Of a stretch of DNA of 64,000 nucleotides, positions 1 to 64,000 are shown one piece after another. The stretch comes from Muricea muricata. Lineage: Eukaryota; Cnidaria; Anthozoa; Malacalcyonacea; Plexauridae. Numbering within the stretch: the stretch's first letter is position 1; the number at the start of each line of letters is the position of its first letter. The notes beneath the pieces were generated by a model. The model made no database searches and was not told the DNA's origin. It saw only the letters and a list, made by a program, of their open reading frames with translations. The stretch is from contig OY979717.1 of the NCBI GenBank assembly GCA_963855995.1, positions 45,620,044 through 45,684,043 on the forward strand, in the 5' to 3' direction. Both the position numbers and the translations under genes were made by a program.

Positions 1-435
1 AAATAAATCAACATAAATCCGTCAAGCATAGAGTTATTCAGTTTTGAGCTACAGAAACCTGAAAATTGGGAATCATCACAACACAAGGAAAACTGCGCAT
101 TGTAGGGATAGTCGTATAGAATTACCTGAACTTGCTCTTTTCATTTCAAATAAAACCCCCTTCTCCCCCCCCCCCCCGTCTCAACTATTTTTAGAGGGCA
201 ACCACCTCCGACCACCTAGTCTTCCTTGCAATTATGATACCATAGAAAATAAAAATCCATTCTACTTCGAGAATGTGCCCATACGATGTCTACACTATAG
301 ATACCCCACTTAAATCCTCAAATATTTTTCAACCACCCCACCATTTATCCTTCACACTTGTCATTTGAGAGTACCGGTTTTTTCTCGATGTTGCCTGTAC
401 ACTGTCCTCAATTGAAATTATCTTGTATATATTAG
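1..435 (+). other. Intron sequence upstream of the first visible kinesin exon
   Basis: It contains a poly-C tract at about 163-178 and ends in an acceptor (tatattag) directly before the motor-end exon. The motor-domain exons lie outside the window. No other feature is visible. Confidence 0.6.
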
Positions 436-3400
436 CGGACCGGGCCAAACAAATCAAAACGACAGCAGTGGTTAACGAAGATCCGACGGAGAAACTTATC
501 CGTGAGTTGAAAGAAGAAAACGAAAAACTCATGAATATGTTAAAGGCTGCGCAGGCGGGTGAGGTTGTTACGATGAAATCCGAGGATGATGATGACGACG
601 ATGATGATGACGATGAAAACTCGAAGAAGATGTCTGAAGAAGGTATGTATACGAAGAATGTCGAAAAAATATTATTTATTTTTAAGAGGAAACGGAATTA
701 CCTTAATGCCTTACTTGTATCAGCAAAAGCCGTTTCGCAAAGGTACAAGAGTAGATTAGCTGCTAGTTGTTAATAAGTATAGTAAAAAGTACAACAAGAA
801 ATGTTCGAAGCAACTGATTGTTCATGTTTGAGGAACTAATGTCCGCAGAGAATCTAATAATTTCTTGCTTTTTAAAAACAATTGGACTGGAAGTCGTGTA
901 GACATTTAAAAGAAATATTTTTCTTGTCGTTTGCTAAAAGTATCGATTTCCATGTCATTGCAACAGTCCGGTGACCCATTGATGAGCGACGATCAGTTTT
1001 GAAGCGTCGCAAGCTGCTAAGAACCTTGCTTGATCAGGAGACAAACAAGAAGTTTTCAAATCTGCCCAATTACGTCATTCTTCCTGCCTGGAGCTTTAGA
1101 GATCTGTTGCCCAAATGACGTGATATTTTTGGCGGGAGAAGAGCGTTCCCACCATTGTTCCCCCTGGCCCGCACGCCTATTCACGCATAATCATATTGAT
1201 ATAATATAATGTTGTTTTTCTTTTTGAAGATCTTGATGAGCTGAGGAAGCAGATAGAAGAAGAACTGCGGCAACAGGTAAAATTTACCTTTTCACGACTT
1301 AGTCCCAAATTTACAAACGCATAGCTGCTTTGGTTTAAGTACATGTACGATATATTTACGTTGAGCCTTGTCCGTACATGGACGAAGCAGGAGTTTATAT
1401 AAACGAGTTGTTCTGAATTTTTCAGATGCGACAAGAAGAAGAAGTTGCGGATGTAAATAGTTTGAAATTAAAAGAAGCAGAAAGTCTTCACGAGGTATTA
1501 TACTTACTCAAGCTCTTTTCGTTATGTTTAATTTTGAGCGAGGTTTATCGGGGCTTCGGTGCCCTGAAAGACCTTAGGAAAAATTCTTGCGGGAACATTG
1601 TATTTCCTATCATTGTATCCCTGTGCTAAAAACATTGTTGCCGTGACAAAGTGAAAGCCTATGCAATCTGATTTACATTCTTATTTACGCTTTGTTTTGG
1701 TTAAAGTGCATATAGCTCCCAAATTTTTTTAATGAAGCCGAAAGGATTGTGATTTTACAGGATTTTTGGCGCAAGAATTACTGAATTGAAATCAATTTTG
1801 TAGCCTCAGCCCTCGTTGAATATCTGAATTTTATTCAAAATTGCCGCCATTTTGGTTCGCAGCCGCTCATCTATTGTAACAGTCTGGTAGCTAAATAATG
1901 TGTGACGTAAATTCCGGACAAGAATAAAGCTTTTTTGTAGTATTTGCACATGTATTAGGACTGAAATATGCTTATTTATTGTTGTAATGACACTAGACCT
2001 ACTCTGCCATAGTGTACATACTGTCCTTAATGTACATATTTCCAAACATTCTTGAGCCTCGCACTTTGATAGTCTACACTGTAATTAGATAAAATGTCCG
2101 GAATTTACGTTTCAGACCTACTTTGCCCAAACTGTTATGGCGCGGTCGAGAACCAAAGAAGCATATCATTCCTGATTGTATAAAATAAAAAAAAAACAAT
2201 TGGAAAAAGTACTATTTTTTGCATAAAACCAGCAAAAAGACCTCAAACAACGATGAACATTTCATGTAGGTTTCTGCTGTTGCTAAGATGGTTGCTAAGA
2301 AAGCATTTGTTCAGCCAATAGGCGCTTGGCCCTGCACCCGGGATTAGAATCCACGTTCCCTTTTGTTCTCAGTGAAAAAGTTTATTATGCCACCTCTAGT
2401 GTTATTTATAATCTCTATGGTCCCCACAGGCTGAAAATTAATTGAGAATTCTTCGCGCCAAAAATCTCAATATTTCCGATTTCATTACAAAACAATGTGT
2501 AGACAAGCCTTGAATGTGACTGACTCTACTTGTTTAGACTAAACAAGCGAAAAAGAAAGAACAGCAATCTACTCCTCATATTTGGAATCTTAACCCAGAT
2601 CCACAATTATCTGGAATGATTGTATATCTTTTGCAGCAAGGTTGGTGGTCTTAAAAAAAATAAAAACGTATACAAACGTATAAAGGGCTGTGGCATAATC
2701 TATTGTTTTCCACAAATCGTGGAGATCAGGTATTAGTGCGCATGTGCAGGAAGTAAACAAACTAATTAATATAATCCCAACTTTATTCTGATTGGTTAGT
2801 TCAAAAAATACGCGGAGAGAAAGAAATAGATTATGCCAGAGCCCTTCCTTGATGAAGAGGATCACTGGCTCTTGGTACGAGTTCAAATGCATGGCAATTG
2901 TGCATTAAAATTTCAGATATTCAAGATAAGATGTTTTGCTTTAAGGTGACACGCGTGTTGGAAGTAAAAAGGCTGACCCTGTTCCAGATATAACTCTCGT
3001 TGGTCTGAAGTAAGTATTCAGATTTTTAAATATGAATCTTGCATTAAATCTCCGTTAAACAGCTGTGTACATCAACTCATCAACTATAAGTAATTGATAT
3101 CGTAATAGTAAACGGTTAACAATTTAAACGTCACTTCGAAGCGGTATGCGAATTAGGCAAGCGCCTAAATTAAGTATACATAAAAATGATATTAATAAAA
3201 ATATGGACGTTTTCAATGGCGCTTATTAAGCAAGTTTTCTAAAATTTTGAAAGCATTAAAAACACCAGACAAATTTTCAACCTAGTTTGTGCACCCTATG
3301 TAGTCAATTTGTTCACTTAGACCTTTTTCTTTTAATATGCTTCCTATTACTGAAATTCCTCAATCTAACAATTTTCCCCGAGAATCAATTCCTGCTCTCA

Positions 3401-6400
3401 TTATATCAACGATTTTTTTTTTCATTTTCTAGTATTCAAAAAGAGCATGCAATACTGTCAAAGAATGAAAACGAGATAACTATCCAGTCTTGTGGCAATT
3501 CTAAAGTTCTTGTAAATGGTGAACCCCTAACCGAAAAAGAAACATTGCATCACAATGACAGGTAAGAATGTATTGCATTAACAAAATGAACAGCTGCGAC
3601 TTCCGTCGTGCCCATGCTCTTCACTCTACGCTCCTACCTCGCTTCACGGTATAAATCAGCGGCGAGCTTTGGTAGGAATGTAAAGATAAACAGACACGCG
3701 ATACGCGCTCGCAGGAAATTGTAGGTTGAAAAGTTGACAAAAATACAATAATACAATTACCATTATTTTGAAATGGAGTTCAATCACTTTAATTTTGTGA
3801 AATTAACATTAGTAAAATTTCAATACGAAAAATTCCCAGTATATATAGGTAATGCATTAGACAAACGCGTAATCAGCCGTGTTTGTAAGAACTTTTTGTT
3901 TGTATAGTATCTGCTCGGCGAAAAAAGTTTTTTCTACGCCTGAGCATGGGTGCAAACGTTCGCAAAGCTATAAGATCTTTTAGCACCTAAACGAAACAAG
4001 TATAGTTACCAAGTATTTACCAAGTCAATATCCTGCACTTCGATAATATGTTCATAGCTCTTTCTTCTTCTCAACATTTCGGACATGTCTACCAGTGATT
4101 ATTACCCTAGTCAGTACTAATAACTTTACTACTGTATTCTTTACCAGAATAATGTTTGGTTCAAGTCATCTTTATGTGTTCTATCATCCACAAGAACTTG
4201 AGGAAGCTAAGGCGAACGCAGCTGAAATTGAAGAAGTGAATTATGAAATGGCGCAGGAAGAAATCGCGCAAAATTCAGGAGTAAATGTTGAAAAGGGAAC
4301 CGACAAATCGAAAGGTGATAAAAGTCTTCGACCATATTAAGAAAATATATGAAAAGTGTGATACTGCTGGAGGAATCTGGTGACAAGTTAAAATTCTTTG
4401 GCAATTCTGCAGGATCGGCTAAAGTCTTGTTTTAGACTAGACAAAGGTTTTAAACATCTTTCCGTGCTCTTTCGTCGACGGTTATAGGAATGTCGACAAA
4501 CGTTATCATTCCATGCTGGAATTTGTCGGTCGTTTTCGAGCGTTTTCACATCCAAAATAAAAGGATATCAACTATAAAAATAATCATGACATGAAGTGTT
4601 TAGTTTGTGCCCGGAGCTGTTATAAGATAATTTAACTAACTAACATCAAAGTCAATGTACTCCAAAAAACTGTTCTCAGGTATACAAGCTAATTGAATTA
4701 TGTGTTACGGAACAATATTAAACTATAATAAGTATTCAAAAGGAATGAACATTACGCACACAACAGTACATACAAATTAGGTTGTGAAGGGAAACAAATG
4801 AAAAACAAACAGAGTGATGGAAAAATAGATAAAAAAGTTGACAAAGTGAAGCAAACAATACACACGTTTCCGAGGAAAAGATAAATGCATGTGGGAATAG
4901 AGCAGATGAATAAATATGTTGTCAGTCATCTGTCAAGTTATGTATACCCGAAGGCGCCAAAATTATCTTTTGCCTCAGCAACCAAAGTTGTTTGTTAAAT
5001 ATTTGAGTATTTATGGATTATCTTGTAGCATTTCAAAAGAAAAGTAGTAATGCATGAACTTTGTACTTACACGTGTGTATTCTTGAGGCTTTGCTGTCAA
5101 TCATTGATAAAAATATTTCACGCGGTCAGGTAATTTAAATGTTGCGTCATCAAAAAGGTATTTTGTAAAATTTAGTTTAAAAAGGTCGTAGTTCGTAAAG
5201 TAAAATGTATGTGCGTAAAGTTTACGACTTTTCCTGAAAGATGATTAAGTAGAATTTAAGTTTAAGCAATATAAATAGTAAAAATAGCGAGTGTAAGTTT
5301 GACTTGAGAGTTGTGAATTCCTTCGGCAGCAGTTCGTCTTCCGTCTCTAGTTTCTCGTATCCTACAGGAATGCAGCGATATTTTGGAGGTCTGTATTTGT
5401 TGGGGCTTTTTGATTTGTATTTTGAGAAATCAAGTTTCTCTGGCTCGTTCGTAGGTTCTGTTTGGGTGCCAACGTCTTTACTGTTTTGTTGAGCTTTTTT
5501 CGTAGATGATGGTTTTGTGTCCGTCGGCGGGTAGGGACAAAATATTATAGGTAGATAGACTGTATAGGTTGGAAATGAGTCGTGGTTCATACCAGGTTAT
5601 GTAAAAAGTTGACAACAAAGAAGAACGCCGTTCCTCCACCACTGTTATAATTTATTTATTTATTTCTACGCGAGGTAGGAGATCTTTACAATGTTTTTCT
5701 ACAGTCTCTATAGCTCATCGTTCTTCTTGCGTCTTTTCTTGTCCTGTGTAGTCTTGTGTTCTGTCTTGAGTATTGTTGATGACTTTTTTAGTGTCTCTGC
5801 AACTGCTTACTGTCGACTACTTGCTAGGTCCCCACTTTTATAGTCACGGATAGCTACGCTTGCTATACACGTGGACAGTTGAGTGGGCTGATTCTGACTA
5901 ACCAATCAGCTTTCGACAGTCGTGTATTGTAGTCTTGATTCCAGCTCTCTACGCTTGTTTGTGTAGGGCGTTTTCACAACTCTCAAGTCAAACTTACACT
6001 CGCTATTTTTACTATTTATATTGCTTAAACTTAAATTCTACTTAATCATCTTTCAGGAAAAGTCGTAAACTTTACGCACATACATTTTACTTTACGAACT
6101 ACGACCTTTTTAAACTAAATTTTACAAAATACCTTTTTGATGACGCAACATTTAAATTACCTGACCGCGTGAAATATTTTTATCAATGATTGACAGCAAA
6201 GCCTCAAGAATACACACGTGTAAGTACAAAGTTCATGTATTACTACTTTTCTTTTGAAATGCTACAAGATAATCCATAAATACTCAAATATTTAACAAAC
6301 AACTTTGGTTGCTGAGGCAAAAGATAATTTTGGCGCCTTCGGGTATACATAACTTGACAGATGACTGACAACATATTTATTCATCTGCTCTATTCCCACA

Positions 6401-9400
6401 TGCATTTATCTTTTCCTCGGAAACGTGTGTATTGTTTGCTTCACTTTGTCAACTTTTTTTATCTATTTTTCCATCACTCTGTTTGTTTTTCATTTGTTTC
6501 CCTTCACAACCTAATTTGTATGTACTTTTGTGTGCGTATTGTTCATTCCTTTTGAATACTTATTATAGTTTAATATTGTTCCGTAACATATGTTTGAACT
6601 CCTATTTAGATGAATTGCTAATACAAGAAGATTTACTCGACATTCTTCCTATGATTGAAGAGGCTAACGCTATCAGCGAAGAACTCGACAAAAAGGTAAT
6701 TATGAAGGACAATTATATTAAAAAATTACTTTCGGTCATCTACAAAAGAACATTTCAGATTGATAATAGACGGATTTTTCACATGTTTATTTTACATTTC
6801 GTATTACCAATTCATATTTCATTGTCAATTACCTTCATTATAAAGTATAGAACGCGCAAGTTATAACGAGTCTTTTAATATCTTGCAACAGCTTGTGCCA
6901 AAAACGCGCAAGTTATAACGAGTCTTTTAATATCTTGCAACAGCTTGTTGTATTGCCGATATCAGGGGATTATTTCCCTTGCCTCACAAGTCAGAATGAC
7001 TGCTGTCGAAAGTATAGTGTAACTTTAGATTCGTACGTGGCAGTTTTTGCCAACTCGGTTCTATACAGAAAGCTTATTTGTCCCGGCAAAGTGAGTAACT
7101 TGAGCCCAAATTGACCAATCAGACTGCAGGATTCTTGAAGCCCTTATAATGAATTTAAATATTAAATTTTGCCACTTAAATGTGCGCCAACCCATGTACA
7201 GGCGGGGAGGGGTTGATAACGTCAACCCTATAAACATATATTGTAATCATGTAACAAATTATGACCTCATTCTACACTCTAAATTTCTGAGTGTAAATTA
7301 CTGCCTCTGTAGAAACACCAAAAAAGGTGTATATTTACGCATTGGTGTTTTTTTACACCAAAAAGGCGCCTACGGCACCTAAATTTACGCCTTTTTGGTG
7401 TAAAAAAACACCAACGTAAATATACACCTTTTTGGTGTTTCTACAGGGCAGCAATTTACACTTTTTTGGTGTTTGCACCAAGTGATTATTGCTTTTATTG
7501 ATTCACATTTCAAATTTCAATACGCATTTTGAAATTTACTACTGCCAAATTTACCATCTGTACTGCGCGGACTATATAATACTGCACGCGCTGAAATTGG
7601 TCTTGGGTTGGAGTTCCAAAATTGCATGTACCTCGTTCCTTTATTTTTATTTAACTTTTTTAAACATTTCTTGCAGCGACAGGTGTTGATGTTCACTGTC
7701 GATTTTTGTTTGATTCGTTCTTTATTGGCAAATATTTCAGTCCACGGATTTTTCTTAATATTTTGTGCTTTTGTTTTAAAAGGTCAAATTTGAAGCCTGT
7801 GTACTTTCGCCCAAGTCAAGAGGTCTTGTCACAGGACATCCAGAGGTAAAGATTTTGATTTATGTATTAATCCTAAATTACAAGATACAAGTCTTAAATT
7901 ACAAGATACAAGTAACTGTATATGAATCTTGCAAAAGGTACAAATCAATCAAAACCTTGATGAAATAAATAATTTGCCTTTTACGCAAACTTTTGAATTA
8001 AGAAAATATATTAGCACGCCTGGAAAGAGCATCCTAAATTTCACAAAATTGCGAAGCTTGGCTGCGAAATTATTACAAAATGTGTAAAATATAATTCAGC
8101 GAAATTTGAAAATTTTTTGTACTTTTGTTTCACGCGTGGAAAGGCTTATCACTATGTTGCCATGTGGTATAGCCTTTTCCGCGCGTAATACAAAAGTATA
8201 CAAACTTCACGGGACTATTTTCATTTTCCAACCAAACTTCACAATATTTTTTCTGTACTGATGTTTTTTTTTATTTTCAAAGCTACTTAAGGAAATGGTA
8301 TTAAAATTGTTTATAGACGTGCAACTTCTAATACGATATGGTAGATTGTTCCACAACGTTGGGGCAGTCATGCACAAAATGCCGATGTTGTATAGTGTTA
8401 CTGACTTATAAGATTCCGTAAATAATGTGGAGCCATCCCATGGATGGCTTTGAACGTAAGTAAAGCTACTTTGGAGGTTCAACCTTGCAATTCTTGGATT
8501 CCTAAAGTATTAGACGCGCAACAGCATTTTGGACTCTTTGCAACTTAGAGTGCTGATATTGTATGGGTAATCTGTACGACAAAATGTTGGAATGGTCCAA
8601 ACGACTTGGTATGAATACGTGCATTGTAATTTTCTAGGTGTTCATCATCATGAAGAATCTTCAATCTGGTTTGGAATGGATGTGGCCGAGAACGAAGTTT
8701 ATCAACAGAAAATACTTGATGCAAGAAATGTACCAAAACTTCGAAGAGGGAGAGGAATGGGAACTACCTGATGAACGTGATCCATTCACTGAGTTAGATA
8801 CCACTGATGTTATGATTGGTTGTGTTGAAGTTTATCTCGAGTCAATTGGCTATATGGTATGTGACTACTAAATGTACTAGTTAGAAGCTTTGGCGTCGGT
8901 GTTTTTAACTAAGCAAGGGCGATAATCTTTTGAGCATGAAACCTGCCGTTTAGGCCAGGGTTTAAAGAAACTATTAAAATTATGAATGTGCTTTATTTAA
9001 CAATTAGATTACGAGCTCGAGATTTCCATGTGGCGCATCAACCGTCTAGAAATTGAGAGCGAGTAATCTATTTGTTGCAGTAAATTGATTTTTAAGCCAT
9101 TTTGTTATAAAAATGCCACAAATTGTCTTTGAATTGAAAAAATACCCCAGGAAAATTGTTGTTTTGCTACTTGCTATCTATCGAGGACGTAATAAGTAAA
9201 AGTAGAATTACATATAATATTTATATATTTGCGGGGAACACTGAGTATTTTCATAAAGTACACAACAACGGTAACTCCAAATAAAGACAACATTATGATT
9301 CGACGTTTCGACTCCATTTAGTCATTATCAGGAATGGATAATGTTACATATAGCAATGCCTAATATATACAGTTGTAATTCGATATCTGCTACAAGAAAA

Positions 9401-12400
9401 CTATTAGTTCTCGAGACGCTTTGATGCCATGGTTGAGTTCCGATTTTTGCCTGTGATTCGCAATTCGCAAGTCTTACCGTTGTTGTATATTTATATACAA
9501 TATATAATTATTTATAACGCTACTGAGTCTGTCCCAAACTGTTTTACTTAATTTTCCAACTTGCAATTGCGGCTAAACTTTGATTTTCATTCGACACGTG
9601 TATCATTCTCAGCTGTCAACAGAACACAAACCACGTTGCAAAAACGCAGCATGCACTTACATCTTAAGTGTAATTTCCCCATGACAGGTAGAGCTTATGC
9701 AAAATGTATTTAATTTTGCTCTTATTCGTATTCGGACATATTCAAAGCATGAGCAAAAACCTTTATTTCACCGTTGCAACCAAACGAAAGCAGCTAATAT
9801 TTGCAAAGAGACCAGCCAACATTGTAAATTTTTGTTTCATCTATTCTTTTAACTGCAGTTCAGTCAATAGTGATTTTATTTCTTATTTTCTCGGAGTGAC
9901 ATTTTTCTGAGACATTTTGTGGAGAATACAAAACACAGTACATGATTGAACAAACGTAACTAGGAAATATCGTGGTGTCTTAACATATAATATATAAAGT
10001 ATTTTAAAGACAGCCAGTCCATGATGCACAAGATCATTTGTTTAGATTGATATCAGAGAACAATTGACGATAAACGATTACAGAGGTCAAGAAGTTGGAT
10101 ATTTGAATGTAAGTAATTGCAGTCATTAAGACATACTTCGGTGAAAAGTTATGATTGCATAGGCTTGCGTAAAAATAGTTTTGTGTATCTTGCATCATGT
10201 CATGTACACAGCCAAAAAATAGCCAGAATGAACAACTTGCTGCAGGTCGATGAAAACAGCATTGAACAATGTTTTTTCTAGGATGCCAGCCAACATTGTT
10301 CTAGTATGTTTAACAATACTGAACAACATTGTTGAGCCTGAATCAGGTGTAACAATACTGTTCAATATTGTTAACAGCCTGAAACAATGTTGGCGGCAAA
10401 ATGTTGTTCAATGCTGTTTTCATCAACCTGGAACAAGTTGTTCATTTTTTGCTGTGTACTCAGGTGAAAGTGATATTCGTGGTGTTACTTAAAGTAACAT
10501 ATCCATTCCGGGCAAGCTGAAGCTGATTCAAAGACCAAGTGTTAATATCAATGTTGTTTTGAGTGCATGTAATGGCCGTTTTTATACTAAAGAATGCGTC
10601 TGGAGGCATAATGCGCCCTTCTATATTGTTCGTCTAGTGTAAATCCGACGAACTAGCATGCAAACAGATTTATAATTTTTTTCTACCTTTTTGTATCACG
10701 GTCTCAGAATAGTCGGATGATCCGTCTCTGTGCTGTTTTTATACACACAGACGCATAATAGGTCTAGACGAACTATCGTCGATAGTGCGTCCATTCAGAC
10801 AAAGAACCGAACATAGTTCATCCAGACGCATAATGCGTCTGTGTGTCGTCTTTATACACACGGACGCATAATACGTCTAGACGAACTATCGTCGATAGCG
10901 CGTCTGTTAAGACGAAGAACCGAATGCGTCTTGTGTCCGTCTTTATACTACGCATAATCAGACGAATAATAAATCCTTGCCCAAGTTCGTCCAGACGCAT
11001 AATGCGTCTCTGGTATAAAAACGGCCAATCCTAATTTTCTTTATTATATAGTTAACAGTAAGATAGTAAAGATACACGTGCAGTGAGATATGTTCCACTT
11101 ATGCCATATATACAGAGATTTACGCGAGGTAGACGGGTGAAATTAAAATCATATTTTCATCGTGGAGAACCAAATAACCGTTTTCATTGGTAATACGGTT
11201 TTTATCACTAGCGAAAAGTTTTTTCTACGGTTTTCGCCATTGGTTGCTGTTTCATTGTGTTAGTGAGGCTTCCAGTGTCAAAACGATCTGTATACGCGTA
11301 TGGCATAAACAAATTACTGCATGGTTGACTCGTTTGTACAATTTTTATTATGCACCTGTTGTCACTTGTTTTTGATACGCACTTGTTGTCTTGATTGTTA
11401 GCAATCTTTCACAACCGGTGCATAAAACTCGTACGTATTTGCTCGCCAGTATCTTCACTAGTGAAGATTTTGATCACGTGATCATTTCCTGCCAATAATA
11501 TTGGGTTTTCAAATTATTCACATGCGAACCACAATCAAACTATTCCTAACAATTTGATCAACTTTTCCAGATGGAAGTTGTGCCGTTGAAAGAAGATGGA
11601 AAAGAAATAACAGAAAGTGATGATATATTCATTGAAAATCCTAGCAATCTGGTAAGCAATTGTCGGAAAATCATCCAGTTCCTCTTGTCTTCTTGTCTTC
11701 TTGTAAATACGATTTTGTGATTGAACAATTTGAATTTGATTTGTAGAACCTAAAAGACTCTAAGTTTGCAAAAATATTTAAAAATACTAATGCTACCGCA
11801 AGCATAGGAAGTGCTTACGTTAACGTTAATTAAGTGTCAACGGCTTTAGCTTGTAAAATTCACGACTGATGGAACATTTTGCGCGTGCAATACATAGATT
11901 GGCAAGAGACTGGAGTTTGTAGTGAAGATTGTAAATGCGAGAGGGATCCCGAAGATGTACACGGTAAGCATACATTCGTTTCTCTCATTATCCAAACGTG
12001 TAGAAAGAGTCATCGTTATCAACACTGTGAACATTTAACCACATTGTCAAATGAAAACCAAGGGAAATTTAAAATAATTTTGTTCCCAGACAGCCGGCAA
12101 TTTAAAAGTTAGTACCACTCACTTTGTTTCTAGTAATACCGGCCCACAGCAATTTTCGCATGCTGCTGTGGTAACCTTCCCTTGTAGTAAAGCTTAGCAA
12201 AAGAAAATAACCTTTTTCGCGAAATGGTGCAATTTTGTCTTCACAAAGTTTACAGAAACATTCACAATTCAGCAACCGTTGATGAACTTTTTTGACAAGA
12301 ATCTCAATACAATTGTGGTATTCTAGCGAAGGAAAAATCATCTTAAAATCATGTTTACGCATTTCCCACATAATTATGTTGTTTTGGAAAGCATGCGCTT

Positions 12401-15400
12401 AAAACGAAAAAAAAATGCGAGTTGTAGAACTAACGACAAGTGTGGATAGTACAGTCAAAAGCACGCAACGACATAAGATCTGTCACTATTCGTGAAGTCG
12501 TATATAAGCAGAATTCGACGTTTCAAGCAAAGATTCGTTGACGGCTCGCCGTCGCCGGGTATATAAGTTGTAGATAAAAAATTAAATTTTATTTTTTCTC
12601 TTTGCTAATGAGATATGTAAATAGAAAAACAAAAAATAATATAAAAAAGTGCGGATTTGAGATTGTGTTTCCAAAACTATCATCTTGTGCTTTCACACTT
12701 TATTTGCATTGTTCTGCCTCAGCTATGGGTAGGATTGGACAAAAAAGAGGGACAGTAAACTTATGAAAAGATAACATATGCTATTGATAGTAACAACTCC
12801 CTCACAGTGCCTTGTATAACGACAAAATCCTTGCGTCACCGTCATATTCCTCACACATATTTTATCGCTGGCGTATTTTTGCAAGAATTTAAATTAATAG
12901 AATTGTTTTTATCATTTTAGGATGTTTACTGCAAATACTCACTGTACAACTCCAATCCTCATGAAACAACTTGCATCGCGGGAACGACAAATCCCGATTT
13001 CTTTCACATGGAGAAATTTTCTTTTAATCCTTGCACCAAAGAGGTACGTGTCACCTTTGCCAAATTCATAACATTTTCTCATTGTCTGTTCACTGAGTTC
13101 TACACATTATAAAGTAGGGCGCCTTTGAAATATTTTTTAGCGGAAACACGGGTATAGCTGGGCCTTGAAATATGTCCTACCTATTCGTTAAATTTTCCGA
13201 CGAATCATTCTGTTCGACTAAAGGAAAATTGCAAAAATTAATGTTTGTCCGATTCAAGGCTGGACAAAACATTGATTTAGTGCTAGCGTGCTAGGCTTTG
13301 CAGCCTCTTAATTAGTCGATCAATTGAATTTAGATTAAGAGAGCACTATGTTCTCGTAGCGTTTCTAAACGGCGTCCGATTTGTTTCTTACGCAACAATC
13401 TTAAGTTTTAGAATTTCTTGAAGAATTTCTGTTCCAGAATCTAAAAATCGGTCGTATCGATGCTGCATGACTGCCTAGCATTTACCGTCAGTACAATTAA
13501 TTAACAACGAACATATGGATTTTTGCGCCAAACTAAACATACTAATCGTATGGCCCTCCAACATGTACGAAAGACACCGAACCTTTTGTCAGACGAATCG
13601 CTGGCCGATATTTTAAGGCCTGCAGGGCTGGTGTATAAGCGTTTAGCGAATATAATTATATGCCGCGCCCAGTTGTCGAGCTGGCTACGTGCGTACGCCA
13701 CTGACTCGGTGTAATTACAAAGCAAGATTACGGATTGTAAGATTTTTTTGTTTTCAAACTTGTTAGATTGCATTCTTCATTATTTCTGTAAGAACTAAGA
13801 AGTTTGAGAAGAAAAGAATCTTGCTATAATGAATATGCTTTTTTTTATTTTTACAAACCGAAACATAATATATATATATTTTGTTTGTTTATAGTTTATT
13901 GACTTCATATCAAAGGAAAAGAAGCCTCTTATTATACAAGTTTATGGAAAGCAAAAAGCGATGGAGAAGAAAGGGACGAAAAATACAAAGAAGACCGAGC
14001 AAACTACAAAAGCGATCATGATGTCCGAAGCAATGAAGAAAGGTTCTGCCGCCGGAAATGTTCGCAGTGTGAGTAATGACTAAACGTGTAAAAATTTGTC
14101 TCATACGATTGTAATTCTGGTGCATGACTCTGGGTGCATGAAAGAGTGCAGATGCTCATTCACTGTTTACTCGATCACGCATATGCCTGCGGTAACAACA
14201 TTGAACTATAAGTATACTGGAACGCTAAGTCGGGAGAGGGAAAAGTAAATTTCATTTAGGTTTTCAGAGCTGGAGTTGATATACTTGACGTCCAAAATTG
14301 GGCCGTATGTCAAATGAAAGCTGTGAAAAAAATGTATTTGGTGTAAAAAGTTTGAGGTAACAATTTATAGGTAAAAACCAACCGTTACAGCTAATCTAGG
14401 ACTAGGTCAAGCGTTCCTCTTTCAAGTTCCTCATTTTATTGCAATTTTCGTAGTGCATTTGCCATTTTGAAAAAAAATCGTTGCAAGTCTCCTGAGTAAT
14501 TTTCCAAGCACTCACAAAGCTTGATAGTATAGTTCGGTGGCAACCTCGCTTGTCGTTAGAATCGGGACTTCTCTTTCTTAGCATGTGAATGAATACGATA
14601 AACTAAAGCATAGAAAAAAATAACATTGCTTTTGCAATGGTATAGAATTTACTTAATCACATTGGTTCTTACGACAAGTGTGAACTACGCTTCAAGGCCT
14701 ATCTACAAGATACCATTTCGATCTCACCCTCGCATATGTGATCGATTCCAAATTTATATTTATATATCAGTGACAAAAATGTATCTTTCAGGATGAAAAG
14801 CGTTCAGAAGACGCAGTATTCAATGCGGTACATCGAATAACAATGCAGAAGCGACTACAAAGGCTAGAAAATAAAGTCGTAAGTGTATAAGTGTTCTGCC
14901 AAAATAGAAAACATTAATATATATATTGAAAACAATTGCCGTTGGTGAATATAGGAACGTTGATTGATACAGAGCGTTGGATAACATGCCCCTAACTCAC
15001 TTCTCGGTACATTCATTCTATTTTTACAGCAACAAATACGACTTCTGTGTGAAGAAAAAGAACGAGCAGGCGGAGATGATATTGAGGTGTGTGCGTACGA
15101 GTTTATAAAAGCCTGTAAATTATGAAAGTTCTCCATAACACACAGCCATTACTGTGATGCGTAAGTCTATCTAGTATCACATCCACAACAGCAGTGTTTT
15201 ACTAACAAAAACATTATAAGATATGAAATAGCCACCTTATAAACATAAGTTAATTGCTGATCAAAGCTTGTATGGACTGATTTTCTCACTCTATCACGGC
15301 TCTTTTCTAACATCACAAATTCCAACTCGCTTGCTCGCTACGAGTTATTTAATCTAGTCGAAATGTTTATCAGTTTATTTCAATCTAGTCTAGGACCTGT

Positions 15401-17561
15401 ATATGAGTTTGCATGCACTTCATTTAGGACAGGTAATCTCATCGGTTTTAGGGTAAGTTGACCATGGCGGTCAACATGGTAACGCTGCCCGAACCCAAAT
15501 CCGGGACGAAACGTCTGAAACTGACCACACCCAAACATGAACCTTTCGCCATAGTGCTATCTACCAAACCATAAAAGTTTTGGCCTATGTGAGGTGCTAA
15601 TATGGTTCAGAGATGGTGCTTTTGGGGATCGTCAGTGGGAGGTGTGATAGGCCTAGGACAAATATTTCACAAGAAAATGTCCATATAACAATCACAGTGA
15701 AACGTTAATTTAGGGATTAGAGCTTCAAATAAACAGCAGTGGACCTACATTACCTTTTTTTCTAAATCTTTTTAATAGAAACATAATTGGTATTTATTCA
15801 GATATATTTAACACTATTTTGGTGCAAAATAGTTGAGATTTTGTAACCGAAATAATAATTTGAAATGTACCTACCTCTTGCAAATGTACGTATTTTGCGA
15901 AATCCGCTACTCCCTGTTTATCACCGATATTCGTTGAAATCCTTCCAATTATGCAACTCAGCTCAGACATAATCGTATCGAAAACATGTTAATCACAATT
16001 TAACCAGGTTTCAAGTAGATTCTAGCTTTTTAACCATCGAGAAGATTAACCCGGCGCCGTCTAAATTCGGCGCCATTGTACAATCCAATGGCAATGTCGG
16101 TTGTCAACAATTCGGCCCCGTTGTATGGTTGTATTTCCATGTAAGCCAATTCGACTGTAAATATTTTATAACAAAGTTAACCATTTATCAAGGGTATAAA
16201 AAGAAGCTATAACTAAAATATGTTAAAATATGTTGGACAAAGTTCAGGTTTTCTCTTGTCGATGGTTAGACAGCTAGAATCTATTTGAAACCTGGCTACA
16301 ACGTGATTTAAATATTCTCGATACGATTATGTCTGAGCTAAATTGCCTAATTGGAAGGTTTTCAACGAATATCGGTGATAAACTGGGGAGTAAAGTTGCG
16401 GATTTGGCCAAATACGTCCATTTGCAAGAGGTAGGACGTTTCGTCCCAGATTCGGGCAGGGTTAAAATGTTGACCGCCATGGTCAACATGCCCTAAAACA
16501 GTTGAGATTATCTGTCCTAAATCAAGTGCATACAAACTCATATACAGGTCCTAGACTACATAAGCAAGTACTCGCAGCGAGCTTGCGAGTTGGTTTCGCG
16601 ATGACTAGAAGAGCCTTAACGCACCTCTTGTTCTGTTTGTTGCGACCGTTTACCGTTTAGAGATTGCCCAAATTCGAGTATAAACTTCTGTTTTGCTCCG
16701 CATGTTGTGTATAGCAGTGGCACGTTTGAGGATCTATAAGCCTGCAGTATAACAGGATTGAACAATGTTTTGCAAGCCGCATTGGTCATGGGTTAAGGAT
16801 ACATAGATGTGCAACTCGGGGTATTTCTTGTCTTACGCTTACGGATGGTTTGGGTACGTCATACGCAAGCTCATTTCTGGCAAGTACACATGCAAGATTT
16901 TATAAGGAATTAGATAGGGAAATGTCAAATAAACGGCGATTTTAAGAAAACGTTCCGCTAGATTGTGATGGTTCACTGAAATATATAAAAAGAAGTTGCC
17001 CTGTATATTTCAAGCAACTAATGAAGTTATGATTTTGTGCTGGTCGCTTATAAAACGGAAGAAACCATGCATTTTCTGTTATACATTTATATAGTGAAAC
17101 TGGAACAATTGTACTTGCCAGAAATGCGTGTGGATATGACGCAATTCGTGAGACAGCAAAATCATAGGCGAAGTATGCCCAGTTGCACATTTATGTACCC
17201 ATAACTATGTATTAGCCATAGTTTTCAACAATATTGAGCAATATTGTTGAGCCTTAATCGAGTGTAACAATGCTAATCAATATTGTTTACGACATTAGCA
17301 GCAAAAACTGTTCAATCCTATTGCCGCGATTGTTGTTCGTCATTTCTTGCTTGTTTTAACATCTTCGTTGTTTATTGTCAGGTTGCTGAGATTCGCAAAG
17401 TCCTTGGAGATCCTGCGCCTAATACGGCAAATGGACATAATAAAAGTCGACGTAAATCATCTGCATCATCTGCTTCGTCAAAGAAAAGTGGTCAACCAAA
17501 AAAACAGGAGCAACAAGAAGAACGACGGCAAGCTAAAAGTCAAGCTTGTGTGGTCTTATAG
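436..17561 (+). CDS. KIF28: Kinesin-3 family motor, KIF28/KLP-6 type, 3' part (19 exons, 5' end outside window)
   Basis: Exons: 436-642, 1230-1276, 1426-1494, 2538-2640, 2946-3009, 3433-3561, 4148-4314, 6610-6695, 7783-7845, 8638-8856, 9688-9705, 10046-10108, 11571-11651, 11898-11963, 12921-13043, 13895-14068, 14792-14878, 15030-15086, 17382-17561. All junctions are GT-AG and keep frame. The fragment (about 667 residues) opens at the end of the motor domain (ADRAKQIK, NEDPTEKLIRELKEE), which is diagnostic for kinesin-3. A run of ten Asp follows. The FHA domain spans about residues 135-225 (DTRVGSKK, EHAIL, VLVNGEPL, HLYVFYHP). After it come an acidic helical part (ISEELDKK), a segment with FINRKYLMQEMYQ and DYRGQEVGYLN, and a C2-like/DUF3694-type region (VYCKYSLYN, KPLIIQVYG). 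The last 59 residues are a Lys/Ser/Gln-rich tail ending CVVL-stop. Kinesin-3 motors carry cargo towards microtubule plus ends. The KIF28 assignment is family recognition; motor and FHA identity are certain. Confidence 0.88.
2946..4226 (+). other. FHA domain of the kinesin (three exons)
   Basis: Exons 2946-3009, 3433-3561 and the first part of 4148-4314 encode the forkhead-associated phosphopeptide-binding fold. Visible signatures are the RVGS turn, the EHA motif, and the VNG-x-x-L and HxxRIMFGSSH-type strand pairs (here HHNDRIMFGSSH). In kinesin-3 motors this domain follows the neck coiled coil and takes part in dimerisation and cargo or regulatory contacts. The split of the domain over three exons is read directly from the splice sites. 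Confidence 0.85.
5222..5590 (-). pseudogene. Gag-leader-like ORF fragment downstream of the LTR
   Basis: A 122-codon minus-strand ORF starts directly after the LTR-like segment. Its first ~90 codons look coding: polar, proline- and lysine-rich, with the motif SKDVGTQTEP. The last ~28 codons are read out of the foldback arm and are hydrophobic and non-coding in character. No RT, protease or zinc knuckle follows. I read it as the remnant of a retroelement first ORF cut off by the arm; the identity is not certain. Confidence 0.35.
5604..5968 (-). mobile_element. LTR-like fragment in the loop of the foldback
   Basis: Read on the minus strand the segment starts TGTGAAAACGCC, has a TATA-like box (ctataaaagtgggg, near 5830), a poly(A)-signal-like run (aaataaataaataaa, near 5650) and closes near TTTTTACA. 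This order is that of a U3-R-U5 long terminal repeat. Just downstream is TGGTATGAACC, a possible primer-binding site, and then an ORF (5590-5222). A second LTR is not found, so this is a 5' fragment or a capture. Confidence 0.5.
6851..6951 (+). repeat. Tandem duplication of about 48 bp
   Basis: The sequence beginning aacgcgcaagttataacg and ending cagcttgt occurs twice in a row (6851-6898 and 6904-6951), separated by gccaa. The copies are essentially identical, so the duplication looks recent. Confidence 0.85.
7284..7480. mobile_element. Hairpin MITE built on ACACCAAAAA motifs
   Basis: A near-perfect inverted repeat: gtgtaaattactgcc...gtagaaacacc on the left faces ggtgtttctac...ggcagcaatttacac on the right. 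The inner arms contain several copies of acaccaaaaa and its complement. The centre is near 7378 (gcgcctacggcacc). Coding content is absent. Confidence 0.8.
8013..8235. mobile_element. Short inverted-repeat element with GCGCGTAATACAAA end
   Basis: ttttgtttcacgcgtggaaaggct faces agccttttccgcgcgtaatacaaaa around a centre near 8155. The outer part (tacaaacttcacgggactatttt) matches the arms of the larger element at 58866-59876, so both belong to one family. The boundaries are approximate. Confidence 0.6.
8205..8590 (-). pseudogene. Decayed C-terminus of a non-LTR retrotransposon reverse transcriptase
   Basis: On the minus strand, pieces in shifted frames give SKLQRVQNAVARLI, then VALLTFKAIHGMAPHYL, then TAPTLWNNLPYRIRS. 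These three blocks appear in this order at the C-terminus of many Jockey/CR1/L2-type LINE ORF2 proteins. Frameshifts, an internal deletion and stops break it. It lies just upstream of kinesin exon 8638-8856, in antisense orientation. Confidence 0.75.
8990..9195. repeat. Dispersed repeat, copy 1
   Basis: The segment starting ttaacaattagattacgagct and running through ttgatttttaag, acaaattgtc and tgctatctatcgag is shared, with divergence, with 26068-26310. The two copies sit in introns of different genes. The family is not identified. Confidence 0.65.
9255..9495. mobile_element. Hairpin-ended element with GACGTTTCGACT motif
   Basis: acacaacaacggtaa (about 9260) is answered by ttaccgttgttgtat (about 9474). 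The interior holds cgacgtttcgactccattt, a motif type common in non-autonomous repeats. No ORF is present. Confidence 0.5.
10235..10440. mobile_element. MITE with CAACATTGTT-type palindromic interior
   Basis: The left end gatgaaaacagcattgaaca faces tgttcaatgctgttttcatc at the right end. The interior is a chain of short palindromes (caacattgttc, gaacaacattgttgagcc, caatattgtt). The same interior motif is found at about 17228-17290, so a family is present. Confidence 0.75.
10573..11029. mobile_element. Compound inverted-repeat element with repeated GACGCATAAT/CGTCTAGACGAAC units
   Basis: The ends ggccgtttttatac (10573) and gtataaaaacggcca (11015) are inverted. Inside, the block gacgcataat-cgtctagacgaactatcgtcgata recurs in direct copies near 10750 and 10863, and partly near 10600 and 10990, together with inverted pieces. 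Both strands of the interior stay open for about 60 codons, but this follows from the symmetry. Confidence 0.75.
12475..12570. repeat. Short element related to the one at 46040-46200
   Basis: gcagaattcgacgtttcaagcaaagattcg followed by a cgccgtcgccggg turn resembles cagaatacgacatttcgagcaaaagctctttcgccggg near 46080. Both look like hairpin repeat fragments. Extent is uncertain. Confidence 0.4.
15270..16620. mobile_element. Foldback element, asymmetric arms
   Basis: The left arm contains gtctaggacctgtatatgag and gaccatggcggtcaacatg. The right arm contains the complements catatacaggtcctagac and gttgaccgccatggtcaac. The inner arms also pair (accgatattcgttgaaatcc with its complement near 16360), with the centre near 16140. 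The left arm has about 330 extra bp (about 15520-15850) that the right arm lacks. It lies in the last kinesin intron. Confidence 0.8.
16735..17325. mobile_element. Inverted-repeat element just upstream of the last kinesin exon
   Basis: aacaggattgaacaatgttttg (16750) faces aaaaactgttcaatcctatt (17303). Inside, ctggcaagtacacatgc pairs loosely with acttgccagaaatgcgtgtg. The interior repeats caatattgttgagcc, as in the 10235 element. The element ends about 57 bp before exon 17382-17561. Confidence 0.65.
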
Positions 17562-20500
17562 TTCGACGAACAACAACTCTATATACACATTTATTTTGCG
17601 CTATTCTGCGCAGCTAGTCCATTCGTAATTGAATTTAAGGGTTTTTGTACATTACAGGCTGCGAGCAGGCTGAGGTTTTTGTACATAATTATTTTAACAA
17701 ACCCTGTTAAATATGGCACCTGATAACATTCTATACCTAAAATGTAGAAATATGCCACTATTGCAAGTTCAAATTTAAGTGTAGTCTTTCAATACACGAC
17801 ATTTTTGCATGGTTCATGCTCTGGCGTGCAAATACCAAAATGGGTGTAAACACCAACCTGAAATGATCAGGCTTTGTGATTGGACTTTTAAAACAAAATT
17901 CATCATTGTTTCTAATTCGTTCATTAGAGAAACCAATTTTCATACTTCTTTGATTGTTGTAACCAATCACTCACAAAGCTTGTTAGGGTTCAGAGAGGTA
18001 GGTTGGTGGCAACCCTATACAGGGTGTATAAAAAAAAACGGAGCCCATCTTTTGTGTCAAATTATTTCGAAATTACTGAAGCTTATAGCACAGTTTTGGA
18101 CTTGTTTTAAACCACGTTCTTTTCTCTTTCGAACAAGCCGTAATTCGTATTTTTACTCCGAGTAACGTATGTGCTATGACAAATTTAGTAAAAGCTATCG
18201 ATTTGAGATGCTTTCCAATTATGCAAATTCACTATGTCTTTCATGGTCGCCAGTTAAATTTTTATTTTTTCGCTTATTACATAAATGGTATTTCTGTTAA
18301 ACTTGTTATAAAGCTTTACAGAAGATAACGGACCGTTAACGTGCACTACGAACGGATAGTTCAAGCTTGTATCGACTTCATGAATGTTAACATTATACAA
18401 TTTCGACAACATTGTGCACGCGCGGATAAACAAAACGCTAATTTCGATCATTATTTTGGCATAAATCTAAGGTTTTTGTTGATGTAAACGGTCCGTTATC
18501 TTCTGTAAAGCTTTATAACAAGTGTTATTAACTTTAACAGAAATACCATTTGTGTAATAAGCGAAAAAATTAAAAATTTAACTGGCGACTATGAAAGACA
18601 GTGAATTTGCATAATTGGAGGGCATCTCAAATCGATAGCTTTTACTAAATTTGTCATAACACATACGTTACTCGGAGTAAAAATACGAATTACGGCTTGT
18701 TCGAAAGAGAAAAAAACGTGGTTTAAAACAAGTCTAAAATTGTGCTATAAGCTTCAGTAATTTAGAAATAATTAGACACAAAACATGGACTCCGTTTTTT
18801 TTATACACCCTGTAGAATGGTTGCATTTCAAATATGTACAGTACCTATATGTACAGAATATAATCGTATGCAAAATAACCGCGTGTAGTCGTACCTAAAG
18901 GTGACTTATGTCACTGGAAAAATAGTGAAATCTTGTATTTTTAACCGATTAATCAATAGCGACGCCATCTTGAGTTTTAAACGTATCGCAATGCATTGAT
19001 GGAAGTTAAATTATCCTTGTGAAAATCAGTAATTATTTACGAAAACGCAAAAAAATGAGCGTGAAGAAGTCTGTACATGTGATACAGATTTTTCTGGATT
19101 TGCATAGATTTTACTAATAAACTTGATTTTCAAAGTTACTTCGATAATGGATCTATGAAATTGATGTCAGAGTTTCACAGGCCATTTACGACATTCAAAC
19201 CTGTGTTGTTTCAGCTCGAGTGTGTATGTCCGACACAACATGGCCGCTCATGTGGTACACAGTGCATATTATTTTCATTCTGCAGTATGCGCAGTAGTAA
19301 TAGCATTGTATGAAAATTAAATTTCGTCAGATCCATACAAATTCAAAGTAAACTAATTAAACAAAATCCATTGGCATTGGTATTGGCAGGGTGTATTCCA
19401 ACGCGATGGGGTTTTTCTATACCTGAGGTATCTTTAAGCATCCTTGAACATGAAGTTGTAAATATATAGCTGTATCGACGTACATCTTAGTGGTGTAAAG
19501 TATAGAATTAGCATATATAGCTTTATTTAGAAACCAGGCTATGCCTGGGGTGAAATGATTAATTTTCCCGAATTGCAATTGTTATTTATTGACATATATT
19601 TATTTCTTTGTAAGTAGTTTCGCATAGTGATGTATAACGTTGAAACACATTTTAATGTCCATGCTGTTTGTGCTCTAAATACGTAGTCTTTAAATAAAAC
19701 GAAGATTTGTAATTGTATTACATTATGTGAACGAACCTTTTAATTGTTTTATACAATACCCCTTACTTTGAATAATACATTTTTGTTGTGTACCAGTTAT
19801 CTATGTCCCGAATGAACACAATTTTTGAAATGTTGACATGTCAAAACAAAAAACTAGAACTAACTTAATTTATTAACAAAGCACTATGTGCAACACAAAA
19901 GTGTAAAAGAACTTGTATTAAATTTAAAAAGTTTTTATATACGCATAATGCAGTAAAGATCTTCGTTTCATTTCGGCACTTTACTATATTACAACATGGT
20001 AAATATCGTACTACTGTGTTTTAGTAAGGGTTTTAAAATTCTCCTTACAAAATAGTTTTTCGTTTCACTTACATCACAATAGCTCGATCTAAGCCTATAA
20101 AATCTTATTCACTTATTCTATTTTGTTGTCACAATTTAGACAGAATGTAATAAAACGGAAACTTTTATGATACAACGAAAATAATTGTGTTTTCACACAT
20201 TTTCGTGATTTTCCAAAAAAATGTTGTATATTTTATAAATGTAAGTCGCATGCGCTACTTATTCTAGCGTATTTAATGGAGTAAATATGTGTGATGTCCC
20301 ATTTCAAATTTCGTGTGTAGCTGATAAACAGAATTAAGTGAAGGTGTTGTCAATCGTTCTCGCGTACGCTAGACTAAGAATCCCATGCCAGTTTTGGTAT
20401 TAGTGCAGTAGTGTACATCAGCTTTAAAACTGTTAAAAACTTTGGGTGTGTTTGTCGTCACACGAGCACTTTAACATAAACGCTAGATAATCGCATTTGA

Positions 20501-20658
20501 AAAAAATAAGTACAAAAAAGAACACCTTCAAGGAACTTATAGCACAAAATACCAACTCAACTGAAACGTTCATTTTGATATCAACAAAAATTTTGCAGCG
20601 GCAAAAAAATAATTAGATGACGCGAATACTTGATTACGACGTAAAGAATAAACCTTGA
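17562..20658. other. Convergent intergenic region between the kinesin and the CW-PWWP-ARID gene
   Basis: It holds the foldback 18016-18815 and otherwise AT-rich DNA with no convincing ORF. An AATAAA lies at about 19693 on the plus strand, and a TTTATT (AATAAA on the minus strand) at about 19870 could serve the minus-strand gene. Neither is close enough to its gene to be assigned firmly. Confidence 0.5.
18016..18815. mobile_element. Palindromic Tc1/mariner-type non-autonomous element
   Basis: It starts TACAGGGTGTATAAAAAAAA and ends TTTTTTTTATACACCCTGTA. The arms (about 390 bp each) are near-perfect complements, for example actgaagcttatagcaca with tgtgctataagcttcagt. The loop near 18390-18440 is small. 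The TA-CAGGGTGT terminus is typical of Tc1/mariner-type ends with a TA target. No transposase is encoded. Confidence 0.85.
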
Positions 20659-23600
20659 TTATACAGAGTCCAAATCTGCCGAGTCTTCTAACCGGGACAT
20701 ATCTTCTACAAATTTAGAACGAAAAATACATTTACTAAAATAAGTCATGTACATGTCACACATTGCACATACAATAACGTGTTGCCAACACACCCATTCC
20801 CGTTTACCTTCTAGCATTAACATTTCATTAATAGCATCCTTTGCCAAATCATCCGTCAAAAGCACTCTGGAAAAATAATGGATTCTGATCATATTCTTGA
20901 GTGAAAGAAAAAAACCTTCATTGCGCTCAAATGTGCGATTTTAGTTTTTTCGTGGTCCATATTCCAAGTCAGATAACTCAGACTGATGATCATATATAAT
21001 GATGATCATGATGATAATGATGATAATAACGATGGCGTTTGGATGGTGTTGATACGTATTATACAATGACGTAGTTTTTTAACTTACAAATCTTCTACTG
21101 GCGCAGTCAAATTGCTTTTGTTCTTGATTACATGCAATCCTGTGAAACACAAATCTTCGTTACATTGCATTTGCAATGTCTTTTCTTATTTTCTCAAGGT
21201 ATATTGACACTAGTCCATAAAATTTTTATCGCAGTTGCGCTCTCAATGTGAAATACATCATAAAGTTAAAATCGATAGCACGAAAATTGTGTGGTCATTT
21301 ATTCAACGTAGAATGGGTTTTGATTTTCCTCAATGATTGTATATTTCTATATACTAAGGAAAATGTTTAGCAAATCCACAATGTATCTGACATAGTCCAT
21401 AACATTGAACTTGGCAAATCCATAGCAAGATAGTTTTATACTATTGATTGTCAATTTTTTTCCAATACAGTGGCTGCTATCAAAAGCGGGCATAGCAAGG
21501 CTTCGACTGGAACAACTGCATTCTCCGGGGTTCAGCTCAGCTCTCATAAATAACTACTCCCTTATATACACATGTCAGGTTACCCTTCAAGTCAACAGAG
21601 TCATTGCCTTGCAACGCTCTTTCCATTTCTTCAAGTTCTCGTCGAATAGAAATCTCACAGTCTTCTTCTAGATCTTCTATAAATGTTTTGAAAAAACACG
21701 CATGTTAAGTAGCGTAATGCCACGTCTACCATGTCTACCATGCAAGAAGGAGAGCCTAATATCTTTATAGATTTTTATATGTTTTACCTTCGGTAGGGAA
21801 AATTTGTGGTGAATTTGGATTAGAACTTGGAACATACTCATCTTCCAAAATTTTCAAGCTTGACTTGCAATATTGTTCACCAACAGAGGCAAAGTCATGT
21901 GGCTCATAAAAAGTGAGGTCAGTTCTGCCTGGTAAAGGTGAATGTACAGTCGTCTGTGATTCATCTGCTTCAGCAGCTGGCATACTGTGTTGTTCTTCTA
22001 TGAATAACTTGTTCTCGGCTATGATCTGGTCGTATCCAGTGGTACTTTGACAGATCTGTTCTTCTTGTACCGATGTATTTGTGTCTGAAATAGTTGTTGC
22101 GAGGAATGGTGAAACAAACTTCTTTGGTTTTCTTTTCCTAGATTTCTTTTCCTGAGGTAATTTCTTGAGCATTGGTTGAAAGGAAACTGTATTTATTTCT
22201 TCCACCACCTCAGTGTCGTTATTTTCTTTCGAATTGACGATACCAGGATTTGAGTAGCTAGTTGTCGAAATAGCAGTTGCCAAAATAGATCTGGATGTTT
22301 CAATTGTTTCTCGTTTCCTTTTTCTGCTTTCCCACGATGATATTACTTCTTCGTTGAACATTTGTTGCGGCGAGATCCTTTTTGGATCTGTGTCGAAATA
22401 ATGGCCATCTAAATTTCTACTGCTGGAAGTACTGCCATGTGAATTACTCGATTTCATTCCTAGTAGCTTTCTTGGTCGGCCCCTCTTCTTTGGCAAAATC
22501 GAATTACATTGATGTCCATCCTGATGTTGTGAGTTTGGCAGTTGTTGACTTTCTGTAAAAAGGATTTGTATTGTTGAGCAAAAAAATACTAAATTTATGT
22601 AGCAGTTGTACAATACAACAGTGGATATCAGTCTATCGCGCATTTTTAAATTCTCATGAGTCTTGATTTTCTTAAAGTCCAAACATATCATTTGTCTTTC
22701 ATTTTTACAGTAATGGCTTGAATCGGACAGAAATGTTTCCCCCAAAAAACAGTCCGAATGAAGCTCAATCACAGTTTGACATTTTGGTGGCATTAGCATT
22801 TGGTACATCTTTAGAGGCTGCGAAACGAAAATCCACTGCTCATTCTTTTGTCCATGTATACAATCCTCTGTCAACAATAGCATTTAAAACAAGTATTTTC
22901 TTGTAGATATCTTGTGTAGGATAGTTTTAAAATTAGCACGTCATAGCGTTTAAAATATAGTCTTTTACAAATCTGGGTGATCTGGAAGGGGGCAGTCTCG
23001 TAGCCAATGCCCGGTCCTCTGTGGAGGAACGCGAAGCTCCGGGAAAATGCAGATGAGAACAATCTGGCTGTTTGATAATTAGTCTGACCGATTTCCTTCA
23101 ACAAAATTCGGGCAATTTTAATTATTGCTGAGCCTAAAGCTTTATTATTTCGTACCCGATGGGAATAACAGATGATAAAGCGAGCCTTTAGTGTGTAATA
23201 TCTCTCATCGATTGACAGAGTGCGATTTTTAATTTTTCCATTTAGTAGTGCAGGCTATATATTATTAAGGGAATTTTTTGTTGCTTATTAGTACACATAG
23301 ATCATTAATATGTACAAATTAGCAACACAATAAACAACAACAAAAGAATCCCATATTTGCTTTGTTTTAGTATTATTTATTGGAGCAGTCAAAAAACATA
23401 GACCCAAATTTAATTAAGCTACGTTCTATGCACTAATCAAGGGAATATAAAACAAGTTCCGATTCTTCAAGAGTAAACCATCTTCAACGGTTGAAATATT
23501 GCGCACCTTCGTATTGGATCAGACGGTAATGGAATGCAGCGAATTTGTGCATTCTTCTAGGCTTTTTCCCAGAGTCTCACGATTCCTTCACACACGATCG

Positions 23601-26600
23601 CGGGCTCTGGTTACGAGATTGCTTGCGGGATGCAAATGCCTGGGACTAGTAACCAAACAAAAAGGGTTGGTCGGAAAATGAAAGTAAATATGAGCGAGGT
23701 GGCTCGTCAAATCTCGTGTTCTCGTGCGAGTTCACAAGTTGTCCGAAATTACAACCGCGCTTTTGACGAGTTGCTGCATATTATTATAACGGCTAAGATT
23801 TCGAAAACGGCTAAAATTTCGAAATAAATAGCTTTTCAATGCCAAAAAACGTGACACAAGATTATAAAATTAATATCGAAAAATAACGAAAGTGATTTTG
23901 AGCTCATGGACTATAATGATTATGTAGAATTTTTCAGCAACAGTAATTTTATTCGTAAACACACTCCCGTTCGGATCGGCTAAGACGAGCTGCGTCTAAA
24001 AATAATTGAAAATACTTAAATATACATAATATTGAAGACTTGTTGAAAGAATCGAAAGGTGAACGAAGTTGACGCCAATATTGCGAAATTCGTTTCGAGG
24101 GACGTTGTTGTATGCGCACAACTCGTAGCCGGACGTATAAAGCTGTATCCGTTTATTACTGAACCCAAAGTATACCTTGTCCTTCCTTCATCTTCAAATA
24201 CAATTCAAAATCAAGAAGGTGCCTATGACCAAGAAAAGAAATTATCTTCTGCTTTGATAGGTAAAATGTTCCTTAACATTGCATTGCGAATATAATATGG
24301 GTGTAATAAAACGACAGATACAATATTTGTTGTTATTTCACAGCTTTTCTCAGGGACCGCGGAGCAGGGTGGCTGGCTGGGCTAAAGCCCCACCAATAAT
24401 TTTTGTTCAATACATATGTTTGCATTAAAAATATAAGAATCGAGGCAAAAACTATATGCCACTTTATCATGATTGTTGAAATTAAAAGTGTTTCCAGGCA
24501 TCTCAGGGCTCTTGATTTCAAAAGTTTCCCCTCTAGATATCTCGCACCTTCGGTGCTCGATTAGCCCCACCAATAAAAAACCGCTCTGCGGTCCCTGATT
24601 TCTTGTTCAGTAGTCTTGTTTTGTATACATGTACCTTTCATAAAATTCCTTTAAAATATTCCCACTTGGTTTGTTTTGCAAGTAAACATTTCCTGTTAAA
24701 CCTTTCCATAACGTTAACCACATATTCTTTCTGCAAATCTATGTTTAAACAGAAATGATATACATCATGATATACACAGAACATTACCGGGGAATGCGAA
24801 GATATGAATTTCAAGTGGTGAAAACAAATCATCGTTTAATGATTATTATTTTTCTTTTATGGTAAGCATAACAATTTAAAACCGTAAGTCAATATATAAG
24901 GCCATAGAAAATAAGATTACTTATTGTATATATACAATAAATTATTGGGATTGTTACGGTTAGGGCTAGGGTCAAGGTTCATTTATATGCATCTAATTAT
25001 AATTCCAACAACTATTGGAATTGTTAAACGTCATCGATAATACATGCTAAAGTTGATTCCACACGAGAAATTACTTTTTCCTATGTGGAAATGGAAGTCC
25101 TTTATATACATGAAAAGACAATTTCACATCTGAGATCAAATGTGAAATTTTCATAAAGGTTATACATATGATCAAATGGCTTCCTAAAAACTATGTTACC
25201 TCGGTAAAACCTCCATGGCTTTTTACCGTCTGAAATATTTCGTGCAGATCAATTGTTGTCCCACACCATACTGGGTATTTTATTTGATCAACTTTCACAC
25301 CATTCAGAGTAGTGAACTGGTGAAATTCTTGTGAAAATCTTGTTCCTTCTTCTTTCTTTGTAAAAAGAAATATGGCATTTAAGAAATATAAAACTTTTTT
25401 CCGTATTGATATACATGCTGTTATATCAGCACACATGGAAATTGAAAATAACGAAATTTGGTGAAAACACTGCGCCCGAAACTTTCCGTGCTTACATTGA
25501 GTTATGTCTACACGGCTCCTAACCAATCAGCGTTCAGAATTTACAAATGCTATGCTATAATGTAATGGAGGAAAAATACATGTTGTAAGGTAAAGGGTAA
25601 AGGCAAAAATATTAATGGCTTTTTGTGGATCTTTTCACGATATTTAGCGACATACGACCATATTTCCTTACATTCATATCTCGAGACATGTTTTCTTTCA
25701 GACAAGACTGGGTACCTACAAGTAAAAACATCTGCATGAAAGATTTTGAGTATGCGAGATCTGGAACAGATTGCTCAAAACAAAAGTCAACATTGATGTA
25801 TTAAAGTAAATTACCAAGTGCTAGTTAAAATACTGAGCATTGCGTGTTCCTATATTGTAATTAGTTGAATTGAGCTAAATCGCTTCATCAATCCAAATGT
25901 GTGAATAATCCCCCTCTTATTTTATTGACAGGCTTGCTGCAAGTTGTTTTCAGTTTTCACAAGTTGCAACAAGCATGTTTTTTAAGTTTTAACAGGTTTC
26001 AACTTGACGAAATGGACAAGTTTGTGGCAACAAAGCGGTAAAATTGACGACTTGCAACAAGACTGTGATCTATTTAACAATTAGATTACGAGCTAATCGA
26101 TTGATCATAGTTAATTCGGGCTTTGCCCTCAAAAACATATGCCTGAATTTGAGAGAAATAATCGATTTTTAAGTCCTTTTGCGACAAAAAATTTACAAAT
26201 TGTCATTGAATTTTACAAAATACACCAGAAAAATTATTGTTTTGCTTCTCACTATCTATCGAGCAATAGATAGCGAGCAGAGTAGCCAATCAAATTACAG
26301 CGTTGCATTAGTATGCTAGTATAATTCTGCTAAGACAGCATAGATGTAGCTACAGTAGTGGAATCTCATTGTTAACTTGAAAATATCTTGTTTTGGTACA
26401 ATATCATATCTTGCAGGGCTGTATAAAATATTTTGAAAATATTTTCGGCAAGTAAACGCATGAAAATTTGATAAAAACCAAACAAAATTGTATAAATAAG
26501 TAGTAATGCAAAATACACCATGAATGCTCTTATAAGCACGTAAGTAGCTCTTTTTATCCTTACCTATCTCTATCATGCAACTACTCCCTATGATAAACAT

Positions 26601-29074
26601 TAATTGTCTGTTTTATAGCCTTGCGAAATTTTCTTAAAAATAGCAGATGATTCAAAGTGAAGACGGGCATTGGTTTGTAGACGAGAATTTAAGAAATAGA
26701 AATTTCGTAGGGTGCTTGCTGAGTGACATATTAATTAGCAATTAGACAATGAGCATGAGTTGTTTATGAGTTGATAGTCAACAAGGACGTAGTCCGAGTT
26801 CTATCTGTTCGGAGAGAACGATGACAAGTATTCCTATCCAAAATACAAATAGCACTTCAAATCACGTTTTCTTCGCTTGAGGCTTTTTGTTTACTCAGTC
26901 ACAACTTAATCTAGACGACAGTCCAGACACAGCTCATGACCGCCATATTTATCTTTTTTGTAGTTATTTGGGCTCTTGGACTTGGGGTATATTATTTTCG
27001 ACAAACTCTCTCGAAAAACTTGCAAAACAAACGTTTGCCGCCATTTTGTTTTGTTCTTTTTCTCAGCCATAGTTTATCACAAAAGTCTGCATTTGTAATA
27101 GTCCACGACTAAGTGTATACTACCGCCGAACAGTGGTGCTAATGTGAAAAACACTGACTTAAATTTCTGTATTTTCCATTCTGTGATTTTACGTACCCTC
27201 GGCTTTGCGTCAAGTACCCCAAAGACTGTCTTAGAATCAGAAAAACATACAGTATGCTCGCCTCAGCTATGCGAAAAGCCGAGACAGTGAAACATTGTAT
27301 TCAGTGCATGATAAAAATGATATTAAACTGGTTTTATGTCACCTGTTCTCAAAGTCGACAAAGATCTGAACGCGCATCTTCGAAGTCTTTCTTCACAGGT
27401 CAAAGGTATCGAGTTAATAGCGTCTTCCATTGCGATGTTATATGATCTTTTCCACTTTGATTTAATGCTCATTTTTTCGCACCCAGTGTATGGAAATGCA
27501 TTCTTCACTTGTACCCACGCGTGAGTTCTTGGCCGACCAAAAAATTCAACATGAATATGAGTGAACTCTTCCTGCTCATCGTTGTCATTTAACACGGCGT
27601 CATAATATTCGTCGCAATTTGGATCAGGAGTGATAATTGCTGGCCAACTATGAAAGAAAATGAAGTGATGATTTTGACTTTGCACAAGCTATCAAAGTTG
27701 ATGTGTCTTTTCGAACCGATATCATTTTGTTATTAAGGTGGCGGAGACTTGAACGCACTTTTGATATCATAGCACTATTTCAGCTTTCCTTTTACCATTT
27801 AGATACTATTTAGGCATTAGAACTCAACGGAATTACTGAGGCATGTTAAAATTAATGCTAAATCCCTCTATAAAAACCTTTGCTGATTCCAAATATATCT
27901 TTACCTAAAAAAAACACATATTACTGGTAAACAATCTTAGTATGCATTCAGAGTTGCAAAAAGTGTTCAACATTCCTCCGAGCAAAATTTTAAGTTTGCA
28001 AACTTTCCTCAAAATATTGTAAAGCTGGGCTTTCTAAACTGAAGATCAAAATCAATCTTGGGAATGAATCAATATTTTTTCAGGAAGAATGCATGGTTTT
28101 CTGGAATAGATCATCATCTATTATTTTTTTTTATGTTAGTGTTTAGGTTAGTGTTAGTGTTTTGCAAACCTTCCTCACGGGTAATACCCGAATACCCGTG
28201 GCTTTTTTGCAACTCTGTATGCATTACGTCTTGGGGCTCAGGAAATTTGTTCTACACAATATTAGTGAAGGAAATAAGTGAATAGAAATTACATATACAA
28301 CAGAATCCTATTTGTGCCAGGATTCACTCATGCAAAGATAAATGAACAAATTCTAAAATTTCAGCCACATCACTGGAGTTAAGTGGTGGTAAAAATATTT
28401 CCCCAAATGGGCAAATAATTGGTCCATTTTTTTTCTCGCGGTCCGAATCTTTTTAAAAACAAAGAACATTGTGAATTTAAAACTCGCGCGGTCTGTACGG
28501 CCTAGCTCACACGGACCACTCGTGTAGCCAATCAGATTGCAGAAAAGGCTAAAATATGATTTCGGACCGCAAGAAAAAAAAATATTGTTATGTCTTGTTC
28601 ATTAGTCTTGGTACTAATAATGCTCCTATTGTTGCTTATGTCCGCATTGTTTTCAACTTTAATTCGAACAATGAGATAACAGGCGGTCCAATCTCTGGAT
28701 GTATTTTGAATATATATTTCTACGCACCACCCCGTCGGCTATCACCTCATATAGGACTCGAGCTCGTAGAATAACTCTTAATTATAATGCGTTAATTAAG
28801 AGTTATTTATGGTCTTTACTTACAGACAATATCCTGCCATTTTTGCCATGATAATTTCGCCTTTTTCATACGGCAGTTTTGTCACGACAACCTTTTTTCC
28901 ACGCGGAACGTCAACTTTTTCCTCCGCCACGGAGCATTTGTTGTGGTGCCTATCCTCGTTCATGTCGCATGTCCATGGGATATCTGCATATTTCGCTGCG
29001 ATATCGTCGCGAACAACCCTCCATTTACCGCACGCGTTTCTGCCACACTGAATCCAAGTTCTTTTACAGTCCAT
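20659..29074 (-). CDS. CW zinc finger - PWWP - ARID - AT-hook chromatin protein
   Basis: Exons on the minus strand: 29074-28824, 27647-27343, 25351-25200, 24738-24635, 22552-21788, 21676-21584, 21139-21088, 20866-20659. All are GT-AG. Frame is verified at every join except 24635 to 22552, where at least one short linking exon remains unresolved. Residues 7-47 form a CW finger (WIQC, CGKW, IPWTC, HHNKC; zinc Cys 10, 15, 36, 47). A PWWP follows from about residue 72 (GEIIMAKMAGYCLWPAII, HVEFFG). ARID starts near residue 188 (TRFSQEFHQF, IKYPVWCGTTIDL, GGFTEICRKNMW, LKEFYER). The large exon has an AT-hook (KKRGRPRK) and basic KRKR and KSRKRKPKK runs. CW domains read H3K4 methylation and PWWP domains H3K36 methylation, while ARID and AT-hook bind DNA. 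A nuclear role is inferred. The start could also be at 29122. Confidence 0.82.
21000..21035 (+). repeat. GAT/ATG-rich microsatellite
   Basis: An imperfect run of atgatgatcatgatgataatgatgataat lies in an intron of the minus-strand gene. Confidence 0.7.
24349..24598. mobile_element. Short inverted-repeat element ending CAGGGACCGC
   Basis: cagggaccgcggagc at the left faces gctctgcggtccctga at the right, and taaagccccaccaataat is answered by a second, direct copy of agccccaccaataa near the right end. It sits between the ARID-C exon and the AT-hook exon of the minus-strand gene. Confidence 0.75.
24938..25020. repeat. Dispersed repeat copy, inverted relative to 32985-33085
   Basis: ttattgggattgttacggttagggctagggtcaaggtt matches the complement of aaccttgacccaaaccctaaccctaatcgtaacaatcccaataa near 33030. 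The internal TTAGGG-like units are part of the repeat and are not telomeric. Confidence 0.7.
26068..26310. repeat. Dispersed repeat, copy 2 (see 8990-9195)
   Basis: It shares ttaacaattagattacgagct, gatttttaag, acaaattgtc and ctatctatcgag with the copy in the kinesin intron. This copy also has catagataggtag-like symmetry near its right end (ctatctatcgagcaatagatag). Confidence 0.65.
26564..26587 (-). other. Candidate 24-nt microexon of the CW-PWWP-ARID gene
   Basis: Between the PWWP and ARID exons, a 24-nt minus-strand segment is bounded by tcatag and gtaagg and keeps phase 1 on both sides, so it could add eight residues (G-SSCMIEI) without a frame change. The direct join of the flanking exons is also in frame, so this may be alternative or spurious. 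Confidence 0.25.
27944..28228. mobile_element. Inverted-repeat element with TATGCATTCAGAGTTGCAAAAAG ends
   Basis: tatgcattcagagttgcaaa at the left faces ttttgcaactctgtatgcat at the right. The interior carries a second hairpin (acgggtaatacccgaatacccgt). It lies in the intron between the CW and PWWP exons. Confidence 0.75.
28430..28578. mobile_element. Short inverted-repeat element with TCGCGGTCCGAA ends
   Basis: ttttttctcgcggtccgaat faces atttcggaccgcaagaaaaa. The interior has agcctaggccgt-like GC-rich symmetry (gcggtctgtacggcctagc). It has no coding potential. Confidence 0.75.
28772..28806. repeat. Small hairpin
   Basis: taactcttaattataatg faces gttaattaagagtta, within the first intron of the minus-strand gene and about 18 bp from the donor at 28823. 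Confidence 0.6.
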
Positions 29075-29311
29075 TTTGACTTTGCGAGAAAGAAACTTTT
29101 GAAATGCTCGTATGAAAAACAAAAAACGAACGAACTCTATGTTCTGTTTTTCGCGGTCAACATTTTCCCGCCATTTTTTTAGAACCGAAGTTTTCTCGAA
29201 CGGGGAACGAGAATTTCCGATGTTAGGATTTTTTAGCTGTTAATTCGGTGGTTCATGAATAAAACGTTTTGTGCAAATTTGTTATCAATTAAATTTATCT
29301 AAGAAGGCAAA
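29075..29311. promoter_or_regulatory. Head-to-head promoter of the CW-PWWP-ARID gene and the aldo-keto reductase
   Basis: Only 237 bp separate the two start codons. The interval has no clear TATA box. It contains TTTCCCGCC at about 29164-29172, which fits the E2F consensus TTTSSCGC, followed directly by GCCATTTTTT, which resembles the YY1 core on the other strand. A second GC-richer part is tctcgaacggggaacgagaa (an imperfect palindrome, 29193-29212). Shared transcription initiation is inferred from the spacing. Confidence 0.6.
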
Positions 29312-32300
29312 ATGGCTGTCAGTGCTAGTGTTGTACCATGTTGTGTTCTGAATTCTGGTTGCTCAATGCCAATGATGGGATGTAAGTTTTTTAATAGATG
29401 TTTATACCATGCTTTTATGTACCAGTCATTGAGTCAATGGTTTGCCTCAGGGAGAGTGTAGCGGACAAACCATTGAGATTTATCACGAGAGCTATAGGCT
29501 GAGCAACAGTTACTTGTGTCTCTTAGCTCAGAAGATAGCTTGCTGTGTGTGGGTGTCTATGAGTTTTATGCCTTGTGCGACATTTTCTCTCGTAACAAAC
29601 ATGCTGATATGCAGGAAAAGTTTGCATGAAGCAAAAAACTTTGTAACATCTAGCCAAAGAGTAGAGACTACAAAGAGGGACCACTTCATTCAAAAAAGCG
29701 TAAGATGTTGTCATCATGATACGTCATGGGCGCCATGTTCCTAGCCAGTGCCCTAAACAGAAGCATTTCCCCCCGGGATTAGTAGCCATTTTTGATATTT
29801 CCAGAAGGTGACTTCCTCTGTTTAGGGCACTGGCTAGGAACATGGTGCCCATGACGAATATTGCAGCTCATTCCCCCCAGAAATATTAAAAATGGCTACT
29901 TATACCGGGGGTAAATGCTTCTGTTTAGGGCACTGGCTAGGAACATGGCGCCCATGACGTATCATGACGACAACATCTTACGCTTTTTTGAATGAAGTGG
30001 TCCCTCTTTGTGGTCTCTACTCGAATCTAGCTGCACAAAGTGAGCTACTGACTGAGTTAATATGCGTCAGGTGACTTTTGCTCATTTGATAGCCCTCATG
30101 TGTGGCAGGCTTAATGGAAATTGTCAAAATGTCAAATCAAGTTGGTTTCACCAATACCCCCTGGCCTCTCCCTGGGGCAAACCTTCCACACAATGTATAT
30201 AGAGGCTGGGCCTGTTTATATTATGCTACTTACCTGGGACAGGGTAGTTGTGAGGCTTCCACACAAATGTAAATTCTGCTGAGTGCTTATATGACACAGC
30301 TAATTCCACATGGTTCTATGAAAATCCTGGAAAGCCTTTGAATTTTAAATGAAATCCTATGCCTGGAATGAAAATTGTTATGCTCTTGAATTTCTGTAAC
30401 ACGTATCTATAGTGATTGTGCAAAAAAGACTTTTACATCAGCACTTAGCTATGTAGCTACTGGCTAGATCACTAGTAAATGCGTGCATGCAAATGCATAA
30501 CATGTATGTATCTATAGTGATTGTACAAAAAAGCTTTTTACATCAGCACTTAACTATGTAGCTTCTGGCTAGATCACTAGTAAATGCATGCATGGCTAGA
30601 TGACTCTTTGGCTGAATGGCTACATACATAGCTATGTGACTACATGGCTATTTGGCTATGTGGCTACATGGCTGTTTGGCTATGTGGTTATATGTGGCTA
30701 CATGGCAAACCATGAATCTAACCCCAACACCTATACTTCATTGCTGAATCTGACCCTAACACCTCACCCTGAATCTATCCCTAAAACCTAACCACGCATC
30801 TTCCTCTAATCCTAACTTTATTCCTAACCTTAACCCTAACACTAATAATAACAACTACTTCTAACCCCAACCCTAGAGCCACGTTGCTAATGAGAGCATG
30901 TGTATGACTGTGATGTGCCCTACTGGACTGTAGGGTTGCCAAATCCTGTACATTTGCTAGGACTTCAAATGGATATTATGTTAAAATAACAGGAAATTGC
31001 AATTCAGAGGTTCTAGTTTTCAAAAATTTCCCTCCAAACCTTGGCCCTACCACTTTAAATTACACTATGTTGTCATAATACATATTCTGGCAGCTCTGCC
31101 CACTTTGGGGCATTCTTAACACTGCACTTATTAATAGTACCTGGACTTGGTACTTTTAGAAGTCAAGTGCAGTGGTTTGTCAAAAGTCTGGCTGTTTTTG
31201 TGTTCCCTACCTAGTTGTGGGAGTCTGCATCATTGCGTTGAGCATAGTTTATTGTTTTCGGCTTGTAGAAATAAAATGTTTTACGAAAATCTCAAAACGG
31301 TCCATCAAGAAATGATTTGTCTGTATTTCACGGGGCTGGCATATTATAGGTAGCAGAGTCAATGGAAAAGTAGACAGCGACATGGACCAGCGGGAATTTT
31401 GGCGTGATTTTTGGCGTGTTGTGTATATTCTACAACTGTAGCTTGATATATAATGTACTCCACCCAGTAGCGGGAAAAAAACAGTTTAACAGTTTACGTG
31501 TCATCTGCGTTACATGTACAATTTGTTTACAGATATATATGTATATATGGAATAAATCAATCATGATTTCGTGGCACTTCATTCGATGTGGAATAATTTC
31601 TGAAGCGTAAATGTGTTTTAATTCGAACGGAAATCATGCAGATAACGCATGCCGAAATTCAAGTTCGAAACAGTTGAGAAAAATTATCATGGACTAAAGG
31701 TTCTCAGTGTTTTCAAATGCGACTGCAACTGTACGATTTCCGACCATTTCCGACGTTGTTTCAAGGCGGGGTCAGTTTAAAGATTTTCGTCCCAGATTCG
31801 GGTTTTGTTATATATACGCCATATTGACCGCCATGGTCATTTTACCCTAAAACGTTTAAGATGTAATATATCAAACGCGACGGCAGTGTTTCACATATGA
31901 CATATGAATATACTGCGCGCAGCGAAGGTTTTTGACGAAATTTGAGGTTTTTGGATGGCCAATGAAACATTGTCTGGAGTGTTTTCCTACGAAGCAATCC
32001 AAAGCAAAGCGAACAATCAATTTTTCAACCGAAGCGGTTCTATGCTAATTAAGACCGGGATATCCAAACCTCCTTCGCGTTTATGATTTTGCTTGATTTG
32101 TTTTAACTTGTTGAATTATTAATGATTTGAGAGTGGCAAATAAAATGCATAAACGAAGTGTAGATTAGGACAGTGAAACGTTTATAGAAGGGATTGAATG
32201 TATCTTAGAGTGAAACGTAGCTAAAATAAGTGTAAACATACTTGTAGCCAAAAAAATGTCAAAACCCTCTTGTGTATGTATTATTATAGTGGGAACTTGG

Positions 32301-35300
32301 CAAACGCGGTCAGCTGAAAATGAGGATGTCGTGTTTAAAGCAGTTGATGATGCTTTGAAATCAGGATATCGAATGTTTGGTTGGTAATTAATATTCATTT
32401 GGTTGGTAATTAAAACCGCAGTGGATCATTTCACTTTTGATTATGTCAAGTTGAAGATGTAGGTTACAGTCCCTTCTGCGCGTTGAAGGGGACCCACAGA
32501 TCTAAATGTAACATTGTCAAAATTTCGCATCATTCGAACTCTCGATCTTTGTGTACCAAAACGAAACACTGTTCTACTTGCTAAAAAATTATGAAGTGGC
32601 CACTTTGGAAACCGTGTCTAGTTGCATGATTTAACGGTTTCACTCAGGTCGATTACAGCCAACGAATCAACACACGGCTAGTCAATTTCTCAACTGAATT
32701 GAGTTCCAAGTCAATGCATTTCAGTGGTGACGGTTGTTCAAAAAGCTCTATGGCATGTCCATACAAGTGAAGTCACAAACTAATTAGTTACGAATACATA
32801 CTTCGGAATACATACATGTTTAGTCATGTATACTAAAACATGTAAACGCGAAACTTGTTAATGCAAAATGTTGAAAACGACATATTTTGACATTGCAAAA
32901 GAACGACAACTTGTCCATGTTTTGAATGCTTGAATTACGCAATAGATTAGCCCATCCGTACGTTGTAATCTAAAAAAATATTGATGAAAACCAATACTTG
33001 ATGGAATATAATTTCATACATACAAAATAAACCTTGACCCAAACCCTAACCCTAATCGTAACAATCCCAATAATGTATTGGATGCGATAATCTTACTGGG
33101 TTATAACGTTCGGATTGGGTAAATAAATACTGTTTCCATTGTGCTTCCGCTTGAATTTTTGACAAGGATCTTCGCATCACCCAAACTCATGTTCTTCTAA
33201 AATATCTTTCCCAAACATACTTTTTCGACATGCATATAGTGAGGTTACGGTTCTTTGCGCTAGACGCCCCACACGAATTATTTAAAAACGACATTTTTTA
33301 TGTCTTCCATTATGAAGGAGTTTGAAATGTATTTCACTTAGGCGATGGACAATGTTTCCGCATATAACTGTGGCACTGCATAATGGCCTAAGTCCAACTA
33401 GTTTCGATATTCTACTCGACAGGCAGAGTGAACACCAGGCAGAGCTGTCGACTTGTCTAAATAAAAGCTGCACACTTTTCACTGCACATTTTTCGTTTAT
33501 TAAATTAATTAATTTAACTGGCCGCTTCAAGTTCCCTTGAAATTTTTACTAGAAATCTTTTGTATGTTATCAATATGTGTAGATACAGCATCAGTATACA
33601 AGAACGAAAAAGATATTGGGAGAAGTTTGAAGGTGCTTTTGCCAAAGTATAATCTCAAAAGATCTGATATTTTCATCACAAGCAAACTCGGTAAGCACTG
33701 CCAATACATAACAACTTTATTGGACTAATTTCCGGTCAAAATGATCTGTATCTACCAGTGGTTTACTGTGTTTTGCTTTGTGTTTCTTTATTTAATCTCG
33801 TTCCCGGAGCAATGCCTGTTCGCGGGTTGAGATTAGCACCGCCTCGGGGGAAAACCGAAACTCCTAAATTCTTGGTTTCCGGTTGTTAATGCTCCAAAGC
33901 TCAACCGCTTAAATAAGTGCAGACTGCCGACTGTAGCGACTGTAGCGTAGTACTATTTGATAAACCATATAGTATACACCCAATCACGGACGATTAAAAA
34001 TCCCGAACTTTGGTTTGCTTCCCAGCCATGTAGATTATTCGTAATCGTCCAAGGTGGAGAAAAAACCCCAACCAAACAAAGTTTCAAAATGGCGTTAGAT
34101 TATCGGTTTGCTAAAAATTTTGATGAGTTTTTAAAAAATTGAAAGATAATTGCATTCCAGAAAAAAGCCTCAAAAAATTCACAAGACATAGCGGAAAAAT
34201 TTAATGACAAATTTGAAAAAATGGTTTTACACACAGCAAGCAGTCACATAATAAAACATGATCCAAAACAAGGGCGAGTTTTAGAAGGAGAACTGTGTTT
34301 TTAGAGTAATTTGGAGCACAGTTTAATTTCACTAAACCATGGCAAGAAATGGAAAACGATGACCTTTTTCAATGCCTTCGAGTTTTTTATGCTGTTTCGA
34401 ATAACTTTAGCTTGGTTTTCATACATCGTAATTCATCGCAATTCATCGCCGATGTATTGTGGGGGATCCCTGAAGGAGAAAATGATTTCAGAAAAACAAA
34501 AGATTTTATCCATCACTGATCACCAAAAAATTATAAAACCGAACTGATCAAGTGCTCGCGAATACATAGCCTTGCGATTTTAAGCATCATTTTTTCAAGC
34601 AATTGATCAAGTTATATGTAAACAACGAGTTTGAGTGTTTCATCAGGGGATCCAAACACGAGAAAACGGTATGAAAGCGCGGTATAGCGCGAGTGTTTTA
34701 TTGTTTTCGAGTGTTTGGTTCCCCTGATGAAACACGAAAAACGAGTTGTTTACACAACATCTCAAACGAAAACATTTCATTGGCTGTTCAATTTATTAAG
34801 CGCTAACGGGGGACCTATGAAAGTAATTTGTTTTTGTTTTTGTGAACAATGGAGATAAGTATTCTACTTCCTGCTTTTGTAAGTTAATTTCTAGAGTCCA
34901 TTGTAAGACAGAAATTGTAGGGCGTGTAGAATTTATTACGGACCTTGATCATTTGAACATGAGCGAAGAGGGAGTAATTAGGATGAATTTGTAATTAGGA
35001 TTTCCGTTATTAGATGAAAACCGTTTTTGATCTAACAACAGTGATGGTATATGATTTTTAGCGTGTTTCCTTGCGGTATCCAACGTCAATCATGCGACGA
35101 ATTAGGGGGAGTTCATTCGCTAATTTGCTCATGAATTATTAATGAGTTTGAGATTTTAAGAGGCAAAATAGTTTTTAAGCGTTGTATGCTGGAGTACAAC
35201 AAAACTTCGTGAAATTCTGTATGATCCATGTTGTGACCAAGACATATTTAATGCTCCTGTCTGCCGTTTAAACATATCATTATAGGCTCAAAAGTGAGCC

Positions 35301-38300
35301 CTTTTCCTTTGGGCTTTGCTGGCAATCTTAAGCTTGAATATTTTAACCTCAATACCTCGCAATCAGACGTAAATGTCCCGCTAGTCTTGCTGATATCTGT
35401 GGGTTTTCCTTCTCACTGGGCATATCTCGGAACTGATGTAAAGATGAAGCGTATGCCTTCACTTTCTGCTGTTATTCATGTATACCACAGTGGAGATTTC
35501 GATGTAATGCTAAAATTGTGAGCATTTAGTTTTTCCCTAACTTTAAAAGCGCCTAGGCCATCAAGTTTTTGTCGTTATTTTTCACAATATCTTGAAAGCA
35601 CAAAACACAAATACATTGACATTTCCACAGCGACTTTAAAAACAGCAATACTTGAAAACATATTTGGGAAAACCTACAAATTAGCTATGAAATAGCCAAT
35701 GAAAAATAACAGAGAAAAATAAAATAAATCTTTTCAGCCAATCACATCGAAGTCCTTGAATGTGGGAAAAAATCCACTTGACATGGAACACGATTTTGTA
35801 TGCAGTTTAGCAGACTACCTTTCCCCGACTTTCCTGTGGGAGGAGAAAGGTACAGTAGTCTGCTCGCAGGTTAAACGAGGTTTTCTGAGTTTACTTTAAC
35901 GTTTTAAGAAATATTCCATTTTTTCCGACCCATGTAAGGTAATCCATGAGCTCTTTGGATTCTAGTTTCCACCTTTGGGATTCCGAATCTGTAAGGATGT
36001 ACAATCCAAAAAAGGTCTTGGATCCTGGATTCTTCAAAAGGTCGGATGCAAGACAACTGGATTAAAAATCGTAATTCTGGATTATCTTACATGCGTCGAA
36101 TATTTATTACTAAATAGGTAAAAAATAACCCAACGCATTTGCTATTTTTTTCAGCGGCACCCGCCTAGATGTTGTCATCTGTGAACAGTTACAAAATTGT
36201 TATTTTGAACATGTTATTAATTCTTCTTACAGCTCCAGGTGATCAAGGTTACGATTCTGCGTATAGTGCTTGCCTGCAATCCATTGATAACTTAGGATGT
36301 GAATATTTGGATTTGTATTTAATTCACTGGCCTGCGGCATCAAAATTGAAGAGAGAAGATCCAAAGAATTTGGAATATCGATCACAAAGTTGGAAAGCGT
36401 TGGAAAAACTTCAAAATGAAGGTGATGTCCCCATTTATTTGATTTGTATAAACTACTGTGTGTTCGACAAAGTTTCTTTGAAAATTTCAATCGTTTTTCA
36501 TTAATTAATTGACCAGTTTTTGCCATAAGTTTGCCCTTGATATATCATAAGATAAAAAAACATTTTGATCATTCCGTTAAATGTTTCATGTACAAGTAGT
36601 GGTGAGTTTTTATTTGAAGAACGGAGCCCAATGTGGAAAACCCTGCATATAAAATAATCACGCATTCATTCCAATGATACAAGGTGTCCCTCCAAAACCC
36701 GGAACCATTAATAAATCATTTGACAATGTGTATATCCTTTACAAATTCTTTATTATTTTGAATGGAATGTATTATTCTATCTTAATGGTTCCAGATTTTT
36801 GAACACCCTGTAATGCTGCAGTCTGATGACTGCATTAACTTAAAGTAAACTGGAACGATAAGTCAGGGACCCCTCGGGGGGGGGGGGGGTAGTTAAAGGC
36901 AAGTTGATTCAATTTTACTATGCGGTTTGAATTGACTTACTGTAAAAAATTGTGCTGTATATTAGATGATACTTTGCCTTCATTTACTGTTAATTTTAGA
37001 AATTAAATTAATTTTTTGTCGGCAATTTTAAACCTGTAACAATCTCGTAAATGCGAAGCGATGTCCACGATTGCCTTATCCTGCACGGGTATTGACCAAT
37101 CAAATTACATGTTTCGCTGTTGTTAGTTAAATATTTTTGCGTAAGGCAGTCTTCATAAGGAGACGGGATTCGCAATGAGAGACAAAGAACGTTTGAAAGA
37201 AATTGAGATAAAATTCCAGGAACTGTGGAGATCCGAGCTGGGCTGGGTTTGTTAGGACAATGGAGCGCCTGTGTTGGAAGAACGCTAATAGAAAAAAATC
37301 GTGAGCAATTGCTTTATTTTGAGTTTTCCTTTAAGAAGGCTGCGATCGCATTGTTTTCCTAATCTAAAAAGGGATTGATTGCCAACCACTAAAGTATCCA
37401 TTTTTTTATTTTCATGTATTTTCTGTTAGGTCACGTGAAATCTATTGGTGTATCGAACTACCTCATCCGACATCTTGAAGAAATGAAGACGTATTCATCA
37501 GTTGTTCCAGCAGTAAACCAGGTACTATTTTTTAAACAACTATTTCAAGTAGGACTGTAATAAAAAAGCAAAACTTTAATTAGAATTTTTGATTTGATCT
37601 GTATTGTTAATGGCTTTATTTAAAACAAGTTTCTGGACTATAATTGTTTTAACAGAACTTCTTTTTTCGTCTGAAATATTGTTACATGGAAATATATACG
37701 TACAGTATTTTTCAAGCCTGAGTAAGTACTTCTGAAGTAGTCCCCTTAAATAGCCCCTCTACCAACAATCTCGTATCCAATGCGCAAATAAAAAACCGGG
37801 ACCCCTATATTTTTGGGTTCCGGTTGTTGAAGGCATGCTTCACACGGGAAGACAGAAATACAGACTCCAGCGTAGTATTGTATTCAATAAACAGTCAAGG
37901 TACAACAATGAAGATTTTCTACCAATAAGTCCTCCGATTTGCCTGATTTAATGTTTACTTATAAGTGTATTTTTTTGGAAAAGGTATGTTTTAAAATTGC
38001 TAAATTATAAATAGTAAGGTAAGAGTTGTAAAGTGAGGGTGGTAAAGGGTTTTTTCGTGAGCCGTGAATTGCCAATATTTGCTGTTGTGAAATGAGATTT
38101 GACGAATTTTTGTGTCGTGAAATGTGATTACATGCCTATTCCTGAGCCGTGATTGACAGCTAGACGAGTAAGGATAAGTGCTAAAGAACGAAGTACAATG
38201 CATTGGTTACAACAATTTTACTAAATGCATTTATTTTCTTCATTTTTTCTACATATGTTGGCTGCTTTTCAAAAATTCGTCTGAATTTGAGCCTTCAATG

Positions 38301-41300
38301 GTGCTTTTTACTTTCTACAACGTAAAAATAGGCTGACGGGTTAAGAAAGGCATTAAATTTACACAGTTAAAAACGAGTTCATTAAATTTCGTGAAATTAC
38401 TAATTTTTTACCTGTGAAATGTGAAATGGCTGTTTTTCCTCTTGTGAAACGTGATCCGAACCCCCCCCCCCCCCCTTTACCACCCTCTAAAGTGGGCAAA
38501 TGTATAGCCAGGCCAAACTAGATCAGTAAGTTACATAACCTTTTTATGCTCAAATTAACATGACACAAATAAAGTTCTATTTCTCCAGAGTCAATTTTAC
38601 CCTCGCCCGCGCACAGGCATTAATCTGGGTAAGAGATTGCTCTACATACGAACTAGTTTTTGCTCCTCCTTTTTAGTGCAAAGTTTCAAAGAAACTTTGC
38701 AGTATTGTGATGAGTGGCGAAAATTCAAATCAGTCAGGCAGTCAGTCAGTCAGTCAGTCAGTCATAGTGTAAACTCCGGGGGGTGGTGCAAATTTTGAAT
38801 ATGCCACCTGATTACTTGAATGTTACTATTGCAATGTTTTAGTTAAAATTATAAGTATTATTTATTAACCATTTTGTGCTGTTATTCATACAAATGAAAA
38901 AGATAGGTAAATGAGCCATATGGCAACTAATGAGCGTAGTAATTTTATTGCAGACATGTATATACAGTGCTCTCAAACTCCCCCGGAATTTAAAATATTC
39001 AACTAAGCACGTGTATATTGCGTAGCGCCCGCTTCCGTTGCTATGCAGAGGTCTAGGAGTGGGATAATAAACATGAGTTAAACATGTATTTCCACGGCTT
39101 AAAAGCACCATTTTAACTGGCAGGACAAGATTTTTTAATCTTCAGACTATTATGCTTTCGTTTATTATGCATAAAGAGCGATTTTTCGCCTTAAAACGAG
39201 CTCAAATGGACAGCATAAGTTGACCTATATGGTATGAATATAAATGGCTAACAAGAGATATGAGCTATAGTTTGAATACATAGCAATAAATACACCGCAA
39301 TATTTTCGCTATTCTACGTCTTATATTCCTAAATATACACCACATGAATTGCAGGAGTTTTGTTCTACATTTCGGCCAGGCTTCATCAAAAAATGATGAA
39401 AAACAAGCGAGATAAAGCGAAATCGGCATATTTGATAATGTTGCGTGCGTGCGAGATCAGTTTCTGCAAGGTTGTGATGTGATGACTGATGATTGTGTAC
39501 ATAAAATTTCCAATAATACTAGTAGACCTAAAGTAAACCGTACATAAGTATACTAAGTAAAGATATTGGCCTAATATTGTGACAGTTTTTTATTAACACA
39601 CAGAAGAGCGCACAGTTTGTATGTTTGCAATCTTAGTTCACGTTCAATATTAATTGCGCGTTCATTCCGTTTTGTTTATATGAGTCTAAAGGTCAGAGGT
39701 CAGAGATTCAGCAAACGTGAAACCGAATATGCTCGCTAAACATGAAAATTATAAAATTATCAGAGTGTCTAAAAACGTCCCACGTAAACAAAACGCTTTT
39801 AGACCACATCATTTTAACATTTTATTTCCAAAGCTATCATTAAATTTTTCTTAGTTTTTCGAGTTTAAGTGTGTAAGTCTTTTCAGAAACTTTGCACTAT
39901 CCTTGGATCCCTAGTTTTTGTTCGCGATAACAACTCTAAAATAACGTTCCACGTTTCGATGCTAAATTACTCCCGACTTCATTTTTTGCTGTAAGATGCG
40001 TTACCTAAAGATGCAGACCAGTGGAAAAGACATTGACAATATACACAAGGGACATATACACTAGGTACCGTAGAGCGGCGATGGATGTTAATGCAGTGTA
40101 CATGTAATATTCGTTTTGTTGTAGGTAGAGTTCCATCCTTATTTATATCAAAAGACGTTGATGGAGTATTGCAAAACCAACAATATAATCCTACAGGCTT
40201 ATTCATCTCTTGGAATTGGAAAGGTATATAGTTATCCGCATGCTCCTGATGTTGAAAAACATTATGTTGCGTACTAATGCAGGCAATAAAGTGCCAACAT
40301 TGTCAGGCACAAGAAATTCATCATTACTATATTGAAAAGTTTACTGTCTTCTATCTATATATGTTTCTCACATCGTGGACTTTAGCACTAGTGCAGAGGT
40401 TTTAGGATATCTTAACAATTTGCACCGTTTGGCCAAGGTGACTGTTGTTGTTTTTTAACAATTGTACCATCAAGGCAAAAATTATGAGGTCAGTAAGCTT
40501 TCCAAAGACAGCGTCATATCTGCTGGACGCTAATCTCCGCTTCGACTGCCTCCCTCTTTCCCTTTCTCAATGTTATTCATTTTTTTAACATTGTCAACAA
40601 CCAGTTTGATTAGGGCGAAGGAGGGGGGGGGGAGGGGTTGGCGAAGTTACAACAAGATGCTTGCAAACTGAGATCCGCGCGTGTTGTCCACAATAACTCC
40701 TCTCAGGATTGTACCTTTCTACCAGAACTGTCCTTTTCTTTTCTATAAGCTTGTTGGCGATCCTTTATTTGTTGACATGGGAAAAAAGTATGACAAAACA
40801 TCAGCGCATATATTGTATCGCTGGGCTATTGAGCATGGTGCTGGTATGTATACAGTCCAATGTATCTTGAAACACATAAACAAATAGCAAGGGCATAATT
40901 TCATTTTGCAGTAAAAACAGCAATGTCTTTATTGACAGTAGCTTGACATGCAAAAAGTGGGATTGCGATTATTACTTTTAGACGGAAATTTTTTTGTGGC
41001 TTTTTCTTCGACTATGAGGTAGATTTCTACTTCAAAATCCCTAATCCAGAAATCAGAAACCAAATGTTGATGATTATTTGCTTCAAGATTTTTTTGTTAA
41101 CTCAGCATTTGGATTACTCTATGTCTACATCAGGTACTGATACCTCACACAATAGGTCAACCAACTGACTAAAACGGAAAGTAAGTGTGACCTTGGAGTT
41201 AACTTTGAAGCACTTGCCTAAATGAATCGCATCCTAGTGGCGCATTCTTTTAAAGACACCATTGTGTACATGAAATAATTACATTACCTATTACGCTACA

Positions 41301-42888
41301 ATGTGCTTTCACATTTCGACCCACATTACAGAGTAATTTTTAAGTATTTGAACATTTTTTTGGCAAAGACTTTATTAAGTTGCTGAATTTTAGATTCAAA
41401 ATCGGCATCATTTGGTTAAAACTAATTAAATGGATCTGTTAATAAATATTTAAGTAAGAATTGCAACTAATGCTTGTTCTTACACACAGGTACCTATGCA
41501 TGTCCAAAACACAACATTTGGTAACATTCTCTTTTTTTATAGTCATTATAAACCAGGAAAGTCATTTTTGAGAGGGCTCATTTTTTGGCAACCCCTGTAT
41601 GATGTGGGACATAAACATGCAGCATGATTATGAACAGTAGCTAATACTCAGTTGGAACTATAATTATATCAGTTTGACAGCACTTTTTTTGTTCCAAGCA
41701 AAAAGTTTCCGCACGCTTGGTAGAAAACTCAGGACCTGAGGAAGACTGGACATTTTTCCATGTCACTGGCTGTTTTTTTTTTGCTAACAATTATTTACTG
41801 TCGGAGAGCGAAATGCAGTTCTTTTTTCCTATTTTATTTCGCATCTTCCACATTCAAGTCCCACGCTTTTGCCACGTAAGCCACAAAAAATTGCAAACTT
41901 AAAGAAACAGAAGCGTCGATGATTGGGGGCACGGAAGGGGATTCTGGGACAAACCGGGGCATATGTCTACGCTAGACTCGACTTCGGACTGAGCTTTGTA
42001 CTGGGGCCGGTTGTATAAAAAAGTGATTAAAGTTAACTATGACAAGTGATGAAGAGTTCTATACAATCGGCCTCTGGTCTTTGAATTTCGATATCTTCAG
42101 CCAGTTGTAGTAAAAAGTAGTTAAATTTAACTGTTGCTGCAGAGAAGTGAAAGCAGTATCGGAAAAGTAGTTATGCAGTATTTGATGTATTGTTTAAAAC
42201 ACGAGCAGGAGGGTTTTATTAGGTACCTGATAAGGCACATCATGCGAGTGTTTTAAATGGCTTCAAAAACATTTGCATAACAAAGCCAAATCTTTATATA
42301 AAAATCTCTATATAAAAATCTTTCTATAATTTGCATGACAATCATCTTTTGTATTATTGCATGATGAAGTGTTCTCTAGCAGGTATAAAGAGGCATGCAC
42401 GTGACTTATTTAGCACTGGATATTGGATAATTATTTCATGAATAATTGATGAGTTTTTGAAAACAATATAAGTTTTATAGCACCATATAAAAAACCCGGA
42501 TAAAGATTTAGTTTTCGAGCAAGCTTGAGTAAACACACATCACTAAATCAAGGATGCACATTTTTAAACGCAATCCTGAATTGTTAATGAGTAGGTATAA
42601 GACATCCGAGGGATGTGTTACAGGACGCTGAAAATGTTGAGGGTCCAAAGTCCAGACCAAAATTCAAGTTCACCTCGTTTCTATGGTAGAGTCCAGTGTT
42701 TACAATATGCCAATAAACTAATACAAATTTTTTTATTAACAGCAATCCTTCCCAAGTCCACCAACACAAGACATATCCAAGAAAACATTGAGGTATTTAG
42801 CTTTACTTTAACAACAGAAGATATGAAGACGTTGAATAATTTGAACAAAAATACCCATTTTTGTTGGAATCCTGAAGACGTCGCGTGA
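29312..42888 (+). CDS. Aldo-keto reductase, complete, 8 exons
   Basis: Exons: 29312-29381, 32290-32379, 33583-33690, 36233-36421, 37430-37521, 40125-40223, 40750-40843, 42743-42888. All are GT-AG with consistent phases, giving 295 residues. Family members are NADPH-dependent (beta/alpha)8-barrel oxidoreductases that reduce aldehydes and ketones, usually in the cytosol. The tetrad is complete: Asp54 and Tyr59 ([10 protein letters not shown]), Lys88 (FITSKL) and His121 (YLIHWP). These are the AKR1 positions 50/55/84/117, all offset by four. Further signatures are [36 protein letters not shown] and the cofactor-binding [13 protein letters not shown]. The substrate is not predictable. Length is slightly below the usual 310-330, the C-terminal loop being short. 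The Kozak context is aaaATGG. Confidence 0.93.
29655..30025. mobile_element. Inverted-repeat element with repeated GGGCACTGGCTAGGAACATGG
   Basis: catgttcctagccagtgccc (about 29733) faces two copies of gggcactggctaggaacatg (about 29826 and 29927). The outer parts also pair: gagggaccacttcattcaaa (29675) with its complement near 29990. The second copy of the arm makes the structure partly duplicated. It is in AKR intron 1. Confidence 0.8.
30398..30598 (+). repeat. Direct duplication, about 105-bp unit
   Basis: The unit starting gtatctatagtgattgt and ending atcactagtaaatgc occurs at about 30403 and again at about 30507, with a few substitutions. It is followed directly by the ggctacatgg minisatellite. 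Confidence 0.85.
30595..30710 (+). repeat. Minisatellite of GGCTA(C/T)(A/T)TGG-type units
   Basis: Repeats of tggctatttggctatgtggctacatgg fill this stretch with variable unit length of about 9-10 bp. An ORF of 63 codons across it is a by-product of the repeat. Confidence 0.8.
30715..30880 (+). repeat. Degenerate CCCTAA-like interstitial repeat
   Basis: Loose copies of aaccctaac, acctaac and ccttaaccctaacac occur here. They resemble the metazoan telomere unit but are too irregular to be a true interstitial telomere block. Confidence 0.5.
31770..31870. repeat. Solitary end of the 15270-16620 foldback family
   Basis: ttcgtcccagattcggg, ttgaccgccatggtca and ccctaaaac occur in the same order as in the right arm of the foldback in the last kinesin intron (16435-16500). 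The opposite arm is not found near it. Confidence 0.6.
32449..32570 (+). mobile_element. Partial copy of the TTACAGTCC element
   Basis: aggttacagtcccttctgcgc, caaaatttcgcatcattcgaactct and related pieces match the starts of the elements at 61869 and 62950. The right end (ggactgtaacc) is missing, so the copy is truncated. Confidence 0.6.
32985..33085 (+). repeat. Dispersed repeat copy with two CCCTAA units
   Basis: aaaccttgacccaaaccctaaccctaatcgtaacaatcccaataatg is the inverted partner of 24938-25020. It lies in AKR intron 2. Confidence 0.65.
33790..33945 (+). repeat. Dispersed repeat, copy 1 (partner at 37750-37890)
   Basis: Both copies carry acaatctcgt or aatctcgttcc followed by gcaaat/gcaatg, an aaaaaccggga/aaaccgaaac stretch, and tttttgggttccggttgtt or attcttggtttccggttgtt, then a turn with gc-rich tail. 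The similarity is partial. Confidence 0.45.
34088..34550 (+). pseudogene. Decayed ORF of unknown origin
   Basis: A conceptual reading with three stop or frame breaks gives coding-like text: [16 protein letters not shown], then [17 protein letters not shown] and [13 protein letters not shown], then [20 protein letters not shown]. The even codon use and charged residues suggest a former protein of a mobile element, possibly with the L-x-x-FYA pattern of tyrosine-recombinase elements. I cannot name the family. It lies in AKR intron 3. Confidence 0.35.
34616..34765. mobile_element. Hairpin element with GTAAACAACGAGTTT / GTGTTTCATCAGGGG arms
   Basis: gtaaacaacgagttt and gagtgtttcatcaggggatcc face ggttcccctgatgaaacac and aacgagttgtttac. 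The centre at about 34690 contains gcgcggtatagcgcg. Confidence 0.85.
35798..35878. repeat. Hairpin
   Basis: tgcagtttagcagactacctttcc faces ggaaaggtacagtagtctgctcgca with a short loop (gactttcctgtggg). Confidence 0.7.
36678..36812. mobile_element. Mariner-type MITE
   Basis: It starts TACAAGGTGTCCCTCCAAAA and ends TTTTTGAACACCCTGTA, with ggaaccattaa answered by ttaatggttcc inside. The length is 135 bp with TA at both ends. It is in AKR intron 4. Confidence 0.8.
37750..37890 (+). repeat. Dispersed repeat, copy 2 (partner at 33790-33945)
   Basis: It shares ctctacc-aacaatctcgt, ccgggacccc and gggttccggttgttg with the copy in AKR intron 3. The extent is approximate. Confidence 0.4.
38728..38764 (+). 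repeat. (CAGT)n microsatellite
   Basis: About seven perfect cagt units, next to the short palindrome caaagtttcaaagaaactttg (38680-38700). A poly-C run lies at about 38461-38476. Confidence 0.9.
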
Positions 42889-45723
42889 GAGGATTTTGGA
42901 TATAATTTAAAATTTTTGAATTGTATTCCAAATGGACTTTACTGGAGGGAGGATGCAGTGCAAGTCGCGTGCGAACTCTGCGTGGGGAGTCGCGGATTTC
43001 AAGGAAGAAGGGATGTTGGGAATTTTCAAGTCTAAGCTATAGACTGACCATATATGTAGCTGATGCTTCACATCATGTTCTCAGAAGTGGTCAGGTGATT
43101 TTCCGATCGGGGGTACTAATCGTTTTGGTAGATTTATCAATTGGTGAAGTTATCAATTATCACTGGCAGATATGTACATGAGAATCAAAAATGTGTGGTC
43201 ATGTTTGATTGATTTGAAAAATATGTTGGACTGGAGGAAATGGAAAGAGCAGCAGGTAAAATGCACAGACCTGTAGTGGTAATAAAATATAACATACGTT
43301 TGCGTTCGTTCTTTCATGTATTTCTTGTCTTAAAGGCTTAGACACTGAACGTGGTATAACGCTTATAACGCTTATACATTTCTTGCGCGCTTTTGGTTAC
43401 AAATATGTATCCTAGCGGAAGGCAACCAGTGGCGAAGCCAGCCCGACAACTTGGCGGCGTGTAAACATATTCAGTTATTCATTCTAGCTGACACACTGTG
43501 CACATTTTAGATGGAGCATATAAAAAATTAGGCAGTAAGATGGAAAATAAACTTCAAACTTCAAACTTTCTTAACAACCATGTGTAAATATGTGTATTTT
43601 ATGGTTTTTTGTATGCTGCACAAGGATTAATTCAAAGACACGTTTTTGTAGTTAATCTGTCTATGATATGGTATGGCGAAGTTATGTTACAGTGACTCTT
43701 ACTTCACAAGTCGGGGCTTACTCTAGCAACAACAATTTGTCAAACTTCGAGTTAAACCCCCAGGCTTAACTCGAATGACCCAAATCGTGTTTCGTTCTTC
43801 GAGTAATGCCATTTTTGGAAAAGGGCGTTGCCGTCTAGTGTTATAATCTTCATGGTAGCGTCACGAGATGCAATGCTCAACGTACGAGACTTTCGTACTT
43901 TCAAAAGCCCAGGAATGTTTTATCCCAACCTTCTGACTTTTCAACCTTTCACCCATGCAATGGCTCTGTAATTTTAGACAATTTAAGATCATTTTTAATT
44001 TCGCGTTTAGACAAGGTCTAACTTTGGGAGTGTAAAGTTATCTTAAAACAAATTAACCAATCGCATGTTCCCAATGGTGTAAAAACGACCCGAGTAACAG
44101 AAACTAAAAATAGATGATATAATTTTGAATTTCACTTTTGCTATCGTAATAACCTTACGTCATGCATTTATGTGATGTCACTTGTATATATTAGCATGCC
44201 ATTGATATTGGAGATCAATATAGTCATAACAGCCCCAACAAGCGTGTCGTATATTAGAATATTACAATTATATTATATTATTATTATCATTATTTTTATT
44301 ATTAACAAAGTTTGTCGTCAGCGATTTTTGGGACCTTCGGGCTTTGAAATTCGCATAAACTTTTTTGGAGACATTTCACTCAAGTATGTACATGTATGTA
44401 TAAGTGTTATGACACTCTTCGAATGATTTGTCGGATCGGATACTTTCAACTTACCCGTATAGCGACTATTTTCTACTTTGCGACAAAACTGGTTTATCGT
44501 TTATTTTTATAGCTCCATAGCAAATATTGTGGTTTAAATGGATATTTTTGGGATTCAGTCACCTGGGCGACCGCTAGCGTGACAAGCCATTAAATATTTA
44601 TTTACTATCATTGGAATCGTGTAAAGACATGCCTTAATAGTTGATTTTTTTGTTAGGTCTTGCGATAACATCACAGTAGAACTGCCCCACTACCCGGAAT
44701 CAATCCAAATTCTACTGGATTTGTGCTAGATAATAATACATTTGATAGTACAGCCGAATCTATATTAGGCTGTCAACCCTCGTGAAATTTAGAAATGACC
44801 GCCGGAAATTTTGAAATTCTTCAATGACAAGCTTCGGAAACTGAAAATAGCGAACTGAAATTAATTATAATTATATGAGTTTGGGACTGGATACTGATTC
44901 ACTGTAGGCTCTCGACTAAGGAGAGTACGTACGAGAATATTCAACAATGAATATTCTCGAGAATGTTCTCCTATATTATCGTTATTGGTTGCCAGGAACA
45001 TATTTTAAATTTGTTTTCCGCCAAACCTAAATGATCCGTACTTAATAAAGAAAGGCAATCTGAATGCTCTAATTTGGCAATTGAACCGCTCAGAAACACA
45101 AGCCATAATAATATTAAGTATTCAGACATATACCGCTAATGTGGAACCGGTTCGATTTGGAATGTAGTAAGTTTGATAAGTTTGACAATTTCATATGACG
45201 AACGGATCAGTAATGCCATATTAACCGTAGTAAATTGTTAGTCGGTAAAATGAACGCCTATGCAGAGAAAGATTTGCAGGTCGGGAGTTGGAGTTAACGA
45301 TATATTGGATGGGTAAAATTGATCTGAGAAGGAAAGGGGTTAAAAAAGAGTTTACCTTTAAGAGAATCCTACTGCATGTTACCTGTAAAAATACAAATAT
45401 GCAAGCACTTATTCGAAAATTGTTCATACATTTAATTGAAGTTTTCTTTTTGCTACTAAATTATTAAGTTATGTTATTGGAAAGCGTTATTAGTTAGCAC
45501 ATTGTTTTCAGATTAGATATTTTTACTAGCGATATTATTTGTTGACTAGCCAAAACAAACTGGTGATTTCGTTTTTTAAATTTCCGAACCAATCACAGCG
45601 TCGCGTTGTTGAAGTTTGGTCCATTAGGCGTGATGAATTATGACTTTTTTTAGTGCTTCAATATTTTCAAATCGTCTTGCTAAATTGCGACGCAGTTAGA
45701 TGCTACTGATGGTTTGTCTGGGA
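42889..45723. other. Intergenic region between the aldo-keto reductase and the discoidin gene
   Basis: It contains the AKR 3' region, an ATT-rich microsatellite (about 44265-44318), a hairpin near 43735-43775 (gttaaacccccaggcttaac) and one at 44930-44965 (cgagaatattcaacaatgaatattctcg). I see no gene. Confidence 0.5.
43281..43286 (+). terminator. Poly(A) signal candidate of the aldo-keto reductase
   Basis: AATAAA lies 392 bp after the stop codon and is followed by a GT-rich stretch (cgtttgcgttcgttc). It is the first canonical signal after the gene. Confidence 0.45.
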
Positions 45724-48700
45724 TGATGGCGAGATTCTACAAAAGTATATTCGCTACATCATTAGCCGTTTCGGTAAGTTTGTTACTATGTTCAGTTATA
45801 GTATCTGATCGCATGTATCATATTTTAAACAATTTTTAATCAGCTTCATCGATATGCAATGACGCAATTCCGTTCTTTTGATTTTAGAAAATGAATATAA
45901 TGAACTATTTTTGCTAATCAGTGCATGTCTTTACAATTGCTAATGAGTATTAACTGACTTAGAATTTAAAGTGCAACTGTATTCGTGCTAAGGTTATGCA
46001 ATCTCGAACTATATTATTTTTAGGGAATGCCGATAATCAGAAGCACACAAAAACATAGGATCTTTCACGAGCCGAAACAGAATACGACATTTCGAGCAAA
46101 AGCTCTTTCGCCGGGAAGTTAGTGGCGAAAGCTAGGGTTTTCTCTCGAAACGTCGAGTTCTGTTTATCTCGTTTCTGGTAGCTAGCGCCGGCTATGTTTT
46201 TTATGTGTTTTTGCGCATTATCGACACGGGTAGCGTTAGTTCGAGATGTATGGGCATCTGAGTGGCTAGTGTCGCACTGATATTTGTTTTCGAGTTACCG
46301 CGTATCGTTCAAAACCTTAAAGATTTTTTTACCAGTTAAGATATGTATTCATTCAAAAGAGAAATATTTTAATGCTGTCGTAACAAAGTGTGTTGTAGTT
46401 TTTACACTACTGGGGCCTATAGCAGGCTCTATAATTGGCGGGAGGGCTCCTGTTCATATATTTGTGTTCCGTGCAATCAATTTTGGTGAAATGAATATGA
46501 ACCCTCCCCCAATATTCTCGGCCCTGACTTTGGCTTAAGAAAGTGCGGAAATTATTTTACCTGCAAAGCTCTCTATTTTTAGTAAAATCCATCCAGTCTG
46601 CGGCAAATTTACTATCACTGTGCTGTTATGCTATGTTATTATGACTATGCGCGCGTGATAAAATGCTATGTATCTCAAACACTATACTTCTTAATACTTA
46701 TGCTTAGCCTCTCTCTTCGTATTTATGCGCGTATATACGTGTAATTCTAGTTAAAACAATATCTAGCTTCATGTGAAGTCATCGACGTATTGTTTTTATT
46801 TTATTGCGGTCAGAATGGTACCTGCAAGCACCGTTGTCAAACAGTTACGTAACATTTCGTGTCCAAGGCAACATGGGCATTTGCACCAAACAAGAATATT
46901 ATACTTTCAGAGGATTTATATCTGACTGGTTTCTTAGGCATCGCCGTTGTGTTACTTGGGGGCCATTCATACTTAGTACATTTTGGTGCGATCTAATTTT
47001 GACTCATTTCGACGGCCCTTTTCTTGAGCTGATTGCATGGAGTGCCCACATTTTGTCTGCCATATAACGTGCTAAACAAAAAATAGTTGAATTTAAAATT
47101 TGAATCGGCTCAAGACCACTTCTCGATGATATGGAAAAGACTCAGTTAGACACTTACGACCTTATATATGGTCCACTTTAAGCCAGAGTGATAGAGAAAG
47201 TCTATCGTCACAAATTTTTAAACATGCCACCAGGAAGAAAAATTTAGAAGACCTAATTGAAAATATTGTAAAAATTGTGTGACTTAGTGTTCTAGATTTC
47301 TTCATTTTAACTTTATATATTAATATATTACATTGCACAGGAAAATAGATAAATGTCCCCAATTAGTTTGTAAAGAACAATCCCTCCAACTTCTACACCA
47401 CTCTTGTTTTTGAAGTCGTTTCAGAGGTTGTTCATGCATAGCTGAGTTAACGCCAAACAAGAATTTTGAAGATTTGTTTCTAATCGAATCAATAAGCTGC
47501 CGGCAAATTTCTTACTTAACGTTAGCTGCGAATGAATCTCGTCGAATTTTGAACAACTTCCTCCTGATGATTACTTAGACATTGTATCTCAGAAAAAATG
47601 TCACTGTGACGAAATAAGCAATCAATCAAATACAGTTAAAAGAATTATAAAACAAGAAGTTGGCAATGTCGGCTAGCCTCTCTGTAAATATCTGATGTTT
47701 TGGCTAAGATGCGACAGATAAATAAAGGTGTGCTTCAAACATGCTCTAATCCTAAGACGAGCAGAATTGAATACTTTTCCATAAACTGTGCATGCCAAAA
47801 ATTCTATTTTGAATTTAGTTAGATTCAAAACACAGCTATTTCTTTTTGTGTCAACATGGTTTGTGTTTAGTTGAACTCAAAAGGCTGTATTTCTGTAATG
47901 GGTTGATGAATGTTCTTCACATTTATATCAATAGTCAACAAAATACCATAATAATATTCGACTTCGAAAATAATTTTATGAAGAATGATTTAATAAATGA
48001 TTTGAAGTTTAGTTACAGTGACATTCTCCCTGAGAGACACTGTATATAGACTACGATCTATAGTTAGTTTTCCGACGATTTCTGATTTGATTTTGATCCT
48101 CACAGTACAGAACCGCGCCCAACAAAAATAACTCGACCCATGAAAGTTGCGATCGATGAAAATATGTGGAACGTATTGATGTTTTTGTAAGCATTCATCA
48201 TGTGCGTTATACAAACAGTTCAGTCGATTAGACAACATGCCCGATTCGGCTGGTCAAAAATTTTCCACCCAGTTTCCTAAAGAAAACTGGATCTTCGTAC
48301 CCAATCAAAATCACAGTAATGCTTTAAAGTGTTAGTTCGCAGTCACGCAAGGTTAATTTAAAGTGCCACATTAACAAAAAATCAGTTTTTCAATGGATTG
48401 TCTCGTCTAGATATTCACTATTTTAAAACATGCAAATAGCGTGTGATCTCATCTTCGTACACTAAATACCAGGTTTAAGTAGGATAAAGAAATGTTGTAG
48501 GTGCATATGTGAGACAGTTGGGGGAGAAATTCTTCGGGGCGAAAACACAATATTGCTGATCTATGTTCTGTTCTAGTTTTATGCAAATATATAAGTCTAT
48601 CTCGTCATGAGTGTATCGTATTTGTACTTCCCATCATCTGATCAATTTGGCCAACTGTTCTCTTTATGTATGAACAGCTGAATCCAACATTCAGCTTTTG

Positions 48701-51700
48701 GCTGTTTATGGAAAAATTCAATGGGAATGTGATGGGATAGATGCCTGTTTTTGCATAAGCCTGGACAAGAACGTATAGCTTTTAAATTCTATTGTGTTCT
48801 ATTGTCCATACAGTGTATTTACTGTGATATATTATGTTTATTAATTTATTTGAATATATATTGTGTTAATTCATGTACTGTACATGCATGATAATGTCTT
48901 TATATGGATGACAATTATGGATGACACAATTGAAATTCCTGTTCTGGTAAAATTATTTCATATTAATATGACATTGTAATTTCCAGGTTCTTCTAATCTC
49001 GTGGTGTACAAAAATAGTCAATGGAGGACCGCTGGGTATGACTTTAAGTCGAACTGCTAAATTGTGCATTTTTGAAGACACTAGAAAAATAGACATGCAA
49101 ACCCTCAGTATTTTTCAATCCATATATTCTCTCTAATCTTTTCAAAATTCTGAACCCCAAAGGCCAATTCCAGAAATCTTGACACCGCAGATTGGGTGTT
49201 TGAACCATTGATAGGTATTAAAGCTGGGTAGCACAGCGAAGGTTGGGTTTTGAAGCCGGAAGTGCGTCATATTTTTAGACTTGCGGCCATGTTGGATGGC
49301 TCCACTTGAGCAGCAATGCTATAGATTTCTATTACAGGATTCATAGTTTTCATTTTCAAATAAAAAACTACGTTTTAAGGCAAAATCTTTAAAAGAAATC
49401 AGTTTTCTAACAGAAACTACATCGATTCGCTCTATGCAACATGGGCGCCGATCTCAAAATTTCAATTGTATTTGGGTTTTTTATTACGATGCACTATCCT
49501 GTCTTAATACATTTTAATGGTTTGAACATCAAACAACGTCTTCCACTAACTCGATGGTATTTCTTAACCGTTCAACCTTATTCCGTGATAGCTTGAAAAA
49601 TATGGTGTTAAACGGTCTTCGTAGATTGCAATCTTAGCTGTTTGCATGCTATTTACCTATTTCTTCCTTTAACCATGGTGGCAATATTTTCCCTTTCCTA
49701 TTTCCTGTATATTTCTCCATTTCAAAAGGACTGCTATAGCGAGGAGTCAAAAGCGTAACTTTCCCGCAACAAATGTCGATGTCGCTCATAACTCATTTCG
49801 CCTAGACAAAACTTTGAACATCTGACCGATAACAGTAGAGTTGCCAAAAAGAATGAAGGCATTCACTTTAATATAGGAATATATTTGATCTAACAGAAAA
49901 ACTATAGGACATATATCACAGTTTTTATAAATATACATGTACCTAGATGTGTAAATATCGACTTACCACAATAATTTCAGTATAATTTTTGTAAGCTTAG
50001 ATCCAGAACTAAATGAAATTATACTTTGACTGGCAAATTTTTAAAGACGATAACAGTCTATAAGAGATGAACAACCTGCTTAACTGTTTTAGCTACTTGT
50101 TCTTTATACCAGAACGTTGCGTGTATGGTAACGGTCCGCCTTCTTCGATAAATTTAGCACACATATTAACATTGTTTTATTTGGCGTATTTGTCGTTATG
50201 AATATTATTTCACGTTTATTTGTTAAGGTTGTACGGCAAGCAATTCAATTGAGCTAGGAATGGAAGAAGGACTTATTCTGTGGTCACAACTATCTGCTTC
50301 TTCGTATCAAAATGGATACAATGCTTCTCGTGGGAGATTAGATAATAATAATTTCTGGATGCCTAGAGACGATGATAGTGATCCATGGCATCAGGTTGAT
50401 TTTGCAATTACATTGGACTTAATTAAGTTACAAGTGCAAGGCGCGCCACGTGACGCCCTTTTCGTGCAAAACTTCACAGTTACCTATGCTAATTCAAGCG
50501 GAATATTCCAAAACCTTACCAGCGGCGGTATGATAAAGGTGTGTAATTAATAAACAGTGGTATATTACAAGGTTATTTACTTGAAACAGACTCGACGTAA
50601 TGTTATAAAGCATACAGTACCACAAATGAGGGTCTCCCAGTGGTTTTTGGGAAGGTTGGGGGCTAGGATGCTAAATTTCCAACCGCGGGGGTTTGGATTC
50701 CCCCCCTCTATTTTGCAAAAATTAGATGTCGGCTAGGTTTTATCTCCTAAACACGACTATGACCTCCTGATGGAATTTTAAATGGTCTCACTTTTGAAAA
50801 CGGTGATAAATTCCGAGGATCTCTGAATATTGAGAAGTTTTAATTTTAAAAAAATATATGCCACTGGTTTTCACATACTACTCACATTTAGAATTGATTT
50901 TCTCATGATTAATAGAATTCTACTGCATATAATGTTGTTCTGATAAGTTCGCAAACAATATATTCTATTATAGAGCAACGATATTTAACAATTATTGGAC
51001 GAGGTTGAACACGATATGAAGAATTATCGTATAAGCCCGAAGTTTTCGGTTATTAACTGAAGCCGAAGACTGAGGCTAATAACGTAAACTGAGAGCTTGA
51101 TCATTCTTCATATCGTGCAAAATTATTTATATAAAATATTCAAAATATTTTAATACGTTCTGCACCTGTGTGTTTAATTTTTCAAAACATGTCAACTTTT
51201 CTTGCTCGTTAAACAAAATTTCTTACATTCTTTTTTCAAAGTAAGTATACTTCCAATCCATGTCAATGTCTTTGGTCTGTGTTGTCGTTTTTAAGGGTTT
51301 TTTGTCAAAAAATGTGCGAATAGTCGTAGCCTGGTCTCTGCCATGTGTGTATTGCGTTTTTCCAAATTCATGAATAGCACGTATGTCATTACCAAATTGT
51401 TAGCTAGCACATGGCTAACTTTTCTAAAACCTTGCCATTAGGTATTTAGACATGAGTACAATGCGCATGTGATGACAAGGTTCCTCATTTCTGCGTTTAA
51501 ACCAAATTTAAAAACGAAACCATTTCATCTATTAACTATGGTTTTGTGAAAAAAAATAAAGAATAGCTAACTCTATATTTTTGCATTTACATATCAAGGT
51601 GTTTTCAGCAAATACTGCTGCCAACGATCAGACTGTTGATGTCGTTCTGCCAGAGGTCATTTCAGTTCGTTATTTTCGATTTCATCCTAAAAGTTGGCAA

Positions 51701-51970
51701 GGTTGGCCAGCATTAAGACTGGAATACTATGGCTGCTATAAACGTAAGTGTAATTTCGTCCCGCCGTATATAATGTTGATGAATTTGCTAAAGCTAAGAC
51801 TTTTTCAAACGCAAACATTGTGTTTTTCGCTCACAGATGCCCAGTGTAGAAATATTAAAATACCCAATTTTATCCAGTACTCAAGACACAAAATTCAAGG
51901 CAGTGTTTTGACTGAACTTATGTTGCGATGTCGACTCTGTCTTTTTAAGATGTCTATGTATTTGATGTGA
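45724..51970 (+). CDS. Secreted protein with one F5/8 type C (discoidin) domain, 5 exons
   Basis: Exons: 45724-45774, 48987-49035, 50228-50538, 51599-51743, 51837-51970. All are GT-AG and in phase, giving about 229 residues. Residues 1-31 form a signal peptide split over the first two exons (basic MMARFYK, then SIFATSLAVS and VLLISWC). The discoidin domain runs from about residue 35 (GCTASNSIELGMEEG) to 182 (RLEYYGCYK). It has the domain-closing disulphide Cys pair and the typical ILWSQLSASS, FWMPRDDD, WHQVDF, VRYFRFHPKSWQGWPALRLE. These domains bind cell-surface carbohydrate, lipid or matrix. A 44-residue tail with four Cys follows (HAQCRNIKI, LRCRLCLF). It faintly recalls the start of a PAN/apple domain but is too short for one. 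Single-domain secreted discoidin proteins are common in invertebrates, so the role in adhesion or immunity is open. Confidence 0.88.
46040..46200. repeat. Hairpin repeat with TTTCGCCGGGAAGTTAGTGGCGAAA centre
   Basis: aacagaatacgacatttcgag faces ctcgaaacgtcgagttctgtt. The centre is tttcgccgggaagttagtggcgaaa. It is related to the fragment at 12475-12570. Confidence 0.7.
51025..51120. repeat. Hairpin MITE
   Basis: ttgaacacgatatgaagaat faces attcttcatatcgtgcaaaa. The inner arms (cgaagttttcggttattaac) pair with gaggctaataacg. It is in intron 3 of the discoidin gene. Confidence 0.8.
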
Positions 51971-52354
51971 TCATGAATTGGACTGAGATTAAAGAACAAC
52001 ATTCGTGCACGAAGCGTGATAATATCACCAATACTAATTTTATTTGTTATATACCAAGTCCTGAAGTTCATTTTTTTCATTGGACAAGGCCGTATCACTA
52101 ACACTATCACGTGCTGATCGACAGAACACTATATTTACTGCGTTGCTATGGTTGCGAGGGTATCATCATTTTTTTGGCCTGTCAATAACAAAACCGGAAT
52201 TGATGCGTGCGTGCGCTGATTTCCGTTTTGTCCCTGAGCCAACGGCGCCAAGCGCCGTTCTGGGCGTTAGCCCGAGGCGAGGGTACTAATTCCGCCCGGC
52301 TATTTACACTCGGAAAAAGGAAAGCACTTAGCGAAGTCTGAACACTCAAGGCAC
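51971..52354. other. Spacer between the discoidin gene and the large palindrome
   Basis: The GC-rich piece near 52230-52290 (gccaacggcgccaagcgccg) is locally symmetric. No gene is seen. Confidence 0.5.
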
Positions 52355-52437
52355 AGAGGAATCACTACACAGAGGGCTCACTTCTGATAAAACGCGCATA
52401 ACCAAAAGCTTAGCCAGTGCGCGTTGGAGAGGCAGTC

Positions 52438-54826
52438 ACCCCCCCCCGAAATTTCAACATGGCGGGCATCTTTTTTCTGAAAAGAATACAACAAAATCTG
52501 TTCCCAGATCAAACAGATGGCTTCATGTTACGCTAAATTTTGTAGAAATATTTTTGTTGTAGAAGTCTGCCTATGGAAACAGGACACCTGGACATGTGTG
52601 ACAGTTTGTTTTGGCCGTTTAGGTAATATATAGGTTGAATACGAGCGGGAATTTAGAATTGCAAAGTTCGGTTCAATCTGCTTTGTAATTTTAGTTCAAT
52701 ATATACATCTAAATTGTAGTGGATCGTATGTGGAAAGAAAGAAGCCATGCGGGTTGACAACCAGCTAATATGGTTTCCATCTCCAGGGTACAGCTGAAGT
52801 TTTTAAAACTGTATATATTATATTATATTAATTAAAAGTGACTTATGTTAGCCTAAAATGAGCTTTTAGGCTAGTAACTAAAGTTGGATTTTAAACATTT
52901 TTTGTGGCTCCTTGAAACATCAAGTCTGAGTGTGGAACATAACAGATGTGTGTTACGTAAGGAATGTGCTGCCGGAATAAGCGTATAAATACTAGTTTAA
53001 GTCAATATGGGTCAATGTGAAATAATGAATGATTCAGGATTTTAGACCATATCAAGAGAATATCAAGAGAAAGTGGGAATCTGGTCTTTTTTCTATTTTA
53101 ACTGTTGCACAGTTTTAAATTAAGTTCAAAACAGATTGAAATTTTAACAAAAAGGCAAAAATGAATTGTATACAAATTGTATTTTAATAACAAAAACAAA
53201 TTCACACAATATTGTATGAACTGTGGGTTGGAGGCATGCAACACTTCTTTCTTTATTTAGCCCAAGTATTTTCAACAACTTACATATAATATTATTTACA
53301 TTTTTACACTCATTCTAGTTGCAACATGATCAAAATAGTCAACAATGTTTGTGCTAATACATATATCAAAAGGATATGGTATTGACAGTGTGGCATTGCA
53401 GGCAAGTACTACATATGCACCAACACACCTCATAAGTTTATTATACAACTCCTTTGATGAGTATGTTTTTAATGAAAAAGCAAACTTTTTCATCAAAGCT
53501 TGGCAATCAACACAATTATCAAGACAATACAATTACAATACATGAAGTAGCTCTTCACTGCAACAAATTTGATTAGCTGAAACAAACTCATCAAACTTGT
53601 TAGAATTTTTATCTTGTCAACCATTTTGATACTTTTTGAAAAATGAAAGGTTTTGACCACAAAAAAACCCAAAAAAAGACATGTGTTTGCTTCAATATAA
53701 TTGTATTGTCTTGATAATTGTGTTGATTGCCAAGCTTTGATAAACAAGTTTGCTTTTTCGTTAAAAACATACTCATCAAAGGAGTTGTATAATAAACTTA
53801 TGAGGTGTTTTAGCGCATATGTGGTACTTGCCTGCAATGCCACACTGTCAATACCATATCCTTTTGATATGTATTAGCACAAACATTGTTGCTGACTATT
53901 TTGATCATGTTGCAACTAGAATGAGTGCAAAAATGTAAATAATATTATATGTAAGTTGTTGAAAATACTTGGGCCAAATAAAGAAAGAAGTGCTGCATGC
54001 CCCCAACCCAGAGTTCATACAATATTGTGTGAATTTGTTTTTGTTATTAAAATACAATTTGTATACAATTCATTTTTGCCTTTTTGTTTTAAATCAAAAT
54101 TGAAAGCATATTTATGTAAAATATCAATCTGTTTTGAACTTAATTTAAAACTGTGCAACAGTTAAAATAGAAAAAAGACCAGATTCCCACTTTCTCTTGA
54201 TGTTCTCTTGATATGGTCTAAAATCCTGAATCATTCATTATTTCACATTGACCCATATTGACTTAGTATTTATACACTTATTCCTGCAGCACATTCCTTA
54301 CCTAACACACATCTGTTATATTCCACACTCAGACTTGATGTTTCAAGGAGTCACAAAAAATGTTTAAAATCCAACTTTAGTTACTAGCCTAAAAGCTCAT
54401 TTTAGGCTCACATAAGTCACTTTTAATTAATATAGTATAATATATACAGTTTTAAAAACTTCAGCTGTACCCTGGAGATGGAAACCATATTAGCTGGTTG
54501 TCAACCCGCATGGTTTCTTTCTTTCCACATACGATCCACTACAATTTAGAAGTATATATTGAACTAAAATTACAAAGCAGATTGAACCGAACTTTGCAAT
54601 TCTAAATTCCCGCTCGTATTCAACCTATATATTACCTAAACGGCCAAAACAAACTGTCACACATGTCCAGATGTCCTGTTTCCATAGGCAGACTTCTACA
54701 ACAAAAATATTTCTACAAAATTTAGCGTAACATGAAGCCATCTGTTTGATCTGAGAACAGATTTTGCTGTATTCTTTTCCGAAAAAAGATGCCCGCCATG
54801 TTGAAATTTTTTTGGGGGGGGGGGTG
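52438..54826. mobile_element. Inner palindrome (foldback) inserted in the left arm
   Basis: It starts GTCACCCCCCCCC-GAAATTTCAACATGG and ends CCATGTTGAAATTTTTTTGGGG...GTGAC. The arms (about 52438-53545 and 53696-54826) pair along their length, for example gaaacatcaagtctgagtgtgg with its complement near 54325. The loop is about 150 bp. The matching site in the right outer arm (57639-57650) is empty, which shows a separate insertion. No transposase is recognised. Confidence 0.85.
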
Positions 54827-55374
54827 ACTATGACGTACAATATCCGCCAAAATTGTACAGTAGATTTGTTCAATTGTACTTCCAATATACGTGTAAGTTT
54901 GCATTTCAACATTCAACATTCAATTCCTGTTCATAATCGAACATTGCAAAGTTTACGATTCTTGGATTTGTTTTCATTTTTCCAGAATTGAACATTGTAG
55001 ATCGCTCTATTCAACTTCCTACTTTTCATCATTGGGCATCGTAATTTACGATTTCCAACTTGCAACCGCAATCCAATCTCTAACCGTCTGCGCGGGCTCA
55101 ACCATTCACCAATTTTCACCCAGTAGGGTAGAGACTGACTCGTCCCCAGTCGCTTACCCAACGCGCGCTGAATGATGGGAAAACGCCTTAGGGCATTCCC
55201 ATGGTCCTTTGCGATATACGCAATTTTTGTTAGGGACTGTGGAAGAGTCAGGGGTAGAGAACGGTTAATCAATTCCACCCGTTACCCCGATAGCTGAACT
55301 TTTTGCCCTAGCAACCGAGATTATGCAAATTATGATGCGGAATTATACAAATTAATTATGATAAGGTAGACAAG

Positions 55375-56402
55375 ATGGCGGCCGATAAAATAAGCGAAGT
55401 TCGTTCGTCTCTTTTGAAGGCCGTGGAACGTCTTTGCGAGATGCATCAAACACACAAGGTATTTGTTTAAACGTTTTTAATGTGAATTCTTAGTTATTAA
55501 AGGAAATACATGTACATATACTAATTACTATCACAATATTCCGAGCTTTCCATTTAAAATCTTTGTTCACATGATGACATTAATCGAAGTGTTAACATTT
55601 AAAAATACATTCTCTAGCATATTCTTACTACAATCAGATTAGATAAGCAATTATTTTTGAGGAATGGTCTCAACTAGCAACGGAACGATCGAAAACAAAA
55701 TCATTTTGCAAATCATCACATATAGCATAGCCATCGTAAACAAATTGAGCCAGCAATCAGCAATGCCATGCAGTTAGAGAATCAACACAATAATAGACAA
55801 TAATTGTTACTGAATTGACCCCAAAAAACATACAGGATTTTAACTTGCCTAATATATTAATCCCGGCATTCTGTAATATCACACACATGCTATCCTGAAA
55901 TAACATTATGTTAATTATGTACGTGTTTAACTAATTTTTTTTATTATTGAATGTTTCATTTGTGAAGAACCTTTTTCTATGAATGAAATAGCAGAACCCC
56001 AAAGATTGGTCCATCCTGATGATTTTTCACCTCCAACGGTTAGCTAGCTGTAGCAGTAGTGTGTAACATCAGTCTGCTGCAACTAGCACTGCTGACTGTA
56101 ATACATGTATGGAGCAAATACTTGGTCGTAAATTTTGCAGCTAAAAATGTAGGATTGGAATAATTTTTGAAACAAAAATATCAAGAGAATCATTCCTGGG
56201 GGGAACAAGGGGGGAGGGCATGGCCCTTACTCAGTCACACACTTTTTACACACAATTCTGTAATTTTAAATTCACTGTAACCGAAAATCATTGCCTACTA
56301 GTTATTGACAATTGAGACTGCAAAACATGCCAAATATGTGGGTTATAATATATATGCTCTTATTTCAGAAACAAAAGACTATTGATACTATTGTTGATTT
56401 GA
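55375..56402 (+). CDS. 5' end of an unidentified gene (exons 1 and 2)
   Basis: Exon 1 (55375-55458) starts in the context caagATGGCGGCC and encodes MAADKISEVRSSLL then KAVERLCEMHQTHK, followed by gtattt. Exon 2 (56369-56402) follows ttatttcag and encodes KQKTIDTIVDLR up to gtagta. The join is in phase 0. The peptide is polar and helical, with no recognised domain. Further exons would have to lie right of the palindrome, and I could not place them. Exon 1 is in the left arm of the palindrome and exon 2 in its loop. Confidence 0.5.
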
Positions 56403-57129
56403 GGTAGTAAAAATGTATAAACTGGGCTAAAAACATCTAATTCAGATACTCAAAATCTCAAATTGACATTGCCAGTGCATGTAATGTAGTGAAAACTGCA
56501 TGAAATGTTTTGAATTCACTGAAAAATTCAATGAAACCAAATAAATAAAATTTAAGGCCCTTTTTCAGGCCGTCACTTAATACATTGTTTCAGACTTTCA
56601 GGTATTGAAATTAGGTAGTGAAAGGGCGTATTCTTTTCAAGGCACATGTGGTATAAGTGAGGGGCCAAAATTTGGAATTTTTAAAATATAGTCAGGCTTT
56701 CATTCTAGGCTTTTAATTGAAATGTAAAGGTACGGACAACTATGTCATAAAATTAGTACTAATTAGTGATTGAAGAAGCATACGTTTTCTTGCTCATATA
56801 AAAATGTTTTCAATTTCAAGTAGAAGCTGATGTGTTTGATAGCAATCTATGCTATATGTGACTATAGTCTATAGTACGACAAAATGATTTTGTTTTCGAT
56901 CGTTCCGTTGCTAGTTGAGACCATTCCTCAAAAATAATTGCTTATCTAATCTGATTGTAGTAAAAATATGCTAGAGAATGTATTTTTAAATGTTAGCACT
57001 TCGATTAATGTCATCATGTGAACAAAGATTTTAAATGGAAAGCTCGGAATATTGTGATAGTAATTAGTATATGTACATGTATTTCTTTTAATAACTAAGA
57101 AATCACATTAAAAACGTTTAAACAAATAC

Positions 57130-57213
57130 CTTGTGTGTTTGATGCATCTCGCAAAGACGTTCCACGGCCTTCAAAAGAGACGAACGAACTTCGCTTATTT
57201 TATCGGCCGCCAT
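57130..57213 (-). pseudogene. Inverted copy of the exon at 55375-55458
   Basis: The 84-nt exon, with start codon and donor site, is repeated here on the minus strand within the right palindrome arm and reads the same 28 residues. Downstream it runs into the shared loop, where the exon-2 sequence is in the opposite orientation. This copy therefore has no usable second exon nearby. Confidence 0.7.
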
Positions 57214-58644
57214 CTTGTATAATCCTTATCATAATTAATTTGTAAATTCCGCATCATAATTTGCATAATCTCAGTTGCTAGGGCAAAAAGTTCAGCTATC
57301 GGGGGTATAACGGGTGGAATTGATTAACCGCTCTCTACCCTACTGGGTGAAAATTGGTGAATGGTTGAGCCCGCGCAGACGGTTCGAGATTGGATTGCGG
57401 TTGGAAGTTGGAAATCGTAAATTACGATGTTCAATGATGAAAAGTAGGAAGTTGAATAGAGCGATCTACAATGTTCAATTCTGGAAAAATGAAAACAAAT
57501 CCAAGAATCGTAAACTTTACAATGTTCGATTATGAACAGGAATTGAATGTTGAATGTTGAAATGCAAACTTACACGTATATTGGAAGTACAATTGTACAA
57601 ATCTACTATACAATTTTGGCGGATATTGTACGTCATAGGTGACTGCCTCTCCAACGCGCACTGGCTAAGCTTTTGGTTACGCTTTTTGGCCTAAGTGAGC
57701 CCTCTGTGTAAGTTATTCCTCTGTGCTCAAGGCATCTAAAAAGGAGAGATCTAAGACGAAAACGACTGCCACAAGACTTTTGAAGAGAGATTAATTCTAA
57801 GAAAATACAGAGAAGCGCCAAGAATTGACTATATGGCGTGAAATACAAGGCAAGTTTGTTGATAATGCGTATTTATACTTATGTTTTAATGCGTTATAAA
57901 GGCCAGCGTAGCCGTACTCCTTCAGTCTATTCACTGTTTAAATTCCAGAGTAAGTTTATGTTTTGTAAATGCAAGACTGTCTTCTTATTACTGTATTTCA
58001 AAATATTGACGAACTTTACATGTAAAAGAATACGAGCGAAGATATAGAATTGGCTTGAAACGGTTTTATTTTAAACTCAAAGTTTATGTTGATAAAAATT
58101 TAGTTTCATAAATATTTCAAAACGTTTTATGTAATAAATAGGTCGTATTTTATACAAAATTTAGGCTTAGATTAAGCATAATAACATACCGATGACTAAT
58201 GTTGTGCCAGTTAAAAAACATTGTCAATAAAACCAGGGTTAAAAACTGATATTTAGTCCTTTTTCACGCAGTTTTGAAAAAATATACAGAAAGAACAAAA
58301 ATTGCCGTGTTGCTATCAGGGCTGCCAGATTCCCTGGGCACAAAAAACCAAACTCACTTTCAAAAAAAGCCAAAAAAGGCAAAAAAGCCAAACACTAAAA
58401 TTGAGGCAGGGAGCTGCGCCCTAGTGATAATTGCACTGTTTGCATAATTATTGCAAACCAGGCAAATGGAGAAAAGTGCCTGACTCTCAGGTAACATAAA
58501 GTAAAAGGTTTATTACCACTTTATTTGAAATAAAAACCCATAAATCAAACTTGAAATGTACTTGTTTATACTTTATATTGTTAATAGATGGTTATATAAT
58601 TATGCATATACTTTAAAAGTTAAAAAGTCTAATCTATATAGAGT

Positions 58645-58832
58645 ATATATATATATATATCTATATATATATATATATATATATATGCTGGGAAATCTAT
58701 ATATATCTATATATATATATATCTATATATATATATCTATATATATCTATATATATATATCTAGATATATATATCTATCTAGATATATATATCTAGATAT
58801 ATATATCTATATATATCTATATATATATATGC
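58645..58832. repeat. Compound AT microsatellite
   Basis: Long runs of (AT)n interrupted by ct and ctag. The short unit atgctgggaa occurs at both ends (58685 and 58829), so the array may have expanded by duplication of a 145-bp block. Confidence 0.9.
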
Positions 58833-58865
58833 TGGGAAACAAAAACTTGTTTCTCGTCCAACCAT

Positions 58866-59876
58866 TTTAGTTAAATCCAATGGACAATTTGCATAATAGA
58901 CTAAAGGTCGAACTAGACAAGACGAACGAAATATTTTACCACAGTTAAAAAGAGCACCTTAAAATTAGTATAGTTGGAAAGTTTGGAGGTGAAATGTTGT
59001 AAAGTACGGAAAATATAGCCCTGCGAAGTTTGCAAATTTTGTATATACTGTATTACGCGCGGAAAAAGTTACCATTTATCGCTTTCTTCAATTAGCACTA
59101 CATCCGGCAGATATCTTGTAGCGACGAGCTCCGTTTTCTGTGTTTCTACTTTACGCAATAACAATATCAGACTCATTTTGGAATAATTATGGCAGTGTGC
59201 GTATTGCGCAACACACACGCCGGTTTATTGATTTTGTAATAAATGAGTTAATAACTAACATAACAAATCATTAACGAAATTAATTGATTAACAGTTAACA
59301 CAGAAAAGGTGGGGGTACTAACAACGCCCACGATTTAAAACTAGCTTAATATACAGTAGCACAATGTTGCGTTACGAAGAAAACGGGGAGGAGGGAGGGT
59401 AGAATTCAGTCGAGGAAAAGACGAACCTTGCGCAGCCAAAGCCAAAGGCAGAATGAGCTCAGTACAGTTCTGCCTGACGTATAAGGACCACTCCTCTCCG
59501 TTTCCCGCGCTTTACATTCACGTGATCATAAAATTATTGGGACTTTGACCTATATGTTCCATTTATATTACCTAACTAACATATTTCTGTCCCCTAAGGG
59601 CAGGACCGGAAGCAATAAAATCTTTATTGGTATGCCAATAATTCCTTTTTGAGCTAAAGTTGCCGCGAAAATGGTAACTTTTCCCGCGCGTAATACAAAT
59701 ATATACAAAATTTTCAAACTTCGCGGGGCTATATTTTCCGTATTTTACAACATTTCTCCAACAAATTCTGCAATTGTACTAATCTTAGGATGCTCTTTCT
59801 AGCTGTAGTAAAAGATTTTGTTCTTTTTGCCAAGATCAAATGTTAGTCTATTATGCAAATTGTCCAATCCTCTTGA
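58866..59876. mobile_element. Foldback element, TGCATAATAGACTAA arms
   Basis: aatggacaatttgcataatagacta (58870) faces tagtctattatgcaaattgtcc (59850). The arms also pair at aagtacggaaaatatagcccygcgaag and at tgtattacgcgcggaaaaagtta. The interior of about 550 bp is unpaired. It is related to the smaller element at 8013-8235. Confidence 0.8.
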
Positions 59877-61868
59877 ATTTGTCACTGTTTTTTTACAGTT
59901 TAATTCCAGTTCCCCTTGAATTGGACATTGTTTTTTATAGTAATTTACTTCGCCTAACTCGAACGCGCTTAACTTGAACTATTTTCCCTTGGTCAAATTT
60001 ATCACGTTGACTCGAACTTTTCCCGTTAACTTGCGTTAGATAGAAGTATAGATTAGTCCCTTGGCATTTTGTACTGAATTACGCAACTTATACAACAATA
60101 AAATTTATAATTTAACTATATAACTAACTATAAAATCCTATTTGATGAAAGAATTTGAGAATCTCTTCGCTTTTGCTACTGGAAGCGAATATTTCCTTTT
60201 TTCCGTGAGATTGTTCTTGGAATTGATTTTAGCTTTTGGGACCAAATCTTACTATCCTAGTTTTCGGATATAGACTGAAACAATTTCTTTGCGATAATGC
60301 TGTGGTGATCTTTAATAGAAACAAGACGCCTACTCAGGCGTTCACACTTCTCTCAGAAATTACGGAACTTAGAGTCCTTTTCAGGCTTTTCTCACAGACG
60401 GTGGCTGGTTGGGTTTAATTTTCAGGAACCTTGTAGTCCTGTGGAGGGATAGCAGGCATCTGTGGAGGGGAACACCTTTTTACAAAATATAAACTGCTGA
60501 TTTTAATAAATACATAAACAAGCACAGCTCAGTTAATATTAACTGATTATTATTATTGCCAATGCCTGTTAATATAAATCTGGATAATGATCAAAACAGA
60601 AAAACACAGAAGTAAGATTTGCCAAATATACAGTATTGTTTATGAATCATGCAATTCAATTAGGCAAGTATTATTGAGAGTTATGTCACATCTGCCCTGA
60701 TTGGTCAGAAGTGTGTTTATGTGCGCACTGATCTCTATATGAAAGTACACACTGAATTGGGCCGCCTATGCAGATACTTCATTGTTGTGTTAGGTTTGTT
60801 AGTTGTTAACTGGTTTGTCAAGACATTTTATTTGTGAAGGTGTCAAGATGTTAAAATTGTTTAAGTGAAACAGGTTTTCAATACAAGACTGGCAGTTATT
60901 TTATTTACACAATTTCTATATTGATCAATGGATGTGATCATGGTGTACAAGACATCTTTGACAAATTACTGGAACCAATAGTGTGCTATGTATATGTGGC
61001 TATGTTATGTTTTATTTTACCACGGTGTTGGGAACCACTTACGAAAAAGAATTACTGTAGGCACTAGAGAAGACACCACACAAACTAGACAAAGTGATTG
61101 TTCTTGTATATATATGATCTTTAGTGCTTTCATTATTAGAATACATTTAGTTTTCACCAATATGCTGCGGCAGCATTACAAACATGAAGTAGTAAACATC
61201 TTGTTCATAAGAAAATATAGTGTCCTTGCATTTCCTTGCTGAATGACCTTTTTTGACTCACGGATACTCCGTAGGAGTATTTGTGAGTCATCGCGATCAC
61301 TCTATTTCGATTAGTGCATTCTTTTGTGTTCTAATTGCCTCCAGCCTGCTTTGCGCGCCTGGTGGAAACAGGTTAGACCAGTCAAGAACCAGTTTAGTGG
61401 ATTTTTCACGGGAACCTGTCCGACCGGTTTATATTTTGGATTTATCGTCTACTTGTTGAAATTTACATTGTGAGAATTCTTCAGCCTTCGCTGAAAAGCA
61501 ATTTATTCCTGTTACGTTTTTGTCGTACACATGTAACTATTATAATCGCTTGTATCTGACCGTTACATTACAACGACTAGCGTGTGCATTGCAGCTACAA
61601 TTCCGTTTCTTACCTCTATTTCTGCCGATAACATACCGTTTCTGTACATTTTAAAAACTAAATTCACTATGGTTAGTAACAGAGCATTTCTGTCATATTC
61701 AATCGTGCTTAATAGTGTTTTCTATAATATTTCCCAATGAAGATTTGTCGATTTGTATCGTAAGGAATCTCTATCATATGTTTTGTTTACATCGCGTATC
61801 AGTGTAGCCCGTTTTAAAACATTTGTTAGTGTATTAAAGTAGTAAATTTGATGTATTATATTGTTTAA

Positions 61869-62113
61869 AGAGGGGTTACAGTCCGTTCTGCGCATCGGTT
61901 CTGAACAAAGGTGGGCCACCAAATATAAACACTGTCCAAATTTCACATTTTTCGAACTCTTTTTGAATTGAAACTCTGGTTTACATTCATGTATAAGCAT
62001 AGCAAGCCAGAAAAGTGTCAGATATTCATTTAGTAAGTCATATTTTACGAATATAGAATTTCAAAATGTAAACAAAGCGTTTGTTTACATTACGGACTGT
62101 AACCCCTCTTTAA
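61869..62113. mobile_element. TTACAGTCC element, full copy
   Basis: It starts aagaggggttacagtccgttctgcgc and ends attacggactgtaacccctctt, a 20-bp terminal inverted repeat. The interior has gtaaacaaagcgtttgtttac. It is 245 bp long and non-coding. Confidence 0.85.
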
Positions 62114-62949
62114 ATATTCGCTAACCTTTGTTCATTAAAACAAAAACATCAACTTTTAAGTCTAAAACATCTACAACAGATCTAGATATTAAAAATACGC
62201 TGAAATTCGATCGACCATTTGATTGTGTTGATTTCGAACTGTTGTTATTAAAGTCATGTTATAAAACGTGGAGCGAGAATGAATTGACGACTACTCCGAG
62301 TACTCTCGGAATATGAACTTTCCAGCAGCTATACTAGTCGACTGATCATGATTTCACACTGGCTAATCATGAGTGGGCATTTCGTAAAATCTGACTGTCT
62401 GCGGTAAGAAAAAAATAGAAACATCGTATTGCAATTTGCACGTGAAATCAGTCGCTTTGTTTCGTTCTTTTTGTATCCGTGAGTCGTCTCTTTGAGACCT
62501 TTGATTGAAGAATAGGTATTGTTGCATAATCGATAACTGAACATTGCCATAACAACTAGTCAATAAAATAATGCCATATGAGAACCATGTTTTGACAGTC
62601 TCAACAAAGAATATCATAGTACATTGTTAATTATTGACAGTTGCACAAATGACAATTCATACAATGGCACTTTTCTTCTGTGGTGCTTTTATCATAACAG
62701 TACACACTGGCCTTAAATTTCATGTTATAATTCTGGTGGAAAAATAAGGTGTTCAAAGCTTTTGTTGGACATGATTGACTGATTTGCCAGAAGTACAAAG
62801 TTGCAACCAGGTGAATTGTGAAGTTCCTTAAATTAGTTGTAGCATTGTCTAATCAAGAAATGACTCTAAAAAATAAACACTGTGTCAAGTAAGGCACAAC
62901 TCCAAGGCAGAACATTTGAGAGAATGTAGTAGAGTGTTAAACCCAACAG

Positions 62950-63142
62950 TTAAAGGTAGGTTACAGTCCCTTCTGCACATTGGTTCTTTTTGAATCTAAA
63001 CACTAGTTTACATTCATTTATGAGCAAAGCAAACCAGAACAGTGCCAGGCATTCAGCTAGTAAATCATATTTTACAAATATAGCAGTTCAACATATAAAC
63101 AAGCATTTGTTTACATTATGGACTGCAACCTACCTTTACTTT
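62950..63142. mobile_element. TTACAGTCC element, second full copy
   Basis: It starts aaaggtaggttacagtccc and ends ggactgcaacctaccttta. The interior (ttacattcatttatgagcaaagc) matches the copy at 61869 with substitutions and a short deletion. Confidence 0.85.
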
Positions 63143-63263
63143 AAATACTGTATATATTAATTGAGTTTCTGGAAAATGAAATACAGAAATATGTAATGAA
63201 ATATCCATAATTGCTAACCAAATTAAAGGAAAATTCCATAGTTCCCTGTTTATTCAGATTTAC

Positions 63264-63348
63264 CGCAAACAACAGTAATTTGCCCGAAATACAGCTTTAG
63301 AAAGAAGTGAAACAAGAAAATTGCAGCTAACTCTTTGACGTCCGCCAT
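63264..63348 (-). CDS. Candidate first exon of a minus-strand gene
   Basis: An ATG in the context ttcaatATGGCGGACGTC opens a 28-codon frame (MADVKELAAIFLFHFFLK...) that ends at a GT donor (tgcg|gtaaat). The hydrophobic FLFHFFLKLYF stretch could be a membrane segment. No downstream exon could be linked, so this is a weak call based only on the ATGGCGGAC-type start and the donor. Confidence 0.25.
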
Positions 63349-63787
63349 ATTGAAAATGAGCCCGCTGTCCAAAATGGAGAGTCATACTTGCGATCACGGA
63401 AAAAAAAACGAAGAGAGAAAAAGGCCATTTTAAGACACTGGCTCTTTCAGTCCAGTGTGAAAAGTAACCAGAAAATACCAAAAACAAATATATATGTACA
63501 TGGTGACCACGTATCCCAAAGTAAACGCAAGTAACTAGGAAATTCATAGAGGTTCAGACGTACAGGCTTTTGTACATTGTTGACATGAAGTATTGCTTAC
63601 TCTGAGCCCGCGTTGTCGCGATGGAAAGTCGATTTCTCGTTGACAAACGACGAAGGGGTGGATTTAAGACACTTACCCTTCGGGAAGTGTAACTATTCCT
63701 GCGATAGTGAGAGCTTCAGCGTACGATAGTCGTTGATATTTGCGCACGTTTAAGCTGCACCAAAAACCGGAGTTTCCGGAGACTCTT

Positions 63788-64000
63788 TTTTTAACTGGTT
63801 CTTCTATATGATCGTTCCAGGTTAATTTATCGTTTATCATTGGTGCTTAGTAGCTTCGCACTTGTTGTTCTGGCAATAGGATCCCCTTCGACAAAACAAG
63901 TTGGAAATTGCGTAGAGTGTGGGCGGTTAAAACTAATGACTAGTTCTTTTGACTTATCGCAGTTCAGTTGCAATAAATTTTCCTTGGACCATGTGTTTAC
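63788..64000 (-). pseudogene. Fragment of a non-LTR retrotransposon reverse transcriptase
   Basis: On the minus strand from the window edge: NTWSKENLLQLNCDKSKELV, then ISFNRP, DPIARTTSAKLLST, and after a one-base frameshift MINDKLTWNDHIEEPVKK. The pattern W-S-x-x-N-x-x-x-L-N-x-x-K-S-K-E, followed by K-L-L-G-x-x-I-N-D-x-L-x-W-x-x-H, is the post-palm region of LINE ORF2 proteins. The fragment is cut by the window end and homology fades at about 63788. Confidence 0.75.

Follow-up and report, generated by a model that had tools for sequence, protein, structure and literature searches.

A predicted ZCWPW-type protein carrying an ARID domain and an AT-hook behind its CW and PWWP domains

The minus strand of the window (the whole 64,000-nucleotide stretch of DNA analysed here) carries a predicted gene that runs from an ATG at 29074 to a stop codon ending at 20659, the strand and outer limits that a first-pass annotation had already assigned to it. 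Our splice model divides this gene into nine exons encoding a protein of 606 aa (606 codons plus the stop), with AG acceptors, GT donors and phases that are all consistent, and a single transcript is predicted to run across all nine exons. The encoded modules follow each other in the order CW, PWWP, ARID and AT-hook; a basic region rich in serine comes next, and three short exons of acidic sequence close the gene. The mean G+C content is 40% in the exons versus 35% in the introns, with exon 4 at just 29.8%, below the intron mean.

Exon 1 (28824..29074, this and all following exons on the minus strand) provides the ATG, the whole CW domain and the first strand of the PWWP domain (aa 1–83), so that the linkage between CW and PWWP is independent of any intron. 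At its 3′ end the splice model breaks the PWWP motif in phase 2, between GYCL and WP, and exon 2 (27343..27647, aa 84–185) supplies the rest of the PWWP together with the region after it. The ARID is in turn assembled from three exons: its initial part in exon 3 (25200..25351), which is backed by the splice model and by a genome-wide match of its own, its second part in exon 4 (24635..24738), modelled as ICRKNMWLTLWKGL...ILKEFYE, and its final helix HLLDFELYLK in exon 5 (24176..24222). A broken ARID had been suspected, as exon 4 leaves off in phase 2 and the AT-hook exon must be entered in phase 1, and the 47-nt exon at 24222–24176 (phase 2 in, phase 1 out) solves both. This exon was searched for as an in-frame exon giving the last ARID helix; two candidates came through the filters, and the acceptor of this one is the better of the two. 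Exon 6 (21788..22552, aa 287–541) encodes the AT-hook PKKRGRPRKL and the long serine-rich basic region. Exons 7 (21584..21676, phase 1 in and out) and 8 (20808..20864, likewise phase 1 in and out, and with a repeated acceptor AG) each encode an acidic segment, while exon 9 (20659..20705) encodes the terminal segment and the stop codon; these last three follow from the splice model, without domain support.

The PWWP and the ARID become whole only once their exons are joined, which supports the join of exons 1 and 2 and those of exons 3, 4 and 5. For the join from the ARID to the AT-hook and for those of the last three exons, phase and splice sites are the sole support. A possible cassette exon of 34 aa between the PWWP and the ARID (25773–25672) came through a crude splice filter and was left out of the model; the same filter yielded no candidate cassette exon between the ARID and the AT-hook.

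Several repeats surround the gene. An inverted repeat with 143-nt arms (29659–30022, 96% complementary) lies some 600 bases upstream of the ATG and has a foldback or transposon-like appearance, another with 203-nt arms (18031–18802, 95% complementary) lies downstream of the gene, and a tandem repeat occupies 30403–30594 (two copies, 87 nt). Pfam matches were obtained for five of the ten other open frames scanned in the window, corresponding on the plus strand to a kinesin-associated region (369–770), an aldo-keto reductase (36169–36501) and two F5/8 type C domains (50227–50547 and 51560–51967, the second under the cut-off), and at 4047–4337 to a weak WPP match under the cut-off. An ARAGORN search of the window for tRNA genes gave no hit. 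Elsewhere in the genome, the mitochondrial contig (C74, 19,292 bp; locus L018) carries rns together with cox1 on one strand and, adjoining cox1 on the opposite strand, cox2, atp8 and atp6, the latter three named by eye from their reading frames. This arrangement fits the common octocoral order, and a cnidarian source is therefore plausible. One nuclear contig of 124 Mb also contains a copy of cox1 that is interrupted by a single stop codon (L019, C1:38414782-38416095), probably a mitochondrial insertion.

The first-pass annotation had proposed a profile search of the spliced protein, and a Pfam-A scan to E = 1 returned exactly three families, in the order zf-CW, PWWP and ARID and each above its curated cut-off. 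The zf-CW match covers residues 6–53 (profile positions 1–47 of 47, E 5.1e-12), the PWWP match residues 72–162 (positions 1–90 of 93, E 3.2e-13) and the ARID match, on the spliced domain, residues 190–277 (positions 4–89 of 89, that is 86 of 89, E 6.4e-13). Chance domains were ruled out, all three being complete and far over cut-off. A pattern search located a single AT-hook core (KKRGRPR) at residues 308–314. The earlier proposal that CW, PWWP, ARID and AT-hook stand in this order in one protein, with two DNA-binding modules behind the CW-PWWP pair, thus holds for the spliced model. A NCBIfam scan of the C-terminal 426 residues gave one match, far under the cut-off. In a six-frame search of the 453-Mb genome the CW exon was recovered on its own (E 1.1e-10), as was exon 3, the first of the ARID exons (E 3.3e-4; its 29.5 bits exceed the cut-off). 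The window PWWP was absent from the eight exon-level PWWP matches of this search, probably owing to the intron inside its motif.

Individual residues of the CW and PWWP could be followed by alignment. In the CW domain, W7, C10, C15, C36 and C47 align with the ZCWPW2 (4o62) and ZCWPW1 (2e61) chains, the four cysteines being the zinc ligands and W7 the first tryptophan of the CW cage. The PWWP motif reads GYCLWP, so that neither the initial proline nor the tryptophan after it is preserved, with the cage positions retained: Y82, W85 and F119 align with Y233, W236 and F266 of NSD2 (phmmer against full-length NSD2, 29hg_B), described as the presumed H3K36me2 cage (PMC10955146). The aromatic positions are therefore kept, as the first-pass annotation had stated, even though the motif itself is altered. 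NSD2 and MSH6 are the best PDB matches of the window PWWP, but the Pfam scan of the window protein gave no SET, PHD or MutS match. NSD-like PWWP exons were located by eye elsewhere in the genome.

The intron that separates the PWWP from the ARID measures 1991 nt, the longest of the eight, and is compatible in phase. This phase match is weak evidence, since the exon 3 acceptor sits within AAG repeats that offer several alternative acceptors, one of which would fit by chance. One might then envisage two adjacent genes in the same orientation, one encoding a small CW-PWWP protein of about 190 aa, with its stop at 27326, and the other an ARID/AT-hook protein starting just upstream of 25351. Such an arrangement would agree with the continuation of the frame past the exon 2 donor to the stop at 27326, with the open frame upstream of exon 3, which contains an ATG, and with a sea-anemone relative that the consulted text of a survey discussed below describes with CW and PWWP only. 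However, this ATG is in a weak context by eye, the exon 3 acceptor is pyrimidine-rich and in the right phase, and no AATAAA or ATTAAA occurs within 1.4 kb past 27326, so that we consider two genes unlikely. The single such signal on the minus strand between 27326 and exon 3 is at 25926. Poly(A) signals are nevertheless a weak guide at this locus, as AATAAA is present several times within the ARID-to-AT-hook intron and the sole signal past the stop at 20659, in a scan to 20000, is an ATTAAA at 20277. One gene running from the CW through the ARID and AT-hook is likely.

Compared with PDB chains, the window CW matched ZCWPW2 first (4o62, E 1.5e-9, 41.3 bits), followed by ZCWPW1 (32.2 bits), in line with the earlier view that CW plus PWWP constitutes a ZCWPW-type module. 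A MORC origin of this CW was considered and rejected on its lower PDB scores (at most 23.2 bits). In human ZCWPW2 the CW is likewise located near the N-terminus. A profile search of the genome identified at least four CW loci, namely that of the window and three others (L001, L002 and L004). On visual inspection L004 is similar to the KDM1B type, and L001 has a MORC3-like CW (best PDB match E 2.7e-20) that still reaches 51.7 bits against ZCWPW1, indicating that CW bit scores separate the families poorly.

The remaining locus, L002 (C8:10487621-10490725, minus strand), proved to be another CW-PWWP gene, whose CW exon is followed by exons reading ...GSLVWAKVPGYPW and then WPGMVEDDPD.... Joining three exons of L002 gave a 114-residue piece with matches to zf-CW (E 2.8e-15) and to PWWP positions 1–27 of 93 (E 1.2e-8; the remainder of this PWWP falls beyond the part of the locus analysed) in Pfam, and scoring 43.5 bits against ZCWPW1, 40.2 against MORC4 and 30.8 against ZCWPW2 among PDB chains. 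The L002 CW exon alone matched MORC4 first (3.8e-9) and ZCWPW1 second (2.2e-8); a MORC gene was considered for this exon and set aside since PWWP exons follow. Both the window gene and L002 are interrupted by an intron at the same site, after base two of the codon for the second motif residue. None of seven other PWWP loci has an intron there (seven of the eight loci of the genome search were compared, L014 being omitted as a near copy of L013): six are uninterrupted through the motif, and L010 apparently starts an exon one codon earlier. This common intron site, together with 31 identical residues in 89 aligned columns (35%), suggests that the window gene and L002 are likely paralogues. Their split may correspond to that between ZCWPW2 and ZCWPW1, a matter on which CW bit scores are no proof. 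Judged from these sequence comparisons, the best reading of the locus is a ZCWPW-type reader with a ZCWPW2-like CW to which an ARID and an AT-hook have been added.

For the ARID, the best PDB match is KDM5A (E 2.1e-6), followed by dead ringer, other KDM5 proteins, ARID2, ARID3A and ARID5B. KDM5A is an H3K4 demethylase, and although KDM5A/JARID1A has its ARID in common with the window protein, the Pfam scan revealed no sign of demethylase domains in the latter. More generally, none of the partner domains of the known ARID subfamilies (1–5 and KDM5) appeared in the Pfam scan to E 1, which contained zf-CW, PWWP and ARID only. Four more ARID loci were found elsewhere in the genome by profile search.

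Both vertebrate members of the ZCWPW family resemble the window protein in having a CW followed by a PWWP. ZCWPW2, which is also the best PDB match of the window CW, is named with these two domains only in the consulted text of PMC8892340, whereas the window protein adds an ARID, an AT-hook and a long tail. ZCWPW1 is described as a reader of H3K4me3/H3K36me3 at PRDM9 sites (PMC7494361, PMC7237205), with SCP-1 and a putative methyl-CpG-binding domain, rather than an ARID, as reported extra regions. The presence of just these two genes is said to track PRDM9 clearly across vertebrates, by authors to whom the molecular function of ZCWPW2 was not known (PMC8892340).

The first-pass annotation knew of no described family with this domain order. 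Within the limits of titles and the starts of abstracts, the open-access literature agrees with this without proving it: no protein uniting CW or ZCWPW1 with PWWP and ARID was found, and the matches for ZCWPW2 with ARID did not contain one either. The co-mentions of CW, ZCWPW, PWWP and ARID came from cancer or epigenetics papers, both original studies and reviews, from work on histone modifiers in plants, and from one study each on vessel expression and on goat breeds. The protein could nevertheless be an ordinary ZCWPW orthologue, with an ARID and AT-hook that are old in invertebrate ZCWPW proteins, present in public proteomes under the ZCWPW name and undiscussed in papers. We regard this as quite possible, though short of an even chance. 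It would fit with the two ZCWPW1 papers as far as their accessible text goes, which treats vertebrates, but a survey of plant and animal PWWP proteins that included Nematostella (PMC3457860) makes no mention of ARID anywhere in its main text, a weak counterargument, as it comes from a single species and a gene set of 2012. The same survey groups Nematostella XP_001633052 with human ZCWPW1, reports a zf-CW in both, and in the consulted text describes the Nematostella CW-PWWP protein with CW and PWWP only. This grouping conflicts with the statement that ZCWPW1 emerged in jawless fishes (PMC7237205).

Taken together, the nine-exon model, the three complete domains, the retained cage, the proximity of the CW to ZCWPW2 and the intron shared with L002 support our preferred explanation that a single gene probably encodes a nuclear ZCWPW-type chromatin reader of H3K4 and H3K36 methylation that is anchored to DNA by its ARID and AT-hook. 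By analogy with the respective families, the CW finger would bind tails methylated at H3K4 and the PWWP those methylated at H3K36, while the ARID and AT-hook would grip AT-rich DNA near the same nucleosome. This would place the protein where both marks coincide with accessible AT-rich DNA, and the long C-terminal region might then recruit or position partners. The least certain part of this explanation, offered as a hypothesis, is the identification of the marks with those of PRDM9 and of the sites with those of meiotic recombination.

The protein might instead be a general transcription-linked reader, acting at active promoters and gene bodies without a tie to PRDM9 or meiosis. H3K4me3 and H3K36me3 are also found outside recombination sites and proteins with an ARID or AT-hook are mostly transcriptional, and the nearest PDB sequence to the ARID is, as mentioned, that of KDM5A. 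In the consulted literature the single expression clue for a cnidarian relative nevertheless points to the germline, as a meeting report lists Zcwpw1 of the hydroid Hydractinia among predicted markers of germ cells (PMC12172373). A general transcriptional role appears conceivable but somewhat less probable than not. Hydractinia Zcwpw1 may correspond to L002 rather than to the window gene.

Full-length PRDM9 homologues have been reported from cnidarians and sponges (PMC13186367), and concerted evolution and positive selection from the fingers of Nematostella Prdm9 (PMC2779102); in the accessible text of a coral genome paper (PMC11577847), PRDM9 is mentioned only as a mammalian speciation gene. 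A bolder version of the DNA-anchored reader would be that cnidarians have two CW-PWWP readers, that ZCWPW1 and ZCWPW2 split before vertebrates, and that the reader of ZCWPW2 type comes with a DNA anchor of its own, reading the PRDM9 double mark while choosing AT-rich hotspot DNA. We deem this full combination improbable, slightly more so because the L002 CW exon alone matches MORC4 first. If true, it would imply a direct link from the marked nucleosome to the break site that was lost or replaced in vertebrate ZCWPW2. Such a cnidarian relative, equipped with DNA-binding domains of its own, would provide a test of the age of the PRDM9 reader module, and of whether mark reading and DNA choice once shared one molecule.
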